From NCBI RefSeq assembly GCF_037076345.1, contig NZ_AP024702.1, forward strand, positions 5,394,001 through 5,458,000: a stretch of 64,000 bases of DNA, given 5' to 3'. Positions 1 to 64,000 of the stretch are shown here, one piece after another. Source of the stretch: Haloferula helveola. Lineage in GTDB: Bacteria; Verrucomicrobiota; Verrucomicrobiia; Verrucomicrobiales; Akkermansiaceae. The number at the start of each line of letters is the position of its first letter. Position 1 is the first letter of the stretch. The position numbers and the translations under genes were made by a program. The notes under the pieces were generated by a model. That model did no database searches. It was given only the letters and a program-made list of their open reading frames with translations, and was not told where the DNA came from.

Positions 1-401
1 TACTCAGCGCCCAACCCCCCTGTTGGAAGACCGATCGGCGCATCCGTAGCCGGCATTTCCGACTCTTCCTCAATCGGTCGCGCATACACAGAATCCCCGA
101 CCGACACCGAGCCCGATTTCAGATCCGCCGCCGTGTAGCGCCCCATGCGCTCGCCCGTCACCACCAGGGTGGCCGTCTGTTCCCCTTCTCCGCGAGCCGA
201 GAGCAACAATCCGTCGCCGAGTTTGAGGTCATCGAAGCCTTGGACCAAAACGAAGCCATCCGCTTCATGTACCGATGCGACGCGACCGACCAGCTTGGCC
301 GCAGTCGGCGACTCTTCCGGTTCGTCGTCGCTTCCGAAGAGCCCGCAGCCGGCAGTCAACAGACAGGCGAGCGCGCACAGGATCGAATGAAGGCCTCTCA
401 T
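1..401 (-). CDS. Putative lipoprotein, 3' end at or just beyond window edge
   Basis: An open frame on the minus strand starts at ATG 399-401 and runs without a stop to position 1. It begins MRGLHSILCALACLLTAGC, a signal peptide with a lipobox (LTAGC, acceptor Cys19), so the product should be a membrane-anchored lipoprotein. The mature part has about 114 visible residues. It starts with an acidic linker, followed by a stretch of alternating hydrophobic and charged residues (KLVGRVASVHEADGFVLVQG) that looks like a small beta-barrel or OB-like fold. The last two visible bases are TA, so the stop may lie one base outside the window. I do not recognise a family. It points away from the tRNA-Ser gene and is outside the integrated element. 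Confidence 0.7.
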   Translation of the reverse strand, partial: MRGLHSILCALACLLTAGCGLFGSDDEPEESPTAAKLVGRVASVHEADGFVLVQGFDDLKLGDGLLLSARGEGEQTATLVVTGERMGRYTAADLKSGSVSVGDSVYARPIEEESEMPATDAPIGLPTGGLGAE

Positions 402-522
402 CAGGACCGTTAGCGTCGCCAGCAGCCTCTTCGATTCAAGCGGTGAGTTGCCGTCACTTTTTCCCCGCGGGCGGTTGACCAAGGGCGCCCCGTGTGTGCA
501 ACCTCCGCCCGACCAAAGTCCC

Positions 523-613
523 GGGCCGGTGGCTGAGAGGTCGAAAGCGCTCCCCTGCTAAGGGAGTATACCCCAAAAGGGTATCGAGGGTTCGAATCCC
601 TCCCGGTCCGCCA
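523..613 (+). tRNA. tRNA-Ser(GCU), attachment-site tRNA
   Basis: The 91-nt sequence folds as a class II tRNA. The acceptor arm pairs GGGCCGG (523-529) with CCGGTCC (603-609), followed by discriminator G and an encoded CCA (611-613). The anticodon stem-loop CTCCC CTGCTAA GGGAG gives anticodon GCU. A long variable arm (TACCC-CAAAA-GGGTA) is typical of Ser, and the T-arm GAGGGTTCGAATCCCTC is intact. The last 32 nt are repeated at 5722-5753 and are the integration site of the island. The tRNA is reconstituted whole on the left side, so it should still work. Confidence 0.97.
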
Positions 614-1823
614 TCGCACTCCTTGGACAACGATGGACAGCGGTGACCAATCCGTTCCCATTGAGGGACTTACGAGCCGATCCCGAACTACTACGGGAGT
701 CGGAGAAGTGGCCAGACTTGGACACCGCTGGACCACTTTTCCCAGATTTGAGGGATGATATAGGGGATGATTGCAACCGGGGCACCTTGGCCAACTCACC
801 CGCCATTTCGAGCTGATGGCCGTCGGTGTAGAGATTCATCGTGAGGCGAATGTCCCCATGACGCATGAGTTTCTGAGCAACAGCCGGAGACACGCTTGAA
901 GAGGTCAGAAACGTGGCAAACGTCCGCCGGAAGGAATGGAACTCTAGCCCCCGGCCCCGGTCGTCAAACTCGGCCACTCCCGCCAAAGCCAGATCGAGCC
1001 GAAATCGCTCCATCTGAGTAACGCCTTTAAAGAAGACTTTCCGCGATCCGTCCGGCGCATTGGCAATTAGCCAGCGAAGCGATGCCAAGGCGTCAGGGTG
1101 AAGGACGAGACAGCCTCCTTTGCGGTTCTTCGTGGTCGATGCAGCCAGCTCAATCCGGGGGCGCGTCCCCTCCAAAGTCACTCGCGATCGCTCAAGGGCC
1201 TTCAGCTCGGCTTTCCGGAGACCGGTGAACGCCGCGACTGTGTAGAGGTGGCCACGATACTCCGGAACGCTTCGGATGAAGGACGACAGCTCCCCGAGCG
1301 TGAACGCCCGCTTCTCATCGTCCCGAATCACGCGCAAAGCCTTCACGGACCGGAGCGGGTTCTTTTCAATCATCTCCTGGTCGACCATCCAACCGAGGAA
1401 CGCGCTCAACGGCGCGAGGTGATCGTTGAGCGTCTTCGGCTGCAAACCGCCCTTGCGCTTGAGCTTTCGCCAACGCTCAAACTCGACGGCGGACACATCG
1501 CCGATCCGCCGCCAGTCGCAATCCCGAAACACCCGCGTCGGTTTGTTGCGGCAGTTCACCCGGTGCTTTTCGGTGACGTCCGGGGCAAGTCCCTCCTCGA
1601 TCCACTGCTCCAGAAGTTCCGAGAGAGGAGCTAGGGCGGATTCCCGCTGGATCTTCGCCACCAGAATGCCGGCCAGTTCCTTCTCGCGACTCAGAACGAG
1701 CTCCCGGGCAAGTGACTCCGCCGCCTCCTTCGATCGCACCCCCAGCGGTTCATCGTATTGGCGACCGCGAATGGAGAACCGAACGCGGTAGGTCTTGCAC
1801 CCACTCTGCCTGAAAACCCTCAT
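558..1823 (-). CDS. int: Tyrosine recombinase (integrase), C-terminus altered by integration
   Basis: A 421-residue phage-type integrase that would insert and excise the element at the tRNA-Ser 3' end. The full catalytic set is visible: R203 (TGLRKAE), K232 (TTKNRKGG), H296-x-x-R299 (EFHSFRRTF), H322 (LMRHGD) and the nucleophile Y332 (MNLYTDG). Residues 1-170 carry an arm-binding and core-binding region. The ATG at 1823 overlaps the excisionase stop by ATGA, so the two are coupled. The frame does not stop before attL: residues 404-414 (MADREGFEPSI) are the antisense of the tRNA, and the last seven residues come from the host half of the tRNA gene. In the excised circle the same frame would continue into 5721-5524, giving about 479 residues. 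The catalytic domain is complete in both forms. Confidence 0.95.
   Translation of the reverse strand: MRVFRQSGCKTYRVRFSIRGRQYDEPLGVRSKEAAESLARELVLSREKELAGILVAKIQRESALAPLSELLEQWIEEGLAPDVTEKHRVNCRNKPTRVFRDCDWRRIGDVSAVEFERWRKLKRKGGLQPKTLNDHLAPLSAFLGWMVDQEMIEKNPLRSVKALRVIRDDEKRAFTLGELSSFIRSVPEYRGHLYTVAAFTGLRKAELKALERSRVTLEGTRPRIELAASTTKNRKGGCLVLHPDALASLRWLIANAPDGSRKVFFKGVTQMERFRLDLALAGVAEFDDRGRGLEFHSFRRTFATFLTSSSVSPAVAQKLMRHGDIRLTMNLYTDGHQLEMAGELAKVPRLQSSPISSLKSGKSGPAVSKSGHFSDSRSSSGSARKSLNGNGLVTAVHRCPRSAMADREGFEPSIPFWGILP
582..613 (+). repeat. attL: 32-bp core inside tRNA-Ser 3' end
   Basis: This is identical to 5722-5753; flanking bases differ on both sides (581 g versus 5721 a, 614 t versus 5754 c). 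It covers the end of the variable arm, the T-arm, the 3' acceptor strand and CCA. On the minus strand it encodes residues 404-414 of the integrase. Confidence 0.95.
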
Positions 1824-2008
1824 CGTGTTGCCGTCGCCTCAATCTGACGCCTCAGGTAATCGTCGAGATCCGACTTCAAAACGAGGACCCTACCACCCTC
1901 CTTGAATGCCCTCAGGTGACCGTCCCGGATCCGGCGCCGAACCGACTTCACCGAGGTCTTAAGCCGCTCTGCCACGTCACGGAGCGTTAGAATCTCGTCC
2001 TCACTCAC
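1820..2008 (-). CDS. Excisionase-like HTH protein (62 aa)
   Basis: A small basic protein with a MerR/AlpA-type winged helix: LTLRDVAERLKTSVKSVRRR followed by IRDGHLRAFKEGGRVLVLKSDLDDYL, the pattern of HTH_17-family excisionases and DNA-binding accessory proteins. I chose GTG 2008 because GGGGAG lies seven bases upstream and the preceding gene ends at 2011. A longer in-frame GTG at 2050 would overlap that gene by 40 bases. The stop overlaps the int ATG (ATGA), which is typical of a co-translated xis-int pair. The probable role is directing Int toward excision or controlling the operon. Confidence 0.85.
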   Translation of the reverse strand: MSEDEILTLRDVAERLKTSVKSVRRRIRDGHLRAFKEGGRVLVLKSDLDDYLRRQIEATATR

Positions 2009-2010
2009 TT

Positions 2011-2490
2011 CTAGTCTCCCCTCTTGCTTGCCTGCCACTGCGAGTGCCACTCCCAGAACTTACCTTCCCAATCTGGCCTGTCCCCCTCGAGTTCCTCCTG
2101 GGTAACTCGGCCGAGGCGGATCATCCGGTCCTCAAGCTCGGACGCCCACAGCTTGAGCTCGCAGACAGGAATGTAGACGAGCGGAGTTTCGCGGGCCTGC
2201 CGTTGCTTCCCAAACAGGCTCCTGCGGGTCGACGTGACGTAGAAACAAAAAGCCGACAGCTTTCCCTCCTTCACGCTCTTGTGAACGGCAGCGCGAGAGA
2301 CGGGCGCAAACATACTGGCCCCACCGGGTGAGACACACCGGCCGGCAACCTCGCAGACCGCCTCAAACCACGGTCCAGAGGTCCCCTCGGGGCCCTCGGC
2401 CTGGTACATTCGCGTCCCCGGAACGCACGATCCGAACACATGCCGGATCTCTTCGGGGATCTCCACAATTCGCGCTTCCTCGGGGGCCAT
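2011..2490 (-). CDS. Element-encoded protein with HTH-like segment
   Basis: 159 residues, first gene of the run hth-xis-int, starting at ATG 2490. It ends two bases before the xis start and is therefore probably in the same transcript. The segment at about residues 60-80 (MFAPVSRAAVHKSVKEGKLS) reads as a helix-turn-helix of the kind 'xSRxAVxxxVKEGKL', followed by a beta-rich stretch ending in VYIPVCELKLWASELE, which resembles the wing and linker of helix-turn-helix_17 proteins. I do not assign a name. A regulator of the excision genes or a recombination directionality factor would fit position and motif. Confidence 0.75.
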   Translation of the reverse strand: MAPEEARIVEIPEEIRHVFGSCVPGTRMYQAEGPEGTSGPWFEAVCEVAGRCVSPGGASMFAPVSRAAVHKSVKEGKLSAFCFYVTSTRRSLFGKQRQARETPLVYIPVCELKLWASELEDRMIRLGRVTQEELEGDRPDWEGKFWEWHSQWQASKRGD

Positions 2491-2625
2491 GACCCGAGAA
2501 ATACCGGAAAGTTACGGAACGTCAACCGGAAGTTGGAGTTTCGTCAACGTTCTCGGTGAGTGGGGGTGGACAGTTGCGGTAGTGGTGTGAACCTAAATGG
2601 GGAACGTCATAGCACACCAAGAGCC
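2491..2625. promoter_or_regulatory. Intergenic upstream of the hth-xis-int operon
   Basis: This 135-bp gap lies between the TPR-like cargo gene and the operon head, so it must hold any promoter that drives hth-xis-int. It contains the inverted pair GGTGTG/CACACC (around 2585-2620), but no attC-like RYYYAAC/GTTRRRY pair, so the cargo gene 2626-3159 has no recognisable recombination site on its 3' side. I see no clear -35/-10 pair. Confidence 0.35.
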
Positions 2626-3159
2626 TCAGCGAGAAACGCCGGTCGTGGATTTCTCTTTTGCCCTGCACTTCCTCAACCAATCTTGCGTCACGGCGAGCCT
2701 CTCAAGTTTCCAATTCACATTCTCGCTGTCGGCAGCTTTGGAGCTCAGCTCATTAATACAAGGTTCGAGCGCTGCGTCAGCCTCCTTGTGAAGACCAAGA
2801 TCCTCCAACGCCCGAGCCATCCCAAGTCGGGCCAGCCATACAACACTCTCTTGGTGGAGAGTATTAGCTTCAATTGCCCTTTCAAACGCATCCACTGCTT
2901 TCTCGTGCGCTCCAACTGCTCGCTCACAAACTCCGACCTCAAACCACAAACGCGATGGCACGAACCCGGTAGAACAGCCTATTTTGACAACCGCCCCCCG
3001 ATATCCACGGAGGGCTGCTTCGTAGTCTCCATCAATCTGAGCTTGGCGAGCTTGCATTAGAGAAGATGCCAATGTGTCCCCGTGCACTGTCCCGAGACAT
3101 AGCACAATGAGGAGCGCCATCTGAGTTGTTCGGAGCCAGTGTCGGAGCTGCGAGTTCAT
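2626..3159 (-). CDS. Secreted tetratricopeptide-like protein (cassette cargo)
   Basis: 177 residues from ATG 3159; a longer frame exists, but this start lies 10 bases after the attC R' box and begins with a signal peptide (MNSQLRHWLRTTQMALLIVL, cleavage near AxG). The mature part reads as helical repeats: SLMQARQAQIDGDYEAALRG, GVCERAVGAHEKAVDAFERA and GMARALEDLGLHKEADAALE, each with the TPR spacing of small and large residues. It probably forms a periplasmic protein-protein interaction domain; the partner is unknown. Base composition is lower in GC than the chromosomal genes. It lies directly downstream of a complete attC, as the next cassette in an array would, but lacks its own attC. Confidence 0.75.
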   Translation of the reverse strand: MNSQLRHWLRTTQMALLIVLCLGTVHGDTLASSLMQARQAQIDGDYEAALRGYRGAVVKIGCSTGFVPSRLWFEVGVCERAVGAHEKAVDAFERAIEANTLHQESVVWLARLGMARALEDLGLHKEADAALEPCINELSSKAADSENVNWKLERLAVTQDWLRKCRAKEKSTTGVSR

Positions 3160-3168
3160 GTTGTCTTC

Positions 3169-3300
3169 ACCCAACGTCAAAACTGAGGCGATCCCGGTAA
3201 CCTCACCAGGAACGCCGCAAGCATTCAATCAGTTACCGAAGTGGGCGGCAAGCTTGCTACAAAGCCGCTGTGAGGGATCGCCTCCAGTGTCTTGTTGGGC
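3169..3300 (-). other. attC recombination site (integron gene-cassette site)
   Basis: Read in gene sense (minus), it begins with R'' GCCCAAC (3300-3294) and ends with R' GTTGGGT (3175-3169), matching RYYYAAC and GTTRRRY. Inside are arms ACTG-G-AGGCGATCCC and GGGATCGCCTCAGT, perfectly complementary except for one extra G in the first (L'') arm. This is the extrahelical base that sets attC polarity, and its position agrees with the gene orientation. The 132-nt length is within the known range, and the loop holds further stems (GGTAAC/GTTACC, GCGGC/GCCGC). The lipoprotein gene stops 4 nt before it and the TPR-like gene starts 10 nt after it. Both placements are normal for cassettes. Confidence 0.85.
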
Positions 3301-3304
3301 TTGT

Positions 3305-3859
3305 TCATTTGGTGTCTTTATCCTCCCGAGAAACTTGCCGAGATGCCTCTAGAAGCGCTCGGATCAAGAGGACCGGTGAAACCGATAGCTCGTCTTCCTC
3401 CATGTCAACGATCGTGCAACGCCCACCAATGACTGAGCTCGATTGATCCAGACTCTCACCGAAACGGGGACTGGCATAAATCATCAATACGCCCTCCCCA
3501 TGGAAGCTTAGATCTAGCGTGTCGAGCCGGCTCCGGCAGGCAGCAATCATGTCCGTTCTGCCCGCTGATTCGGACTCTACGAATTCTCCGCCATCTGTCC
3601 GCATCGCCAGAACCACGGCTTCGATTCCAAGCTCGGCAATGAGTTGCCCGTAGTCTGGTTCTACGTGCTCGAACGACTGGGATGCCGATTCAGGGTGCAG
3701 TCCCATCCTGGTGTTGACCTCACCGGCACCAATCGGTTGTTCGAATTCTGGTTCTACGTGCTTGGTTGCCGGGATGGCCAATTTGGCGTCCTGCCCCGTT
3801 TCGGATTCGTCGCACCCGGTGGTCAAAAGGACCGGGATGATGCAAAGAAAGCGATTCAT
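3305..3859 (-). CDS. Cassette-borne lipoprotein, unknown function
   Basis: 184 residues from ATG 3859, preceded by AAAAGG. The N-terminus MNRFLCIIPVLLTTGC is a signal peptide with lipobox LTTGC. The mature part contains two similar short segments (KHVEPEFEQPIGA and EHVEPDYGQLIAE), a weak internal duplication. The second half alternates beta strands and helices (GIEAVVLAMRTDGG, GVLMIYASPRFGES). No family recognised. The gene plus attC 3169-3300 form a complete integron-type cassette: a lone R' box (GTTGGGC in gene sense, 3898-3892) lies 33 bases upstream of the start. Surface or periplasmic location is inferred from the lipobox. Confidence 0.8.
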   Translation of the reverse strand: MNRFLCIIPVLLTTGCDESETGQDAKLAIPATKHVEPEFEQPIGAGEVNTRMGLHPESASQSFEHVEPDYGQLIAELGIEAVVLAMRTDGGEFVESESAGRTDMIAACRSRLDTLDLSFHGEGVLMIYASPRFGESLDQSSSVIGGRCTIVDMEEDELSVSPVLLIRALLEASRQVSREDKDTK

Positions 3860-4153
3860 CCTTTTGGAACGCCTCCGGGCTCAGTTTCTTAGCCCAACGT
3901 TGAAGGACGGGAGGCCCGGGGAGCGGACCGGGTGATTCTCCGCCATACCGCCGGCAGGCAGAGCGGCTGCCATGGCTGGACGTGGATCCTCAACCATCTC
4001 AGGGGATATTTGGCGGGTACTAAATATTGAGACAAGGAAATCCGGAAGCTACACACTACCAGAGAATCTGTGGAATGATCTCGCGAGAGCACCACGTCGT
4101 TCCGGAAAGCTCCGGGGCGGGCCATCAAGCGGAACCTTTTCGACGTCCGACCC
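3860..4153. other. Non-coding stretch with lone attC R' box
   Basis: 294 bp between rep and the lipoprotein cassette. On the minus strand ACGTTGGGC ends at 3892, the same ACGTTGGGY core as the complete attC, so it looks like the 3' edge of a preceding attC. I find no matching RYYYAAC partner in gene sense up to the rep stop, so that site appears truncated. No convincing gene is seen on either strand. Replication origin signals for the HUH Rep could lie here, but I cannot identify a nick site. Confidence 0.5.
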
Positions 4154-5527
4154 CTATTCCGCTTGACCGCCCGCCCCTCCGCTTTGGGGATCGTCTATGA
4201 CTCTTCTTCGGTGAAGAAGAGTCGGGGACTCTCCTTCGGGTGGATCCGAGCCGCCCACGAACTTTGGGCCACAGATTTCCCGCAAAGCCTCGATCCGTCG
4301 ATTCCCGTGGAACTGGCCGGATCCCGTGTAGTTCATCACCACGACTATAGGCTCCGCCCGCGTGGTTAGAACCGTGGACGGGGGCAGATTCGCAACGATC
4401 CAGTCCTTCGGCGGCTCGTCGTAGTGCTTCGGCTTCTCCTCGACTTCCTTCCGGCACCCTCCCCCGTTCCATTTGGGAAGCGCTTTCAGGTGGCTCTGAC
4501 CGCTGCCAGGAATCCGCACCAAGCACTGCCGCGTCTCCTCAAGCTCTTTCCGCTGAAGCTTCAGCTCCCCGAGGCATTGCACGAGCTTTCGCCCAAACAG
4601 CTGCCGATGAAGTTCCGCCAGCTCGGGTGCCGTCAGAATTTCGAGCTCGGCCGGCTTCACCACGTATTTGCAGGTTTCCCGAACGCCCTCCAATTTCCCC
4701 GCTTCATGGAAGTAGAAATTCCACCACGTCTGAACCTTGTCCCTAAACTTGCACCACTCTTCCAGCGGCAGCTTTCGTTCCACATCGACAATTGCGTGCG
4801 CGTGGATGTGGAAAGTGGGAGTCCCCGTTTCATCGCGAGCGACGCACCCCAATTCCGTTGACCGAAATACGATCGAAACTCCGGCCGCACGCATGAATGG
4901 GCGTGCGTTGAGCTTCGAGATCCTGCGGGACAGCCACTCGACACGCTCTTTGACCTCGTGAAGAGGCGTCCGGACGCCGGTGGTGAACACCCACATTCGG
5001 GAGAAGGGGTGAGCCTGGACGAAGTATTCCAGCTGCTTGAGCATCTGGCTACGTTTCCGCTGCGCGACCAACGGGATGAATACGATGTTGCGGAAGTCAG
5101 GTAGCTCGATGGACTCACCCGAGATCACGCCGACCATCGAGAGCTTGGCCGTCCCGTACGCCTTGATGCCCTGTGACTCCAACGCGTCCGCGATCCGGTA
5201 GGATTGCTCCACGAGCACGGCGCGCAACTGATCCTGCTTGTCCTTCGCGCCGACGTCGATGTCCCGACCCGTGAGAGCCTGACAAAGGGCGAAGTAGAAC
5301 GCCTCCGCTCGAGATCCTGCCAGTTCCTTGAGCCGAGCCACCGCGGGAGCCGTGCCGGGCGCCCCAAGGTGCGCCCCGGCGCCGGCCTCCCGCGGGTTGA
5401 CCCCATCCGGGGACACAGGATAGGATCCCGTCGAGTTCTGATTCCCGCCACAGGAAGATGCTCGATTCGGGGCCGTTGATGTTGACGCATCGGCGGCCCC
5501 CTTTTCGTCCGGGGGTGGCTGCTTCAC
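4154..5527 (-). CDS. HUH-type replication initiator (rolling-circle Rep)
   Basis: 457 residues. The HUH motif is FHIHAHAIVD (H240, H242, H244), preceded by an RSTELG..ETGTPT strand typical of Rep motif II. The catalytic tyrosine motif is ETCKYVVKP (Y288) about 44 residues later, with the Lys two turns on, as in plasmid Rep proteins with a single Tyr. Motif I is probably MWVFTTGVRTPLHEV (about 178). Residues 1-65 are low-complexity and the C-terminal 120 are rich in K, E and P. The start is GTG 5527, whose GTGA overlaps the stop of the detached integrase tail. In the integrated state nothing upstream except that tail, attR and a strong hairpin precedes it, so it should be poorly expressed until excision. 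Confidence 0.88.
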   Translation of the reverse strand: MKQPPPDEKGAADASTSTAPNRASSCGGNQNSTGSYPVSPDGVNPREAGAGAHLGAPGTAPAVARLKELAGSRAEAFYFALCQALTGRDIDVGAKDKQDQLRAVLVEQSYRIADALESQGIKAYGTAKLSMVGVISGESIELPDFRNIVFIPLVAQRKRSQMLKQLEYFVQAHPFSRMWVFTTGVRTPLHEVKERVEWLSRRISKLNARPFMRAAGVSIVFRSTELGCVARDETGTPTFHIHAHAIVDVERKLPLEEWCKFRDKVQTWWNFYFHEAGKLEGVRETCKYVVKPAELEILTAPELAELHRQLFGRKLVQCLGELKLQRKELEETRQCLVRIPGSGQSHLKALPKWNGGGCRKEVEEKPKHYDEPPKDWIVANLPPSTVLTTRAEPIVVVMNYTGSGQFHGNRRIEALREICGPKFVGGSDPPEGESPTLLHRRRVIDDPQSGGAGGQAE

Positions 5528-5721
5528 GGCACCACCTCCCTTCCGCTGGCGCGAACGATGGCCAAAACGGCCCGCCGCGTGTCCTCACTGAGATTCGGCC
5601 AAGAATCGACAATCTCGGCCAACTCAGGCCGATCTTGCCCAGCTTGCGGGGATGATATGGGGGATGATCGCCCTCCCCCTCCTTCGCTTAACTCCTCATG
5701 CTCAGAGGCTTGCGACGGGCA
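5524..5721 (-). other. Detached 3' coding segment of int (C-terminal extension)
   Basis: Reading minus from attR, the frame that encodes MADREGFEPSI in the repeat continues for 65 codons (CPSQASEHEELSE ... REVVP) and stops at 5524-5526. The last part, PELAEIVDSWPNLSEDTRRA plus VLAIVRASG, reads as a short helical domain like those ending several phage-type integrases. It has no start codon of its own other than a GTG at 5754 outside the element. In the excised circle this piece fuses in frame to int residue 414. Its TGA overlaps the rep GTG, which supports its being real coding sequence rather than chance. Confidence 0.82.
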
Positions 5722-5753
5722 TATCGAGGGTTCGAATCCCTCCCGGTCCGCCA
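5722..5753 (+). repeat. attR: 32-bp copy of the tRNA-Ser 3' end
   Basis: Exact copy of 582-613. Only the T-arm and acceptor 3' strand are present, so no tRNA is formed here. The host sequence that originally followed the tRNA resumes at 5754. Confidence 0.95.
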
Positions 5754-5788
5754 CGACCCGACCCCAGCTCGCTGGGGTCGGGTCGTGG
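5751..5788. terminator. 17-bp perfect hairpin after attR, probable original tRNA-Ser terminator
   Basis: CCACGACCCGACCCCAG (5751-5767) pairs perfectly with 5772-5788 around a CTCG loop, followed by CGTTTCC. The left arm includes the CC of the tRNA CCA end. Before integration it stood immediately downstream of tRNA-Ser, so it most likely ended that transcript. Now it separates rep from chromosomal transcription. The T-run is weak, so termination is inferred from stem strength. Confidence 0.65.
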
Positions 5789-5925
5789 CGTTTCCGGGCG
5801 GGGCCGAGGACACTGGCGAGCCGCAGGCGAGACGGGTTTGAAATCGGAGAGCCGTCCGTGACGGCGACGCACGCCCGGTGCCCGGCGGGGCACCCAAACT
5901 GGAATCGCCGGAGCGGAGCGCAGGC

Positions 5926-5942
5926 AATCCCTCCCGGTCCGC
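5926..5942 (+). repeat. Third, partial copy of the tRNA-Ser end (17 bp)
   Basis: AATCCCTCCCGGTCCGC repeats 597-613 minus the final CA. It lies 172 bp after attR, just before the DUF1080 stop. The spacer holds two small hairpins (GCCGTC-CGT-GACGGC and GGTGCCC/GGGCACC). It may be the relic of an earlier insertion at the same tRNA. Confidence 0.7.
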
Positions 5943-5944
5943 AA

Positions 5945-6586
5945 CTACTTCGTGACTTCCCGGATCGTCAGGTCCTTGAACTCGACGACGAACCTTCCGC
6001 CGCCGTGGGCTTGGAGACCGAGACGTCCTGTGAGGGGGATATCCGGGTCCTGCTCGGTATAATCGACCGCGGCGACGCCATTTACCCAGGTGCGAATCCG
6101 CGGACCCTCGCAAAGAATGCGGATTTCGTTCCAATCCCAATCCTTCACGACAACCGCCAAAGCCTCGGGATTCACCGGTTCGCCGATCACTCGCTTTCTA
6201 CGGGACTCGTCGTAGAGTTTTCCCCACCAACCGATTCCGGCATCAACCTGGTAGCCTCTCATCTCGTGATTGTCCGGCAAACGGACGCTGCGGACCTGGA
6301 TTCCGGAATTCATGAAGCCCTCGCCCTTCACCAACCGGACCTTCAACTTCAGCTCAAAGTCCGAGTAGGTGGCCTTGCTGGCGATGAAGGTGTTGTGCGG
6401 CACTTTCTTTTCCATGGAACCGCCGCGGATCACGCCATCTGCAACGGTCCACCAGCCTTCTTCGCCTTTCCGGATCTCCCATCCATCGAGGGACTTGCCG
6501 TCGAAGAGTGAGACCGCGGGCTCGGCATGGGTGGCCGGACCGAGGAGGAACGACGACAAGACGGTGAAGAGAAGGCGGTATCGCAT
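5945..6586 (-). CDS. DUF1080 (3-keto-disaccharide hydrolase family) secreted protein
   Basis: 213 residues from ATG 6586 (an alternative ATG lies at 6595; neither has a clear ribosome site). The signal peptide MRYRLLFTVLSSFLLGPATHA is followed by the family signature VSLFDGKSLDGWEIRKGEEG, WTVADGVIRGG, SDFELKLKVRL, NSGIQVRS and WNEIRILCEGPRIRTWVNG. The fold is a concanavalin-like beta sandwich; members act on glycans in the periplasm, and some hydrolyse 3-keto-glycosides. It is the first chromosomal gene after the element and ends two bases after the partial tRNA repeat. A single domain of normal length. Confidence 0.9.
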   Translation of the reverse strand: MRYRLLFTVLSSFLLGPATHAEPAVSLFDGKSLDGWEIRKGEEGWWTVADGVIRGGSMEKKVPHNTFIASKATYSDFELKLKVRLVKGEGFMNSGIQVRSVRLPDNHEMRGYQVDAGIGWWGKLYDESRRKRVIGEPVNPEALAVVVKDWDWNEIRILCEGPRIRTWVNGVAAVDYTEQDPDIPLTGRLGLQAHGGGRFVVEFKDLTIREVTK

Positions 6587-6917
6587 GGTCAGCATATCAA
6601 CGGAATACGCGGTTGGAGGCCAACGGATTTCCGTTCGAATGCGCCATGACCGACGATCCGGCACTTCAGCACCGAAGGTGCGTCGGCGTTTAGCCCCGGA
6701 TTTAACCCCGGGGAAGTGTCGGCCCAGCAGGATGGAGCCCCGGAGGGGCGAAGGCGAAGTCGGTTCGGTCTGCGGGGACGAAAGGAGTTCGCCTGCGCAC
6801 CTTTGGCGCTTCGAATCTTCCATTGGGGAAATCCCCGGGGTGAACCCCGGGGCTAATTGCCTGCACCCCTCCGGGGCTTTGTGAGTGGCAGCAGTGCGAT
6901 GGACTCCAATTAGCCGC
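6587..6917. repeat. Intergenic palindromic repeat cluster
   Basis: This 331-bp gap holds repeated GC-rich palindromes: GCCCCGG..TTAACCCCGGGG near 6690, GAGCCCCGGAGGGGCGAAGG near 6735 and, at 6833-6856, ccccggggtgaaccccgggg followed by ctaa. The last 24 nt recur exactly at 12865-12888. No gene is visible. The arrangement looks like a dispersed REP-like element. Confidence 0.7.
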
Positions 6918-7310
6918 TCAATCGACGAAGCCGAGACGCCTCGCCTCGGTCATCGGGATCGGTGCGGCTTCGCATTCCTTCCGCCAGCCGGGAAAGTTCC
7001 AGTAGTTGGGAAAGCCGGCGCATTGTGACGGCTTAACCTCGTGGATCCGGCAGCCGCCGTCCTGAAGCATGATGCAGGAGTGGTCGGACCGCTCGATCAG
7101 GGAGAGTCCCTGACGGTTGGTGCGGAGCCGGGTGTACTTCTCGAGGAATCGTTCTTCGCTCATGCCGAGAAACTCCGCAATGCGAGGGACCTCGTCCTCC
7201 TCAATCCGGACGTCACCGGGCCAGCGGCAACACGCGGTGCACCTCTGACAAACGTAGTAGGTATCCGGGTCGAGCAGCACCTCCCGGTTCGCCGGACTTC
7301 CGCTCGACAT
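6918..7310 (-). CDS. YkgJ-family cysteine-cluster protein
   Basis: 130 residues from ATG 7310. It carries the Zn/Fe-chelating pattern of the YkgJ (CxxCxxCC) family: YVCQRCTACCRWPGD near the N-terminus, C at SDHSCIMLQDGGCRIHEVKP and SQCAGFPNYW in the middle. The C-terminal CEAAPIP completes the cysteine set. The biochemical role of the family is not settled; members are small cytoplasmic proteins thought to bind a metal. The ATG shares its last bases with the stop of the upstream amidase gene, so the two genes are probably co-transcribed. Confidence 0.88.
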   Translation of the reverse strand: MSSGSPANREVLLDPDTYYVCQRCTACCRWPGDVRIEEDEVPRIAEFLGMSEERFLEKYTRLRTNRQGLSLIERSDHSCIMLQDGGCRIHEVKPSQCAGFPNYWNFPGWRKECEAAPIPMTEARRLGFVD

Positions 7311-8068
7311 CACCGCTGGGCCATTTGCTGGGCCTGAGCGGCCTTGTAGTAGCCATTCACCTTCGAGAGAAACGCCTTCCACTTCCGTCCGGGACGCCCG
7401 TTGTCCATCAAGAAGTGCGGGCAGTTCTTGTGCGGCTTGCTGGTACCCTTGCGCTCCCAGTGGTAGTGCGGGACGACGCGACTCAATGGGATACCTTCGC
7501 GGTGCATCAGGTAGGCGGTTAGCCGAGCGGTCCGGTCGATCGTCGCGTTGATGTTCGATCCGCGTTGCTCGCACATCTCGATCCCGATCGAGTAGCGATT
7601 GCCGGGGCCGTCAAAGTCAGCATGCTCGCCCTGCTCGCTGGTCGGCATGTGCTGAACGGCATGACGGTCATCGACCGTGTAGTGCCAAATCAGGTAACCG
7701 ATCCGGTTGCCCCCCCGCCGCTTCGGGGCCCTCAAGGCACCGCGTTTCAATGCCAACGCATGGCGATCGGCGTCAGCGGAATAGTTCTGGGTCGAGTGAA
7801 TCGTGATATATCGCGGGTTCATCGGCCGCACAACCCGCCGTCCGTGGGTCCCCTTTGCGACCATGTCCTGTTTCAGATTTACCGAGCGGAGCAATGCCGC
7901 CGTTCCGTTGTAGCTGCTGACGGGAACCGAAGCAGAACCTCCGCTCCCGCTGGATGCGCCCCAAAGCGGCAGACTGTCGTCGCTGTACCCTGAAACCGGA
8001 TCGATCTTCGCGCACTGGACCGACGCCAGCACCACCAGGCCGAGGACCGGAATCAACAACGCTTTCAT
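7310..8068 (-). CDS. N-acetylmuramoyl-L-alanine amidase (Amidase_2), lipoprotein
   Basis: 252 residues from ATG 8068. MKALLIPVLGLVVLASVQC is a signal peptide with Cys19 as likely lipidation site, then a Ser/Gly-rich linker. The amidase domain follows (about residues 85-235): RYITIHSTQN with the first zinc His, YLIWHYTVDDRHAVQHMP, RYSIGIEMCE, and VVPHYHWERKGTSKPHKNCP with the further zinc ligands and the Lys/His expected near the active site. It would cleave the lactyl-peptide bond of peptidoglycan in the periplasm, in cell-wall turnover. It faces away from mfd, with about 100 bp between the starts. Confidence 0.9.
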   Translation of the reverse strand: MKALLIPVLGLVVLASVQCAKIDPVSGYSDDSLPLWGASSGSGGSASVPVSSYNGTAALLRSVNLKQDMVAKGTHGRRVVRPMNPRYITIHSTQNYSADADRHALALKRGALRAPKRRGGNRIGYLIWHYTVDDRHAVQHMPTSEQGEHADFDGPGNRYSIGIEMCEQRGSNINATIDRTARLTAYLMHREGIPLSRVVPHYHWERKGTSKPHKNCPHFLMDNGRPGRKWKAFLSKVNGYYKAAQAQQMAQR

Positions 8069-8169
8069 GCCAACGCCTATACCACCGTCTGTCCCAAGCG
8101 GAAAGCTGGGAAACTTCGGTTCCGCTGATTTCGAAGTTTTGCGCGCTCGAGAGAACGCGGGCCGCATGC

Positions 8170-11100
8170 GTGCCGGCGGGTCCGCTTGCCAAAGCCCCGC
8201 CCAGCCTCCAGTTTCCGGGCGTGCCTCCACCGGCGCACGATCACCAACGCTGGTTGTCACGGGCCACCGAGCAACCCGACTTCCGGAAACGTCTGACCCG
8301 TGTGGGCATTGGCGAAGGGACAGTCGTGTTCGATCACATCGATCCGGCCGCAAGCGGCTGGCTTCTCGCCCTGATCCGGAAAGCCGCAGGCGATGGCGCC
8401 AAGCGCACCTGGATCCGGGTTCCCTCTCCCAAGCATCGGGAACGCCTGGCGATCGAACTCGAGCTCTGGGGGATCCGGGCGGAAGTTTTGCCCGACCCTT
8501 CCCTGGAGTTCGACGGATCGGAGATGACCGATCCTGAAGGAGAGGCAGCCCGACTCGAATTGCTCGCCCGCGTGGCGCGCGGCGGCGGTTTCGTCGTAAT
8601 TGCCGCACCCGACTTCTTCACGCAACCGGCCCCCGAGCCCGGAACCCTGCGGGATCGACGGATCATTCTCCGGCAGGGCGAGACGCACGACCCGGAGACA
8701 CTCGCCCGGCTGCTTTCCGATCAGGGTTACGAGCGGGGTCACCTCGTTCAGGACCGAGGGCAGTTCGCGGTGCGGGGTGGAATCATCGACGTCTTCCCAT
8801 GGCAGTGCGGTCGGCCTCTGCGCATCGAATTCTTCGACACCGAGATCGATTCGGTCCGTGAGTTCGAGGTCGATTCCCAAGCATCCGTCCGCAAGCTCAA
8901 GCAGGCGGAACTGCTCCTGGGCGAAGTCGATCCAAACGACGCCGTCGAGTCCTACCGTCATATCGACGATCTGGTGATCACACTCGGCGAAACGGACGAC
9001 ACTACCGACGTTGCGATCCTCGAAGGCCCGGTCGATCCGGATTCCGAGGAGGACTTCTCAACCGCCTGTTATCCCCGCCCTTTCGGCTCGTTCGAGGCAG
9101 GTGACTTCGTGCTTGAGGAGGCGTTGCGGAAACGGTTCTTCGACCAGCTCGCCGAGTGGAAACGCGACGGCTGGCTGACCGGCATCGTCTTCGCCAACCG
9201 CGGCGAGGAAGAACGTTTCGAAGAGCTCTTACCAACCGACGCCGAACTGCGGCCGGAGTTCCTCCGGGGCGAGCTGATGGAGAGCTTCACCGTCCCGACC
9301 GCCAGACTCGCGTTGCTCTCGTCGAGTGAGATTTTCGGGCGCTACCAGAACCCGGGAGCCACCCGACGGAGCCGTGCCGAGCAACAACGGATCGCCACCG
9401 CCCGGGCTTCGCTGGACGACATTTCGGAGGGCGACCTCGTGGTTCACAGCGAATACGGCATCGGCCGTTTCATCGGGATTCCCGAGGGCGAGGAGGAAAT
9501 CGCCATCGAGTACCGCGACGGCGGGATCCTCTCCGTTCCGATCGACCAGGCCCATCTCGTGGGCCGCTACGTCGGCCTCGGCGGTCGCACTCCCGAGCTT
9601 TCGAAACTCGGTGGCACCGCATGGAAGAATGTCCGCAAGAGTGCCGAGCAGACGATCCTCGACTACGCCGCGCGTCTGCTGCGGGTGCAGGCCGAGCGCG
9701 AGTCCGTTCCCGGCTTCGCCCACCCTCCCGACTCGAAGTGGATGTGGGAATTCGAGAACTCGTTCCATTTCACCGAGACCCCCGACCAGCGTCGGGCGAT
9801 TGAGGAGGCCAAGCGCGACATGGAAGCGCCGCGACCGATGGACCGGCTGGTCTGTGGCGATGTCGGATTCGGCAAGACCGAGGTCGCGATCCGGGCCGCC
9901 TTCAAGGCCGTCACTGGCGGCAAGCAGGTCGTCATCCTGTGTCCGACAACCGTGCTCGCCGAGCAACACTGGCGGACGTTCCGCGAGCGCATGAGCGATT
10001 ACCCGATCCGGGTCGACCTGCTCAACCGCTTCCGCACGGCGGCCGAGACCCGCGAGACGGTCCGCGCGCTCGCCGACGGATCGGTCGACATCGTGATCGG
10101 AACGCACCGCCTGCTGTCGAGCGACATCCGCTTCAAGGACCTCGGATTGGCGGTGGTCGATGAGGAGCAGCGCTTCGGCGTGAAGCACAAGGAGCGCTTT
10201 AAGGAGATGTTCCGCCAGATCGATGTGCTGACGCTTTCCGCGACACCGATCCCGCGCACGCTCTACATGGCCCTGATGGGCGCGCGGGACATGTCGACGA
10301 TCGACACTCCACCACCGAACCGCGTGCCTGTGCACACCAGCGTGACTCCTTACGACGAACGCATCATCCGCGATGCGATCCGGCGCGAGGTGCGGCGCGG
10401 CGGACAGGTTTTCTTCCTCCACAACCGGGTGAAGTCGATTGAGATGATGCGCAAGAAGCTCGCGGACCTGGTTCCCGAAGCACGCATCCTCGTCGGTCAC
10501 GGACAGATGGAGAAAGACGAGTTGGAAGTCGTCATGCGCGGGTTCGTCCACGGCGAGGCCGACATTCTCCTCGCCACCACCATCATCGAGACCGGCATCG
10601 ATATTCCGAACGCCAACACGATCCTGATCGACCGCGCCGACCGCTTCGGCCTGGCCGACCTCTACCAGCTGCGTGGGCGGGTCGGGCGTGCCGGCGAGCA
10701 GGCCTACGCGATTCTCCTGCTGCCCCGGGAAATGGTCACCGCGGGCGATGCCCGGAAACGGATCCATGCGATCAAGCAATACACCGCGTTGGGGTCCGGC
10801 TTCAAAATCGCCATGCGCGACCTTGAGATCCGCGGCGCCGGCAATCTGCTCGGAACCAAACAATCCGGCCAGATCGCGGCCGTCGGATTCGGGCTGTACT
10901 GCCAGTTGCTCCGCCAGTCGGTCGACCGACTCCAGGGCAAGGCACCGAGGAGCCGGATCGAGACCGGTTTCCGCAGCGACTTCGTCGCATTCTCCGACAA
11001 CGAGTTCCAGAGAGGATCCGGCGACGGCCCCCTGCTGCCCGCTTTCCTTCCCCACGGCTGGCTAGCCGAAACGCGTCTGCGTGTCGGCGCTTACCGGGAA

Positions 11101-11385
11101 ATGGCCGAGTGCCTCGATGAACCCGAACTGAATGCCATGTCGAAGCGTTGGGCCGACCGATTCGGCCGCCTGCCGGCCGAGGCAGCCAACCTGCTCGACA
11201 TCAGCCGACTCCGACTGATCGCAGGGGGCAAGGGAGTCGAGAATATCGAGATCAAGGGGCAGCGTCTCATGCTGCAGCGGAACGGCGATTACATCCTTCT
11301 CGAAGGCGGCCGATTTCCCCGGCTCGATGCCGTCAAGCCCCGTGCGAAACTCGACGAAGCGATCGCCCTGCTCCGAAGCCTTTAG
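8170..11385 (+). CDS. mfd: Transcription-repair coupling factor Mfd
   Basis: The frame is open from 7954, but the start must follow the divergent amidase gene; GTG 8170 is the first reasonable start and gives 1071 residues, a little shorter than E. coli Mfd (1148). Order of domains: UvrB-like damage-recognition homology module (around DFFTQPAPEPGTLRDRR and GGIIDVFPW), RNA-polymerase-interacting CarD-like domain (EGDLVVHSEYGIGRFIGI, about 418-480), RecG-like translocase with Walker A GDVGFGKTEVA (about 563), DEEQ box VVDEEQRFGVKHKE (about 663), SATPIPRT, ETGIDIPN and QLRGRVGRAGE, then the C-terminal regulatory domain. It removes RNA polymerase stalled at lesions and recruits UvrA. Confidence 0.95.
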   Translation: MPAGPLAKAPPSLQFPGVPPPAHDHQRWLSRATEQPDFRKRLTRVGIGEGTVVFDHIDPAASGWLLALIRKAAGDGAKRTWIRVPSPKHRERLAIELELWGIRAEVLPDPSLEFDGSEMTDPEGEAARLELLARVARGGGFVVIAAPDFFTQPAPEPGTLRDRRIILRQGETHDPETLARLLSDQGYERGHLVQDRGQFAVRGGIIDVFPWQCGRPLRIEFFDTEIDSVREFEVDSQASVRKLKQAELLLGEVDPNDAVESYRHIDDLVITLGETDDTTDVAILEGPVDPDSEEDFSTACYPRPFGSFEAGDFVLEEALRKRFFDQLAEWKRDGWLTGIVFANRGEEERFEELLPTDAELRPEFLRGELMESFTVPTARLALLSSSEIFGRYQNPGATRRSRAEQQRIATARASLDDISEGDLVVHSEYGIGRFIGIPEGEEEIAIEYRDGGILSVPIDQAHLVGRYVGLGGRTPELSKLGGTAWKNVRKSAEQTILDYAARLLRVQAERESVPGFAHPPDSKWMWEFENSFHFTETPDQRRAIEEAKRDMEAPRPMDRLVCGDVGFGKTEVAIRAAFKAVTGGKQVVILCPTTVLAEQHWRTFRERMSDYPIRVDLLNRFRTAAETRETVRALADGSVDIVIGTHRLLSSDIRFKDLGLAVVDEEQRFGVKHKERFKEMFRQIDVLTLSATPIPRTLYMALMGARDMSTIDTPPPNRVPVHTSVTPYDERIIRDAIRREVRRGGQVFFLHNRVKSIEMMRKKLADLVPEARILVGHGQMEKDELEVVMRGFVHGEADILLATTIIETGIDIPNANTILIDRADRFGLADLYQLRGRVGRAGEQAYAILLLPREMVTAGDARKRIHAIKQYTALGSGFKIAMRDLEIRGAGNLLGTKQSGQIAAVGFGLYCQLLRQSVDRLQGKAPRSRIETGFRSDFVAFSDNEFQRGSGDGPLLPAFLPHGWLAETRLRVGAYREMAECLDEPELNAMSKRWADRFGRLPAEAANLLDISRLRLIAGGKGVENIEIKGQRLMLQRNGDYILLEGGRFPRLDAVKPRAKLDEAIALLRSL

Positions 11386-11458
11386 TGATCACGCAGGACG
11401 GTTTTGACTCGGACAGAGCCGCACTTTTGGCTAGCTCGCAGTTCAACAAAGCCCAGAC

Positions 11459-12769
11459 ATGAAAACCCCGCTCCCCCTCGCGCTCTCCGTCAGCTTGCTA
11501 TTGATTCCGACGGCCGACGCGACGGGCCTGTTCCGCAATGGGTCGGGCGCCCGCTCCACCGGCCTCGCCGGCACCTCAGTGGCGGGGGCCGAAGGTCCGC
11601 TCGGCGCGATGTGGGGAAATCCCGCGGCGCTGACACGAATCGACCAACCGACTTTCGAACTCGGCTACTTCGGCGCCTACGCGCATGGCGACTTCACCAA
11701 TGCGGTGAATGGCAGTGTGGGCATCGACACCCACGACGGCCACGGCGCCGAGATCGCCTATGCCCATCCCTTCGCCAGCGGACGCGGGACCCTCGGTTTC
11801 TCGGTCATTCCGGAAACGGCTCTGCTCGGCGATTGGAGCTACATCGACGCCCCGGGCGGACTCGACGGAACCGTCAGCTACGGTTTCCAACGTCATCGCT
11901 CCGAGTTTGTCGCGGTGCGCACGGCGGTCGGCATCGGCTGGAAGGTCACCGACCGTCTTTCAATCGGCGGCAGTGCCGGTTTGGTTTACGACCGGATCGA
12001 ACTGACCGTGCCCTTCATCTTCCAGAGCACACCCGGAGTAGCAGGATTCAAGACGTTGCTCGACCTTGAAACCGAGGGCTTCTCCGGCAATGCCGACATC
12101 GGGTTGCTCTATCAAGTCACCGACGACATCGACTTCGGGATCCGCTACCGGACCACCACCACCCTCTCGAGCGAAGGCACGGCGACCGGCAATGCTTCCG
12201 CACAACTTGCCGCCCTCGGCGCCATGCTTCCGCGCACCGACTTCGGCTATCAGGCGAAGGTCGCGCTGCGACTTCCGGACATCCTCAGCGCCGGTCTCGT
12301 CTGGCGGGCGTGCGATGACTTCAGGCTGATGTTCCAGACCGACTGGATTCCGTGGAGTGATCACTTCGAGCGCATGCGGGTGCAGCTCGCCGGCGGAACC
12401 AATCCGGGACTCGGCCTGCCCAACGCCGTCGATTACGTGCCGCTGTCGTGGAAGGACCGCTTCACTTACCGGTTAGGCGCCGAGTACGACCTCGGTGCGT
12501 GTTGGCAACTCCGGGCGGGCTACATCTACTCGCCTTCCGCCATTTCGACCGCCTACGTCACGCCCCTCAACGGAGCCATCGCCGAACACACCGCAACGGT
12601 CGGGGTCGGTTATCGTCAGCCGGCCTGGTCAGTCGACTTCGGTTACCAACTCGACTTCCGCAGCACCGAGAAGGTCGGAACCAGCGGCTACCGCGCCGGC
12701 GAGTATTCGAACAGCAAGCTGAGCCTGCTCACCCATTGGTGGGTGCTATCCGGAACCTGCCGTTTCTAG
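11459..12769 (+). CDS. FadL/TodX-family outer membrane transporter
   Basis: 436 residues. Signal peptide MKTPLPLALSVSLLLIPTADA, then the family N-terminus FRNGSGARSTGLAGTSVAGA and GAMWGNPAAL, corresponding to the hatch/NPA region of long-chain fatty-acid and hydrocarbon porins. The rest alternates amphipathic strands and ends VLSGTCRF, with the aromatic C-terminus expected for BAM-dependent insertion. It probably carries hydrophobic substrates across the outer membrane; substrate not predictable. Stands alone, 73 bp after mfd. Confidence 0.88.
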   Translation: MKTPLPLALSVSLLLIPTADATGLFRNGSGARSTGLAGTSVAGAEGPLGAMWGNPAALTRIDQPTFELGYFGAYAHGDFTNAVNGSVGIDTHDGHGAEIAYAHPFASGRGTLGFSVIPETALLGDWSYIDAPGGLDGTVSYGFQRHRSEFVAVRTAVGIGWKVTDRLSIGGSAGLVYDRIELTVPFIFQSTPGVAGFKTLLDLETEGFSGNADIGLLYQVTDDIDFGIRYRTTTTLSSEGTATGNASAQLAALGAMLPRTDFGYQAKVALRLPDILSAGLVWRACDDFRLMFQTDWIPWSDHFERMRVQLAGGTNPGLGLPNAVDYVPLSWKDRFTYRLGAEYDLGACWQLRAGYIYSPSAISTAYVTPLNGAIAEHTATVGVGYRQPAWSVDFGYQLDFRSTEKVGTSGYRAGEYSNSKLSLLTHWWVLSGTCRF

Positions 12770-12864
12770 CTGCCGGGCGGTTACGCTGATGGAGGGCGAG
12801 CCGAGAGATGTTTCGGACTCTGCCTACGCTCCTCCGGAGCTCGAATCGCTCTCGCTACCTGATT

Positions 12865-12915
12865 CCCCGGGGTGAACCCCGGGGCTAACCGCCGTCGCCC
12901 CTTCGGGGCTGGTGG
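12865..12915. repeat. Second copy of the CCCCGGGG palindromic repeat
   Basis: 12865-12888 is identical to 6833-6856, followed by a CGCCCCTTCGGGGCTGG hairpin like the GCCCCGGAGGGGC parts of the first cluster. It lies in the 196-bp gap between the FadL-like gene and the anti-sigma gene; the rest of that gap shows nothing else. Confidence 0.7.
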
Positions 12916-12965
12916 AGAACCGCGAACGCGCGTGCCGGAACAACGCCAGCGAAGGCGGACATGGC

Positions 12966-13625
12966 TCAGCCCTTCGGCCCGCCACCGAGCACGTCCTTGA
13001 GGGCGCGCATCGTGTCCTGAAATTTCTGCATCGCGCCGACCGTGTGGCGTGGGAAATTCTCGCTCGCGGTGATGAGCAAAGCACGGCAGCCGCCGCGTGA
13101 TGAAAGCTGGTGGTGATCGCTCCCGGCGGGCGCCCGGGTGAAGTCCCCGGCGGTCAGCACGACGTCACCGATCCGCAGGTCGCCTTCGAGCATGAATGCC
13201 ATTTCGACCCCGTGATGCGAATGAGCCGGAAGCCGGGTGTTCGCTTCCATCTCGAGCAGGAAAACGGTCACGCCATCCTCATCGCGTGCGGAAAGCTCCT
13301 TCAGCCGGACCCCCGGCACCGGCAATGACACCCAGTCGCCCTCGTCACTGCGCAGGTAAAAGTGATCCTCCTCAAGCGTCGGCTCTTCAGCCGTCGGGAG
13401 AATCGAGCCGAGCACCCGTTGCTCAAGCTCGGGCGGCAGATCCGCCACCGGCGCGTGCGCCTCGGCGAGGATCGCGCAGGTGTCGAGCATGGCCGCGAAC
13501 TGCGCAAGCTCCTCGTCGCTGGCGGCGGACCGCCATGCCTCGAACGCCTGCAGGCGTTCACCTTCCAGTCCTTCACTTGCGTAAAGGTGGGCGAGCTCGG
13601 CGAGTTCCTCGGGTTCGAGTTTCAA
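12966..13625 (-). CDS. ChrR-like cupin anti-sigma factor
   Basis: 219 residues. Residues 1-75 are an all-helical N-terminal region (ELAELAHLYASEGLEGERLQ and on) at the place of the anti-sigma domain, but I see no H-x3-C-x2-C zinc motif. Residues 105-200 form a ChrR-type cupin: RLPAHSHHGVEMAFMLEG with the His/Glu metal ligands, GDFTRAPAGSDHHQL with the last His, and GCRALLITA. It follows the ECF sigma gene by 14 bp in the same direction, so it most likely binds and restrains that sigma factor and releases it on a stress such as singlet oxygen or peroxide. The signal is inferred from the ChrR family. Confidence 0.85.
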   Translation of the reverse strand: MKLEPEELAELAHLYASEGLEGERLQAFEAWRSAASDEELAQFAAMLDTCAILAEAHAPVADLPPELEQRVLGSILPTAEEPTLEEDHFYLRSDEGDWVSLPVPGVRLKELSARDEDGVTVFLLEMEANTRLPAHSHHGVEMAFMLEGDLRIGDVVLTAGDFTRAPAGSDHHQLSSRGGCRALLITASENFPRHTVGAMQKFQDTMRALKDVLGGGPKG

Positions 13626-13639
13626 GGGCGTTCGGGGTT

Positions 13640-14242
13640 TCAGGCTTGGTCGTAGAAGGTTTGCTGGCTGAGGCGCGACTTCAACCGCGCAAGTCCGCGG
13701 CGAATGCGGGCCTTGACGGTGCCCAGCGGCGAGTCGAGGCAGTCGGCGATCTCCTGCTGGGTCAGTCCGTTGAGATAGGCGAGCGTGATGGCCTCCCGCT
13801 GTTCTTCGGGCAATTCGTTCAGCGCCCGATCGATCGCCTGCAATTCGTCATCCGGGAGCGACGGCTCCGACTGGCGGCGGAGCTGTTCGGTCACACGCTG
13901 TTGCAACTCGCCCTCCTGTTCGCGCTTGAGATCCGCCTTGCGACCCAGTGATCGAAGCCGGTCGAAGGCACGGTTGCGCGCCACGGTGATCATCCACGTC
14001 AGCGCCTTGCCCAACTTCGGATCATACATGCCCGCCTTGTTCCAGATGGTGACGAAAGCTTCCTGCAGAACGTCCTCCGCCTCGCCACGGTCCCGGACGA
14101 CCGACTGGATGATTCCCAAAAGCCGCCCGCCGTGCTCGCGGTAGAGGCGGCGAAGCGCATCCCCGTCCTGGTGGGCTACCCGTGCCAACAACTCGGCGGT
14201 CAGCCGGTGCAGATCCTGGTTGGCATCGTCTCCCATGGTCAT
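13640..14242 (-). CDS. ECF RNA polymerase sigma factor
   Basis: 200 residues from ATG 14242, chosen because GGAG lies eight bases upstream; a longer frame reaches 14296. Region 2: LYREHGGRLLGIIQSVVRD, AEDVLQEAFVTIWNKA (core binding) and WMITVARNRAFDRLRS (-10 recognition). Region 4: ALNELPEEQREAITLAYLNG then LTQQEIADCLDSPLGTVKAR, the -35 helix-turn-helix. Together with the cupin anti-sigma gene downstream it resembles the RpoE-ChrR and EcfK/ECF11-type pairs. The target promoters are not identifiable here. Confidence 0.92.
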   Translation of the reverse strand: MTMGDDANQDLHRLTAELLARVAHQDGDALRRLYREHGGRLLGIIQSVVRDRGEAEDVLQEAFVTIWNKAGMYDPKLGKALTWMITVARNRAFDRLRSLGRKADLKREQEGELQQRVTEQLRRQSEPSLPDDELQAIDRALNELPEEQREAITLAYLNGLTQQEIADCLDSPLGTVKARIRRGLARLKSRLSQQTFYDQA

Positions 14243-14333
14243 CGGACCAGCTCCGGCAAGGCGGGCCAGTGGTGGGGAAACGATAGGCAGAATCATGGCT
14301 AGGTCCGATAGTTTTTTCGACTCCGAGGAGCTC

Positions 14334-14564
14334 TCAGCGAGGATCCGACGGCTCCTCGGCCACGATCAGGCGCTCTGTTCCAAGCCCGCCTGCCGGGTCG
14401 ATTTCCCCGGCAGCCTTCGCGTCCGGGAATCGCGGATCGGGATCCGCCGACAGCGCCTCGACCTCGGGGTGCGGAGCCGGATTGGAGAACAGCGGCCCCT
14501 CGACCGCGATGATCCAGAGCGCACCGATGAGGATGCAGGAGAGGGCGATGAGTTCCTTGAACAT
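14334..14564 (-). CDS. Small membrane-anchored protein, unknown
   Basis: 76 residues from ATG 14564. One N-terminal membrane segment (MFKELIALSCILIGALWIIA) is followed by an acidic and proline-rich tail of about 55 residues likely outside the cytoplasm. No family recognised and no strong ribosome site, so it could be spurious; the hydrophobic segment with a coherent tail supports it. The 260 bp between its start and the DUF4259 gene hold the inverted repeat noted at 14749-14805 and nothing else I can name. Confidence 0.45.
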   Translation of the reverse strand: MFKELIALSCILIGALWIIAVEGPLFSNPAPHPEVEALSADPDPRFPDAKAAGEIDPAGGLGTERLIVAEEPSDPR

Positions 14565-14748
14565 GTCATCCGGGGAACGCCGGATCGCCGGGATCGGACG
14601 CACCCGGTCGCGAAAAAATCAGAAACCGAAAGTTTCTCAGAAAAACGGCATCCGCCCGCAGCCGTTGGCCGTTTCCCTCATACGGATCCTACGCACCCGG
14701 GATTCGCCAATCCCCCCGCGTCGACGCAGACCGCCCGCTGCCGGCTTT

Positions 14749-14805
14749 GGATTCTCAGGGAGAAAAACCCGAAACCCTTACACTCCCCCGGCTCCTTGAG
14801 AATCC
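14749..14805. terminator. Long inverted repeat, possible terminator of DUF4259 gene
   Basis: GGATTCTCAGGGAG (14749-14762) pairs with CTCCTTGAGAATCC (14792-14805) with one mismatch across a 29-nt loop. It lies 20 bp past the stop of the minus-strand DUF4259 gene. No clear U-run follows, so it could instead be a protein-binding or mRNA-stability element. Confidence 0.4.
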
Positions 14806-14824
14806 TCCCGGTGCGGCCCGTTCC

Positions 14825-15238
14825 TCAGGAATCGGCGAGCCGTCCCTTGAGATCGGTGAGGGACTTGCGCCATTCGTCGAAGTCGGCCGACTCTTCCCAC
14901 GCCTCGCGGAGCTCGCAGGGATGGTTGAAAATCCGGTCGATCGCGCGGCGCGCACGCCGAAGTCGCCCGTCATCCTCGTCGGGCTCCTGCTCGTCGACCC
15001 AGTCTTCCAGACCCTCGGTCTCGTCCGAACTCGGGCCCGGCCGGCCCTGGATCCAGGCCAACACTTCGCATGCGGCAACCGCCTCCTCGCCGGCCGGCGA
15101 TTCGATCGGCTCGTCGCCGGAGGAAAGTACGCTGTCGAGAGCGTCGTCGATCATCGCCATCGAGCCGGAATCGAGGAGTTCCGCCAGCCAATCGCAGGCG
15201 GCGTCATTGCCGAAAGAGGTCGTGTCCCAAGAACCCAT
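14825..15238 (-). CDS. DUF4259 domain protein
   Basis: 137 residues. The opening MGSWDTTSFGNDAACDWLAE matches the DUF4259 start (MGxWxxxxFxND.A.DW) and is followed by acidic helices (DDALDSVLSS, EEAVAACEVLAWIQGRPG) and a charged C-terminal half. Members are small soluble proteins of unknown role. It precedes the polyphosphate genes on the same strand as the PPK2 gene, with a 32-bp gap, so co-transcription is possible. Confidence 0.8.
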   Translation of the reverse strand: MGSWDTTSFGNDAACDWLAELLDSGSMAMIDDALDSVLSSGDEPIESPAGEEAVAACEVLAWIQGRPGPSSDETEGLEDWVDEQEPDEDDGRLRRARRAIDRIFNHPCELREAWEESADFDEWRKSLTDLKGRLADS

Positions 15239-15270
15239 GGCCGGTGTATGATTCGCGTCGCCTCAGGCTG

Positions 15271-16098
15271 TCAATCGTCGATCCGTATGGATGACGGATC
15301 GAAGTCCCGTTCCGGAAAATTCAGTTCGAGATCCTCCAGGGTGTCGGCGAACAACTTGGCCACGCAGAGATTGCGGTACCACTTGCGGTCGGCCGGGATC
15401 ACGAACCACGGGGCGTAGTCGGTGCTCGTGCGCTCGATCAGGTCCTCGTAGGCTCCGGTAAAGTCGTGCCAGCGCTTCCGGTCGGCCAGATCGTCGACAT
15501 GGAACTTCCAGTGCTTCGCCGGATTCTCCAGCCGCTTCTCAAGCCTCCGTTTCTGCTCGTCCTTCGAGATGTGGAGGAAAAGCTTCACGATGGTCGTGCC
15601 TTCCTCCGCCAGCATCCGCTCGAAATCGAGGACATGCTGGTAGCGCTTCTTCCAGACCGATTCCGGCAACAGCTTCTTCACCCGGACCGCGATGATGTCC
15701 TCGTAGTGGCTGCGGTTGAAAATCACGATCTCACCATTTCCCGGCACATGCGGGTGGACCCTCCACAGGAAATCATGCGCCAACTCGTCCTCGGTCGGCT
15801 TCTTGAATGCCTTCACGTTCACGCCCTGCGGGTCGACCCGGGAGAACACATGCTTCACGCAGCCGTCCTTGCCCCCGGTATCCATCGCCTGGATGATCAC
15901 CAGCACCCGCCGCTTGTTCTCGGCGTAGAGCACCTTCTGGAGCGTCTGGATGCGGTCGCGGAGGGAATCGAAGAGCCCTTGGGTGCTGTTTTTTCCACCC
16001 TCGGGACACAGGCTCATGTCGGCCGCGTCGTCTTCGTTCAGCCGGACCTTCGCTCCCTGGGCGATCCGATAGGCTTTTCGGGGATCTCCAAGCTTCAT
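15271..16098 (-). CDS. ppk2: Polyphosphate kinase 2 family (polyP:nucleotide phosphotransferase)
   Basis: 275 residues, a single PPK2 domain. Walker A-like loop VIIQAMDTGGKDG, the second motif VIFNRSHYEDIIAVRVKKLL corresponding to the Walker B/Asp-Arg region, and the lid segment ISKDEQKRRLEKRLENPAKH. The FNRSHYED..VRV pattern resembles class III enzymes, which phosphorylate both AMP and ADP from polyphosphate; the class call is tentative. Divergent from the Ppx-like gene, with 125 bp between the starts. With ppk1 across the divergent promoter this gives both a polyP maker and a polyP user. Confidence 0.9.
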   Translation of the reverse strand: MKLGDPRKAYRIAQGAKVRLNEDDAADMSLCPEGGKNSTQGLFDSLRDRIQTLQKVLYAENKRRVLVIIQAMDTGGKDGCVKHVFSRVDPQGVNVKAFKKPTEDELAHDFLWRVHPHVPGNGEIVIFNRSHYEDIIAVRVKKLLPESVWKKRYQHVLDFERMLAEEGTTIVKLFLHISKDEQKRRLEKRLENPAKHWKFHVDDLADRKRWHDFTGAYEDLIERTSTDYAPWFVIPADRKWYRNLCVAKLFADTLEDLELNFPERDFDPSSIRIDD

Positions 16099-16223
16099 GC
16101 GTCCTCATGCTTCCGTCCCATCCGTGAGTTGGAAAGCATCAATTGATTCGATTGCCACGATCCGGGCGGGTGTCACAAAATCGGCGTTGCAAGCGACCCT
16201 TCCATGACCAACCTAGCAGCTTC

Positions 16224-17774
16224 ATGAGCGACCCGGCCGATGCCCCGATGCCCGCCCCCGTGCCCGCGACGGCGGTCCATATCGGTGCCAGTTCGGTTTC
16301 GATGCTCATCGCCGAGCAGCAGGAGGACGGCAGCCACCGGCCCCTCGACTTTCTTGAGCAGCCGGCACCGCTCGCGCGGGACATCTTCCGCTACGGCGAG
16401 GTGGGCGGAGAGACGACCGAGCGGATCGTCGAGATCCTGGACGGCTTCCGCGCGGCCGCGGCCGAAACGGGCGCCCGGCTCGATACGACTTCGCGCGCGG
16501 TTGCGACCAACATCCTCGTCGAAGCGAGCAATCACGAACGGTTTCTCAACCGCGTGAGGATCGCCTGCGGCCTCGCGATTAATCCCATCGATGACGGGGA
16601 GATGACCCGGCTGATCTACCTCAAGACCCGCCGGAGGCTGAAGGACACACCCCCGATGAAGCGGAAGACCTCGATGGTCCTCCACGTCGGCCCGGGCAAC
16701 ACCCGCGCACTGCTTTTCGAGAACGGAGCGATCAGCCGCTACACCAGCTACCGGATGGGTGCCCACCGGACCCGTGAGTCGATCGAGGGATCCTACGCGG
16801 GAGGCGAAGCCATGCGTCGCGTGATCCGCGAGCACGCTTCAGGCAACCTCGGCCAGCTAAAGTTCGACTACCACGACATCAAGGCCAACGCTCTTGTCCT
16901 GATCGGCTACGAAATCCAACAGATCAGCCGCTTCCTGACCGACTCAAAAGGGGGATGCAGCCGCAAGACTCTCGCTCGGCTCTCGGCCCAAGCGTCGCAG
17001 ATGAGCGACCTGGAGCTCGTGCAGCACTTCCAGATCGACTACCAGACCGCCGAGGCACTCGTGCCGGCGATGGAGACGAATCTCACGATCGCCGAAGCGC
17101 TCGACGTCGACGATCTCTACGTGCCGTCGAGCGACTACGAGCAGGGCCTCCTTCTCGACCTGCTAGTCTCCAATCAACTGACGGAGTCGCTCGATCTCGA
17201 AGTGCTGCGCTCGGCCCGAATCCTGGCATCCCGATACCTTTCCGATCCGAGCCACGGCGAGCATGTCGCCAAGATCTCGCTCCACCTTTTCGACCTCCTG
17301 GCCGACCTCCACGGTCTCGGCACCCACGACCGGATGCTGCTCGAGGTCGCGGCGATCCTTCACGAGGTCGGCACCTTCGTCAGCCCGAGGGCGCACCACA
17401 AGCACTCGGAGTACATCATCCTCAACAGCGAGATCTTCGGTCTCGATCGAAGGGACGTCACCGTGATCGCGTTGGTGGCCCGCTACCATCGCCACTCCGG
17501 TCCGCGGCTCGATCATCCCAATTACCGGGAACTCGCTCCCAGCGACCGGATTCTCGTTTCCAAACTCGCCGCCATCCTCCGCGTCGCCGATGCCCTCGAA
17601 AGAACCCACGACCAACGGGTTCATGAGATCGTCACCCGACAGGACCGGCACCAACTCCATCTTGCCCTTCCCGGGGTCCCCGATGTCGCCGTCGAACGTC
17701 TGGCCATGCACGGGAAGAGCGACCTGTTCGAACAGGTCTTCGGCCTCGAGGTCGTCATCGAAGATCCCGCCTGA
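16224..17774 (+). CDS. Ppx/GppA-like protein with HD domain, catalytic residues replaced
   Basis: 516 residues from ATG 16224. Residues 15-310 follow the Ppx/GppA ASKHA fold and residues 315-510 an HD-type helical domain (HGEHVAKISLHLFDLLADLH, LLEVAAILHEVGTFV, HHKHSEYII). The phosphatase motifs are changed: the first loop reads VHIGASSVSMLIA rather than VDxGSNS, the E121 region reads DGEMTRLIY with Met at the catalytic Glu of E. coli Ppx, and the second loop reads LHVGPGNTR in place of IDIGGGSTE, losing both acidic residues. Overall length and fold are kept. It lies 6 bp before ppk1. It is more likely a polyP or (p)ppGpp sensor or partner of PPK1 than an exopolyphosphatase; if active, the HD domain would be the site. 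Confidence 0.82.
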   Translation: MSDPADAPMPAPVPATAVHIGASSVSMLIAEQQEDGSHRPLDFLEQPAPLARDIFRYGEVGGETTERIVEILDGFRAAAAETGARLDTTSRAVATNILVEASNHERFLNRVRIACGLAINPIDDGEMTRLIYLKTRRRLKDTPPMKRKTSMVLHVGPGNTRALLFENGAISRYTSYRMGAHRTRESIEGSYAGGEAMRRVIREHASGNLGQLKFDYHDIKANALVLIGYEIQQISRFLTDSKGGCSRKTLARLSAQASQMSDLELVQHFQIDYQTAEALVPAMETNLTIAEALDVDDLYVPSSDYEQGLLLDLLVSNQLTESLDLEVLRSARILASRYLSDPSHGEHVAKISLHLFDLLADLHGLGTHDRMLLEVAAILHEVGTFVSPRAHHKHSEYIILNSEIFGLDRRDVTVIALVARYHRHSGPRLDHPNYRELAPSDRILVSKLAAILRVADALERTHDQRVHEIVTRQDRHQLHLALPGVPDVAVERLAMHGKSDLFEQVFGLEVVIEDPA

Positions 17775-17779
17775 AAGTC

Positions 17780-19882
17780 ATGAAGCTTCCCTACGTCAAC
17801 CGCGAGCTGTCCTGGCTGGAGTTCAACCAGCGGGTTCTGGCCGAGGCCCAGCGTCCCGACCTTCCGCTCCTTGAGCGGGTCAAGTTCCTCGCCATCACCG
17901 CCTCGAACCTGGACGAGTTCTTCCAAGTGCGAGTGGGCGGCCTGATCCTGATGCGCCGCGGCGGTCGCAACCGGCCGGATCCATCCGGTCTCACGCCAAT
18001 ACGTCAGATCCAGGCGATCCGCCGACGGGTCCAGCGCATGATCGCCGACCAGTATTCGCTTCTCTCCAAGGAACTGCTTCCCGCCCTCGAAGCCGAAGGC
18101 ATCCACCTGCTGAAGGTCAACGATCTCGACCCGACCCAGAAGGACCAGGTCGCCGCCTTTTTCCACAGCTCGGTCGAACCCCTTCTCACGCCGCTCGCGA
18201 TCGACGCCGAGGACGAACCTCCCCACTTTCCGGCCCTGCAGCTGACCGTCGCCTGCAAGCTTGTCGATGAAGAGAACGACTCCACCCGCTACGCCCTTGT
18301 CCCGATCCCGGACAGCCTGAACCGCCGCGTGCCCGTCGACCGTGCCGGCGGAGGCAGCGGATTCGTCCTGATCGAGGACCTCGTCGCCGCTCACATCGGG
18401 TCCCTTTTCCCGGGCGAAAAGCCAACCGCCACCGCCTGCTTCCGCGTCACACGGAACGGTGACATCGCGGTGCAGGAAGAGGATGCCATCGATCTCGCCG
18501 GAGAAATGGAGGACGTCCTCGCCGCGCGGAAGATCGCCGACACCGTCCGCCTCGAACTGCCGGTGCCGCTGTCCCGCGACCTCGGCACCGTGATCCGCGA
18601 CGCCTGCCGGGCCGGCACCGAGGAGGTCTATCGCTGCGACGGCCCGATCGGCCTCTCCTCCCTGATGGAGCTGGCATTCGCCGACGGCTATGACCACCTC
18701 CGGGACACCGACTGGCCACCGCAGCAGTCTCCCGACATCTCGCCTGCCGAATCCGTCTTCGAGGCGATCGCCCGGCGCGATGTGCTACTACACCATCCGT
18801 ACGAAAGCTTCGAGCCGGTGCTGCGCCTGATCGACGAGGCATCGAAGGATCCCGATGTCGTTTCGATCAAGCAGGTCCTCTACCGGACCGCGAAGAACTC
18901 GCGCGTGATCGATTCGCTCATCCGTGCCGCCGAGAACGGCAAGAGCGTGACGGTGCTGGTCGAACTGAAAGCACGCTTCGACGAGGCCCGCAACCTCGAC
19001 CGTGCCGAGGAACTGCAGCGCGCCGGCGTGCAGATCGTTTACGGCGTCAAGGGCCTGAAGACCCACGCCAAGATCTGCATGATCGTGCGGCGGGAGTCCG
19101 GTCACCTGCGGCGCTACGTCCACCTCGGAACCGGCAACTACAACGAGTCGACCGCCCGGCTTTACACCGACATTTCCCTCCTCACCTGCCGCCCGGAGTA
19201 TGGCGCGGACGCCTCGCTCTTCTTCAATGCGGTCACAGGACGCTCCAAGCTGCTCCGCTTCCAACGTCTCGTGCCCGCGCCCACCGCGATGAAGCCGCGG
19301 CTGCTTTCGCTGATCGCCGACGAGGCCGAACGCGCCCGCCAGGGAGAGCCGGCCAGGATCATCGCCAAGGTCAACTCTTTGCAGGATCCGGAAATCATCG
19401 CGGCGCTCTACGACGCCTCCGCGGCCGGTGTCGAAGTGAAGCTGAACATCCGCGGCATTTGCTGCCTGAAGACAGGAACCAGCAAACGGGCGAAGAACAT
19501 CGAAGTCGTATCGGTCATCGACCGCTACCTCGAACACGCGCGGATCTTCTATTTCCACCAAGGAGGCGACCCGCTGATCTTCACCTCCTCCGCGGACTGG
19601 ATGGGTCGCAACCTCGACCGCCGTGTCGAACTGATGGTTCCGATCGAGGACAGCCGGGCGCGCAAACGCCTCCTCAAGATCCTGGAGACCTTCTTCCGCG
19701 ACAACACCCAGGCGTCGCGGATCCTGCCGGACGGCACCTCGGAGCGCATCCAGCCGGGCAAAGGCGAAAAGGCTTTCCGGGCGCAGGAGGACTTCTACCG
19801 TCGGGCGCGCCGCACGGCCAAGGCCCGCGAGCACGAGCGCGCGATGCGCTTCGACCCCCATCTACCACCCGACCCGTCATGA
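17780..19882 (+). CDS. ppk1: Polyphosphate kinase 1
   Basis: 700 residues, normal length. N domain: YVNRELSWLEFNQRVLAEA and ITASNLDEFFQVRVGG. The two phospholipase D-like C domains carry the catalytic histidines: the autophosphorylated His at about 429 (LKTHAKICMIVRR) and the second His at about 594 (FYFHQGGDPLIFTSSADWMG). TGNYNESTARLYTD and RNLDRRVELMVPI complete the signature. It makes polyphosphate from ATP reversibly. Its start lies 6 bp after the Ppx-like gene and its TGA overlaps the SMP-30 ATG (ATGA), so three genes form one transcript. Confidence 0.96.
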   Translation: MKLPYVNRELSWLEFNQRVLAEAQRPDLPLLERVKFLAITASNLDEFFQVRVGGLILMRRGGRNRPDPSGLTPIRQIQAIRRRVQRMIADQYSLLSKELLPALEAEGIHLLKVNDLDPTQKDQVAAFFHSSVEPLLTPLAIDAEDEPPHFPALQLTVACKLVDEENDSTRYALVPIPDSLNRRVPVDRAGGGSGFVLIEDLVAAHIGSLFPGEKPTATACFRVTRNGDIAVQEEDAIDLAGEMEDVLAARKIADTVRLELPVPLSRDLGTVIRDACRAGTEEVYRCDGPIGLSSLMELAFADGYDHLRDTDWPPQQSPDISPAESVFEAIARRDVLLHHPYESFEPVLRLIDEASKDPDVVSIKQVLYRTAKNSRVIDSLIRAAENGKSVTVLVELKARFDEARNLDRAEELQRAGVQIVYGVKGLKTHAKICMIVRRESGHLRRYVHLGTGNYNESTARLYTDISLLTCRPEYGADASLFFNAVTGRSKLLRFQRLVPAPTAMKPRLLSLIADEAERARQGEPARIIAKVNSLQDPEIIAALYDASAAGVEVKLNIRGICCLKTGTSKRAKNIEVVSVIDRYLEHARIFYFHQGGDPLIFTSSADWMGRNLDRRVELMVPIEDSRARKRLLKILETFFRDNTQASRILPDGTSERIQPGKGEKAFRAQEDFYRRARRTAKAREHERAMRFDPHLPPDPS

Positions 19883-20727
19883 TCATCGAACCCGCAGGAA
19901 CCATCCGCAGCCAATGGGGCGAAGGCCCGATTTGGTGGAACGAGTCGCTCTACTACGTCGACATCGAAGGCAAACGCGTGATCCGCTTCAATCCGGCCGA
20001 CGGCACGGAATTGCAGTGGGAAGTCGGCGAACGGGTCGGCACGGTCGTCCCCCGCGAAGCCGGTGGACTGGTGATTGCCGGCGACAACGGATTCCATTTC
20101 CTCGACGAGTCCGACGGCACGGTCACCCCGATCGGCGATCCGGAGCCCGACAAGGCCGACAACCGCTTCAACGACGGCAAATGCTCACCCGACGGACGCT
20201 TCTTTGCCGGAACGATCAGTCTGGTGAAGAAGACGGGTGACGCCCGCCTTTATCGCCTCGACCACGACCTGACGATCCACGAGATCTTCGGTCCCGTCAC
20301 CAATTCGAACGGCATCATCTGGAGTCCCGACGGAGCAACCTGCTACTACATCGACACTCCCCGCCGCGAGGTGCTGGCCTTCGACTACGACAACGGTCAG
20401 CTCCACAACCTGCGCTCGGTGGTCGACACCGGCGCGATCGACGCGTCCCCCGACGGAATGACCATCGACTCCGACGGGAACCTCTGGATCGCCTTCTGCC
20501 ACGGCGCCTGTGTCGTCTGCTACGACCCTCAGTCGGGAGCCGAACTGAGGCGTGTTGACCTGCCATGCCTGGAGACCACGGCGTGTGCATTCGGCGGTCC
20601 GGATCTGGCCGACCTCTACGTCACGACCGGCGTGCACAAGACCGAGGTCGAGGAACTCGCCGGCAGCCTGCTCGTGATTCGCGACCTCGGCGTGAAAGGT
20701 CTCCCGGCCAACGCCTTTGCTGGATAG
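19879..20727 (+). CDS. SMP-30/gluconolactonase family protein
   Basis: 282 residues from ATG 19879, overlapping the ppk1 stop. A six-bladed beta-propeller with the metal ligands in place: GEGPIWW (Glu14), NRFNDGKCSPDGRF (Asn), TNSNGIIWSPD (Asn) and ASPDGMTIDSDG (Asp). Family members hydrolyse sugar lactones such as glucono- or xylonolactone with a divalent metal; the natural substrate cannot be told. No signal peptide, so cytoplasmic. The close coupling to a polyphosphate kinase is unexplained. Confidence 0.9.
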   Translation: MIIEPAGTIRSQWGEGPIWWNESLYYVDIEGKRVIRFNPADGTELQWEVGERVGTVVPREAGGLVIAGDNGFHFLDESDGTVTPIGDPEPDKADNRFNDGKCSPDGRFFAGTISLVKKTGDARLYRLDHDLTIHEIFGPVTNSNGIIWSPDGATCYYIDTPRREVLAFDYDNGQLHNLRSVVDTGAIDASPDGMTIDSDGNLWIAFCHGACVVCYDPQSGAELRRVDLPCLETTACAFGGPDLADLYVTTGVHKTEVEELAGSLLVIRDLGVKGLPANAFAG

Positions 20728-20740
20728 GACGGGCAGCGAC

Positions 20741-21328
20741 TCACAGTCGTCGCATCCAGAATCGCATCCGGTGTGGAGTCTCATCGGACGCCCCCACTTC
20801 CTTCCAGTCGAAGCTCGCTTCCACCCCATCCATCGGCGCGAAGCCCATTTTCATCCAGAACGGATCAAGCGGGCGATAGTCCGACGGCCGTCGGGGATCG
20901 TCCTCCGCCCGCACGACCGCGCAGAAGCAGCAATAGTCCATTCCTCCCTCGTCGCGGGCCGCCTCGAGCCGCGCTTCCATGAACTCCCGACCGATGCCTT
21001 TCCCTCGATGGTCCGGGAGCAAAACCGACTCGCCGAAGTAGAACCCCCGATCCGGATCATGGCCTGCCCGAACGATCGGTTTCTTGAACTCATCAACCTC
21101 ATCGCCGAGCGGCAGGCAGGTCGACATGCCGATGAGGCACCCATCCGCGTCAGCCACCACCACTCGGGCGCGCGGGTTCTCCAGATAGGTCGCCAAGTAG
21201 CGCCGCTCGTAATCCAGTGTCCCGTCGTAGAGATAGGGCCACTCCCGAAAGACCGCGATCCGCAACGCCGCGAGTTCCTCGATCCGGTCGGCGAGATCCC
21301 CCGCCCTGCAGGTCCGAACGCTGTGCAT
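20741..21328 (-). CDS. GNAT-family N-acetyltransferase
   Basis: 195 residues from ATG 21328. MHSVRTCRAGDLADRIEELA opens the fold, RVVVADADGCLIGMSTCLPL is the central strand pair, and GESVLLPDHRGKGIGREFME contains the acetyl-CoA pyrophosphate loop RGKGIG. The C-terminal segment YRPLDPFWMKMGFAPM is the usual beta6-beta7 end. The acceptor is unknown. Same strand as, and 47 bp after, the phospholipase D-like gene. Confidence 0.87.
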   Translation of the reverse strand: MHSVRTCRAGDLADRIEELAALRIAVFREWPYLYDGTLDYERRYLATYLENPRARVVVADADGCLIGMSTCLPLGDEVDEFKKPIVRAGHDPDRGFYFGESVLLPDHRGKGIGREFMEARLEAARDEGGMDYCCFCAVVRAEDDPRRPSDYRPLDPFWMKMGFAPMDGVEASFDWKEVGASDETPHRMRFWMRRL

Positions 21329-21375
21329 CGGGACTACGGAAATCGAAAGCCGCCGGGCCGTCGATTCGCTTCTCT

Positions 21376-22824
21376 TCAAAGTTGGTCCGCCACCGTTTCC
21401 GCGATCTGCGGGGCGAGTCCGTCGGCTTCCTCTTTCCGAAACCGTCTGCTGGTTCGGAAGTCGGCAAGAAAAACGCGGCTCGTCAGCTCGCGGACGAATC
21501 GCGGCTCGGCCGTCGCAAGGTTCAACTCGCGGTTGATGACCATGCTCAGGGTGTCGAAATTCGCAGAGCCGACCATCGCCCAGTCGTCGCAGAGCAACGC
21601 CTTCAGGTGAGTCATGCCCGGGTAGATATACACCCGCGCGCCCGCTTGCGTAAGTTTCAGCGCCGACGCCGCATTGGCCATGCGCATCAGGTCGGAATCC
21701 GACTTCCCCGGGAACACCAGCCGCACATCCACACCCCGGGCGCAGGCATCGAGCAGTTCGCGCTCGACCGAGTCGCTTGAGAAATACGGCGTCTGCAACC
21801 ACACCCGCTTCTTTGATGCCCTGATCGCGGCGAGGCTGACATTTAGCACTTCAAAGCGCCCCTTCACCACATCGGTCCGAAGAACACGGATGCCATCGCG
21901 GGGGTCCCGAGCGAGCTCGACCCGCGGAAGCTCGTTCCGCATTCCGGGAATCGGCCCCGGGAAGCGGCAATCACGCCACCGGAAGTCGAAATCCGCCTGC
22001 AGGACGTTAACCACCGGGCCCTCGACACGAACCATCAGGTCGTGCCACTCGGACCGATACTCCCGTCCGATGTTCATGCCGCCGACGTAGGCCCGTTTGC
22101 GATCGAAGATGAACATCTTGGTATGATCGGCAGTCAGCCACGGATTGAGCGTGCGTCGCACCTGAGGCCCCCTTCCGTGCAGAACCCCGTGGATCGAGGC
22201 CGGACTTTCGAATCCCGTCGGCATCGGGGTATCGGGCGGAACGCGCGACGAAAGCATGGTACCAAGGTCATCGTACATCACACGCACCCTTAGGTTCTCC
22301 GAACGGGCTACGAGTTTCTCCGCATACCCGACGGCAAAGTCGTCGTTGTCGAAAATGAAAGTCTGGATGTCGATCGCCTCCGAGGCACCCGCGGTCTCCC
22401 GCTCGAGCGCGCCAAAGAACTCGTCACCATCGACCAGGGATCGAAGGCGGCCTTCGCAGGGCTCCGGGAGCCCTTGTTCCGTCAACCAGGCCTCGAAGCC
22501 CCTCGACCCCGGTGCGTGAGGAGCCGCATCCGTCACCGGGAGCGATACCGGGAGATTGCCGTTCACCAATTCGGTCGGCCGGCGAGCCGCCATCGCCATT
22601 CCCGTCGCCACGTAATTGAGCGGCGAACGAAATGCGGCCCCAACGTAGGCCCGGCCGACGGTCGACGCCGCTTCTCCGGTTCCCTCGATCGACTCACTCA
22701 GCAGATCGGAGCCCTCCCTGAGGCCGGCCATCCGCAGTGACGCGCCGCATGATACGAGCCCGGTCGCGAAGCAAGCCGCGAGGACGCCGGGAACCAGGCG
22801 CATGAGTGAACCGACCAACTTCAT
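21376..22824 (-). CDS. Phospholipase D-like lipoprotein (cardiolipin synthase-type)
   Basis: 482 residues. Signal peptide with lipobox GLVSC at about residue 26, so probably periplasmic and membrane-anchored. Two HKD motifs are intact: H-T-K-x4-D near 236 (ADHTKMFIFDRKRAYVGG) and H-L-K-x4-D near 405 (THLKALLCDDWAMVGSANFD). IDIQTFIFDNDD and KRVWLQTPYFSSD are the strands before each. The bipartite layout matches bacterial cardiolipin synthases and PLD-family transphosphatidylases; the lipoprotein anchor is unusual for ClsA-type enzymes, which carry membrane helices. A periplasmic phospholipase role is equally possible. Confidence 0.9.
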   Translation of the reverse strand: MKLVGSLMRLVPGVLAACFATGLVSCGASLRMAGLREGSDLLSESIEGTGEAASTVGRAYVGAAFRSPLNYVATGMAMAARRPTELVNGNLPVSLPVTDAAPHAPGSRGFEAWLTEQGLPEPCEGRLRSLVDGDEFFGALERETAGASEAIDIQTFIFDNDDFAVGYAEKLVARSENLRVRVMYDDLGTMLSSRVPPDTPMPTGFESPASIHGVLHGRGPQVRRTLNPWLTADHTKMFIFDRKRAYVGGMNIGREYRSEWHDLMVRVEGPVVNVLQADFDFRWRDCRFPGPIPGMRNELPRVELARDPRDGIRVLRTDVVKGRFEVLNVSLAAIRASKKRVWLQTPYFSSDSVERELLDACARGVDVRLVFPGKSDSDLMRMANAASALKLTQAGARVYIYPGMTHLKALLCDDWAMVGSANFDTLSMVINRELNLATAEPRFVRELTSRVFLADFRTSRRFRKEEADGLAPQIAETVADQL

Positions 22825-22875
22825 CAGGCGTGCGTAATATGGCGAAGCGAATCCTGTCCAGAGGGATCGCCAGCT

Positions 22876-23865
22876 TCAGCGGGCGCTCAATTCCGACCGG
22901 ACGATCCGCATCCGGTCCTCGACCTGCATCACGCCCGGGAGCGCCCGTGCGTCGCGAATGGCCGCTTCTTTGGCAGCAGCTTCTTTCACGTCGCCTCGGA
23001 TCACGAAACGTCCCCGCTCGAACTCGCCATGCAACTTCGACCCAACAAGTCGGGGGTCTGCCTTCACCACACGGCGGAAAGCTTCAGCCACATCGGAGGG
23101 CTGGTAGAACTTCTCACTCATCCCGTCCATGGCGAGCGCGGGATCGATCACGACCTTGTCGCTGTTACAACTCATCACCCCACTCACCATAGAGCTGAGG
23201 ATAACACGCTCCTTTTCCTCCACCGACCCGACACGACCCTCGATGGTCATCACGCCATCGCGAAAGTGATACTCCAGCGGCAACAGCGCGAGAAGAGGAT
23301 CGTCCAACTGGTAGAGCCTGACCTGATCCGCGACAGCGTCATCGCTTCGGAAGAGTAATGGGTCGATCGTTGTCTTCAGAACGATGCGACGCACGCCATT
23401 CACCCGCGAAAGATGCTCACGGGCAACCTCCGCATCATCGATGCAGCCGACCGTACCGCTCACGGTTGCGGTGCCTCCATCATCGACAGCTACGGTAAGT
23501 TCGAGGTGCTTGAGCTCCGGTGCCGCGCCAACCGCCTGTTTTGCAGCCGCATCCACACCGTCCAGGACCGGGCGGACCGAAATCCCTTGGACGACTCCGT
23601 AGATGCCATCGATCCGCAGCGCGGAAGTCGCGACGAATTCTGCCTGGTCGAGATTGTCGACTTCACCGCTGAGGGTCGCAATGTGGGTCGCAACATCGAT
23701 CGAAAGATTGGCGCCGTCCACGCGGCCGCTCTGCGTCAGGAACGCCCGCAGCGTATCGGCTGAACTGGAGGAGTCCTCGATATCGGCACTGGGCGATGCC
23801 TGCAGCGGGTGAAGTGTCATCCCGATGGTTGCGAATACGGCGAGAGCGAGACGGGAGCTTTTCAT
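22876..23865 (-). CDS. BON-domain periplasmic protein
   Basis: 329 residues with signal peptide (MKSSRLALAVFATIGMTLHP, cleavage after LQAS). Several BON-like repeats are visible: NLSIDVATHIATLSGEVDNL, TVAVDDGGTATVSGTVGCID, YHFRDGVMTIEGRVGSVEEK and GEFERGRFVIRGDVKEAAAK, each a beta-beta-alpha unit with the VxGxV core. BON proteins of the OsmY type bind the envelope and help under osmotic or envelope stress. A -24/-12 promoter match lies directly upstream (23881-23895), placing it with the other genes around the NtrC-type activator. Confidence 0.87.
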   Translation of the reverse strand: MKSSRLALAVFATIGMTLHPLQASPSADIEDSSSSADTLRAFLTQSGRVDGANLSIDVATHIATLSGEVDNLDQAEFVATSALRIDGIYGVVQGISVRPVLDGVDAAAKQAVGAAPELKHLELTVAVDDGGTATVSGTVGCIDDAEVAREHLSRVNGVRRIVLKTTIDPLLFRSDDAVADQVRLYQLDDPLLALLPLEYHFRDGVMTIEGRVGSVEEKERVILSSMVSGVMSCNSDKVVIDPALAMDGMSEKFYQPSDVAEAFRRVVKADPRLVGSKLHGEFERGRFVIRGDVKEAAAKEAAIRDARALPGVMQVEDRMRIVRSELSAR

Positions 23866-23880
23866 GATGCAGGGGGAATC

Positions 23881-23895
23881 GCAGGCGACGTGCCA
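23881..23895 (-). promoter_or_regulatory. Candidate sigma-54 promoter of BON gene
   Basis: Minus strand TGGCAC-GTCGC-CTGC: perfect -24 element, exact spacing and one mismatch in the -12 (TTGC). The ATG would lie at about +5, leaving almost no leader, which weakens the case unless the mRNA is near-leaderless. Confidence 0.5.
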
Positions 23896-24054
23896 GAGCT
23901 ACTACCATGAAGCCAACCCCCTACTTCATAACGACTTACAAATACACCCACCCGGATCACCTTCGTAAAACATCCGCCCGAGGGATGCGGAACGCAATTC
24001 AGTCCGACTCCCGAACTGCAAACTGCCACCCTGCGAGCTTCTGCGGTACAGGGA

Positions 24055-24084
24055 AACGGGCGCGACCTTCCGGCCGCGCCCGTT
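24055..24084 (-). terminator. Rho-independent terminator of fasciclin gene
   Basis: AACGGGCGCG (24055-24064) pairs with CGCGCCCGTT (24075-24084); on the minus strand the stem is followed by TCCCTG after TT. It lies 29 bp past the fasciclin stop. The remaining 190 bp up to the BON gene hold only its promoter region. Confidence 0.65.
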
Positions 24085-24112
24085 GCAATGGCTGTTGTGA
24101 AACTAGAGCGGA

Positions 24113-24685
24113 TCAGTCGTCCAGACCGGCGAAGTCATCGAGGCTCTCGGGAACCAGGACCTCGTCGATCACGTGGATGATGCCATTGCCGGCACGCAGA
24201 TCGGTGTTCACGACCTTGGCATCATTGACCTCCACTTCATTGTCATCGAGATCGACCTCCAGCTTGTCGCCACTGAGCGAGGTGACCTCGGAGTCTTCGA
24301 AGCTAAGGGCGGTGCGCTCTCCGGCGATGGCGTGATACATCAGGAGAGACCGGAGCTTCTCCTTGTTCTCCGGAAGCATGAGCTTTTCGAGAGTTCCCTC
24401 CGGAAGCTTCATGAAGGCCTCATCGGTGGGCGCAAAGACCGTCACGGTCTTGATGCTCTCAAGATCTCCCCGGAGTCCGGCTGCATCGATCGCCTTCTTC
24501 AGGATGCTGAAGGTGGCACTGTCATCGATCATCTTGACGACGCTGCCGGGGATCGCGGTTTCGACCACTGTCGTCGCCTTGTCCTCGGAGGTTTGCGTCT
24601 TTTCGGGATCGGTCTCCGCCGAAAGTCCGACGTGGATCAGAGCGGGAGCGATCACGAATGCTGCGAGTTGTTTGGTTTTCATCAT
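24113..24685 (-). CDS. Secreted fasciclin (FAS1) domain protein
   Basis: 190 residues from ATG 24685 (an adjacent ATG at 24682 is possible). MMKTKQLAAFVIAPALIHVG is the signal peptide. The FAS1 domain spans about 40-185: ATFSILKKAIDAAGL, VTVFAPTDEAFMKLPEGTLE (H1 box), LLMYHAIAGERTA, and the end NGIIHVIDEVLVP (H2 box). The C-terminus LDDFAGLDD is acidic. FAS1 proteins mediate adhesion or matrix binding outside the membrane. A -24/-12 promoter precedes it with a 38-nt leader, and a hairpin terminator follows. Confidence 0.93.
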   Translation of the reverse strand: MMKTKQLAAFVIAPALIHVGLSAETDPEKTQTSEDKATTVVETAIPGSVVKMIDDSATFSILKKAIDAAGLRGDLESIKTVTVFAPTDEAFMKLPEGTLEKLMLPENKEKLRSLLMYHAIAGERTALSFEDSEVTSLSGDKLEVDLDDNEVEVNDAKVVNTDLRAGNGIIHVIDEVLVPESLDDFAGLDD

Positions 24686-24734
24686 CTTGTCTTTTGGTTG
24701 GTGGGACCGGTGGCGGTCTCCGCCCATTCTCTTG

Positions 24735-24749
24735 GCAAAACACGGGCCA
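24735..24749 (-). promoter_or_regulatory. Sigma-54 (-24/-12) promoter of fasciclin gene
   Basis: Minus strand TGGCCC-GTGTT-TTGC: exact TGGC and TTGC elements with the required five-base spacer. The start site would be near 24723, leaving a 38-nt leader before ATG 24685. The best promoter match of the set. Confidence 0.65.
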
Positions 24750-24895
24750 TGCGCCGGGATGATCATGCAGTTCATTGTCGATGAGTGACTTCTGTTGAAG
24801 TTCCGGATGAGACCGGACTCGGCTTCCGGCCACCAACGTTGCAGCCATGCACGAGAACCGGTGCACGTCGCAACGCCAGCGGCGTGCGATCGGGG

Positions 24896-25069
24896 TCAGT
24901 AGGCGGCTTCCTCAATTTCCTCGCCGACCTTCTGGACGTCTTGGCCGACACCGGCCATCGTCGAGCACGAGGTGAGGCAGAAGAGTGCGAAGTAGCCCAG
25001 CAGCGCAAGCGCACTGAAACTGAGGATACGATAGACGGAAGGACCAGCGTGTGTGGATTGCGATTTCAT
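24896..25069 (-). CDS. Entericidin-like small lipoprotein
   Basis: 57 residues from ATG 25069, with AAGGTG eight bases upstream. The hydrophobic signal (YRILSFSALALLGYFALFCL) ends in lipobox LTSC, and the mature peptide STMAGVGQDVQKVGEEIEEA follows the entericidin A/B pattern (C.T..G.G.D...G..IE.A). Entericidins are small lipoproteins linked to stationary-phase and stress lysis control. A second gene of this type lies at 30353-30496, on the other side of the two-component genes. Confidence 0.85.
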   Translation of the reverse strand: MKSQSTHAGPSVYRILSFSALALLGYFALFCLTSCSTMAGVGQDVQKVGEEIEEAAY

Positions 25070-25421
25070 AACGCCATCACCTTCGCAATTCGCACGCCAG
25101 CACCCGGAAGCCACCACAGCCGCGAGAAACCTCGATAGTCGGTCCGTCGCGCCCGTGGCAGGCCGTTGAAGAACGCACGGTTCCAATGCAGGCTGCACTT
25201 TCGCCCAAAGTCGGGAAAAGAGGCCTGGGCAAGGCGGGAATCGGCTGATTTGCGGGCCTCGCGACGCACATCGCATTTTGCAACTACCTGCGGGCGTGTT
25301 ATTGCAATTCGCAACCCAATTCAAGAAGCGCACAAAAACCAAAGGACCCTTTTCACTCATTTCCAACGGGTTACGACACATCCTCAGCAGGCACGCTTCG
25401 TGTTAAGAGTCTATTCCCCAT
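25070..25421. promoter_or_regulatory. Divergent control region with TTGC-N5-GCAA motifs
   Basis: 352 bp between the entericidin-like gene and the NtrC-type gene. It holds TTGC-AATTC-GCAA (25302-25314) and TCGC-ATTTT-GCAA (25271-25283, one mismatch), possible activator-binding inverted repeats. A -24/-12-like match TGGCGT-GCGAA-TTGC (minus, 25085-25099) points to the entericidin gene but lies only 16 bp from its ATG and overlaps its ribosome site. CGGGCG-TGTTA-TTGC (plus, 25291-25305) points to the NtrC-type gene. Both promoters are weaker calls than those at 24735 and 30714. Confidence 0.4.
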
Positions 25422-26798
25422 ATGGACCTCCTCATCATTGACGATGAAGCGACCATTCGAAAGACGACGACCCTCGCTCTTGAGCAGGGCGGTCACTACG
25501 TCGAATCGGTTGCCGACAGCGAATCCGCGATGCTCCGCCTCAAGGAAGAGTCGTTCGATCTCGTGTTTCTCGACCTCCGGCTCGGCGACGAGGACGGCTT
25601 GGAAATTCTCACCCAGATCCTGAAGAAGTATCCGCGCCAGCTGGTGACGATCTTCACCGCCCATGCGTCGGTCGAGACCGCCGTCAAGGCGACCCAAGCC
25701 GGAGCCTTCGACTACCTTGAGAAACCCTTCACTCCCGACCAACTCCGGGGAATCCTGGCCAAGGCCAAACGGGCCCTCGCGACCGAAGGCGAGGTGGTCA
25801 AACTGCAAGAGACCGTCCGTGAGCTTCAGACCGAAGCGTCACAAAACAATCCCCCGCTCGACTTCTCCTCGCAGGACAAACGGACCGCCGCGGAATTCGA
25901 TACGCTGTTCCGGGCCGCAGCGTCACCGGCATCGGTGCTCATCCTCGGTGAAAGCGGAACGGGCAAGAGCGTGATCGCTCGCGAGGTCCACCACCGAAGC
26001 CATCTCCGGGAAAAGCCGTTCGTGACAGTGAGCTGTCCGAGCCTCTCGAGAGAGCTGCTGGAAAGCACGCTGTTCGGTCACGTCAAAGGATCATTCACCG
26101 GCGCGGTAAAGGACGTCTGGGGCAAGGTTCATGCGGCGGAAGGCGGCACACTCTTCCTCGACGAGATCGGCGAGCTCCCGATGGAAATTCAGCCGAAGCT
26201 CTTGCGTCTGTTGCAGGAGCGCGAATACGAGCGCGTCGGCGAGAACAAGACCCGTCCCGCCAATGTCCGGGTAATCGCCGCGACCAATCGCGACTTGGCG
26301 GCACAGGTCGCAGCCGGCGAGTTCCGGGAGGATCTTTACTATCGTCTCAACGTCATCAGCGTGACCGTCCCCGGTCTCCGGCACCGTCCCTCGGACCTGC
26401 AACGTTTCGCCGAAAGCTACCTCCTCCACTTCTCGAACCAAATCGGCCGCAAGATCCGCGGGTTCAACGACGAGGCAACCCAGGTTCTGATGCGTCACGC
26501 TTGGCCCGGCAATCTCCGTGAACTGCGAAACGCCATCGAGCGTGCGACGATCCTTGCCCGCGGCGAGTATATCGAAGCCACCGACCTGCCGAAGCCCGCG
26601 GACACCGAGGCTCTCACGGCGGGCTCGAACGGACAGAAGGGGCCGAGCGTTGGCGGCGAATACCGAATCGAGGAACTGGAGGAGGCGCACATGCGCCGGG
26701 TGCTGGAGTGGGCACCAAGCCTCCAGGACGCCGCCGCCATCCTCGGCATCGACAAGGCCACCCTCTACCGCAAGCGCAAGCGCTTCGGACTCACCTGA
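25422..26798 (+). CDS. NtrC-family sigma-54-dependent response regulator
   Basis: 458 residues. Receiver domain 1-115 with acidic pair D7/D8, phospho-acceptor D51 (LVFLDLRLGDEDG), T/S switch (IFTAHAS) and K (EKPFTPDQ). AAA+ domain about 150-390: Walker A GESGTGKS (about 175), the sigma-54-contacting loop as GSFTGA (about 223, Ser for Ala of GAFTGA), Walker B GGTLFLDEIGELP and the arginine fingers in REDLYYRLNV. The C-terminal Fis-type HTH is LQDAAAILGIDKATLYRKRK. It activates transcription with sigma-54 when phosphorylated. Followed 8 bp later by its likely kinase; overall layout resembles AlgB-KinB. Confidence 0.95.
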   Translation: MDLLIIDDEATIRKTTTLALEQGGHYVESVADSESAMLRLKEESFDLVFLDLRLGDEDGLEILTQILKKYPRQLVTIFTAHASVETAVKATQAGAFDYLEKPFTPDQLRGILAKAKRALATEGEVVKLQETVRELQTEASQNNPPLDFSSQDKRTAAEFDTLFRAAASPASVLILGESGTGKSVIAREVHHRSHLREKPFVTVSCPSLSRELLESTLFGHVKGSFTGAVKDVWGKVHAAEGGTLFLDEIGELPMEIQPKLLRLLQEREYERVGENKTRPANVRVIAATNRDLAAQVAAGEFREDLYYRLNVISVTVPGLRHRPSDLQRFAESYLLHFSNQIGRKIRGFNDEATQVLMRHAWPGNLRELRNAIERATILARGEYIEATDLPKPADTEALTAGSNGQKGPSVGGEYRIEELEEAHMRRVLEWAPSLQDAAAILGIDKATLYRKRKRFGLT

Positions 26799-26806
26799 AC
26801 CCGACC

Positions 26807-28627
26807 ATGCTCCGCACCCGACTGCTTTTCGGTCTCCTCACCCTCGTCATCCTCCTCTGGGCGGTCGGCGCCGCGGGCTTGCTGATTCTTCGGCACGCCG
26901 ACGAGAACTTCCAAACCCGTCTCACGCAGGACTACGAAGCCATCGACACCGCCCACAGCTTCCGCGCGGCAAGCTCGATGATCAACAGCACCTACGCCAT
27001 CACCCTGGCCGACGAACCTCCGGAAGAGCCTCTTGACCAACAGCTCTACGAAGAAACGATGGCCGACTTCGACAAGGCCGTCGCGAAGCTGCGCAAGATC
27101 GGCAAAAACAACAGCCGGTGGGGTGAGTCGATCGACCAGCTGGAGGACGCCATCGGCCAGTATCGTGGCGCCTACCGGCAATTGTTCTCTGGCGAGGTTG
27201 TCGATCAGGACGAGCGGGCGCAGCTCCTCGTTTCGATCGGCAATCAGACGCAGCGCATTACCGACCTCGCACAAAACCTCGAGTCGCTGGCCGAGGAGCG
27301 GCTGTTCGCAGCCACCCATGCACTTTCCGAAGAGTCGGGAAAAAACACGCTCTTCGTCGCTACCCTCGTCATTCTCGGCACGGGCATCGCGACGCTGATC
27401 TACTTCCAACTCCTGCGTCACCTGGTCGATCCGGTAGTCGGACTGCGTGATTCCATCGAGGAAGTCTCGATGGGGAATTTCGAACTCACGCTGCCCGCAC
27501 CCTCGAAGGGCAGCGAGTTCTCTTCGCTCGTCACCGCCTTCAACTCAATGGCTGCCGAGCTGCGGGTGCGCCGCCGGGAAACCGACCAACACCTGCTCCG
27601 GAACAACCTGGTCAACCGCGCGCTGCTCTCCGCGATCCCATCTCCCGTCTACGTCCTCGACACGCAGGGCGAAACGGTTCAGCTCAACCCGGCGGCCGAG
27701 GACCTCAACGAGTCTCTCGCGCTGGGAAGCCGCCTTCCCAACAAGGTCAGCCGTCTCTTCAAAGACTGCCAGAAGAACGGAGAGAACCTCCTTCCCGAGG
27801 ACCCTCGGGAGGCACTGCTGTTCCGGATCAAGGAGGAGGAAAGCTACTACCTCCCTCGTATTTTCCGATTCTCCGCGGAGTCCGGCGAATATTCCGGTTG
27901 GGCGGTGCTGCTCCACGACGTCACGCGGATCCGCTGGCTCGACGACATGAAGACGAACATGCTCTCGACGGTCAGCCACGAGATCAAGACCCCCCTAACG
28001 GGAATCCGCATGGTTCTTCATTTGCTCCTGGAGGAACATTCGGGCAAACTCACCGACATGCAGAAGCAGATGCTCGGTTCGGCAAACGACGACTGCGAGC
28101 GCCTGCTTACCACCCTCAACACCCTGCTCGACCTCTCCCGGGCGGAGAGCGGCACGACCCACCTCGACCGCACCTCGATTGACCTCGAGGAGATCGCCCG
28201 ATCCAGCGCCAACCTCTTTGAGTCCAAGGCCGGTGCCTCGGATATCAAGATCGCGCTCGAGCCATCCGATGACATTCCCCCGGTGTTCGCCGACCCGGTC
28301 AGGATCGCCGAGGTCGTGCACAACCTCGTGTCGAACGCGATCAAACACAGCCCGAATGGCGGCACGGTCCACCTTTCGCTCGCCCGTCGCGGCGCCGACT
28401 ACCTCCGGCTCTCCGTCGCCGACGAGGGTCCCGGAGTACCGGATGACCTGCAGGGACGGATCTTCGAACGCTTCTTCCGGGCACCCGGCCAAAAGTCGGA
28501 CGGGGTCGGCCTCGGACTGTTCATCTCCCGCGAAATCATGCGGGCTCACGAAGGCCGAATCGGCCTTGCCGAACGAAACGAAAACCAGAACCGAACCGAA
28601 TTCTTCATCGATGTACCGATTGCCTGA
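26807..28627 (+). CDS. Membrane sensor histidine kinase (KinB/NtrY-like)
   Basis: 606 residues from ATG 26807. Membrane segment 1 at about 5-27 (LLFGLLTLVILLWAVGAAGL), a helical periplasmic sensor of about 150 residues, segment 2 near 185-207 (TLFVATLVILGTGIATLIYF), HAMP (RHLVDPVVGLRDSIEEVSMG), a PAS-like domain (LSAIPSPVYVLDTQGETVQL), HisKA with H391 (STVSHEIKTPLTG), and an ATPase domain with N box HNLVSNAIKHSPNG, G1 DEGPGVP and G2 GVGLGLFIS. It should phosphorylate the NtrC-type regulator just upstream. Its 3' end overlaps the next receiver gene by 17 bp. Confidence 0.94.
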   Translation: MLRTRLLFGLLTLVILLWAVGAAGLLILRHADENFQTRLTQDYEAIDTAHSFRAASSMINSTYAITLADEPPEEPLDQQLYEETMADFDKAVAKLRKIGKNNSRWGESIDQLEDAIGQYRGAYRQLFSGEVVDQDERAQLLVSIGNQTQRITDLAQNLESLAEERLFAATHALSEESGKNTLFVATLVILGTGIATLIYFQLLRHLVDPVVGLRDSIEEVSMGNFELTLPAPSKGSEFSSLVTAFNSMAAELRVRRRETDQHLLRNNLVNRALLSAIPSPVYVLDTQGETVQLNPAAEDLNESLALGSRLPNKVSRLFKDCQKNGENLLPEDPREALLFRIKEEESYYLPRIFRFSAESGEYSGWAVLLHDVTRIRWLDDMKTNMLSTVSHEIKTPLTGIRMVLHLLLEEHSGKLTDMQKQMLGSANDDCERLLTTLNTLLDLSRAESGTTHLDRTSIDLEEIARSSANLFESKAGASDIKIALEPSDDIPPVFADPVRIAEVVHNLVSNAIKHSPNGGTVHLSLARRGADYLRLSVADEGPGVPDDLQGRIFERFFRAPGQKSDGVGLGLFISREIMRAHEGRIGLAERNENQNRTEFFIDVPIA

Positions 28628-29231
28628 CAACCCTCGGGCGGAGGAGCGCAGCGGGAAAAGGATTCTCGTCGTAGATGACGAACCGACGCTGCGGCTCGGC
28701 TTCGCTTATGCACTAACCAACGAAAACACGGTCGCCGAAACCGCCGCCAACGGAGCGGAGGCACTCGACCGGCTGCATGAGAAGCAGTACGACGCCGTCG
28801 TGCTGGATCTGCGCATGCCCGAAGTCGACGGCCTCTCGGTGATCCAACGCATGCGATCGGAGGGCATCAAAACTCCGGTCGTGCTCTGCAGCGCGTTCAT
28901 CACCCTCCACTCGGCGCTGATCGCCATCCAGAACCAGGTCGTCGACTTTCTCATGAAGCCGGTGCGCCCGCGGGATCTCCGACAGGCGGTCGCCGCCGTG
29001 CTTGGTATGGACGAAAGCCCGCTAGGCGTCGCCTTGGCCGCGGCACGGGAGTCCGGTCTCGACGACGCGATCCGCACTCTGGAAGGACGCGAGCCCACCC
29101 CTGGCACCAGCGAACATGCGTGGCTGCGGGTTCTGACGACGCTCCGGGAACATCAGGGCGACCCCGGTGGCGCTGAGTCGGAACTGACCGACCGGCTGCT
29201 CGATCTGCTCGCCTTCCGTCCGGGAGACTGA
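28611..29231 (+). CDS. Response-regulator receiver protein without DNA-binding domain
   Basis: 206 residues from ATG 28611, inside the end of the kinase gene. Receiver at 17-130: ILVVDDEPTLRLGFAYAL, acceptor D66 (AVVLDLRMPEVDG), LCSAF and MKPVRPRDL. The remaining ~75 residues are helical (GLDDAIRTLEGREPTPG, AWLRVLTTLREHQGDPGG) and not a known output domain. It is likely a second receiver for the same kinase, acting as phosphate sink or protein-interaction regulator. Confidence 0.88.
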   Translation: MYRLPDNPRAEERSGKRILVVDDEPTLRLGFAYALTNENTVAETAANGAEALDRLHEKQYDAVVLDLRMPEVDGLSVIQRMRSEGIKTPVVLCSAFITLHSALIAIQNQVVDFLMKPVRPRDLRQAVAAVLGMDESPLGVALAAARESGLDDAIRTLEGREPTPGTSEHAWLRVLTTLREHQGDPGGAESELTDRLLDLLAFRPGD

Positions 29232-29235
29232 AGCT

Positions 29236-30285
29236 TCAGAACCGGAGCCTCACGGAGACCGTTCCGAACTCCGCCAACCCCCGCTGTGTCCGGTACTCCT
29301 CCGTTCGCCAGGTGTGGGCGTAGCTGAACTCGACCGCGCGGTAGCGGATCCCGAATCCGGCATACGCTTCCACCACGAACGGGCGGCGGTCGATCCCGGT
29401 CCGGAAGTCATGGAACAGCGGACCATCGAGGGTCGCATCGTGGGCGACGCCGGACAACTTCGCCCCGAACAGGCCGAAGACCGACCAGTGGCTGTCGTAG
29501 TCGAATCCCGATTCGAAATACTGGTGGGAGTAGGCTGTCGGTGACAGCCGCGGATCGGAGAAGTCCGGTGGCAGGTTGTATCCGATCCGGAACATGCCGC
29601 CGAGATGGGCGTCCGTGCGGAACGTCCCGAGCCGGGCACCCCATTCACCCACACCGTCAACCCGGATGATACCGTAACCGAAACGTGCCAGATCGAGGCG
29701 CCGCTTCTGGATAAAACTCAGATCGAAGGTCAGTTCGGACGGGATCTGGTTGGACCAGCCGTTGAACTTCTGGATGTCCCGGACGTCGTGGATGAAGTCC
29801 TGTGTTTCCTCGGCGAAGGCATTGCTGCCCGTCGTTCCGAGGCTGAACTCGACCGAGTTGAGGATCGAGTCGTCCTTCACGTGAAGGGAGAAGCCGAGGC
29901 CCAGCCACCCGGCATAGCGACGTTGGAAAGGCGGCTGGGCGTAGGGGTTCGGATTCGCCGGCGTGAACATCAGCTGCGTCAGCGAAACGCCGTAGTTGTA
30001 CACAACAGCATCCGGATCTTCGAAGCCGGTCACTCCCTGGAACACGCGGAAACTGTCGGGATCCCCGGAAAGGGACCGCAGCCAGCGCTGGACCTGCGGA
30101 AGTTCGTTCACCGTCTTACTGCCTGAGATCCATGAAAGCCGGGCCCCGTTCGTGTAGTCCCGATCGCTTCCGCCAAACAGGTCGTTGTCGAGATAGAAGG
30201 TCAGATAGCCGGCATCGTCGGCCAACGGGTCCGCTACGGCGGAAGCCGTAGTCATGAGTGCGACGATCGCGGAGAGCGGTTTCAT
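29236..30285 (-). CDS. LpxR-family outer membrane protein (lipid A deacylase-like)
   Basis: 349 residues from ATG 30285. Signal peptide MKPLSAIVALMTTASAVA, then the family opening LTFYLDNDLFGGSDRDYTNG, which holds the Asn/Asp residues of the LpxR active-site region. Repeated amphipathic strands follow (GWLGLGFSLHVKD, LTFDLSFIQKRRLD, GWSNQIPSELT) and the C-terminus is FGTVSVRLRF, a beta-signal. LpxR removes the 3' acyloxyacyl chain of lipid A. The activity on this organism's lipid A is inferred from family only. It converges with the receiver gene (4-bp gap). Confidence 0.88.
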   Translation of the reverse strand: MKPLSAIVALMTTASAVADPLADDAGYLTFYLDNDLFGGSDRDYTNGARLSWISGSKTVNELPQVQRWLRSLSGDPDSFRVFQGVTGFEDPDAVVYNYGVSLTQLMFTPANPNPYAQPPFQRRYAGWLGLGFSLHVKDDSILNSVEFSLGTTGSNAFAEETQDFIHDVRDIQKFNGWSNQIPSELTFDLSFIQKRRLDLARFGYGIIRVDGVGEWGARLGTFRTDAHLGGMFRIGYNLPPDFSDPRLSPTAYSHQYFESGFDYDSHWSVFGLFGAKLSGVAHDATLDGPLFHDFRTGIDRRPFVVEAYAGFGIRYRAVEFSYAHTWRTEEYRTQRGLAEFGTVSVRLRF

Positions 30286-30298
30286 GGTCCCGAAAAGG

Positions 30299-30328
30299 AA
30301 AGAGAAGTGGCCGAAGCCACTTCTCTTT
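30299..30328 (-). terminator. Rho-independent terminator of DUF1328-entericidin operon
   Basis: A perfect 13-bp stem AAAGAGAAGTGGC (30299-30311) with 30316-30328; on the minus strand it has a TTCG tetraloop and is followed by CCTTTT. It lies 25 bp past the entericidin-like stop. Confidence 0.85.
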
Positions 30329-30352
30329 GAGGTCGTGTTGGATGTCGAAGCC

Positions 30353-30496
30353 TTAATCGAGTTCTTCGGCGACGTCTTCAACCGAGTCGCCAACTTCATC
30401 GATCGCCTCTTCGGTCGGGCTCTTGTCTTCACAGGCGGCCAGGAAAAAACTGGCGGCAGCGAGGGGGAACAACAGGATCATCTTGTGTTTCTTCAT
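30353..30496 (-). CDS. Entericidin-like small lipoprotein, second copy
   Basis: 47 residues, read codon by codon: MKKHKMILLFPLAAASFFLA then AC, EDKSPTEEAIDEVGDSVEDV, AEELD and TAA. The lipobox is FLAAC with Cys22. The mature acidic helix of about 25 residues matches the charge pattern of small entericidin-type lipoproteins, though it is less similar to EcnAB than the copy at 24896. It lies 12 bp after the DUF1328 gene and ends before a strong terminator, so the two genes share one transcript. Confidence 0.8.
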   Translation of the reverse strand: MKKHKMILLFPLAAASFFLAACEDKSPTEEAIDEVGDSVEDVAEELD

Positions 30497-30508
30497 GTCA
30501 GTTTGGGG

Positions 30509-30679
30509 TTAGGGAGCTTTGCCTTGAACGGCCCGGCTGATTCCGGAGATCACCAGCAGGACGAGGAAGACGAAGAAGAGGATCTTCGCGATTCCCGCAG
30601 ATGCGCCTGCCAAACCGGTGAATCCGAGCAGGGCGGCGATCAGGGCTAGAATTAAGAATGTGATAGTCCATCGAAGCAT
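30509..30679 (-). CDS. DUF1328 (YtjA-type) small membrane protein
   Basis: 56 residues, read codon by codon: [56 protein letters not shown]. Two membrane helices joined by a Gly/Ala turn, and the MLRW start is the hallmark of the family. The ribosome site AAAGGA lies seven bases before ATG 30679, and a sigma-54 type promoter is 35 bp upstream. Family members are often induced under envelope or osmotic stress; function unknown. Confidence 0.92.
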
Positions 30680-30713
30680 TGTGTTTTCCTTTCGTTAGTT
30701 CGCTTCTGAAGTC

Positions 30714-30728
30714 GCAAGCTATATGCCG
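30714..30728 (-). promoter_or_regulatory. Sigma-54 (-24/-12) promoter of DUF1328 operon
   Basis: Minus strand CGGCAT-ATAGC-TTGC, with correct spacing and exact TTGC. The start site would be near 30702, giving a 23-nt leader containing the AAAGGA ribosome site. Confidence 0.6.
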
Positions 30729-30837
30729 ATCACTCGAACTCGCCTCATTCATCTGGTGATCAGCGAGTTACGAATACACCGGCCAGTTCGGGCGAAGACA
30801 ATTTTGGTGCAGGGTGCCTCTCTCCTGGCAGGCCGTG

Positions 30838-30850
30838 TTGCAGAATGCAA
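30838..30850. promoter_or_regulatory. TTGC-N5-GCAA inverted repeat, candidate activator site
   Basis: TTGC-AGAAT-GCAA, perfect inverted repeat about 110 bp upstream of the 30714-30728 promoter, a normal distance for an NtrC-type enhancer. The same half-sites occur at 25302-25314 and, with one mismatch, at 25271-25283 and 24861-24873. Confidence 0.45.
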
Positions 30851-30935
30851 TTCCATCCGGCACCCGTTCTTGCAAATGTCTTGCGTTAGCAACTTTGGGA
30901 CATTTCATTTCTGCAGCCACCCGTGGCACCCACTC

Positions 30936-31364
30936 ATGCGAGGATCTCCCCTGCTCCGGACCCTTCTTGTCATCGCCGCTTTGGCCGGTGCGGCCTTGGG
31001 AATCCGTGCGCTCTCGAATCCGACGCCAGCTCAACCGCAAGCACCACCCGCGCCAGCGCCTACCACAGAGGACGCCGTTCAGGTCCCCTTCTTTGTCTCC
31101 TGCTCCGAAGTGCCCGCGGAAGTCAGCATCGAGGCGGGCGGGGCGGTGGTCTCACTCGAACCCGACTCCGCGGAATCAGGAGGCATGCTCAAACTTTCGG
31201 GAGATCACCCAACGATCTTCATCACCATCCGCTGGGCGAAGCCGTCCGATCTACCCCGGTTCGCGAAACTCACGCTCGAGCCAGCCGGCCATCCGACCTT
31301 GAGACGCACCTTCGATGCCATCGGCGATATCGAGGACGTTTGGGAACTCCATCTCCACCCTTGA
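30936..31364 (+). CDS. Signal-anchored protein of unknown function ahead of metal ABC transporter
   Basis: 142 residues from ATG 30936. One N-terminal hydrophobic segment (LLRTLLVIAALAGAALGIRA) is followed by a Pro/Ala linker and a beta-rich domain (VQVPFFVSCSEVPAEVSIEA, HPTIFITIRWAKPSDLPRFA) of about 85 residues ending in LHLHP. It should sit in the periplasm tethered to the membrane. The stop overlaps the start of the ATPase gene (TTGA), so it belongs to the transporter operon. No family recognised. Being the only periplasmic protein of the operon, it might take part in metal delivery, but it does not look like a ZnuA-type binding protein. Confidence 0.7.
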   Translation: MRGSPLLRTLLVIAALAGAALGIRALSNPTPAQPQAPPAPAPTTEDAVQVPFFVSCSEVPAEVSIEAGGAVVSLEPDSAESGGMLKLSGDHPTIFITIRWAKPSDLPRFAKLTLEPAGHPTLRRTFDAIGDIEDVWELHLHP

Positions 31365-32119
31365 GCCAGATCCACCACGATTGCTGCGAGCACCACGACC
31401 ACCACCACGAGTTGGAGGTGGCCGACCTGCAGGTGTGTTACCGGAGGACCATGGCCCTCGACGGAATCCGCTTCGCAACCTCGTGCGGCACCCGGGTCGC
31501 GCTCGTCGGCCCGAATGGCGCCGGCAAGAGCACGCTGATCAAGGCGATCGCCGGCTTGGTCAAGCGGAGCAGCGGCAGCATCCGCTGGCGTGGCACGGCC
31601 GTGCAGAAGTGGTCGCGTGAGTTCGCCTACCTGCCGCAGCGCGAGGAAGTCGATTGGTCCTTTCCCATCACCATCCGCGGTCTCGTCGAAATGGGACGCT
31701 ACCCGCAGACCGGCTGGTGGGGGCGCTTCCGGAACGAGGACGACGCGGCGGTCGATGCCGCCCTTGAGTCACTCGAACTGGCGGACCTCCAGCACCGACA
31801 GATCCGCGAGCTATCCGGCGGACAGCAGCAACGGGCCTTCATCGCGCGGGCGATCGCCCAAGAAGCGCACGTGCTGCTCCTCGACGAACCCTTCACCGGC
31901 CTCGACCGTCGGGCATCGGCCCAGCTCGGCGAACTCCTCAACAAACTCGCTCACGAAGGCCGTCTGATCATCGCCTCCCACCACGACCTGCGCAGTGCCC
32001 CCGAGCTGTTCGACGAAGCGCTCCTGCTCAACACCCGGCAGATCGCTTTCGGCCCGACCAACGAGGTGCTTAGCGAGTCGAACCTCGACGCTTGTTTCGC
32101 CCAACCGGCCGCCTCGTGA
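31361..32119 (+). CDS. Metal ABC transporter ATPase with His-rich N-terminus (ZnuC/MntB-like)
   Basis: 252 residues if started at TTG 31361, which overlaps the preceding TGA. This start adds MSQI then HHDCCEHHDHHHELEV, a metal-binding-looking segment, before the ABC fold LEVADLQVCYRRTMALDGI. Walker A GPNGAGKST, Q-loop YLPQREEVDWSFP, signature LSGGQQQR and Walker B LLLDEPFTGLD are intact; the QREEVDWSFP and MGRYPQTGWWGR segments are typical of Mn/Zn/Fe transporters of the ZnuC/MntA group. A later ATG (31451) would delete the first strand of the fold, so the upstream start is preferred. The permease start overlaps its stop. Confidence 0.9.
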   Translation: MSQIHHDCCEHHDHHHELEVADLQVCYRRTMALDGIRFATSCGTRVALVGPNGAGKSTLIKAIAGLVKRSSGSIRWRGTAVQKWSREFAYLPQREEVDWSFPITIRGLVEMGRYPQTGWWGRFRNEDDAAVDAALESLELADLQHRQIRELSGGQQQRAFIARAIAQEAHVLLLDEPFTGLDRRASAQLGELLNKLAHEGRLIIASHHDLRSAPELFDEALLLNTRQIAFGPTNEVLSESNLDACFAQPAAS

Positions 32120-32970
32120 TGAGCTCCGAAATATTTCAGAGCCCGTTCTTCCAGCGCGCCCTCGCGGCGGCGCTGCTGATCGGTTTTGCAAACGGCTTCT
32201 TCAGCGGCTTCGTGGTGCTTCGCAAACATGCGCTGTCGGTCAGCGCGCTATCCCACACGATGCTGCCGGGGATCACGCTCGGGATCGTGGTGGCGGGCGC
32301 CCTCACCCAGGTCAGCGCCTTTGTCGGGGCTCTCTTCGCCGCACTTTTCGTCGGTCTGGGATCAATCGCCGTCTCGCGCGGAAAACGGGTCGCGCAAGGA
32401 ACGGCCTTGGCGGTGATCTACACGACCGCCTTCGCCGCCGGCGTGGCGATCCTGCCGCATCTCGACACCCGCCAAGAGCTTGAGCACTGGCTGTTCGGAG
32501 AAATCCTCGCCGTCGGCGATACCGACCTCTGGATCATGTTCAGCATCGGCGCCTTGACCCTGATTGTCGCCAATCTGCTCATGCGCCCGCTCCTGCTGAC
32601 GCTCTTCGAGGCCAACGTCGCCGCTGCCCAAGGGGTGCCGGTCCGGACCATGCAGTACCTCGTCTTCGCGCTTCTGGCACTTTCCCTCGTCGCTTCCTTG
32701 CAAGCCGTCGGCTGCGTTCTCTCCGTCGGCCTGCTTGTGGCCCCGGCCGCCACCATGTCGCTGCTCACCGACCGAACCTCCCTGCTCTTCTGGGGCGGCG
32801 GACTGATCGGCGCGGGCGGCGCTGTCGGTGGGGTGATTCTGGCAGCGATCCTCAATTTGAGCCCCGGACCCACCATCGTCATGGTCCTCGGAGGCCTGTT
32901 CCTGCTGGCCTGGTTGTTCGGCCCCCGGTACGGCGTATTGGCGGCAAACCGGGTCCGGCGCTCAGGATAG
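32119..32970 (+). CDS. Metal ABC transporter permease (ZnuB/MntC family)
   Basis: 283 residues from ATG 32119, overlapping the ATPase stop. About eight membrane segments of the ABC-3 family, with the family motifs [52 protein letters not shown] and [20 protein letters not shown]. It forms the membrane channel with the ATPase for manganese, zinc or iron. No gene for a cluster A-I substrate-binding protein is in the operon or nearby. Confidence 0.92.
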
Positions 32971-33046
32971 CCCAGTCGCAATCCTACACAATAATTGCCG
33001 AAAGTTGGGTAGACGGCAGGCGGCCAGCTTCTGCATGCTGGCGGCG

Positions 33047-34351
33047 ATGGCTTACTTCCCAGACATACCCACCATCCCGTTCGAGGGCCCATCCTCGAAA
33101 AACCCTCTCGCCTTCAAGCACTACAACCCGGACGAGCTCATCGAGGGCAAGTCGATGCGCGACCACTTCCGCTTCGGCGCCGCCTACTGGCACGTGATGC
33201 GCAACGGCCTCTCCGATCCCTTCGGAGGACCGACCGCGGTCATGCCATGGGACGACTACTCGGACTCGGTCGACAATGCCAAGAAGCGCGCCGACGTGTT
33301 CTTCGAGTTCCTCGAGAAGATCGGCATCGACTACTACTGCTTCCACGACCGCGACATCGCGCCCGAACTCGATGACTTCGCCGCCTCGACCAAGGCGCTC
33401 GAAGACGTGGTCGACCACCTCGAAGGCCTCCAGCAGTCATCCGGCCGCAAGCTTCTCTGGGGCACCGCCTGCCTGTTCGCCCACCCGCGCTACTCGCAAG
33501 GTGCCGGCACCTCGCCGGATGCCCGTGTGTTCGCCTACGGCGCCGCGCAGGTGAAAGCCGCGATGGACGCCACCCACAAGCTCAACGGCGAAGGCTACAC
33601 CTTCTGGGGTGGCCGCGAGGGATACGCATCGCTTCTGAACACCGACATGAAGCGTGAGCTCGACCACTTGGCCGCGCTTCTTCACATGGCGGTCGATTAC
33701 AAGAAGAAGATCGGCTTCGAAGGCCAGTTCTACATCGAGCCGAAGCCCCGCGAACCTTCCACCCACCAGTACGACTCCGACTCGGCGGCGTGCCTCAACT
33801 TCCTTCGCGAATACGACCTGATCGACCACTTCAAGCTGAACATCGAGACCAACCACGCGACCCTCGCCGGTCACACGATGCAGCACGAGCTGACCGTCGC
33901 GATGAGCGCGGGAGCACTTGGCTCGATCGATGCCAACCAGGGTGACACGCTGCTCGGCTGGGACACCGACCAGTTCCCGTCGGACCTCTATGGCACGACG
34001 CAGGTCATGCTCAAGGTCCTCGAAATGGGGGGCTTCACCACCGGCGGTCTCAACTTCGACGCCAAGCGCCGTCGCGAGTCGCACGAGCCGATCGATCTGT
34101 TCTACGCCCACATCGGCGGCATGGACGCTTTCGCCCGCGGCCTCAAGATCGCCGCGGCGATCCGTGCCGACGGCCGCATCGCTGAAGCGCTCACCAACCG
34201 CTACAAGTCATGGGATTCGGGCATCGGTGCGACCATCGAGGGTGGCACCGACCTCGACACCCTCGACCAGTGGGTCCGTCAGAACGGCGAACCGGTGATC
34301 AACTCGGGCCGTCAGGAACTGCTCGAGAACATTCTCAACGAGCACTTCTGA
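33047..34351 (+). CDS. xylA: Xylose isomerase
   Basis: 434 residues from ATG 33047. TIM barrel with the class II xylose isomerase motifs: [12 protein letters not shown] (catalytic His and Asp), [33 protein letters not shown] (metal Glu and the Lys), [19 protein letters not shown] (metal ligands), [20 protein letters not shown] and [12 protein letters not shown]. Interconverts D-xylose and D-xylulose with two divalent metals. No xylulose kinase or xylose transporter is adjacent. Confidence 0.97.
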
Positions 34352-34412
34352 GCCGGATCCCCCGGCATTTTGCAATTTGATGTTTCCCGGGGCTGCCGGC
34401 ACTCTCGCCGGC

Positions 34413-34790
34413 ATGCTTCCGGGACTTCTTGTTTTTGTCGGTGGCGGGCTTGGCGCCCTTTCGCGCTGGGGCCTGTCCGGCGCTGTCCAGGCCCTCGCCG
34501 AACGGACGGGCATGCACCGCTTCCCTTGGGGCATCGCGGTCTGCAACCTGCTCGGCTGCCTGGCGATCGGCGCGGTCTTCGGCTGGGCCGCTGGCAGGGT
34601 GAAGCCGGAGTGGCTCTTCCCTTTCCTCGTCACAGGATTCCTTGGTGGTTTCACCACCTTCTCCACCTTCGGAAAGGACACCCACCAGCTGCTCGTCGAA
34701 GGCTTCAATGGCTTCGCGGTCGGAAACCTCCTGCTCTCGACCATCGGCGGACTCGCCCTCGTCTTCGTCGGCTACCGCCTCGCTTCATAG
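34413..34790 (+). CDS. crcB: Fluoride exporter CrcB/FEX
   Basis: 125 residues from ATG 34413 (earlier ATGs at 34377 and 34380 would add twelve residues). Four membrane segments with the family motifs GGGLGALSRWGLSG, WGIAVCNLLGCLAIG and the Phe-box GFLGGFTTFSTFGKDT. It forms a dual-topology dimer that lets fluoride out of the cell. I looked for a fluoride riboswitch upstream and did not see one. Confidence 0.93.
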   Translation: MLPGLLVFVGGGLGALSRWGLSGAVQALAERTGMHRFPWGIAVCNLLGCLAIGAVFGWAAGRVKPEWLFPFLVTGFLGGFTTFSTFGKDTHQLLVEGFNGFAVGNLLLSTIGGLALVFVGYRLAS

Positions 34791-34803
34791 TTCCCCCCTA
34801 CCG

Positions 34804-36132
34804 ATGATCCGTCCCACTTTCCTCGCTCTCTTTTTCCTGGCGGCAGGTCTTCCGCTCTCCCTCGTCGCGAAAGACACCGAACGTCCGAACTTCGTGATCA
34901 TCTTTCTCGATGACGTCGGCTACGGCGACTTCGGGTGCTACGGGAACAAGGACGCCCGCACGCCGAACATCGACCGCCTGGCCAAGCAGGGAACCCGGTT
35001 CACATCGTTCTACGCCCAAACGGTTTGCGGCCCGTCACGCGGCGCGCTGATGACCGGCCGCCAGCCGCATCGGATCGGTGGTGGATGGAAGACAAACGCT
35101 GACGAAGTCACCATCGCCGAGATCCTTCAGGCCTCCGGCTACCGCACCGGCTGCGTCGGCAAGTGGGACATGTCCCAGCGCCGCTACCAGGAGGACCTCG
35201 TCCCCAACGCCCAAGGCTTCGAATCCTACTTCGGTCCGTTGGGCGCGAACGACGGCAACAAGGTCACGCTCCATGAAAACCGCCGGAAGCTCGAGACCAC
35301 CGACGATATGGCCGGACTTTCACGACTCTACACCGACAAGGCGATCGAGTTTCTCGGCAAGCAGGGCGAAGCGCCGTTCTTTCTCTACCTCGCCCACACG
35401 ATGATGCACGTTGTCATCGACGCATCCCCGGAGTTTCGCGACCGCACCGGCCACGGGATCTACGCCGACACACTCGAGGAGCTCGACCACGAGATCGGAC
35501 GCCTCCTCGACGCACTAAAAAAACAAGGCCTCGCCGAGAACACGCTGGTGCTTCTCACCTCCGACAACGGCCCGTGGTCGAATGACGTCGGCCGCCAGCG
35601 AAAGAAAAACGGCAAGTTCGTCGAGTGGACGAAGGGCCCGAAGACGCCATGGGGCACATCCGGCCCGCTGCGGGGAGCGAAAGGCTCGACATGGGAAGGC
35701 GGCATGCGCGTCCCCGGAATCATCCGCTGGCCCGATAAGGTGGCAGCTGGAAAGGAATCCGACGCGATCTTCTCGACCCTCGATGTGCTTCCGACCTTCG
35801 CCCGTCTCGCAGGTGCCGAGTCGCGAATCCCGACTGACCGGGTCATCGACGGGGTCAACCAGGTTCCGTTACTGCTGGGCAAGTCAGAGTCCGACCCGAG
35901 AGAGATCCTCTACTACCACGACGACGGCGAACTTCAGGCCGTCCGCAAGGGGCCATGGAAACTCCGCCTGCCCGGACTGAAGAAGCTGAGGAATTGGCCG
36001 GAGTTTGACCGCGGAACCCAGCAAGCCGAACTCTACCACCTCGGCCGCGATCTCGGGGAAACGACCAACCTGGCCGACAAGGAACCGGAAGTGGTTCGCG
36101 AACTCACCCGCCTCGCCGCCGAGGAGCCATGA
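34804..36132 (+). CDS. Secreted formylglycine-dependent sulfatase
   Basis: 442 residues from ATG 34804. Signal peptide MIRPTFLALFFLAAGLPLSL, then RPNFVIIFLDDVGYGDFGCY (metal Asp pair), the FGly site C75-GPSR followed by GALMTGR, and later LLTSDNGPW and the substrate-site K/H residues (GPKTPWGTSGPLRGAKGSTW). C-x-P-S-R marks conversion of Cys75 to formylglycine by a separate enzyme not seen here. S1 family, arylsulfatase A-like; likely acts on sulfated polysaccharides. It lies 13 bp after crcB and ends 10 bp before gpgS. Confidence 0.94.
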   Translation: MIRPTFLALFFLAAGLPLSLVAKDTERPNFVIIFLDDVGYGDFGCYGNKDARTPNIDRLAKQGTRFTSFYAQTVCGPSRGALMTGRQPHRIGGGWKTNADEVTIAEILQASGYRTGCVGKWDMSQRRYQEDLVPNAQGFESYFGPLGANDGNKVTLHENRRKLETTDDMAGLSRLYTDKAIEFLGKQGEAPFFLYLAHTMMHVVIDASPEFRDRTGHGIYADTLEELDHEIGRLLDALKKQGLAENTLVLLTSDNGPWSNDVGRQRKKNGKFVEWTKGPKTPWGTSGPLRGAKGSTWEGGMRVPGIIRWPDKVAAGKESDAIFSTLDVLPTFARLAGAESRIPTDRVIDGVNQVPLLLGKSESDPREILYYHDDGELQAVRKGPWKLRLPGLKKLRNWPEFDRGTQQAELYHLGRDLGETTNLADKEPEVVRELTRLAAEEP

Positions 36133-36142
36133 CCCTGCCGAC

Positions 36143-37033
36143 GTGAAGACCTTCCACCACCACGACTTCGCCGACCCCGCAGCGCTGCTTGCCACCAAGC
36201 AGGCCAGCGGAACCTCGATCAGCGTCTGCATCCCCACCCTGAACGAGGAAGGCACCATCGCCCGGATCATCTCCTGCCTGCGCGACTCGCTCGTCGAGAG
36301 CGTCCCGCTGATCGACGAACTTGTCGTGATCGACTCGGGTTCCACCGACCGCACCCGCCTGCTCGCCGAAGAGTCTGGCGCCGTGGTCCATCTCGCGAAC
36401 GACATCCTTCCCTTCCACGGTAAGCGCACCGGCAAGGGCGAGAACCTTTGGAAGGCAGTCTACCAGTGCCGTGGAGACATCATCTGCTACCTCGACGGTG
36501 ACATCGGCAACATCCACCCGCGCTTCGTGCTCGGCACTGTGGGACCGCTCCTCACCGACCCCCAACTCGACTACGTGAAGGGCTTCTACGAACGCCCGCT
36601 GCTCGCCAGCGAGGGTGTCGACCCGCGGGGCGGCGGACGCGTCACCGAGATCCTTGTGAGACCCCTGCTGGCACGCTTCTTTCCCGAACTCGCCAGACTT
36701 CACCAACCGCTCGCCGGCGAGTACGCCGCTCGCCGTAGCTTGCTTGAGTCCATTCCGTTCCCCACGGGCTACGGTGTCGAGACGGCACACCTCATCGATG
36801 TCCTCGCCCGACGCGGCCCCGATGCAATCGGCCAGACCGACCTCGACGAGAGGATCCACCGCAACCGCTCGCTCGCCGATCTCGGGCGAATGTCGGAGCA
36901 GATTCTGGACGCGTTCTTCGCCAGGCTCCCCGGCGCCCAGCCCTCCTCAAACGAGCGGCCGCCGATGGCTTCCCTCGACGAGTATCTCGCGCGCTTTCCC
37001 GAGACCCTGCTGACTGCTAGGAAAGGAGCATGA
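36143..37033 (+). CDS. gpgS: Glucosyl-3-phosphoglycerate synthase-like GT81
   Basis: 296 residues from GTG 36143 (no ATG nearby; MKTFHHHDFADPAALLATKQ is the family-like opening). GT-A fold motifs: VCIPTLNEEGTIARII, ELVVIDSGSTDRTRLLA, GKGENLWKAVYQ, DxD as D118-G-D120 in CYLDGDIGNIHPRF, and a C-terminal GEYAARRSLLESIPFPTGYG. It transfers glucose from a nucleotide sugar to 3-phosphoglycerate, the first step to glucosylglycerate or mannosylglucosylglycerate. Its stop overlaps the next ATG (ATGA). Confidence 0.9.
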   Translation: MKTFHHHDFADPAALLATKQASGTSISVCIPTLNEEGTIARIISCLRDSLVESVPLIDELVVIDSGSTDRTRLLAEESGAVVHLANDILPFHGKRTGKGENLWKAVYQCRGDIICYLDGDIGNIHPRFVLGTVGPLLTDPQLDYVKGFYERPLLASEGVDPRGGGRVTEILVRPLLARFFPELARLHQPLAGEYAARRSLLESIPFPTGYGVETAHLIDVLARRGPDAIGQTDLDERIHRNRSLADLGRMSEQILDAFFARLPGAQPSSNERPPMASLDEYLARFPETLLTARKGA

Positions 37034-37473
37034 AACCATGGCACATCCGGCCCCTCGAGGAGCGAGACCACCCTGCGGCGGTTGAACTGCTCGCACTTCT
37101 GAATCCGGAGATCCCTACCCCAGTGGTCGCCGAACGCTTCGAGCGCATCCTCGACGAGCATCCGCACTACCAGGCTTTCGGTGGCTTCGCCGGTGACGAG
37201 ATGGTGGCGCTGGCGGGCGCATGGGTGGCCACCAAGGTCTGGTGCGGCCGCTACCTCGAGATCGACAACATCGTGGTCTCCCCCGACCACCGCTCTGGAG
37301 GCTATGGAAGCCGGATGATCCAGCACCTCGAAGCTCTCGCAAAAGAGGAACTCTGCGAGATCATCGTTCTCGACAGCTACACTTCGAATCACGCATCCCA
37401 CCGGCTGTATCACCGGCTCGGATTCGAGATCTTCGGCTTCCACTTCGTCAAGTCGGTGCCCCAGACGCCGTGA
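37030..37473 (+). CDS. GNAT acetyltransferase embedded in solute operon
   Basis: 147 residues. Fold and cofactor motif are clear: WHIRPLEERDHPAAVELLAL, MVALAGAWVATKVWCGRYLE, IDNIVVSPDHRSGGYGSRMI (RSGGYG acetyl-CoA loop) and SNHASHRLYHRLGFEIFGFH. It overlaps both neighbours (ATGA with gpgS, GTGA with the glycosyltransferase gene), so it is co-translated. Its substrate is unknown; either the solute or an amino intermediate may be acetylated. Confidence 0.88.
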   Translation: MKPWHIRPLEERDHPAAVELLALLNPEIPTPVVAERFERILDEHPHYQAFGGFAGDEMVALAGAWVATKVWCGRYLEIDNIVVSPDHRSGGYGSRMIQHLEALAKEELCEIIVLDSYTSNHASHRLYHRLGFEIFGFHFVKSVPQTP

Positions 37474-38900
37474 CCGAACCCGCCCTCGTGATCGTTCACT
37501 ACCACCTGCGCCCTGGCGGCGTTTGGCAGGTGATCCGGACGACCTCAAAAGCTCTTACCCGGGCAGGCGTGCCCCATCTGATTCTGAGTGGAGAGACGAC
37601 CGAGTATGGGAATGATCTCCCGATTCGTACTGTCGCAGGCCTCGACTACTCCACCGCCGCGCCCGGGGAGCATTCGACCACAGAACTCGTCGGCCGGTTG
37701 CGTTCGGCGGTCGTCGACCACTTTGGCGAAGGACCGGTCGTGTGGCATTTCCACAATCCCTGTCTCGGCAAGAACCCGACGCTCAGTTCGGCGGTCGGCA
37801 TCATGGCGGCATCAGGTGAGGCGATGATCCTCCAGCATCACGATCTCGCCGAAGACGGCCGGCCTGAAAACCTCAAGGCGTTGGATTCGATGGATGAACT
37901 TTATCCCATCACGCCGCGTGTCATCCACGCGTTCATCAACTCACGGGACCTTCGCCGATTCATCAAGGCAGGCCTACCGGCTGAGCAAGGCACCGTCTTG
38001 CCCAACCCCCTATCCCCGAACTCGCCCCTCCCCCCCAGCGACTCCGAACACCCGGTCGTCTTTCAACCAGTTCGCGCCATCCGCCGGAAGAACATTGGAG
38101 AAACGATCCTGCTCGCGGCGGCGGCACCACAGGGAGCGCGCTTCGCGATCAGCCGTGCTCCGGATCAACCCAGGTGGCAAACCGCCTACCGTGAATGGAC
38201 CCAGTTTGCGGCCGAGTTCGAACTCCCGCTGGACTTCGATGTTAGCGACCGAATCCCAGCTCCGGGAACGGATTCCCGCACCTTCAATGCGTGGCTTGAG
38301 CGCTCAACCCACCTGCTGACCACCTCGATCAGCGAGGGCTTCGGGCTGGCCTTCATCGAAAGCCTTGCCCTCGGGCGCCCGCTGATCGGCCGGAGACTTC
38401 CCGAGATCGATACGGATCTGCCCGATCACCCGACGGACCGTCTCTACGAGTCCCTACGCGTGCCATCCGACTGGCTCGATACCGATCTGCTCCATTCTCA
38501 AATCCGTGAAGCGCTGAAGCTTGCCGGGCTCCCTTCCGATCCCGACGCGATTCACTCCGCGCTCGGCGGTGACGATGGGGTCGACTTCGGGCGCTTGTCC
38601 GAGGACATGCAACGCGCCGTAATTCGCGCCTGGCTCTCCGGGCGTCGCGGGATCACTGCCGTTGACCGGCTCGGTTCGTTGCCGCTCGAAACCTGGCTGT
38701 TGCTGAATCTCGAGAATCGAAGCGCTGCCGATCCAAACCACCAACTGGATCGCTACCGCGCCGAATTCCTTGCCGAGTCACTGGCCCAACACGCCACGCG
38801 CCTTCTCGCGGAGGCACCAGCACCCATTCGACACCTCGATCGAAGTGCTGTGATCGAGCAGTTCCGCAATCCGGCTGACTTCCGCTTCCTGAAATCATGA
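37470..38900 (+). CDS. Glycosyltransferase family 4-like protein
   Basis: 476 residues from GTG 37470, overlapping the preceding stop. N-terminal domain: LVIVHYHLRPGGVWQVIRTT (the GT4 loop) and VVWHFHNPCLGKNP. C-terminal domain: PVVFQPVRAIRRKNIGETIL and, near 285-300, LLTTSISEGFGLAFIESLAL with the E-x7-E motif of retaining GT-B enzymes. The last 150 residues are helical and not recognised. In the context of gpgS and a phosphatase it could add a second sugar, as MggA does in mannosylglucosylglycerate synthesis, but the donor cannot be read from sequence. Confidence 0.82.
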   Translation: MTEPALVIVHYHLRPGGVWQVIRTTSKALTRAGVPHLILSGETTEYGNDLPIRTVAGLDYSTAAPGEHSTTELVGRLRSAVVDHFGEGPVVWHFHNPCLGKNPTLSSAVGIMAASGEAMILQHHDLAEDGRPENLKALDSMDELYPITPRVIHAFINSRDLRRFIKAGLPAEQGTVLPNPLSPNSPLPPSDSEHPVVFQPVRAIRRKNIGETILLAAAAPQGARFAISRAPDQPRWQTAYREWTQFAAEFELPLDFDVSDRIPAPGTDSRTFNAWLERSTHLLTTSISEGFGLAFIESLALGRPLIGRRLPEIDTDLPDHPTDRLYESLRVPSDWLDTDLLHSQIREALKLAGLPSDPDAIHSALGGDDGVDFGRLSEDMQRAVIRAWLSGRRGITAVDRLGSLPLETWLLLNLENRSAADPNHQLDRYRAEFLAESLAQHATRLLAEAPAPIRHLDRSAVIEQFRNPADFRFLKS

Positions 38901-39538
38901 AAGCGGTTCTGTTCGACGTGTATCAGACGCTTCTCTCGGGGCGCCGCGTAGAGAGGCCTGACGGTCCGCTCCGGGAAGTGATCACCCGCTTCGGCCTTGA
39001 ACTCGATCCGGACCAATCGCCAAGCGAACGGCTCAGGGAAGAATTCCGACGGGATCACGCCCGTTCCGAGCATTCCCATCCGGAGGTCGACATCCGCGAT
39101 TGCTGGCGCCGGATCTTCCCTTCTCTCTCCGACCCGGATGCTTTCGCTCTCGCCGCCGAGCAAGCCGTGCATCCGGTCTTGCCGATGCAGGGAGCCCGGG
39201 AGGCGATTCGGAGGCTTCACGACAGGGGCTGTCGTCTTGGAATCGTCTCCAACGCGCAGGCTTACACGACTCCCTTGCTGAAGGAACACCTCGGCCCGGA
39301 ATGGAGTCTCTTCGAGCCATCGATTTGCGCCTTCTCTTACCGCTTCGGATTCGCCAAGCCGAACCCGGGACTCTTCCGCGCTGCTATCGAACCACTTCTC
39401 TCAACCGGCATTCCGCCCGAAGAGATCCTGATGATCGGAGACTCGCCGACCAACGATATCGTTCCCGCGCAGTCGCTGGGCATCAGAACTCATCTGTTCC
39501 GCGATTGGTCGGACTTCCGCCGCGATTACGACCTCTGA
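38897..39538 (+). CDS. HAD-superfamily hydrolase, candidate solute phosphatase
   Basis: 213 residues from ATG 38897, overlapping the preceding stop. HAD motifs: I AVLFDVYQTLLSG (nucleophile D8; the usual general acid position is Tyr10, as in a subset of HADs), II IVSNAQ, III K in YRFGFAKPNPGLF and IV MIGDSPTNDIVPA. The C1-type cap is helical. Last gene of the operon; it may remove the phosphate from the glucosyl- or diglycosyl-phosphoglycerate. The Tyr in place of Asp at +2 would make a phosphatase slower, so this is not certain. Confidence 0.83.
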   Translation: MKAVLFDVYQTLLSGRRVERPDGPLREVITRFGLELDPDQSPSERLREEFRRDHARSEHSHPEVDIRDCWRRIFPSLSDPDAFALAAEQAVHPVLPMQGAREAIRRLHDRGCRLGIVSNAQAYTTPLLKEHLGPEWSLFEPSICAFSYRFGFAKPNPGLFRAAIEPLLSTGIPPEEILMIGDSPTNDIVPAQSLGIRTHLFRDWSDFRRDYDL

Positions 39539-39550
39539 TCACCTCAGGCC

Positions 39551-40954
39551 CTACGCGAAGATGTCGTGAGCCACGTTTCCGTGAACATCCGTCAGACGGA
39601 AGTCGCGGCCGGCATGCCGGTAGGTCAGCTTCTCGTGATCGAGACCGAGGGCATGGAGGATGGTCGCGTGCCAGTCATGGATGTGCAGGCGGCCGTCCAC
39701 CGCCTCGTAGCCATACTCGTCAGTCGCACCGTAGGAGAAGCCACCTTTGACCCCGCCCCCAGCCATCCACGTGGTGTAGCCCTTGTTGTTGTGATCCCGT
39801 CCGTCGCCGCCCTGCGCGTGCGGCGTCCGACCGAACTCACCGGCCCACACAACCAGCGTGTCCTTCAGCATATCGCGACGCTTGAGGTCTTCCAGGAGGC
39901 CGGCGATCGGCTTGTCGATCTCCCGGCAACGCGCAGGCAGGTCCTGCGACAGGTTGCGGTGATGGTCCCAGTTGCCATGGGTCAGTTCGACGAACCTCAC
40001 TCCCTCCTCCGCAAATCGGCGGGCCAGCAGGCATTGCCGACCGAAGCCGTCGGTCTCGCTGCCATCGATACCGTAAAGATCCAGCGTCTCCTTTGACTCG
40101 CGGTTGATGTCCATCAACTCCGGCAGCTCGTCCTGCATGCGGAACGCCAGCTCATACGATTCGATCACCCCTTCCACTCCGGGCTGGTGCTGCTCGCGAC
40201 GCAACTTCTCCTCGTTCAGCTTCTGAATGAAGTCGAGTTGGGCGCGTTGCTGGTCCTTCGTCAGATTGGGGTTTTTGATGTTCGGAATCCTCACCTCCTG
40301 GTTTCCGCCCCGCGCGAAACGCCGCCTTCCGCCATTGCCGAACGGGGTTCCTTGGTAAATCGCCGGGAGAAACGCGCTGCCGATGTGCTGGGCGTTGCCC
40401 GCACCGGGATTGAGCGCGACGAAACCCGGAAGATTGGCGTTCTCGGTGCCGAGCCCGTAGAGAGTCCACGCCCCGAGCGACGGGCGCACAAACTGAAAGC
40501 TGCCGGTGTGCATCTGCACCTGGGCCTGCGGGTGGTTCGGAATGTCCGTGTGCATCCCGTTGAGCATGCACAACTCGTCCGCCATCCTCGCGACGTTCGG
40601 AAACAGCTCCGAGATCCAGAGCCCGCTCTTCCCCCGTTGTTTGAACTCCCATTTGGAGCCCATCAAGGTTCCGCCCCTCGCGCCCGCCGTGCGCCCGGCC
40701 TTGCCATGATCCTTCGCAAGCTGCGGCTTGTAGTCGAAGGTATCGATGTGGGACGGCGCGCCCTGCATCGAAAGGAAGATCACCCGCTTCGCCCGCGCCT
40801 TGAAATGCGGCAGCTTGGGATCCAGCGGCTTGCCGCCTGCCACCGCTTCGGCGCGGGCCTGCTGGTGGGCGAGCGCCGCGAATGCGAGATAACCAACACC
40901 ACTCGAAACGGACTTCAGAATTTCGCGGCGTGTATAGAGCTGGGGCGGGAACAT
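39551..40954 (-). CDS. DUF1501 secreted protein
   Basis: 467 residues. Twin-arginine-like N-terminus (YTRREILKSVSSGVGYLAFA). Family motifs: RAKRVIFLSMQGAPSHIDTF, HPQAQVQMHTGSFQFVRPSL, YGIDGSETDGFGRQCLLARR, VRFVELTHGNWDHHRNL and LVVWAGEFGRTPHAQGGDGR. The fold is alkaline-phosphatase-like by family description. It is the usual partner of DUF1549/DUF1553 proteins in Planctomycetes and Verrucomicrobia, whose genes are paired; the role is unknown. It starts 21 bp after the cytochrome gene. Confidence 0.93.
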   Translation of the reverse strand: MFPPQLYTRREILKSVSSGVGYLAFAALAHQQARAEAVAGGKPLDPKLPHFKARAKRVIFLSMQGAPSHIDTFDYKPQLAKDHGKAGRTAGARGGTLMGSKWEFKQRGKSGLWISELFPNVARMADELCMLNGMHTDIPNHPQAQVQMHTGSFQFVRPSLGAWTLYGLGTENANLPGFVALNPGAGNAQHIGSAFLPAIYQGTPFGNGGRRRFARGGNQEVRIPNIKNPNLTKDQQRAQLDFIQKLNEEKLRREQHQPGVEGVIESYELAFRMQDELPELMDINRESKETLDLYGIDGSETDGFGRQCLLARRFAEEGVRFVELTHGNWDHHRNLSQDLPARCREIDKPIAGLLEDLKRRDMLKDTLVVWAGEFGRTPHAQGGDGRDHNNKGYTTWMAGGGVKGGFSYGATDEYGYEAVDGRLHIHDWHATILHALGLDHEKLTYRHAGRDFRLTDVHGNVAHDIFA

Positions 40955-40975
40955 GGCAGTCGGAGGGTTGCGATT

Positions 40976-43384
40976 TCAATTGAGATAGCGGAACTCGGCG
41001 GCGGCGAGCAGGCTGTGGCAATAGGTGGTAAGCACCGAAAGGTCGTCGTCCTGACCGAAACGGAACTGCGCGAAGAAGCCGTTGGCAGCGGACACCTCAT
41101 ATCCGTTCGGGACGCGCCCGTAGCAGAGAAGGAAGGACATCCGGATCCATTCGTCCTTGTCGTCGGTGTGTTCCATCAGGCGTGTCGCCATCGACTTCGC
41201 CTGCGTCAGCACGAAGTCGTTGTTCATGAGATAGAGTGCCTGAGACGGGATGTTCGTCTCCTCGCGTGCTCCGGTCACGATGTTGGCGTCGGCGCCGTCG
41301 AAAAGGGCCAGTGACGAAGGCAATGCGTCGCGCACGATCGGCAGGTAGACGGACCGGTAGTCCTGGTAGGAGTCGAGACGCTCGGTGTTGAAGGCACGCC
41401 CGATTCCGACATGACCCGCTTCCCCGATCACCGAACCGAGGGGACGCTGGGAATCGAGCTGACCGCTGGCGAACAACATCGCGTCACGAAGGGCTTCGGC
41501 GTCGAGACGGCGCACCGGCATCCGCCAGAGCAACGCATTCCCCGGATCCTTGCGGTAGGCCTCGGCGTTCCACGTCGATGCCATCCGGTAGGTCCTGCTG
41601 TGCACCAGCTCGCGGATGAGCGACTTGACCGACCACTCGCCTTTCACGAACTCGAGCGCGAGCGCGTCGAGCAGCTCCGGATGGGTCGGCGTGTTTCCGC
41701 TGACTCCGAAGTTGTCCGGTGAAGTGACGATTCCCTGCCCGAACAGCTTGCTCCAGATCCGATTGGCCATCACCCGGGCGGTGAGCGGGTTCTCTTCGGA
41801 CGTCAGCCATTGGGCGAGCTCAAGACGTCCGCTTGCGTCAGGCGGACATTCGTCTTCACAGAAGTCGAGTAGCTGAAGAAATCCCCGGTCGACCCTCTGG
41901 GCAGGCATGTCGAGTTCCCCGCGGATCAAAACTGTCGCGTCTTCGGGCCGTGCGTGGTCCTGAACACCCATCGCGAAAGACTTCTTGGTGCCGTCCGGAT
42001 TGTAGCTGCCCAGCCGTTCCTCAAGAAACGCCGAGGTCGTGCGAATGCGGATCACCTGTTGCTGGAGATTTCCCTGACGGGCACCGCTCCGCACGAGTTC
42101 CCGCAGCTGGTTCCGCTGCTCCTCCAACTGCTCGGCGAGTGCCTGATACTCTTCCGGACTGATATCTCCCTGCGGCTCGTCGGTGGAAACCGGGAGCTCG
42201 AGCAGCTTCGTGGCCCGGCGGGTCGCCACCGCGTTCACCGTTCCGAAGTAGGTCTTGGTGCTGTGGAAGATGCCGGCGATCGAGTAGTAGTCCTCGGTCG
42301 GAATCGGATCCGACTTGTGATCGTGGCAACGGGCGCAAGACACGGTCAATCCGAGGATCGCCTGGCTGGTCGCATCGATCTGCTCATCCACAAGATCCGC
42401 CTCGAACTGCCGCGGGTTCTGCTGGTTCAGACTCTTCGGCCCCATCGCAAGGAACCCGGTCGCGATCAGGCCCTCCTGCCAGTCCTCGTCGTACTTCGCG
42501 GGCAGCAGATCACCGGCGATCTGTTCCATGACGAACCGGTCATATGGCTTGTCCTCGTTGAAGGAGTCGATGACGTAGTCGCGGTAGCGCCACGCATAGG
42601 GGAAACTCGTATTCACCTCCTTGCCGGTCGATTCGGCATAGCGCGCGACGTCGAGCCAGTGTCTTCCCCAGCGCTCGCCAAAGTGCTCGCTTGCGAGGAG
42701 TTCTTCGACCTTCGCGCTGTAGGCCGCTTCAGGATCCTTCGCCCATGCTTCGGCGAATGCCATGATCTGGCCATAGCTCGGAGGAAGCCCGGTCAGATCA
42801 AAATGAAGGCGCCGGAGCAACACGTCGGGCGCGGCGTCGGAAGCCGGACGGAGGCCTTCCTTTTCAAGACCGGACAGAATGTGGGAATCAACAAAGCTGA
42901 CCGGCCATCCCGCATCCTCAACCTGCGGCGCAGGCGACGCCTTCGGTGCCTGGAAGGACCAGTGCTTCTTGCCCTCTTCGATGTCGATCTCACTCTGCAC
43001 CACGACCTTGTCGGGCACACGCGGATCCGGCGCTCCCATCTCGATCCATTTGCGGAAGTCCTCGATGATCTCGTCCGGAAGCTTCTTCTTCGGCGGCATC
43101 TCGTAGTCCGGATCCTGATAGGCCATCGCCGTGTAGATCAGGCTCTTCGTCGGATCGCCCGGAACCACCGCCGGACCGCTGTCGCCGCCATGGATCAGGC
43201 CGTCGCGGTAGTCCACCCGAAGCCCGCCTTTGATCTTCTCTCCTTCCGCGTGGCACTCGTAGCAGTATTTCGCGAGCACCGGACGAATCTTCTGCTCGAA
43301 GAACTTCGTCTCCTCGCTGGTAAGCTCCTCCGCAGGCGCAGAGAGGGGCAGCGCCCCGGCCAGAATGACGAGTGCGGGCTTCAT
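40976..43384 (-). CDS. Planctomycete-type cytochrome c with DUF1549 and DUF1553
   Basis: 802 residues from ATG 43384 (a TTG at 43393 is in frame). Signal peptide MKPALVILAGALPLSAPAEE. Cytochrome domain with C41-YE-C44-H45, then PxSL-type segment GDPTKSLIYTAMAYQDPDYE and MPPKKKLPD. DUF1549: DSHILSGLEKEGLRPASDAA, LDVARYAESTGKE and EADLVDEQIDATSQAILGLT. DUF1553: LTARVMANRIWSKLFGQGIV, DNFGVSGNTPTHPELLDALA and RRLDAEALRDAML. Together these make a secreted redox-linked enzyme of unknown substrate, thought to work on polysaccharides. It is coupled with the DUF1501 gene and neighboured by an EF-hand protein and a sulfatase. Confidence 0.94.
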   Translation of the reverse strand: MKPALVILAGALPLSAPAEELTSEETKFFEQKIRPVLAKYCYECHAEGEKIKGGLRVDYRDGLIHGGDSGPAVVPGDPTKSLIYTAMAYQDPDYEMPPKKKLPDEIIEDFRKWIEMGAPDPRVPDKVVVQSEIDIEEGKKHWSFQAPKASPAPQVEDAGWPVSFVDSHILSGLEKEGLRPASDAAPDVLLRRLHFDLTGLPPSYGQIMAFAEAWAKDPEAAYSAKVEELLASEHFGERWGRHWLDVARYAESTGKEVNTSFPYAWRYRDYVIDSFNEDKPYDRFVMEQIAGDLLPAKYDEDWQEGLIATGFLAMGPKSLNQQNPRQFEADLVDEQIDATSQAILGLTVSCARCHDHKSDPIPTEDYYSIAGIFHSTKTYFGTVNAVATRRATKLLELPVSTDEPQGDISPEEYQALAEQLEEQRNQLRELVRSGARQGNLQQQVIRIRTTSAFLEERLGSYNPDGTKKSFAMGVQDHARPEDATVLIRGELDMPAQRVDRGFLQLLDFCEDECPPDASGRLELAQWLTSEENPLTARVMANRIWSKLFGQGIVTSPDNFGVSGNTPTHPELLDALALEFVKGEWSVKSLIRELVHSRTYRMASTWNAEAYRKDPGNALLWRMPVRRLDAEALRDAMLFASGQLDSQRPLGSVIGEAGHVGIGRAFNTERLDSYQDYRSVYLPIVRDALPSSLALFDGADANIVTGAREETNIPSQALYLMNNDFVLTQAKSMATRLMEHTDDKDEWIRMSFLLCYGRVPNGYEVSAANGFFAQFRFGQDDDLSVLTTYCHSLLAAAEFRYLN

Positions 43385-43419
43385 TGCTTGCAAGCTTGTG
43401 GGTCAGGACTTGCGGGGCA

Positions 43420-44085
43420 TCACTCGATCGGAGCGGGCCGCTTCGGGACCTCGCCACCGGAAGTGTCCCCACCACCGCGGCGATCCCGCTGCATGCCCGG
43501 ACGCCCTTCCCGATTGCCTTGCTGAAAGCGCTCGCGCAGGCGTTTGATCATCTCCTCTTGTTCGGCCTTGTCGATGAAGCCGTCGCCGTTGGAATCGATC
43601 ATGTCGAAGCGCTCCTTCATCCGCTCGGGAGCCTCCTCCTTGCTGATCTTGCCGTCGCCATCGGTATCGATGCGAGAAAGGTCAGGACCTCCACCTTGTG
43701 GACCACCCGGACGTTGCGGCCGGTCTCCTCCTTCGGGCGCGCCGTCACGGCGCTGCGGCCGGGCATCGCCATCCTGATTGCCATCGGGTCGCTGCGGTCG
43801 CCCTTCGCCATCCGGGCGGGCATCGGGACGATCCCCACGCGGAGCCCCGCCCATTTCCTGCGGGCTTACCGTGCCATCCTCGTCCTTATCCAGCTGACGC
43901 AGCGAAGCCACGGCCATGTCGATTTCCTCCTGCTGCAGCGCGCCATCGCCGTTGCGGTCCAGCGCTTTCATCAGCGGCGGCACCGGTCGGTTCATCGGTC
44001 GGCGGTCGGTCTCGCGGTCGCGCTCCTGAGCAAGGGCGGGAACAGTGACAGTCATCAGCGGAATCAGAAACAAAGAGGTCTTCAT
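43420..44085 (-). CDS. Secreted EF-hand calcium-binding protein
   Basis: 221 residues from ATG 44085. Signal peptide [19 protein letters not shown]. Four EF-hand loops: [48 protein letters not shown] and [16 protein letters not shown], in two pairs separated by a low-complexity Gly/Asp/Arg/Pro region ([19 protein letters not shown] and on). The C-terminus is Arg/Gly-rich. It probably binds calcium outside the cell; it is 36 bp upstream of the cytochrome gene on the same strand. Confidence 0.92.
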
Positions 44086-44167
44086 GATGGATCGGTGAAC
44101 CATCCCCGCTGCGAAAAGTCGCGCGGTAACGAACACTTCCTTCCGACCGAAGCGAGAGTCGGCCTCC

Positions 44168-45661
44168 CTACTTCCTCTTCGCCGGCCGGTGGTAGGGCGA
44201 GTCCCTCGCCACATCCACGTCGGGGGCGACCACCTTCGGCAGTCGAGCTGAAAACCCCGCCTTGATCCCGGAAAACTCCGGATCCGTTGCAAGGTTCAGG
44301 TACTCGTTGCGGTCCTTCTCGAGATCGTAGAGCTCCTCGAAACCGTCGGCGTAGCGGATGTAGCGGAATTTGGTGTCGCTGACTCCGTGCGACGGCTTGC
44401 CGCCCGGGCCGCGGAAGACATACGAGGTCAGCGAGACGCGGTCATCCACTTTCCCGGGTGCCTTAAGTTGCGGGACAACGGAAGCCCCGGTGCATTGCTC
44501 GGGAACAGGAAGCCCGGCAAGTTCGCACAGGGTCGGATAGAGATCGGTGAGGGTCGTCGGTTGGCGCGTCCGCTCTCCGTCCTTGGAAACTCCGGGTGCG
44601 GAAATGAAGAGAGGCACGCGTGTCGTCTGCTCCCACAGCGCGAACTTCTCCCAGTTCTCCTTCTCTCCGATGTGGAATCCGTGGTCGGTCCACAGAACGA
44701 CGATTGTGTCCTTCGCCATCGGTGAGGCATCAAGACCGTCGAGAAGACGGCCAAGCTGGTGATCGACGTAGCTGATCGAGGCCAGGTAACCCCGCATCAG
44801 ATGCTTCCACTGACGGTTGGCCTTCACCCACGCATGCCAGCTTTCCCGCCCATGGCTGTGAGCATCGTCGAGATCGTCTTCGCGGTGTGCCGGAAGCTGC
44901 ACCGACTCCTCCGGATAAAGATCAAACCACTGTTGCGGGACTTCCCAGGGGATGTGCGGTCGGAACAGACCGACGGCGAGGAAGAGAGGCTCGTCGGCTT
45001 CGTGATTCATCTGCCTAATCGCCCAATCGACGACCGCACCGTCTCCCTGTTCCTCCGACAGCTCGACCGGAGCCGCGCCGAACAGATGGTGACCGAGCGG
45101 ACGTTTTCCGACGAAGCCGTCATCCTGCTTCCTTGTCCTGACAAATGCCGGGCGGGGCCAATCGGCCGAGATCGGATCAAGGGGATCGCCGCGATAGTCG
45201 TCCCACGCATCGGGATCGTTCTGCGAGTCACCCTTCGTCCACTGCAAGGTGTGGAAAATCTTCCCTCCTCCGACAGCACGGTACCCGTGATTCCGAAAGT
45301 GCTGCGACAGGACCACGGCATCCTCGAGAACCGGAGACTCGTGACGCCATCTCGGCCCATGGGCACCGAAGAGATTCCGATACAATCCGGACTTCACCGG
45401 GTGCACGCCGGTCATCACCGCGACACGCGACGGATGACAGGCGGGGGCCGCGCAGTGGGCGTTGCTGAAGGTTACCGAACGTTCGGCAAGACGCTCGAAA
45501 TTCGGGGTCTTGATCCCGGGATGGTTGTCGAGCGGTGAGATGTAGTCGTTCAGATCATCGATGGCGATGACCAGGACGTTGGGCTTTTCCGAGGCGGGAA
45601 GAACGCCTGCGAGGCCGGCGATGAGGCAAAGGAATGCGAAAGGTCGGGTCATGGAAGGCAT
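44168..45661 (-). CDS. Secreted sulfatase (iduronate-2-sulfatase type)
   Basis: 497 residues (ATG 45661; ATG 45652 equally possible). Signal peptide MTRPFAFLCLIAGLAGVLPA. KPNVLVIAIDDLNDYISPLD, FGly site C75-HPSR-VAVMTGVHP, VLWTDHGFHIGEKENWEKFA with the catalytic DH pair and Lys, and GKPSHGVSDTKFRYIRYADG at the C-terminal sub-domain, which groups it with IDS-like sulfatases. Substrate probably a sulfated polysaccharide. The 203 bp to the lyase gene show no feature. Confidence 0.93.
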   Translation of the reverse strand: MPSMTRPFAFLCLIAGLAGVLPASEKPNVLVIAIDDLNDYISPLDNHPGIKTPNFERLAERSVTFSNAHCAAPACHPSRVAVMTGVHPVKSGLYRNLFGAHGPRWRHESPVLEDAVVLSQHFRNHGYRAVGGGKIFHTLQWTKGDSQNDPDAWDDYRGDPLDPISADWPRPAFVRTRKQDDGFVGKRPLGHHLFGAAPVELSEEQGDGAVVDWAIRQMNHEADEPLFLAVGLFRPHIPWEVPQQWFDLYPEESVQLPAHREDDLDDAHSHGRESWHAWVKANRQWKHLMRGYLASISYVDHQLGRLLDGLDASPMAKDTIVVLWTDHGFHIGEKENWEKFALWEQTTRVPLFISAPGVSKDGERTRQPTTLTDLYPTLCELAGLPVPEQCTGASVVPQLKAPGKVDDRVSLTSYVFRGPGGKPSHGVSDTKFRYIRYADGFEELYDLEKDRNEYLNLATDPEFSGIKAGFSARLPKVVAPDVDVARDSPYHRPAKRK

Positions 45662-45864
45662 GGGTTCGAAACCGATGGGCGGACCGCCACGGCCTCACCT
45701 CGATTTCGAGAAGATTTGCCGACGGGCCAACCCGTTCCCTATCCGATACCGAAGCAACCCGCGATTCCTCGCAGACAGCTCAGCCAATTGGGCACCCGAT
45801 CACGGACCGGAGCACCCTAGCGGCCCCGGTTATGCAGTCCCGGAAGTCACCGGGACAGGGCCCT

Positions 45865-46815
45865 TCAGTCCTTGGCACCCGCCCAGTTCGACCACCACGA
45901 GCGGAACAGCTGCCACTGGTCCTTGAGGAAGGCATCCTGGCTCGGAGAAAGGCGGTCGGTCGCATTCAGCTGGTGCTGGTAGGCGCTGTGCCCTTCGAGC
46001 ACCATCAGACCCTTGTAGTAGAGAACCAGATCGGCGCACTCGTCGAAGCGCGAGAGAACGGTCAGTGCCTCTTCAAGCTCGGCGGCATACTTGCGGGCCT
46101 GGGCATCGCCGGCAGCGGCCCGTTTGCAGAGCTCGACGAACCGCAGGATCTCCTTCGGCAGCGCGTTGCCGACACCGGTGATCGCACCGTAGGCGCCGCA
46201 ACGGACGAAGCCATGGTAGGCTTGCGTGTCGACACCGACCATCAGGATAAGATCCGGATCACCGCTGGTGATGTATTCGGCGGCGTAGGTCATCGCGGCA
46301 GCTCCGCCGAATTCCTTGAACCCAACGAGATTCGGGTTCGCGTCGCGAAGCTGGAAGAACAGGTCCGCCTTGGTCTCATAACCGTAGTAGGGGCTGTTGT
46401 AGATGACCGCGGGCAGCTCGCTACCGGCCTTGAACACGGCATTGAAGTGATCGCGCTGGGCCGGAACGGACGTGGCGCGGGAAAGCAGACGCGGAATCAC
46501 CATCAGGCCGACGGCGCCGACTTCCTGCGCGTGGGCGGCGTGGGCGGCGGCCTGACGGGTGCTCGGCGCTCCAGTCCCAACGATTACCGGCACACCCGCA
46601 TCCGCGAGGCGCTTGACGCCTTCCTGACGTTGCTCATCCGTGAGCAACGGCCAATCCCCCATCGAACCGCAGTAAACGACAGCATCCATCCCTTCCGCGA
46701 TCAGGTCCTTGCCGGTCTGGACGAGGGCGTCGAAGTCCGGGACGCCCGTTTCCGAACAGGGGGTCATAAGAGCCGGAATGGTGCCGCGGAATACTTCTTT
46801 GTTGCTGGAGCTCAT
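45865..46815 (-). CDS. DapA/N-acetylneuraminate lyase family aldolase
   Basis: 316 residues. (beta/alpha)8 barrel of the DHDPS/NAL superfamily: FRGTIPALMTPCSETGVPDF, Schiff-base K167 (LVGFKEFGG) and catalytic Y139 (VIYNSPYYGYETK). The pyruvate-carboxylate loop, normally GTTGE or GSTGE, is GSMGDWPLLT (50-59), so substrate specificity probably differs from DHDPS. Likely a cleavage or condensation of a 2-keto acid. The neighbours do not suggest lysine synthesis. The 282 bp between it and the tRNA-Leu hold nothing I recognise. Confidence 0.87.
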   Translation of the reverse strand: MSSSNKEVFRGTIPALMTPCSETGVPDFDALVQTGKDLIAEGMDAVVYCGSMGDWPLLTDEQRQEGVKRLADAGVPVIVGTGAPSTRQAAAHAAHAQEVGAVGLMVIPRLLSRATSVPAQRDHFNAVFKAGSELPAVIYNSPYYGYETKADLFFQLRDANPNLVGFKEFGGAAAMTYAAEYITSGDPDLILMVGVDTQAYHGFVRCGAYGAITGVGNALPKEILRFVELCKRAAAGDAQARKYAAELEEALTVLSRFDECADLVLYYKGLMVLEGHSAYQHQLNATDRLSPSQDAFLKDQWQLFRSWWSNWAGAKD

Positions 46816-47097
46816 GGTTGGGAAGAGTCGGTGGGATCAGGGAATGGAGGGCGGCGGGGCCGGAACCGAACGCCGCGAGGGTTGTTGCCGGGAAGTCCAT
46901 CGGGAAGCAAGGCGTGAGTAACCTCGCCCGGCCCGCCACTTCCACCTCCCGGTGACATGACTGGCGCCCACTCTACAGGTGCCGTCTTGTCCGAAACCGC
47001 AGTATTGAATGGCGGACGGGTAGTTTCCGCAACGCGGTCAAGCGGGGTCGGGAACGCCAGTGACGGGCAGCTCACCCGCAGAACCCAAAATCAAAGA

Positions 47098-47184
47098 TGG
47101 TGCGCACGAGAGGACTCGAACCTCCACGGCCGTGAAGCCACTAGATCCTGAATCTAGCGCGTCTACCAATTCCGCCACGTGCGC
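47098..47184 (-). tRNA. tRNA-Leu(CAG)
   Basis: 87 nt on the minus strand, class II. The acceptor GCGCACG (47184-47178) pairs with CGTGCGC (47108-47102), followed by discriminator A and encoded CCA. D-arm GCGGAATTGGTAGACGC, anticodon arm CTAGA TTCAGGA TCTAG giving CAG, short variable stem, and T-arm GAGGTTCGAGTCCTC. No repeat of its 3' end is seen in the window. Confidence 0.97.
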
Positions 47185-47333
47185 GTTTTGGGTCGGGTAG
47201 ATCGACGGGCGGCGAAATCACCACGCCGCCGGACTTTTGGCAATAGGAATTCTGAGGGAATTCGCAGTCCGGACACCACCAACCGCCCCTTTTCGCCGTT
47301 GCCAAGCCTTCGGCCAGCCAACAGGTTTCGGCC

Positions 47334-50264
47334 ATGAGAAACCCTGCACCGATCGTGCTGACCCTGCTGCTGGCCATCGCCGCCACGGTATTCATCCTCA
47401 ACCGGCCCAACCCACCGGAAGCGCCGCCCACCGAGCCGGCACCTCCGGCCGCGGAGCCAATCGAAGAGGAGGAAGCGGCCACCCCGCCGCCAACCGCCCT
47501 CGAGCCCCGCTCGTGGCCTCAGGAATCGAGCGACCTGAAGCCGGAGGAAGGCGCCGTGTTCGGCAATCTTCCCAATGGCATGCGCTACATCATTCTGCCC
47601 AACGGCGAGCCACCGGAGCGCGTCAGCATCCGGCTCCACATCGCCGCCGGCTCGCTGATGGAAGCGGAAGACCAACGCGGGCTCGCCCACTTCCTCGAGC
47701 ACATGGTTTTCAACGGCTCGAAGAATTTCACACCCGACGAACTCATCCCGCGCATGCAGCGGCTCGGCATCGCTTTCGGCGCGCACGTGAATGCCTACAC
47801 GTCCTTCGATGAAACCGTCTACATGCTCGACCTGCCCGACCTCAGCGACGAGATGCTCGATCTCGGATTCACCGTGATGCGTGACTTCGCCGACGGCGCC
47901 CTGCTGAAGACCGAGGAGATTGACAAGGAGCGCGGCGTGATCCTTTCGGAGAAAACCTCGCGCGATTCGGTCAGCTACCGACTGATGCAACAGCAGTTTT
48001 CCACGCTGATGCCCGACTCGCTGATCACCAAGCGATTCCCGATCGGCGAAGAGGAGGTGATCAAGAACGCTCCCCGCGAGCGCTTCGTCGATCTCTACGA
48101 GCGCTACTACACTCCCGAGCGGATGACCTTCATCGTCGTCGGAGACATCGAGCCCGCGGCCGCGGAGGAGCGCATCAAGAACGCATTCGGCACGCTGGAG
48201 AACCCCGCCGCCCCCGGGACTGATCCCGACCTCGGCGCCCTCAAGCAGGCCGAGGGACTCGAGGCCCTGATCTTCAGTGACAAGGAAGTGCCCGCGACCG
48301 AACTCGGACTGCTCACGATCGAGCCTTACGAAAAGAAGGCCGACACTTCCGAGAACCGTGCCGCCAAGCTTCCGCTCGGACTCGCGAACGCGATGCTCGG
48401 CACCCGCTTCGACCGGCTCGCCAAGAAAGAAGGCGCCCCGATCCTCGGTGGGTCGGCATCCCGTCAGGACCTCTTCAACTACGTCACCCTTGGTAGCATC
48501 GATGTCTCGGTGGCCGACGACCGCTGGCAGGACGCCGTGCCGGTCATGGAGCAGGAGTTCCGCCGCGCGCGGGAGTTCGGCTTCACCAAGGCGGAGTTCG
48601 CCGAGGCCAAGGCCAACCTGCTCAATTCCTACGAGCAGGCGGTAAAGTCGAAGGATTCCCGCAAGTCGGACGGCATGGCCACCTCGATCGCGAGGTCGAT
48701 CAACGATGGTCGCGTGCTGACTTCTCCGGAGACGAATCTGGCGGTGGCCGCCGCCGCCCTGGAAGACCTTACCCCTGAAATCTGCCACGCCGCCTTCAAG
48801 GAGTTCTGGGCCGACAAGGGCTACTTCCTGATCCTGACGACCAAGGAGCAACCCGAAGGCGCCAAAGAGGAACTCGCCAAGATCTATGAGCAGTCCTCCG
48901 AACAGACCGTCGAGGCGCCCGAGGAAACGGAAGTCGCCGCCTTCGCCTACACCGACTTCGGTCAACCCGGCCTGGTGGAATCGGAAGAGGAGATCGAGGG
49001 TCTCGGGATCACCCGGCTGGTCCTCGACAATGGCGTGACCGTGAACCTCAAGCAGACCGACTTCGAAAAGAACCGGATCCGCATCGCAGCACGGATCGGG
49101 CTAGGCAAACTGGTCCAGCCGAAGGACAAGGTCGGGCTGGGCGATTTCGCCACGGCCGTGGTCGAGGGTGGTGGCATTGGCGTGCACTCGGTCGACGAAT
49201 TGCAGCAGATCTTCGCCGGCAAGAACGTCTCGTTCGGTTTCTCGGTCGATGAGGATTCCTTCTCTCTCTCCGGCGGAACGACTCCGGAAGACCTCGGGTT
49301 GCAGTTGCAGGCGATGACCGCCCAACTCCTGCATCCCGGCTACCGGCAGGAAGGTGTCGAGCAGTTCCGCAAGGCGGTGCCGATGATCTTCCAGCAGATG
49401 AAGCACACCGCCGCCGGGTCGATGCAGAAAATGAGCTCGTGGATTCGTGGCGACGACCCGCGCTTTGCGTTCCCGGAATCCGCCGACGTGTTCCTCGGCT
49501 ACGAGGTCGACGACGTCCGCGAGTGGCTCGATGCCGAGTTCGTCCCTGCTCCGATCGAACTGAACATCATCGGTGACTTCGATCCCGAAACGCTCAAGCC
49601 GCTCGTGCTCGCGACCTTCGGGGCGATCGAAAAACGCAAGCCCCGGAGCGCCCCGGATGACGCCCTGCTGAAGGTCGAGTTCCCGGAGACACCGCAAACC
49701 AAGAACCTCACCTACGAGAGCAAGATCCCCGTCGGCCAGGCGGTCGTCCTCTGGAAGGCGATCGGACCGAAGGACAACGAGGAAACCTTCCGCCGCCTGA
49801 ATCTGCTCGCCGACATCTTCGGCGACCGGCTGCGCGAGGAGATCCGCGAGAAACTCGGTGCCTCCTACAGCCCGAACTCGGGCGCCAGCGGATCCAGCAC
49901 GCTTGATGACTTCGGTTTCATGATCGCGATGATCGAAGGCAAGCCCGAGGACGCCGAGCAACTGGCCGAAGTCACGGTCGGCCTGGCCAAGACCCTCGCG
50001 TCCGGCGGCGCGACCGACGACGAACTCGACCGGGCCCTCAAGCCGTTGCTCGCAGACATCGACAAGTCGATGCGGGACAACAGCTACTGGCTCGGAGCGG
50101 TGATGTCCGGCAGCACCGAGAACGAGCGCAAGTTCGAACTCGCCCGCGGGCGCCGCGACGATGTGGCTTCGATCACGCTCGACGAAGTCAACGAGCTCGC
50201 CGGGAAGTATTACGCGACCGACAAGGCCATCCAGGTGATCATCAAGCCTGAGGAAACCGAGTAA
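47334..50264 (+). CDS. M16 family zinc metallopeptidase (PqqL-like)
   Basis: 976 residues. N-terminal membrane anchor (IVLTLLLAIAATVFILN) and a Pro/Glu-rich linker, then two M16 halves. The first half has the inverted zinc motif H119-FLE-H123 (RGLAHFLEHMVFNGSKNF), with the third Glu ligand region about 76 residues on (DKERGVILSEKTSRDS). The second half begins near 550 (RLVLDNGVTVNLKQTDFEKN), lacks HxxEH and carries the R/Y pair region (REEIREKLGASYSPNS). It degrades peptides in the periplasm as a clamshell enzyme. It starts 149 bp after the tRNA-Leu. Confidence 0.94.
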   Translation: MRNPAPIVLTLLLAIAATVFILNRPNPPEAPPTEPAPPAAEPIEEEEAATPPPTALEPRSWPQESSDLKPEEGAVFGNLPNGMRYIILPNGEPPERVSIRLHIAAGSLMEAEDQRGLAHFLEHMVFNGSKNFTPDELIPRMQRLGIAFGAHVNAYTSFDETVYMLDLPDLSDEMLDLGFTVMRDFADGALLKTEEIDKERGVILSEKTSRDSVSYRLMQQQFSTLMPDSLITKRFPIGEEEVIKNAPRERFVDLYERYYTPERMTFIVVGDIEPAAAEERIKNAFGTLENPAAPGTDPDLGALKQAEGLEALIFSDKEVPATELGLLTIEPYEKKADTSENRAAKLPLGLANAMLGTRFDRLAKKEGAPILGGSASRQDLFNYVTLGSIDVSVADDRWQDAVPVMEQEFRRAREFGFTKAEFAEAKANLLNSYEQAVKSKDSRKSDGMATSIARSINDGRVLTSPETNLAVAAAALEDLTPEICHAAFKEFWADKGYFLILTTKEQPEGAKEELAKIYEQSSEQTVEAPEETEVAAFAYTDFGQPGLVESEEEIEGLGITRLVLDNGVTVNLKQTDFEKNRIRIAARIGLGKLVQPKDKVGLGDFATAVVEGGGIGVHSVDELQQIFAGKNVSFGFSVDEDSFSLSGGTTPEDLGLQLQAMTAQLLHPGYRQEGVEQFRKAVPMIFQQMKHTAAGSMQKMSSWIRGDDPRFAFPESADVFLGYEVDDVREWLDAEFVPAPIELNIIGDFDPETLKPLVLATFGAIEKRKPRSAPDDALLKVEFPETPQTKNLTYESKIPVGQAVVLWKAIGPKDNEETFRRLNLLADIFGDRLREEIREKLGASYSPNSGASGSSTLDDFGFMIAMIEGKPEDAEQLAEVTVGLAKTLASGGATDDELDRALKPLLADIDKSMRDNSYWLGAVMSGSTENERKFELARGRRDDVASITLDEVNELAGKYYATDKAIQVIIKPEETE

Positions 50265-50276
50265 GCCCCCAACCCC

Positions 50277-50861
50277 ATGCTCTGCCCGTACTGCCGAGGA
50301 CCACTCCGGGAAAACAGCCCGGAGTGCCCGGCGTGTCGGCTCAACCTCGAGCGGGCGGCGAAGCTCCTCGGCCCCCTGCCCCGGATCGACCCCGCGGTCA
50401 GCGACGATACGGACGCGCTCTTGCCGGCCGAGAAGAAGTCGCTGCGGAAACGCATCGATAAGATCGAATACCGTTTCCCGCAGGTCCGGGTGCAGGTCGT
50501 CTTCCGCCACTTTCCTGACGAGCACCCGCTGTCCTTGCACACCTTCTGGCTCTTCAATCTGGTCGGCTTCGGTAGCGAAACCGAGAAGGGATCGGAGAAC
50601 CGTGCGGTGCTGTTGGTCATCGACCCGGTCCGCCACGATGCCTCACTGATGGTCGGCTACGGACTTGAACCTTTCCTCTCCGACGAGGAACTCGATGACG
50701 TTCTCGGCATGGCGGAGTCCGCATGGCAATCGAAAGACTGGGCCGGCGGCGTCGATGTGATCTTCGACGCGCTCGAAGCCCTGCTCGAGCGCGGAGCGAA
50801 GCGCGTCGCGTTTGCCTTCGGCCTCTCCCCTCGTCTGGGATCCGGGCGGGGTAAGAAATAG
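50277..50861 (+). CDS. TPM-domain protein with N-terminal zinc ribbon
   Basis: 194 residues, 12 bp after the M16 gene. The N-terminus CPYCRG..ENSPECPACRL has two CxxC knuckles of a rubredoxin-like ribbon. The rest matches the TPM (TLP18.3/DUF477) fold: KKSLRKRIDKIEYRFPQVRV, RAVLLVIDPVRHDASLMVGY and LEPFLSDEELDDVLGMAESA. It is not preceded by a signal, so cytoplasmic. Members of the family act as phosphatases or assembly factors in other organisms; the function here is open. Confidence 0.82.
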   Translation: MLCPYCRGPLRENSPECPACRLNLERAAKLLGPLPRIDPAVSDDTDALLPAEKKSLRKRIDKIEYRFPQVRVQVVFRHFPDEHPLSLHTFWLFNLVGFGSETEKGSENRAVLLVIDPVRHDASLMVGYGLEPFLSDEELDDVLGMAESAWQSKDWAGGVDVIFDALEALLERGAKRVAFAFGLSPRLGSGRGKK

Positions 50862-50872
50862 CTCCGGGCGAC

Positions 50873-51880
50873 TCAGCCGAACGCCTTGAGGAACCCGACC
50901 TCGAGCGCGAGCTGCTCCTGCGCATTGGTCCTCAGGTTGGCCCTCAGTTCCTCCAAGGCATCCATGCGGGTCAGCAGGCCCGGCAATGACTCGCCTTCCG
51001 CAACGGCAGCCGTCTCCCCGGCACATTCGGCGAACTCCAACCCGCCACTCCCCGTCTTGGCCCTCAGCACATCGGCCATCCAAGACTGCAGCACATCGAA
51101 GAGCCGATCCCGGTCGGCGAGGTAGTCCGATTCCGCGACCGCCTTAAGCGCCTCCTCGCGGCGCTTCAGCCAGTCGCCCTCGACCGCCTGCTTCAGCGCC
51201 TTCTCTTCCTCCTTGAGGAGTTCCTTCCCCGCCGCCTCGGCCTCGGCCTTGCGTTCGACGAGAATCGCCGAGAACACCGCCTTGAGCCCGAGTGCGATGG
51301 CGGGACCGCCGAAACCTTGCGATGCCGCGGCATTGAGCGCCTCGACCAACTCGCGCCCGCCACCTTCCAGGAGCCCGGGCGTCCCGATCAGCGGCAGCCG
51401 CACGCAGCGGGAAATCACCGTCGGCAGCAGTGCTCCCGGATTCTCGGTGAGCAGCAGCAGCAGGGTGCGCGGCGGAGGTTCTTCGAGAGTCTTGAGAAAT
51501 GCGTTCTCGGCCGCAGGCACCATCCGGTCGGCGTCGGCAATCACGCCGATCTTCCACGCATTCGGGCCGGCGACGACATGCAGCGATTTCTCAAGCTCGC
51601 GGATGCTGTCGACCGTGATCCTGCGCGATTTCGACTGGGGCCGGAGGATGCGGACACCGTCACCCGCCAATTCGTCCAGAGGCGGCGCTTCCTCCTTCAC
51701 CGGCTCCCCGAACAGGTCGATTCCGCCGCCTCCGTCGCTTTGGAGGAGTTTCACCAGTCGCGCCGCCAGCTCTTCCTTACCGCTGCCGCGTGGTCCGCTG
51801 ATCAGGAACGCGTGGGCGAGCCGCTCGCGACCGTGCGCGCCGCTGATCAGATCGAATGCCCGGTCCACCGTGAATGCCAT
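50873..51880 (-). CDS. holB: DNA polymerase III delta-prime subunit-like (HolB)
   Basis: 335 residues from ATG 51880. Clamp-loader AAA+ protein: RERLAHAFLISGPRGSGKEE holds a P-loop GPRGSGK, DSIRELEKSLHVVAGPNAWK and IADADRMVPAAENAFLKTLE, EEPPPRTLLLLLTENPGALL and PTVISRCVRL (sensor 1 and the SRC motif). The long acidic and helical C-terminal part is typical. The four-Cys zinc module usual between P-loop and Walker B is missing, as in delta-prime proteins rather than gamma/tau. Convergent with the TPM gene. Confidence 0.9.
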   Translation of the reverse strand: MAFTVDRAFDLISGAHGRERLAHAFLISGPRGSGKEELAARLVKLLQSDGGGGIDLFGEPVKEEAPPLDELAGDGVRILRPQSKSRRITVDSIRELEKSLHVVAGPNAWKIGVIADADRMVPAAENAFLKTLEEPPPRTLLLLLTENPGALLPTVISRCVRLPLIGTPGLLEGGGRELVEALNAAASQGFGGPAIALGLKAVFSAILVERKAEAEAAGKELLKEEEKALKQAVEGDWLKRREEALKAVAESDYLADRDRLFDVLQSWMADVLRAKTGSGGLEFAECAGETAAVAEGESLPGLLTRMDALEELRANLRTNAQEQLALEVGFLKAFG

Positions 51881-51926
51881 CGCGCCGCAATGCTGATTCG
51901 GCGGGCCCGGCACCTCAACCCCTCAA

Positions 51927-52349
51927 TCAGCCAATCTCCCACTCGCCCTGCGCGTCGGCCATCCACTGCTCCAGCGCCTCGATTCGGATTCCGTGTGCGC
52001 CGAAAGCGAGTGCCGTAGTCAACACCATCCGGTCATTGCTCGCCACCCGCACCTCGTCACCCTTCTCGGCAAAGCGCGCGGCGATCCGCTCGACCACCGT
52101 GTCAGCGGTCTCGGTGCCCTTGGAATAGACCACGAGGATCCCGTCTTCCGTCCCGCCCTCGAAATTCCGCTCGGTCCGTCGGCCGTCGAACACCACGACC
52201 ACCTTCCAGCCGCTACGGTCACCAAGATCGCGCAGACGCCGCACCAACTCGAGCCGCGCCATGTGCCGGCGCGGTCCGTGGTGCAGCTCCCGCAGTTCGT
52301 CGATCGCGAAGACGGCACTGTGCCCGTCGACCACCAGCAAGCGTTCCAT
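51927..52349 (-). CDS. NYN-domain (YacP/Rae1-like) putative RNase
   Basis: 140 residues. PIN-like acidic residues: LLVVDGHSAVF (D8), VVVVFDGRRTERN (D54 region), VVYSKGTETADTVVERI (E/D pair), and RVASNDRMVLTTALAFG (D). The fold and order match YacP/Rae1 ribosome-associated endonucleases that cleave mRNA. It begins 13 bp after the terminator of the histone-like gene and lies 46 bp upstream of holB on the same strand. Confidence 0.85.
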   Translation of the reverse strand: MERLLVVDGHSAVFAIDELRELHHGPRRHMARLELVRRLRDLGDRSGWKVVVVFDGRRTERNFEGGTEDGILVVYSKGTETADTVVERIAARFAEKGDEVRVASNDRMVLTTALAFGAHGIRIEALEQWMADAQGEWEIG

Positions 52350-52361
52350 GAGGACAAAGAA

Positions 52362-52392
52362 AAGAGCCGGCGCCCGAGGGCAACCGGCTCTT
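52362..52392 (-). terminator. Rho-independent terminator of histone-like gene
   Basis: AAGAGCCGG (52362-52370) pairs with CCGGCTCTT (52384-52392); on the minus strand the stem is followed by TTCTTTG after TT. An inner GCCC/GGGC pair extends it. Located 23 bp past the stop. Confidence 0.75.
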
Positions 52393-52415
52393 CGAAAAAT
52401 TCGTGGAAATCGGGC

Positions 52416-52691
52416 TTACTCCTCCTCGGAGGTCGCACCCTTGTCCTCTTCCGCAGCCTCGGGAGCCTCCTTGGCGGGGGCCTTTTTGGCCGGAGCCTTC
52501 TTGGCGGCCTTCTTTGCCGTTTTCTTGGCGGCCTTTTTCGCCGTCTTCTTCGCGGCCTTCTTGGCAGGCGCGGCTTCCTTCTTGGCGACGCTCTTCTTCG
52601 CGAGTCCGCCGAGCTTGGCATTCGCCTCCTTGCGCTTGAGGTATTCCTTCCGGCGGCGGCGTTTGATGACTTTCCTGTGCTGCTGTCCCAT
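52416..52691 (-). CDS. Histone H1-like Lys/Ala-rich DNA-binding protein
   Basis: 91 residues from ATG 52691. The first part is strongly basic (GQQHRKVIKRRRRKEYLKRK), then repeats of KKAAKKTAKKAAKKTAKKAA and PAKKAPAKEAP, and an acidic end (EAAEEDKGATSEEE). The AKKAxKK repeats are like eukaryotic H1 tails and Hc1/AlgP proteins. It probably condenses or organises DNA, or binds nucleic acids through its arginine-rich start. Own terminator follows. Confidence 0.87.
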   Translation of the reverse strand: MGQQHRKVIKRRRRKEYLKRKEANAKLGGLAKKSVAKKEAAPAKKAAKKTAKKAAKKTAKKAAKKAPAKKAPAKEAPEAAEEDKGATSEEE

Positions 52692-52758
52692 GACTTTGGT
52701 GGCGAGGGATTTACTGGCCCCTCCGCGCGCTAGCAAGGGGAATCTCGGTCGATGGAGG

Positions 52759-53598
52759 CTACTCGGCCACGGAAGCACGGATCCTCTTCCACGCATCGAG
52801 CGATTTCGGGAGATGGGCGGTGGAAGGCTCCTTCAGCCCGTAGCACTGCAGCCCGACGTCTCCCCGGTAGCCAATCTCGCGCAAATGGCGGAGCAAACCG
52901 GCCTGATCGAAATCCCCCCGATCCAGCGGCTGGATCAGGGCGCGCCAGTCCGAACCGCCCGCTTCGGCCCCGCAGGTGCTCACGCTCCACAGCAGCGGGC
53001 CGGCCTTATCCAGCGTCGCCCTGAGGTCGCTCTCGGGCTCGACCTTGAGGAAATGGCAGAGATTGAAGGCCACTCCGATGTTTTCGGCTCCGGTCGCCTT
53101 CGCGATCCGCACCGCATCGTCGACCGTTTCGACGTAGAAGCCGGAATGGGGATACAAAACGACCTTCAGGCCGGCCTCCTTCGCCTCGGCCGCGACCTTT
53201 CGCACGAACGCCACCGCGTGGGCGTCGGTCGTTGCTTTCCCTTTCCGGACAAACAGCTCCACCAACGCATCACGCCCTTTCAGTTGTGAAACGGCCTTCG
53301 AGATGGCCGGAAACTCGGTCTCGGCACCTTCGCCAACCTGAGCACCGACGTAGATGCTGAATACCCGCAGGCCGGCCGCATCGAACTCCTTCAGGAAACT
53401 GCCGAGCACATTCGGATGGACCGAGCCGACTCCGGCGTAGCCCATTTCCTTCATCGCGTGGGCACCCTCGGCGACGGACGGGAACTTCACTCCGTTTTCA
53501 AAGGCATAGAACCCGGGATCGAAACCCTCCCGATCCTTCGCCATGACCGTTCCCAATATCACGAGCGCCGCAGCCGGAATCCATCGAAGTGGGATCAT
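52759..53598 (-). CDS. Secreted sugar-isomerase-like TIM barrel (AP endonuclease 2 family)
   Basis: 279 residues. Signal peptide MIPLRWIPAAALVILGTVMA. TIM-barrel strands: YAFENGVKFPSVAEGAHAMK, MGYAGVGSVHPNVLGSFLKE, GLKVVLYPHSGFYVETVDDA (metal-ligand-like His), IGVAFNLCHFLKVEPESDLR (NLCH motif) and YRGDVGLQCYGLKEP. This is the xylose isomerase-like/sugar-phosphate epimerase fold widespread in Verrucomicrobia with secreted members. The substrate is unknown. Confidence 0.87.
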   Translation of the reverse strand: MIPLRWIPAAALVILGTVMAKDREGFDPGFYAFENGVKFPSVAEGAHAMKEMGYAGVGSVHPNVLGSFLKEFDAAGLRVFSIYVGAQVGEGAETEFPAISKAVSQLKGRDALVELFVRKGKATTDAHAVAFVRKVAAEAKEAGLKVVLYPHSGFYVETVDDAVRIAKATGAENIGVAFNLCHFLKVEPESDLRATLDKAGPLLWSVSTCGAEAGGSDWRALIQPLDRGDFDQAGLLRHLREIGYRGDVGLQCYGLKEPSTAHLPKSLDAWKRIRASVAE

Positions 53599-53707
53599 GG
53601 GTCGGGATACGGGCGCGGCGGCAGGCCCTTGTCACACCTCGCCGTGGCTGAACGCCGCCGAATCTTCGTGCTGGCTTCCGGCTCGCCCGCCCTGTTTCTT
53701 CCCGCGC

Positions 53708-54868
53708 ATGCCCGGACTCGTCATCGCTCCCCGCGCCCGCATCTTCCACGGCCACGAATGGGTCTACGGCACCGAGGTGAAGAAGACCTTCGGCGATCCG
53801 CAGCCGGGCGATGTCGTCACGCTCAAGGATTTCCGCGACCGGCAGCTCGGCAGCGCGATCTACAACCCGAACTCGCAGATCATCGCCCGACGCTTTTCAC
53901 GCCGACGCCAGGATCTCGATGCGGACTTCTTCGTGCGCCGGATCCGTCAGGCGCTCGAGCTGCGACAGTCGCGCGGGATCGACGACACCCTGTGCCGCGT
54001 CGTGTGGAGCGAGTCGGACGGCATTCCCGGATTGATCGTCGACCGCTACGGCCCGCATCTGGTCGTGCAGGTGCTGACCCTCGCCATGCACCAGCGCCTC
54101 GACCTGATCCGGAGCGCGCTGAATGAAGTTCTTTCGCCGGAGTGCATCATCCTTCGCAACGACGCGCCGGTGCTGAAGCCGGAGGGGCTCGAAACCGAAA
54201 TCCGGATTCTCGATGGCGAACTTTCCGGACCGACGGTGGCGGTGGCGAACGGGCTGGAGTATGAGATCGACCTGCTCGACGGCCAGAAGACCGGCCTTTA
54301 TCTCGACCAGCTCGCGAGCCACACCGAGGTCGCCCGGTTGGCCAAAGGCAAGCGGGTGCTCGACTGCTTCACCAATCAGGGCGGCTTCGCCCTTGCCTGT
54401 GCCAAGGCTGGCGCGGCGAAGGTCACCGCGGTCGACATCTCCTCGACCGCCTGCGAGTCGGCCCGCCGGAATGCCGAGCGCAACGGGTTGGACATCGAGG
54501 TCCTCGAACACAACGTCTTCGACTTCCTCAAACACGCGAGTCCGGAATACGACCTGATCATCCTCGATCCTCCGAGCTTCACCCGGAACAAGAAGACCCT
54601 GAAGGACGCCATGCGCGGGTACAAGGAGATCCACCTGCGTTCCCTCAAGCTCCTCGACAAGCGTGGCATCCTGTCGACCTTCTGCTGCTCCCACCACGCC
54701 GGGCGCGAGCTGTTCCTGTCGAACCTCGTCGAGGCGTCGGTCGACGCGAAGAAGACGATCCGCATGGTCGCCGAACATTCCCAGCGCGACGACCACCCGA
54801 TCCTTCCGGCACTGCCCGAGACCCACTACCTCAAGGGTTTCACGGTCGAGGTGATTCCCAGCCGATGA
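53708..54868 (+). CDS. Class I SAM-dependent rRNA (m5C-type) methyltransferase RlmI/RlmK-like
   Basis: 386 residues from ATG 53708. N-terminal PUA-like domain (LVIAPRARIFHGHEWVYGTE), EEHEH-like middle and a Rossmann methyltransferase domain: RVLDCFTNQGGFALACAKAG (SAM loop), AVDISSTACESARRNAERNG (acidic), IILDPPSFTRNKK (DPPSF catalytic loop), and FCCSHHAGRELF. This matches the YccW/RlmI family that methylates C1962 of 23S rRNA. The next gene overlaps it (ATGA). Confidence 0.92.
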   Translation: MPGLVIAPRARIFHGHEWVYGTEVKKTFGDPQPGDVVTLKDFRDRQLGSAIYNPNSQIIARRFSRRRQDLDADFFVRRIRQALELRQSRGIDDTLCRVVWSESDGIPGLIVDRYGPHLVVQVLTLAMHQRLDLIRSALNEVLSPECIILRNDAPVLKPEGLETEIRILDGELSGPTVAVANGLEYEIDLLDGQKTGLYLDQLASHTEVARLAKGKRVLDCFTNQGGFALACAKAGAAKVTAVDISSTACESARRNAERNGLDIEVLEHNVFDFLKHASPEYDLIILDPPSFTRNKKTLKDAMRGYKEIHLRSLKLLDKRGILSTFCCSHHAGRELFLSNLVEASVDAKKTIRMVAEHSQRDDHPILPALPETHYLKGFTVEVIPSR

Positions 54869-55131
54869 GCGATGATCCCTACACCAGTCCGGCAAGCGAT
54901 CCGCTGCCGGACACCATGGACGACTGTCCCGGATGCGGTGCCCGCCTGATCCGCGGCAACGTCGACGGCACTCTCCGCTGGTTGCCCGACGACGCGAGCT
55001 CGATGCAGAAGTTCATCGGCGGCAAGCGGGTCGCCGGACCACCACCCCTCAGCATTTCGATCGGCGCCCGGAAGCAGGAGGCCAAACACTGCCCCAGCTG
55101 CGGAGTGACGATCATCTTCCCGGACCGCTGA
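54865..55131 (+). CDS. Small protein with two zinc knuckles (DUF6487-like)
   Basis: 88 residues, ATG 54865 overlapping the methyltransferase stop. CPGCGARLIRGNVDG and KHCPSCGVTIIFPDR give two CxxC pairs that could bind one zinc ion; the middle has a TLRWLPDD and a Lys/Gly-rich stretch. It resembles small DUF6487-type proteins. Coupling to an rRNA methyltransferase is only positional. Confidence 0.75.
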   Translation: MSDDPYTSPASDPLPDTMDDCPGCGARLIRGNVDGTLRWLPDDASSMQKFIGGKRVAGPPPLSISIGARKQEAKHCPSCGVTIIFPDR

Positions 55132-55165
55132 TCGGCGGGCGAAGCGGTCCGCTCACGCTTCTGCC

Positions 55166-55603
55166 TCAGATCACCTCAGGCGTCTCGTCCCCGGGCGGCG
55201 CTTCCTGTTCCCCGTCGCCTTCCTCCGCCGGGGGCGGCTCGGGCAACTCGGGCACCTTGAAGTACTTCTTGTCCTCTGCGGGGAAGTGCGGATCGGCCAT
55301 CAACTCGCCAGCCGGCACGCCGGTCACGTCGATCCATTTGCCGTTGTAGGGGCTGATCACGAACCCCGGCTTGTCCGGCACCCGCTCGGCTACCGGAATG
55401 ACCGGCTTCCCTTCGTCGGTGCTCTCAACCGGAGGTTTGGGCGGCGGGTCCTCCTTCGGTTCGACGTTGAGAATCTTCTCCACCTCCTCGAGCGGCGTGA
55501 CCTTGGTGGTGGTGGCGGGGTCAGTGACCGGGCGCGGTTTCTCGCAGGCTGCGAAAGCCGCAACCGCTATGAGAATCAACCAACGACACATTTCCTCACT
55601 CAT
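55166..55603 (-). CDS. Small proline-rich lipoprotein
   Basis: 145 residues. Short signal MCRWLILIAVAAFAAC with lipobox AFAAC near residue 20. The mature protein is Pro/Glu-rich with a KPGFVISPYNGKWIDVTGVP segment of about 30 residues that recurs in Verrucomicrobial lipoproteins, then an acidic tail. Function unknown. The gene faces away from the methyltransferase gene at 55699, with a 95-bp divergent gap. Confidence 0.82.
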   Translation of the reverse strand: MSEEMCRWLILIAVAAFAACEKPRPVTDPATTTKVTPLEEVEKILNVEPKEDPPPKPPVESTDEGKPVIPVAERVPDKPGFVISPYNGKWIDVTGVPAGELMADPHFPAEDKKYFKVPELPEPPPAEEGDGEQEAPPGDETPEVI

Positions 55604-55698
55604 CGTCCAACAGATTAGCGCCGGGTCAAGTTCGCGTTGTTCTTTTGATCACGACACGGTTGAAATTCCCGTCATCGGACCGCAGGTCCTCCTTCACG

Positions 55699-56670
55699 AT
55701 GTTCCCTTGGTCCGCCCCCCCCGAACCGCTGCGCTTCGACCGGTTCATGGCGGCCGCGCTGCACGATCCTTCGCAGGGATACTACGCCCGACGTATCCGC
55801 GATGTGGGCGCCCGGGGTGACTTCTCCACCACCGCCACCCTGTCGCCGGCCCTTGGAACCGCCATCGCCGACTGGGCGGTCGGCGCTATGGCCGCCACCG
55901 ACTGCCGCGATCTGATCGAACTCGGCCCGGGGTCCGGGGAACTGGCCTCGACCGTTCTCCGGAACCTGCCGTGGCACCGCCGCTTGCGGATTCGGCTTCA
56001 TCTGGTCGAATCCTCGGCCCCGCTCCGCAAACTCCAGCAAGAGCGACTCGGCAGCCGGGTCCGGTTTCACGAGACGGCTGCCGAGGCTCTGGCGGCATGC
56101 GATGGCAAGGCCTGCCTCTACTCGAACGAGTTCGCCGACGCTTTCCCGGTCCGGCGCTTCCGCAGGGAGAAAGAAGGATGGCACGAGTGCCACCTCCTCC
56201 CCGGCGAGGAACTGTGGAGGGCGACCGAGCGCCTTCCGGACTCCACTCTGTTCGAACGCAGTTTCCCGGTAGGCCAGATCATTGAGGTCGCCGAGGCCTA
56301 CCACGATTGGCTCGACGAGTCGCTCGCCCGGTGGAAGGCCGGCCGAATGCTGACCATCGACTACGGATCTCAAGTCGCGGACCTCTACCGTCGGCAACCC
56401 GGAGGCAGCGTCCGGGCCTACTTCCACCACCAGCATCTGACCGGTGCCGAAGCCTTCGCCCGCCCCGGACATCAGGACCTCACAGCCGATGTGAACTTCA
56501 GCGATCTCGCCCGCTGGTCGTCACCCTATGCCCGCCAACTCAGACTGATCACGCAGCGAGAATTCCTCCTCCCCCATATCCGTCCGAACGAGGCCGCGGA
56601 CCGTCACTCCGTCGACGAACACGGAGCCGGCCACGCATTTCTCGTCAGCGAACTCGAAGCCCTCACTTGA
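55699..56670 (+). CDS. MidA/NDUFAF7-like SAM-dependent methyltransferase
   Basis: 323 residues from ATG 55699. LRFDRFMAAALHDPSQGYYA, GARGDFSTTATLSPALGTAI and RDLIELGPGSGELASTVLRN (SAM loop ELGPGSG) are the family start; CLYSNEFADAFPVRRF, MLTIDYGSQVADLYRR and GHQDLTADVNFSDL follow. Homologues are protein arginine methyltransferases of complex I assembly in mitochondria. The bacterial substrate is unknown. Confidence 0.87.
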   Translation: MFPWSAPPEPLRFDRFMAAALHDPSQGYYARRIRDVGARGDFSTTATLSPALGTAIADWAVGAMAATDCRDLIELGPGSGELASTVLRNLPWHRRLRIRLHLVESSAPLRKLQQERLGSRVRFHETAAEALAACDGKACLYSNEFADAFPVRRFRREKEGWHECHLLPGEELWRATERLPDSTLFERSFPVGQIIEVAEAYHDWLDESLARWKAGRMLTIDYGSQVADLYRRQPGGSVRAYFHHQHLTGAEAFARPGHQDLTADVNFSDLARWSSPYARQLRLITQREFLLPHIRPNEAADRHSVDEHGAGHAFLVSELEALT

Positions 56671-56701
56671 CCGGGCACCACTTCGCTTGCACCTCTCCAC
56701 C

Positions 56702-57418
56702 ATGAAGATTCTCGCCCTCTTCCTGCTTACTGCGATCGCGGCACTCGGCAACCTGACCTCCGGCTCATCCCAATGCGTGGTCGGGATCAGCGAGGGTTGG
56801 AACTCGTCCCACGTCACGCTGACCGCCTACGAAAAGAAAGGAGGCAAGTGGGTGAAGGCCCTCGGACCGTGGCCGGGACGCCTTGGCAAATCCGGACTGG
56901 TCTGGGGCGCGGGCATCCACCCGCTGCCGCAAGGCGCAACCACCAAGAAGGAGGGCGACTGGAAAGCGCCCGGGGGCGTCTTCCACATCGGCGGGGCATG
57001 GGGCTACGATGCGCAGATCAAGAAGCACCCGAAGCTCTTCTATCGCAAGATCACCACCCGGGACCTGTGGGTCGAGGACTCGTCATCTTCGAGCTATAAC
57101 CGGCACCTGATTCTCGACCACGAGCCCGCGACCGCATGGGAGAAGAAGCAGCAGATGCGGCAGAACGACCCGGCCCACTCGCTCAAGCTTTTCATCGCGC
57201 ACAATGCCGCTCCCAAGATCCAGCCGGGTGCCGGAAGCGCGATCTTCTTCCACATCTGGCGCGGCGGCGGCTCGAAACCGACCGCCGGTTGCACCACCGT
57301 TTCCGAAGAACGCCTTCGCTCGCTCATCGCATGGATCGACCCGGACAAGAAGCCGCTCTACGTCCTGCTCCCGAAGGCGGAATACGGCAAGTATCGTAGC
57401 GACTGGGGGTTGCCGTAA
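56702..57418 (+). CDS. Secreted L,D-transpeptidase (YkuD-type)
   Basis: 238 residues from ATG 56702. Signal MKILALFLLTAIAALGNLTS. YkuD domain with the signature HIWRGGGSKPTAGCTTV, catalytic His and Cys about 13 apart, preceded by GGVFHIGGAWGYDAQIKKHP and SYNRHLILDHEP. It cross-links or modifies peptidoglycan peptides in the periplasm. It lies 31 bp after the methyltransferase gene. Confidence 0.91.
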   Translation: MKILALFLLTAIAALGNLTSGSSQCVVGISEGWNSSHVTLTAYEKKGGKWVKALGPWPGRLGKSGLVWGAGIHPLPQGATTKKEGDWKAPGGVFHIGGAWGYDAQIKKHPKLFYRKITTRDLWVEDSSSSSYNRHLILDHEPATAWEKKQQMRQNDPAHSLKLFIAHNAAPKIQPGAGSAIFFHIWRGGGSKPTAGCTTVSEERLRSLIAWIDPDKKPLYVLLPKAEYGKYRSDWGLP

Positions 57419-57438
57419 TCCTCACGAGGTCCGGCGGA

Positions 57439-58662
57439 TCACTCGTTCTGCCGTTTCCCAGCGGGCACGCCAACGTAGGCGAAGGCGAAACCGATGGTAA
57501 TCGCCACGATCATCGCGCCGAGTAGTCCCCAGTAGACTTCCCATCCGCCCCGGCCCGCCGGGACGGTGTAATCATAAAGGGACCTCACCACCACCGTGCC
57601 GACCAGACTCCCGACCCCGTTCGAGAAAAGCGACAGCAGGCCCTGAGCCTGGGTCCTCATCGCCGGCGGAACACGTCGGTCGAGGAACAGCTGCGCGGTG
57701 ATGAAATAAAAGGTGTAGCACATGCCGTGCAGCGCGACTCCGGTCACCAACCCGGCGCGTCCGCCGCTCGCCCCGGACCACGCGAAAAGCCCGTAGCGCA
57801 CTGCCGAAAGACCAAGCGCCACCAGCAGCAGCGTCTTGACCCGGAACCGACTGATCAGCGCCGCCATCAGCAGCATCGCGAGAATCTCGCTGAACTGCCC
57901 CAATGCCATCGTCGCCGTGGCGTGCGGATCACCCGCATCCTCGAGATGGCGCGGCGTCCACATATAGAATGCGACCAGCGGGATCGAAAGCAGGGCCGTG
58001 GTCGCGAAGAACACGCAATGGTCGCGTTCGCGGAGGAGCTTGAACGCATCGAATCCCATCAGCGTGCGCAAGGATCGCGAGCGACCGAGCGGCGGAGTCT
58101 TCGGCAGAAAGAAGGCGACGAATCCACCAGCCATCCTGACTCCCGCACCGGCATACCCCGCAACCGGGGAGGCGTCGGCATTCAGAACCAAACTCGTCGC
58201 GTAGCCCGCGATCATCCAGCCGATCGTTCCGCCCAAACGCACCAGCGGAAATTCCCGCTCGCCGGACTTGAGGTGCACCATCGAGATGCTCGCAAGCGTG
58301 CTCCACATGGGCGCGGCAACGATCGAACTCGCAAAAAGCAGCGCGATAAACCACCAGGGTGAGAGCCCGACATCGAGCACGGCGAACGCACCCGCAAGCA
58401 GGATCGCGCTGCCGAGTCCGATCCATCCCATCAGCCGTTCGGCGGAGAAGCGGTTGTCCGCGAGCGCACCGACACACACCGGCGAAAGCAACGAAGCCAC
58501 CGGGCCCGCCAGCCACGCCCACTGGACCTGATGGCTGTCCAGACCCTTCGCCATCAGGATGTTCGTCAGGGCCGGCACATAGAAGCCGGGCGACATTCCC
58601 AGCAGGAAGAACATCAGCCACAGCCAACCCATCACCGGCGCCGGGCTGCGCTCGCTCGACAC
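57439..58662 (-). CDS. MFS transporter, nucleoside:H+ symporter-like
   Basis: 407 residues with about twelve membrane segments. WLWLMFFLLGMSPGFYVPAL and DNRFSAERLMGWIGLGSAIL open the first half, and FYFITAQLFLDRRVPPAMRT with QAQGLLSLFSNGVGSLVGTV is the pattern of the NupG/XapB family second half. Probably imports a nucleoside or small sugar with protons. The substrate is uncertain. Its start faces the giant repeat gene across a 115-bp gap that should hold both promoters. Confidence 0.87.
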   Translation of the reverse strand: MSSERSPAPVMGWLWLMFFLLGMSPGFYVPALTNILMAKGLDSHQVQWAWLAGPVASLLSPVCVGALADNRFSAERLMGWIGLGSAILLAGAFAVLDVGLSPWWFIALLFASSIVAAPMWSTLASISMVHLKSGEREFPLVRLGGTIGWMIAGYATSLVLNADASPVAGYAGAGVRMAGGFVAFFLPKTPPLGRSRSLRTLMGFDAFKLLRERDHCVFFATTALLSIPLVAFYMWTPRHLEDAGDPHATATMALGQFSEILAMLLMAALISRFRVKTLLLVALGLSAVRYGLFAWSGASGGRAGLVTGVALHGMCYTFYFITAQLFLDRRVPPAMRTQAQGLLSLFSNGVGSLVGTVVVRSLYDYTVPAGRGGWEVYWGLLGAMIVAITIGFAFAYVGVPAGKRQNE

Positions 58663-58777
58663 GCCGCGACGCTAGCGGCGGCTCTCCGGCCGGCAAGACC
58701 CATTCGTTGCCAGCGTTGGCTTGCCCTGCCCTCGGCGGATTCCTACCCTCGACAGCGTTTTTCCATCCCCCGGAATC

Positions 58778-61700
58778 ATGACCCCCCGCATCACCCTTCT
58801 TCTCGGATTTTTCGTCACGCCCGCGTTCGGACAGGCCTATTCCTGGGCCGGCCCCGTTTCCGGCACCTGGGGCAGCCCCGTGTTCTGGAGCCCGTCGACC
58901 GGCTTTCCTAACGGCGCCGGAACCACCGCCACGCTGTCGAACACCGCGGGACCCTACGACGTGATTCTCGACGGCAGCTATTCGGTCGACCAATTCACCC
59001 ACAACGGGTCCGGGAATTTCACCGCGACCTCGAGGACCTTCACCGTCAACGGCAACAGCACGCTCGCCGGTGACAGCATGATTTTCAGCAACTCGAACTA
59101 TGTCAGCAACGGGACGGTCGCCCACAATGCCGGCCCGATCGACATGCTCGACTCCGATTTCATCGGTTCAGGCACCTTCTTCCAGTCGAACGGAACCATC
59201 AACTTCGAGAGCGGATCGATCACGCTGAACGGCTCCCAGACCGGGGGAACGCTCCTCTTCACCGCGGGTTGCGGATTGAGCGGAGGGTTCAACAACATCG
59301 GCGGAGTCATCGACATCGTCGGCCGCGGCGACACCGGACTTTCGGCATCGCTCAACATCGGCGGCTCGACTCTCGAAAACAGCGGCATGATCAAGCTACG
59401 AACCGATTTCGGCGTGAGCGATCCCGCCAACGTCACTCTGACGGGGACCGGAACCCTGGTGAACTACTCCGCCGGATCCGTCACCGTGGAAGCCGGCAGC
59501 GGAGGCAGCCGCAATATGGATCTCTCGATCGACAACCAGGGCGCGATCGGCTCCAACACCTCGCTTTCCTTCGCGCGAAGTGGAGCCTCTCACTCGAATA
59601 CCGGCTCGATCGTTCTTTCGAACGGCGACCTGTCGATGTCGCTCTTCTTCGACACCAACAATGACGGCCTGATGTCATCGACACTCGGCGCGGTCGCCCT
59701 CACCGGCAACTCGGGCGGAGGCTCGATTCTCACCAACACCGCGACCGGCAGCATCACCGCCGGCACGACCCTGTCGATCGGCGGGCTGCAGGACATCGAC
59801 AACGACGGCTCCCTCCAGTCGGGCGGCAACATGTCGGTCTCGGGAGCAGGCAGCGGAGCGGTGACCTTCGACCACACCGGCTCCCTCACGGTCGGCCCCG
59901 GCGGCGGCTTCTCGATGTCGACCACCAACGACGGCTCCCAGCTGATCATCCAGCCCGGCTCGGTCTTCAGCCCCGGCGACTTTCTCGACCTCTACCGGAC
60001 CCAACTCATCCTCAACCAGCCGCTGTCAGTCGGGGCGTCCGATCTCGACATCCACCAGGCAACGGTCGGGGGCGCGTCCACCCTCTCCATCGGCGCGGGT
60101 TCGGCTACGACTTTCCGTGGCGCGACACTCTCGTCTCCGATCCTCAACTCGGCAAACGCGACCACGATCTCCGGCGGCACCTCCGGGCTGCAATACAGCA
60201 ACTTCTACGGCTCCTTCACCAACCAGGTCGGCGGCACCCTCACCATCGATTCCGCTCCGAACGGATTTGCCGCCGGCCGCATTCACGTCAACGACTTCAC
60301 CAACGAGGGACAGTTCACCCTGACCGGGAACACCACGGCCTACTTCCAGGTGCTCAACCAGACCACCTCGACCGCCAAGTTCATCAACGAAGCGACCGGA
60401 ACCGCGACGATCAGCGGCACGGGAACCCGCAACTTCGACGTGCCGATCGACAACCGGGGCACGTTCAACATCCTCAGGAACACCTCGACCGACGGCGTGG
60501 TCAACGCCGTGCACAGCAACTCGGGCACGGTCAACATTGCCGCCGCATGGGACGTCGGCAGCCTGCTGTCATTCGACAACTCCGGGCTCCTCGACTACAC
60601 CGGCGGAGCACTCGACTTCCTCGGCAACAACGGTGCTGGTTCGTTCTTCGACAGCTCGGGAACGATCAACGTTTCCCAAGGCGGAGCCATCAGCGGATTC
60701 CACTCCCACGGGCACTCGGGCAACATCAACATCAATGGCGGCACGCTCTCTGTGAACCTGGGCCTCAATGGCGCCCCCCAGACCTTCACCAACAGTGGCG
60801 ACATCGAGGTCGCACCGGGAGCCACACTGTCGTTCTATGGGCCATGGGGATCGGATGACGGTCTCGTCTCTCTCTCCCCGGCCTCGACCATCGATGGCGG
60901 AGGCACGGTGCTCTTCAGCCAGATCGGGATCACGATCGATGGCACGTGGGATCCCGGCACCTCTCCGGTCGAATTTCACAATTCCACCCTCAGCGGACCG
61001 GGCAACTTCGTCGGCAGTTCCGGATCCACACTCCGCCTGCGGGGAAGCAACCTCAACACGGCGACCAGCAACACCTCAGCCGTCTCAGTGGAGTCCGGTG
61101 GCTCTCCGAACTTCTACACCGGCTTCTACGGAGCCTTCACCAACCTTGCCGGAGGTTCGGTCACGATCGATTCGGCGCCGGCGGGCTTCGCCGCCGGGCG
61201 CATCCACGTCAACGATTTCACCAATTTCGGAAGCTTCACGCTCACTGGTGACACCACCGCGCGTTTCGAGCACCTGAACAACGCTTCGACCGCGAAATTC
61301 ATCAACGAAACCACCGGAACCGCCACCATCACCGGCACCGGCACGCGGGATTTCGACGTTCCGATCGACAACCGCGGCCAACTCAACATCCAGACCGCCA
61401 CCAACACCAATGACGTCACCGACGCCGTTCACGTCAACACCGGCACGATCGACATCGCGGACTACTGGAGCGTGTCCAACATCCTGTCCTTCGACAACCA
61501 AGGCGACCTCGTCTCGACCGGCGGCGAGGTCCATTTCACCGGGAACAACAATGCCGCCTCGCTGTTCACCAACACCGGCAGCCTGACGACGACAACCACC
61601 TCGTCGATCCGCAGTTTCGAGAACGTCGTCAATGGCGGCGACATCAACGTCAACTCCGGCACGACTTCCATTCTCATCGGCCTCAACCTCAACGACCAGT

Positions 61701-64000
61701 TCTTCACCCACAGCGGCAACATCGAGGTCGCGCCCGGCGCCTCGATCATCCTCGACGGCCCCAACGGCAAGGATGACGCCTTCGCGACCTTCGAGCCCGG
61801 CTTCACCCTCGACGGCGGTGGCGACATCCACCACCAGCGGCTGACCACCACCCTCAACGACGACTGGAATCCCGGCGCCTCGCCCGTCAACCTCTACCAA
61901 TCCACCCTCACCGGCACCGGATCACTGCTGCTCCAGAACGACAGCACCTTCCGCTTCCGCAACTCGCTGGTCCAGGTCCCGGTGTCCAACCACGCCTCGG
62001 CCACCGTCGAAGCGGCCGGCGGTGGCAGCGCCGGCTTTAACTACTTCTATGGCGCCTTCACCAACGAGAGCAACGGCGTGCTTTCGCTCGATTCGTCGAT
62101 CAACGGATTCATCGGAACCTATCTCAACAACGAGGACCTCACCAACCACGGACAGGTGGATTTCACTGGCAATACCACCAACCGCATCCAGTTGGCCAAC
62201 AGTTCGACCTCCACCGCCACCTTCGTCAACGAATCGACCGGCACGGTCACGATCGACGGCGCCGGCACCCGCGACTTCGACGTGCCGATCGACAACCGCG
62301 GCCAGTTCAACATCCAGACCGCAACCACCACCGACGGCATCACCGATGCCTCCCACGTCAATACGGGCACCATCAACGCCGGGTCCAACTGGACCGTATC
62401 GAGCTTCCTTTCCTTCGACAACCAAGCCGACCTCGTCTCGACCGGAGGCGACCTCTACTTCGGCGGAAACAATTCCCCTGCCTCGATCTTCAGCAATACC
62501 GGGACGCTCACAACCACCGCATCCTCGACGATCACCGGATGCGAGAACGTCAGCAACGGCGGCGACATCAACGTCAACGCCGATACACTCCGGATCAACA
62601 TCGGCCTCAACCTCAACGACCAGTTCCTCACCCACAGCGGCAACATCGAGGTCGCGCCCGGCGCCTCGATCATCATCGACGGCCCCAACGGCAAGGATGA
62701 CGCCTTCGCCACCTTCGAACCCGGCTTCACACTCGATGGCGGTGGCGACATCCATCACCAGCGGCTAACCACCACCCTCAACGACGACTGGAATCCGGGC
62801 GCTTCCACCGTCAGCCTCTACCAATCCACCCTCACCGGCACCGGATCGTTGCTGCTCCAGAACGGCAGCAGCTTCCGCTTCCGCAACTCGCTGGTCCAGG
62901 TCCCGGTGTCCAACCACGCCTCGGCCACCGTCGAGGCGGTCGGCACCGGCAGCGGCGGCTACAACTACTTCTACGGCGCCTTCACCAACGAGAGCGACGG
63001 CGTCCTTTCGCTCGATTCGTCGATCAGCGGATTCATCGGAACCTACCTCAACAACGAGGACCTTACCAATTACGGACAGGTCGATTTCACCGGCAACACG
63101 ACCAACCGCATCCAGTTGGCCAACAGTTCGACCTCCACCGCCACCTTCATCAACGAATCGACCGGCACGGTAACCATTGATGGCAACGGGACCCGTGATT
63201 TCGACGTGCCGATCGACAACCGCGGACTGTTCGAAGTCCTCAGCACGACTTTCACCGACGGCGTCATCGATGCGACCCACGTGAACAGCGGGACCATCGC
63301 CGCGGCGGCCAACTGGACATTTTCCAGCATTCTGTCATTCGACAACTCCGGTATCCTCAGCTCCACCGGCGGCGAGCTGAACTTCACGGGCAATTCGTCG
63401 GCGACGTCGTTTTTCAGCAATTCCGGACAGATGACCACCGCCGCGAACTCCACCCTGTCCGGGTTCGAGAACGTGAACCTCGTGGGCGGCCTCAACATCA
63501 CCGCCGGCAGCACACGGGTGAATGTCGGCGCCAACCTGAATCCGCAAACGCTCACTGTAAGCGGCAACGTCGACGTCGGCCCTGGAGCCGAATTCTACAT
63601 CTATGGACCTGGCGGCACCGATGACGGCGCAGTGAGTTTCGAGCCGGGTTTCAGCGTGGACGGGACCGGTGGATTCGTCCTGAACGCCGCCACCCTGACG
63701 CTCAACTCCGACTGGATGTCGGGAGACCTGGACCTGAACCTCTATCGCGGAGTCATGAACGGCCCGGGCATCCTGACAACACAGGCAGCCGCTCCCTCGC
63801 GCTTCCGGTCGATGAATACGAACATCTCGCTGGTGAATCGAGGCGACCTCACCGTGGAGGGCTCCAATTCGAGTTCGTTCGCCAACAACTACTTCTTCGG
63901 CGCGACCACCAATCAAGCCGGTGCATCGTTCACCCTCGACACCACGACCGGTGGATTCGCCGATCTGAATCTCCATGTGAACGACTTCACCAATCACGGC
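58778..64000 (+). CDS. Giant secreted repeat protein (autotransporter/adhesin-like), 3' end outside window
   Basis: ATG 58778; open to the end, 1741 codons visible with no stop. Signal peptide MTPRITLLLGFFVTPAFGQA. The N-terminal WAGPVSGTWGSPVFWSP is the start pattern of secreted beta-strand repeat proteins. The rest is Gly/Asn/Thr/Ser-rich, with almost no Cys and Lys, and reads as repeated short strands suited to a right-handed beta-helix: NGGDINVNSGT, HSGNIEVAPGA, SFENVVNGGDI. Four longer units of about 307 residues follow (see repeat entries). A C-terminal translocator or PEP-CTERM sorting signal would lie outside. Likely a surface or extracellular matrix protein. Many long minus-strand frames below it are its antisense shadows. 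Confidence 0.9.
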   Translation, partial: MTPRITLLLGFFVTPAFGQAYSWAGPVSGTWGSPVFWSPSTGFPNGAGTTATLSNTAGPYDVILDGSYSVDQFTHNGSGNFTATSRTFTVNGNSTLAGDSMIFSNSNYVSNGTVAHNAGPIDMLDSDFIGSGTFFQSNGTINFESGSITLNGSQTGGTLLFTAGCGLSGGFNNIGGVIDIVGRGDTGLSASLNIGGSTLENSGMIKLRTDFGVSDPANVTLTGTGTLVNYSAGSVTVEAGSGGSRNMDLSIDNQGAIGSNTSLSFARSGASHSNTGSIVLSNGDLSMSLFFDTNNDGLMSSTLGAVALTGNSGGGSILTNTATGSITAGTTLSIGGLQDIDNDGSLQSGGNMSVSGAGSGAVTFDHTGSLTVGPGGGFSMSTTNDGSQLIIQPGSVFSPGDFLDLYRTQLILNQPLSVGASDLDIHQATVGGASTLSIGAGSATTFRGATLSSPILNSANATTISGGTSGLQYSNFYGSFTNQVGGTLTIDSAPNGFAAGRIHVNDFTNEGQFTLTGNTTAYFQVLNQTTSTAKFINEATGTATISGTGTRNFDVPIDNRGTFNILRNTSTDGVVNAVHSNSGTVNIAAAWDVGSLLSFDNSGLLDYTGGALDFLGNNGAGSFFDSSGTINVSQGGAISGFHSHGHSGNININGGTLSVNLGLNGAPQTFTNSGDIEVAPGATLSFYGPWGSDDGLVSLSPASTIDGGGTVLFSQIGITIDGTWDPGTSPVEFHNSTLSGPGNFVGSSGSTLRLRGSNLNTATSNTSAVSVESGGSPNFYTGFYGAFTNLAGGSVTIDSAPAGFAAGRIHVNDFTNFGSFTLTGDTTARFEHLNNASTAKFINETTGTATITGTGTRDFDVPIDNRGQLNIQTATNTNDVTDAVHVNTGTIDIADYWSVSNILSFDNQGDLVSTGGEVHFTGNNNAASLFTNTGSLTTTTTSSIRSFENVVNGGDINVNSGTTSILIGLNLNDQFFTHSGNIEVAPGASIILDGPNGKDDAFATFEPGFTLDGGGDIHHQRLTTTLNDDWNPGASPVNLYQSTLTGTGSLLLQNDSTFRFRNSLVQVPVSNHASATVEAAGGGSAGFNYFYGAFTNESNGVLSLDSSINGFIGTYLNNEDLTNHGQVDFTGNTTNRIQLANSSTSTATFVNESTGTVTIDGAGTRDFDVPIDNRGQFNIQTATTTDGITDASHVNTGTINAGSNWTVSSFLSFDNQADLVSTGGDLYFGGNNSPASIFSNTGTLTTTASSTITGCENVSNGGDINVNADTLRINIGLNLNDQFLTHSGNIEVAPGASIIIDGPNGKDDAFATFEPGFTLDGGGDIHHQRLTTTLNDDWNPGASTVSLYQSTLTGTGSLLLQNGSSFRFRNSLVQVPVSNHASATVEAVGTGSGGYNYFYGAFTNESDGVLSLDSSISGFIGTYLNNEDLTNYGQVDFTGNTTNRIQLANSSTSTATFINESTGTVTIDGNGTRDFDVPIDNRGLFEVLSTTFTDGVIDATHVNSGTIAAAANWTFSSILSFDNSGILSSTGGELNFTGNSSATSFFSNSGQMTTAANSTLSGFENVNLVGGLNITAGSTRVNVGANLNPQTLTVSGNVDVGPGAEFYIYGPGGTDDGAVSFEPGFSVDGTGGFVLNAATLTLNSDWMSGDLDLNLYRGVMNGPGILTTQAAAPSRFRSMNTNISLVNRGDLTVEGSNSSSFANNYFFGATTNQAGASFTLDTTTGGFADLNLHVNDFTNHG
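60434..63202 (+). repeat. Tandem ~920-bp coding repeats of giant protein
   Basis: The marker FDVPIDNRG begins at 60434, 61352, 62276 and 63200, spacing 918, 924 and 924 bp, that is 306, 308 and 308 codons. Units also share FTGN, HSGNIEVAPGA, NDDWNPGAS, STATFxNESTGTVTIDG and GGGDIHHQ blocks. From NDDWNPGAS (61862 and 62786) to about 63220 the two copies look nearly identical in DNA over more than 400 bp; the earlier copies are more divergent. A further, diverged unit runs to the end of the window. Confidence 0.9.

Follow-up and report, generated by a model that had tools for sequence, protein, structure and literature searches.

A putative small integrative plasmid of Haloferula helveola with a predicted attachment site inside its integrase gene and a C-terminus that integration would exchange

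We suggest that a 5,140-bp element inserted in the tRNA-Ser(gct) gene of Haloferula helveola, with a 32-bp core at either end, is a small rolling-circle plasmid able to integrate, and that its integrase gene (int) contains its own attachment site (attP), so that integration would exchange the C-terminus of the integrase and cut the gene run that leads from int to the replication gene (rep); taken as a whole, this explanation is probably correct. The element lies in the window, the 64,000-nucleotide stretch of contig NZ_AP024702.1 (positions 5,394,001 to 5,458,000) that was analyzed, and its features are collected in Table 1. Comparison of sequences confirmed that the predicted inclusion of attP in int is a trait conserved in a family of small elements, apparently of Verrucomicrobiota, and not a chance open frame. 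The sequence-only reading of this DNA had proposed that int spans its attP, that integration swaps the C-terminus, and that the free form acquires a tail that looks folded, and the relatives strongly support such an arrangement.

Table 1. The putative integrative plasmid and its target site (positions in the window)
Feature	Position	Strand	Basis or remark
Host tRNA-Ser(gct), target gene, 3' end = attB/attL	523..613	+	ARAGORN
attL core, 32 bp	582..613	.	Identical to 5722-5753; joined flanks align through junction to empty site of L019
attR core, 32 bp	5722..5753	.	Identical to 582-613
int, tyrosine integrase, 421-aa integrated form, end = tRNA-antisense residues	558..1823	-	PF00589, 1.6e-11
Int-side arm-like direct repeat, inside int coding sequence, encodes SSPISSL linker	738..774	-	Matches tail-side copy
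HTH_17 protein, probable excisionase (xis)	1820..2050	-	PF12728, 2e-13; 4-bp overlap with int start
orf159, element gene upstream of xis	2011..2490	-	38-73% identity in L016, L017, L018, L020
TPR-like protein, cargo	2626..3228	-	TPR matches below cut-off
Hypothetical protein, cargo	3305..3859	-	No Pfam match
rep, rolling-circle replication initiator	4154..5527	-	PF01446, 1.3e-8, above cut-off; GTG start overlaps tail stop (GTGA)
int tail, 65 codons, in phase with int across core; predicted C-terminus of circle Int	5524..5721	-	Frame, tail profile, P0024 model
Tail-side arm-like direct repeat, inside tail coding sequence (SSPISSP)	5635..5671	-	50-87 nt after core
Host-side hairpin resembling tRNA-Ser terminator, displaced by insertion	5752..5793	+	By eye; directly 3' of tRNA in empty site of L019

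Site-specific recombination at the 3' end of the tRNA gene is indicated by the duplicated core, whose copies are completely identical and spaced 5,140 nt apart, and by an empty site in a genome of the same genus (L019), which the joined flanks of the window match at 83% over 350 nt. The same relative also carries a decayed int remnant. The predicted integrase has a Phage_integrase domain (PF00589) above the cut-off, in which R203, K232, H296, R299, H322, and Y332 make up the full R-K-H-R-H-Y set. A rolling-circle plasmid is recognized by an initiator of the HUH or Rep_trans type, and the match of rep to PF01446 provides one at the level of sequence similarity. Among the seven window ORFs scanned, the xis-like HTH_17 gene was the only HTH gene.

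Int reads antisense across attL into the tRNA gene and ends in MADREGFEPSI followed by PFWGILP, the latter seven residues being host tRNA antisense. At the other end of the element, a frame on the minus strand (5524-5754) opens with the same peptide, its first codon being GTG, and then continues. When the two are joined across the core, the predicted circle frame crosses attP, with no stop between 614 and 5524, and stays open in phase for 65 codons beyond the core, giving an Int of 479 residues that ends in REVVP. The repeat pair at tRNA-Ser, the run of int through attL, the lengths of both forms, and the seven tRNA-derived residues all stand as the sequence-only reading had given them.

Both ends were found for 23 distinct elements, to which the counts of frames and tails refer, and in none of them (0/23) did int stop before attP. 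At least 40 codons past attR were open in the int phase in 22 of the 23, against one in phase +1 (L103) and one in phase +2 (L104). With a profile built for each element from the tails of the others, a homologous tail was recognized in phase in 19/23 and out of phase in one (L104, which has Ns at attR), and three (L103, L123, and L125) had none; in these three the in-phase frame is nonetheless open. The 19 elements with an in-phase tail occupy 14 kinds of tRNA gene, and all three T-loop frames are used (12, 8, and 3 of the 23 elements), so the frame is not imposed by the tRNA. In six elements the predicted circle Int measures 479, 479, 480, 479, 479, and 479 aa, against integrated lengths of 421, 447, 435, 426, 416, and 417 aa; constancy of the circle length was rejected as a general rule, the standard deviation over 19 elements being 17 aa for the circle and 15 aa for the integrated form. 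Neither attR nor a tail was found at 19 of 44 distinct int loci, where up to about 6 kb lay upstream of int in 9 and 12 to 18 kb in 10. At locus L113, a tail follows the same core peptide and no tRNA was found.

The attachment site itself appears to be more than a core. Element-specific arm-like repeats flank the core within coding sequence on both sides in 20 of 22 elements; in the window, the int-side repeat lies 124 to 161 nt before the core and matches the tail-side copy (P = 0.005, 200 shuffles), and attP would comprise the core and two arm-like repeat arrays over about 280 bp. This suggests that a lambda-like attP, arms included, can be carried inside a gene. The two-sided repeats had escaped the sequence-only reading, as had the overlap of the tail stop with the rep start and the sharing of the arrangement across the family.

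Several observations bear on the tail as a protein. It had dN below dS in 11/11 pairs, which are not independent of one another, and for its helical core two sets of closer pairs gave pN/pS of 0.44 and 0.36, and all 171 pairs together 0.61. A metagenomic protein, P0024, encoded on a 2,712-bp contig, joins int, a tRNA-like peptide, and the tail in a single chain; its predicted structure has a low-confidence stretch at residues 385-464, followed by helices at 466-477 and 483-496 that would form a two-helix hairpin. Folding was limited to this protein, with a 35-row alignment in which tails are scarce. Region searches yielded no further single-chain int-tail protein, tblastn of PLSDB with P0024 and the window int gave distant matches only (2 and 1 records), and the integrases at 14 loci on viral contigs were merely 23 to 30% identical. 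In 387 genomes of the same phylum as the window genome, with the best 14 candidates scored per genome, the tail profile found 40 places, 39 of them in frames of 67 to 211 aa and therefore too short to hold int; the remaining one, a 513-aa frame, was by eye a tail joined to rep-like sequence.

The junction of the tail with the gene behind it was examined across the same family. The tail stop and the next start overlap by 4 bp in 16/23 elements, and, of 10 of the 22 next ORFs sent to Pfam (mostly the long ones), 9 matched rolling-circle Rep families, 7 above the cut-off, with RepSA matches below the cut-off in three relatives; the tail is thus retained while rep families change. In the pair L022 and L106, for example, similarity is 0.50 for int, 0.47 for the tail, and 0.04 for rep. 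Over all pairs of 15 elements, similarity was uncorrelated between tail and int (Spearman 0.008, P = 0.48), weakly correlated between tail and rep (0.21, P = 0.04), and correlated between int and rep (0.53, P = 0.0005). Membership of the tail in Rep is disfavored by the differing rep families that follow it; the all-pairs test, for its part, gave no support for co-variation of tail and int.

These data bear on what the tail may be. It could be a leader that brings ribosomes from int to the rep start, its protein sequence mattering little: the 4-bp overlap, a Shine-Dalgarno-like GGGAGGTGG of rep within the last tail codons just ahead of the GTG, synonymous sites less changed in the tail than in int, and the weak tail-rep correlation beside the nil tail-int one all fit such a role. 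We nevertheless regard this as decidedly unlikely, given that the helical motif is kept as protein next to differing rep families, that dN is below dS in every pair, and that the P0024 model has a two-helix fold. It is very improbable that the tail is a small protein of its own, initiated within the attR core when the element is integrated or made together with rep. Some cores do provide a start in the right place (GTG in the window, ATG in L016), but such a start is not conserved: M and V are both absent from the peptides that the cores of L017, L101, L105, L117, and L118 encode, and the phase match to int in 19/20 recognizable tails would be left unexplained. That read-through is a neutral by-product of an attP near the 3' end of int, with an accidental frame beyond, is hardly credible. 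An int end antisense to a tRNA requires merely the absence of a stop, and the int frame does overlap an opposite-strand tRNA in 39/44 distinct loci, but the phase counts (22/23 versus 1 and 1) led us to reject the idea, and the tail is conserved and all three T-loop frames are used.

A different question is whether integration is reversible. If the tail-less Int were unable to excise, integration would be one-way and exit would need an intact Int in trans, as parallels with archaeal suicidal integrases (PMC8371274) and the decay of some copies, exemplified by the int remnant of L019, might suggest; we think this unlikely, since the R-K-H-R-H-Y catalytic domain is predicted to be whole in the integrated form and the window, L016, L017, L018, L020, and L022 all retain a probable xis immediately upstream of int.

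Our preferred explanation is that attP is embedded in a linker, predicted to be disordered, that joins the Int catalytic domain to a helical hairpin at the C-terminus. In the circular form, orf159, xis, int, the tail, and rep would form one gene run with overlapping ends, and Int would bear the tail. Recombination in the 3' end of the tRNA gene would sever this run, leaving an Int with an intact catalytic domain and an end of a few tRNA-antisense residues, and placing the tail and rep at the opposite end, remote from whichever promoter drives int. Both forms of Int may be made; the tail would act while the element is free, either to hold Int multimers for integration between attP and attB or to contact other proteins, the tail-less Int would be suited to excision with Xis, and rep would be turned down on integration. 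Coupling of rep to the tail need not be strict, since rep has a Shine-Dalgarno-like sequence of its own. The most likely reading is that both Int and the int-rep operon switch with the state of the element, the circle being predicted and the function of the tail conjectural, and we infer that the state of the element has a functional effect on Int. A stronger version is tentative: the state would be stored in the protein, with Int-tail, made in the circle only, integrating and tRNA-ended Int, made in the chromosome only, excising with Xis, and the same strand exchange would detach rep from the int operon, so that integration would stop replication without a repressor.

The choice of tyrosine integrases between integration and excision is usually ascribed to a directionality factor distinct from the enzyme. 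In these elements the recombination event would itself remodel both the end of Int and the int-rep operon, and the trait persists over many tRNA targets; insertion would trade a conserved enzyme end for a piece of host tRNA and part int from the rep behind it. For annotation, integrase C-termini of such elements can be host tRNA antisense, the conserved C-terminus lying kilobases away at attR. Tail matches also occur in a second phylum (that of G733, apparently Planctomycetota), in 30 of 199 genomes sampled; an antisense T-loop lay upstream of 4/10 tails examined, the order was less regular, and in one case (L189) tail and int were in different frames.

AICEs such as pSAM2 are small integrative elements that encode Rep, Xis, and Int and occupy the 3' end of a tRNA gene, a description that suits the window element and is echoed by the RepSA matches in three relatives, whereas the window host is not actinobacterial, attP appears to lie inside int, and the FtsK/TraB-like conjugative translocase expected of an AICE had no Pfam match among the seven ORFs scanned. 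In ICEKp1, the state of the element changes int expression by promoter switching (PMC13023037); that element exchanges the int promoter, the window element the Int C-terminus. The mycobacteriophages BPs and Brujita had been cited in the sequence-only reading as precedents for attP in int, a claim that did not hold: in BPs and related phages it is the repressor gene that houses attP, and the integrase simply bears a degradation tag (PMC4557955, PMC9262239). As in BPs immunity, attP here would lie in coding sequence over a tRNA core and integration would shorten the C-terminus of a protein, but that gene encodes the repressor, whose lost tail has an ssrA-like tag, rather than Int, and the window element has arm-like repeats within coding sequence on both sides. 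A degradation tag of this type was rejected for the window element on the strength of those papers, of a tail ending (REVVP) that is not LAA-like, and of the helical hairpin predicted in the P0024 homologue. Judged by titles and the starts of abstracts, the open-licence PMC papers listed in literature searches included no bacterial int containing attP. In archaeal suicidal integrases of the SSV1, pTN3, and pT26-2 type, attP lies within int, so integration splits the gene and cuts a catalytic-domain fragment from the N-terminal part, the integrated int being inactive, a type that a 2021 review calls exclusive to archaea (PMC8371274). The sequence of both ends likewise places attP inside int here, with the circle predicted, and would extend the arrangement to bacteria, the window genome being bacterial and genome G174 (L087 and L020) belonging to the same order. 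Archaeal suicidal integrases are the closest known system, from which the window element differs in that catalysis is apparently spared: the catalytic domain would stay whole and only a C-terminal hairpin be exchanged.

The element in the window, an insertion of 5,140 bp bounded by two identical 32-bp cores, has the genes assigned to it on the minus strand: orf159, an HTH_17 gene whose product is probably an excisionase (Xis), int, a TPR-like ORF, a hypothetical ORF and an ORF marked by its Rep_1 match as the rolling-circle initiator, rep. An empty site in a locus of the same genus, L019, supports these boundaries: there the tRNA passes directly into a terminator-like hairpin, and when the left flank, complete tRNA included, is joined to the right flank from 5754, the sequence matches this locus across the junction (83% over 350 nt, 14 gaps). 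Extra partial tRNA-Ser 3' ends lie downstream of attR at 5926-5945 and in L019 at 4364-4382 and 4561-4580, the last adjoining a decayed int remnant, and these are perhaps scars of earlier insertions. The int gene starts at 1823 and its frame crosses attL antisense to the tRNA, giving an integrated product of 421 aa with the C-terminus MADREGFEPSI-PFWGILP. On the attR side, the int frame opens with the same peptide and runs for a further 65 codons past the core (the tail), ending REVVP, after which a TGA overlaps the GTG of rep; joined to the tail in the circle, int would give a protein of 479 aa. Residues R203, K232, H296, R299, H322 and Y332 of Int all lie upstream of the core, and the catalytic domain is therefore not lost on integration.

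Features of the integrated element (window coordinates)
Feature	Position	Strand	Remark
attL core, 32 bp	582-613		copy of tRNA-Ser(gct) 3' end, identical to attR copy
Arm-like repeats, int side	738-774		translated
Two cargo ORFs, TPR-like and hypothetical	2626-3859	minus	between orf159 and rep
Arm-like repeats, tail side	5635-5671		translated
attR core, 32 bp	5722-5753		copy of tRNA-Ser(gct) 3' end, identical to attL copy

Database homologues of Int (P0003-P0025; 37 to 59% identity to the window Int) end, by eye, in a tRNA-antisense-like peptide in 21 of 23 cases (all but P0012 and P0020); the motif names given to these peptides are presumptive. A search with an alignment of 19 sequences including window Int (E <= 1e-60, own genome counted) matched int in 22 of the 386 genomes searched at order level and in 30 of the 387 searched at phylum level. 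All 19 new order-level places were taken, together with 20 regions that span some of the 34 new phylum-level places and were picked by rank and contig position, before any look at tails; with the window, L016-L018, L020, L022 and L023, they made 46 loci, 44 of them distinct (L087 repeats L020, and L111 repeats L022). In 39 of the 44, a tRNA on the opposite strand shares sequence with the int frame (22 tRNA kinds by anticodon), and a core copy of at least 19 nt lies upstream of int in 23. Among the other 21, L020 and L113 have a tail; neither core copy nor tail was found in 19, nine with no more than about 6 kb upstream of int and ten with 12 to 18 kb.

The int phase is open for at least 40 codons beyond the core in 22 of the 23 elements with both core copies, compared with one element each for the +1 phase (L103) and the +2 phase (L104, with Ns at attR). 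Each of the three possible T-loop frames is used (in 12, 8 and 3 elements), and the open frame is therefore not forced by the tRNA sequence itself. Leave-one-out profiles showed the tail to be in phase with int in 19 of the 23 and detected none in L103, L123 and L125; in L104 (about 324-393, Ns in attR) it is out of phase with int, which we read as an assembly gap or a decayed copy. With the best 14 candidates scored per genome, the tail profile located at least 40 places in at least 33 of 387 phylum genomes, in frames of 67 to 211 aa (39) or 513 aa running into rep-like sequence (1). Nineteen of 20 further regions around such places held a tail at E <= 1e-3, and an antisense T-loop motif lay within 200 nt upstream of 18 of their 20 tail ORFs, against 142 of 1,000 random segments. 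At L134 253-1713 (the same place in L156), a 486-aa ORF opens with a tRNA-antisense peptide and holds the tail, by eye, in frame with rep-like sequence; the circle of this element could encode an Int-Rep fusion. A locus from a second phylum, L189 (158-1635), has int next to a tail in another frame; what looks by eye like a tRNA/tmRNA 3' end, sense-oriented, separates the two, possibly a tandem or a different attachment arrangement.

The tail (consensus PDLAEVVKAWPNLSPELRTAILAIVRSG) has a lower dN than dS in all 11 pairs compared, which are not mutually independent, and its 28-codon helical core gives pN/pS values of 0.44 for six pairs, 0.36 for four and 0.61 for all 171. The tail shows less synonymous change than int does, which would be expected of coding sequence that also contains DNA sites. 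One database protein, P0024 (512 aa, contig of 2,712 bp), is a single chain made up of int, a peptide resembling tRNA-derived sequence (GTRIRTSG) and the tail, as expected from a circle or tandem copy; its predicted structure (mean pLDDT 80, pTM 0.62) has a low-confidence stretch at 385-464 followed by helices at 466-477 and 483-496; across residues 461-500 the block means are 57, 79, 86 and 72.

The core is flanked on either side by an element-specific repeat in 20 of the 22 elements compared (L104 left out; p <= 0.03 against 200 int-side shuffles), the exceptions being L099 (p 0.12) and L125 (p 0.67). On the int side the repeat lies mostly 90 to 161 nt ahead of the core (177 to 204 in L096), and on the tail side mostly 32 to 101 nt past it, often, by eye, as a motif of about 8 nt, doubled, some 12 nt apart. 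Position and layout suggest that these arm-like repeats bind Int or Xis; in the window (738-774 and 5635-5671) they are translated on either side of the core, so that the linker would contain DNA sites to its left and right.

Tail stop and next ORF start share 4 bp in 16 of the 23 elements. Ten of 22 next ORFs, mostly long, were sent to Pfam (the short ones of L096, L099, L103, L104, L123 and L125 were left out); nine matched families of rolling-circle initiators (Rep_1, REP_ORF2-G2P, Rep_trans), with seven of the matches above cut-off, and the short ORF of L095 had no Pfam match. In L095, L099 and L104, small proteins of about 90 to 110 aa, alike by eye (GK+GK...TFDY), follow the tail in place of rep. 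L022 and L106 have int and tail in common and differ in rep.

We suggest that the circle would carry the run orf159-xis-int-tail-rep, which integration would cut at the core. The tail would most likely be a C-terminal segment of Int that works in the free state, and integration would most likely replace it with a host-coded stub and remove rep from the int transcript. The window rep has its own Shine-Dalgarno-like sequence, so it could still be made in the integrated state, given a promoter near attR. Tail and int similarities are uncorrelated over all pairs of 15 elements, which counts against the tail being part of Int; we read this as noise at low similarity. For the tail as an Int segment, a role in assembly of the integrating complex is our first choice, with contact with Rep or Int stability as alternatives.

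The sequence-only reading had cited mycobacteriophages such as BPs and Brujita as precedent for attP inside int; this parallel does not hold, because in BPs-type phages attP sits in the repressor gene (PMC4557955, PMC9262239). Searches of open-licence papers turned up no other bacterial int containing attP. The archaeal suicidal integrases, described as exclusively archaeal (PMC8371274), do resemble the present family in that attP lies within int; in contrast to them, the present family is bacterial and, judging from its sequences, catalysis would be spared on integration.
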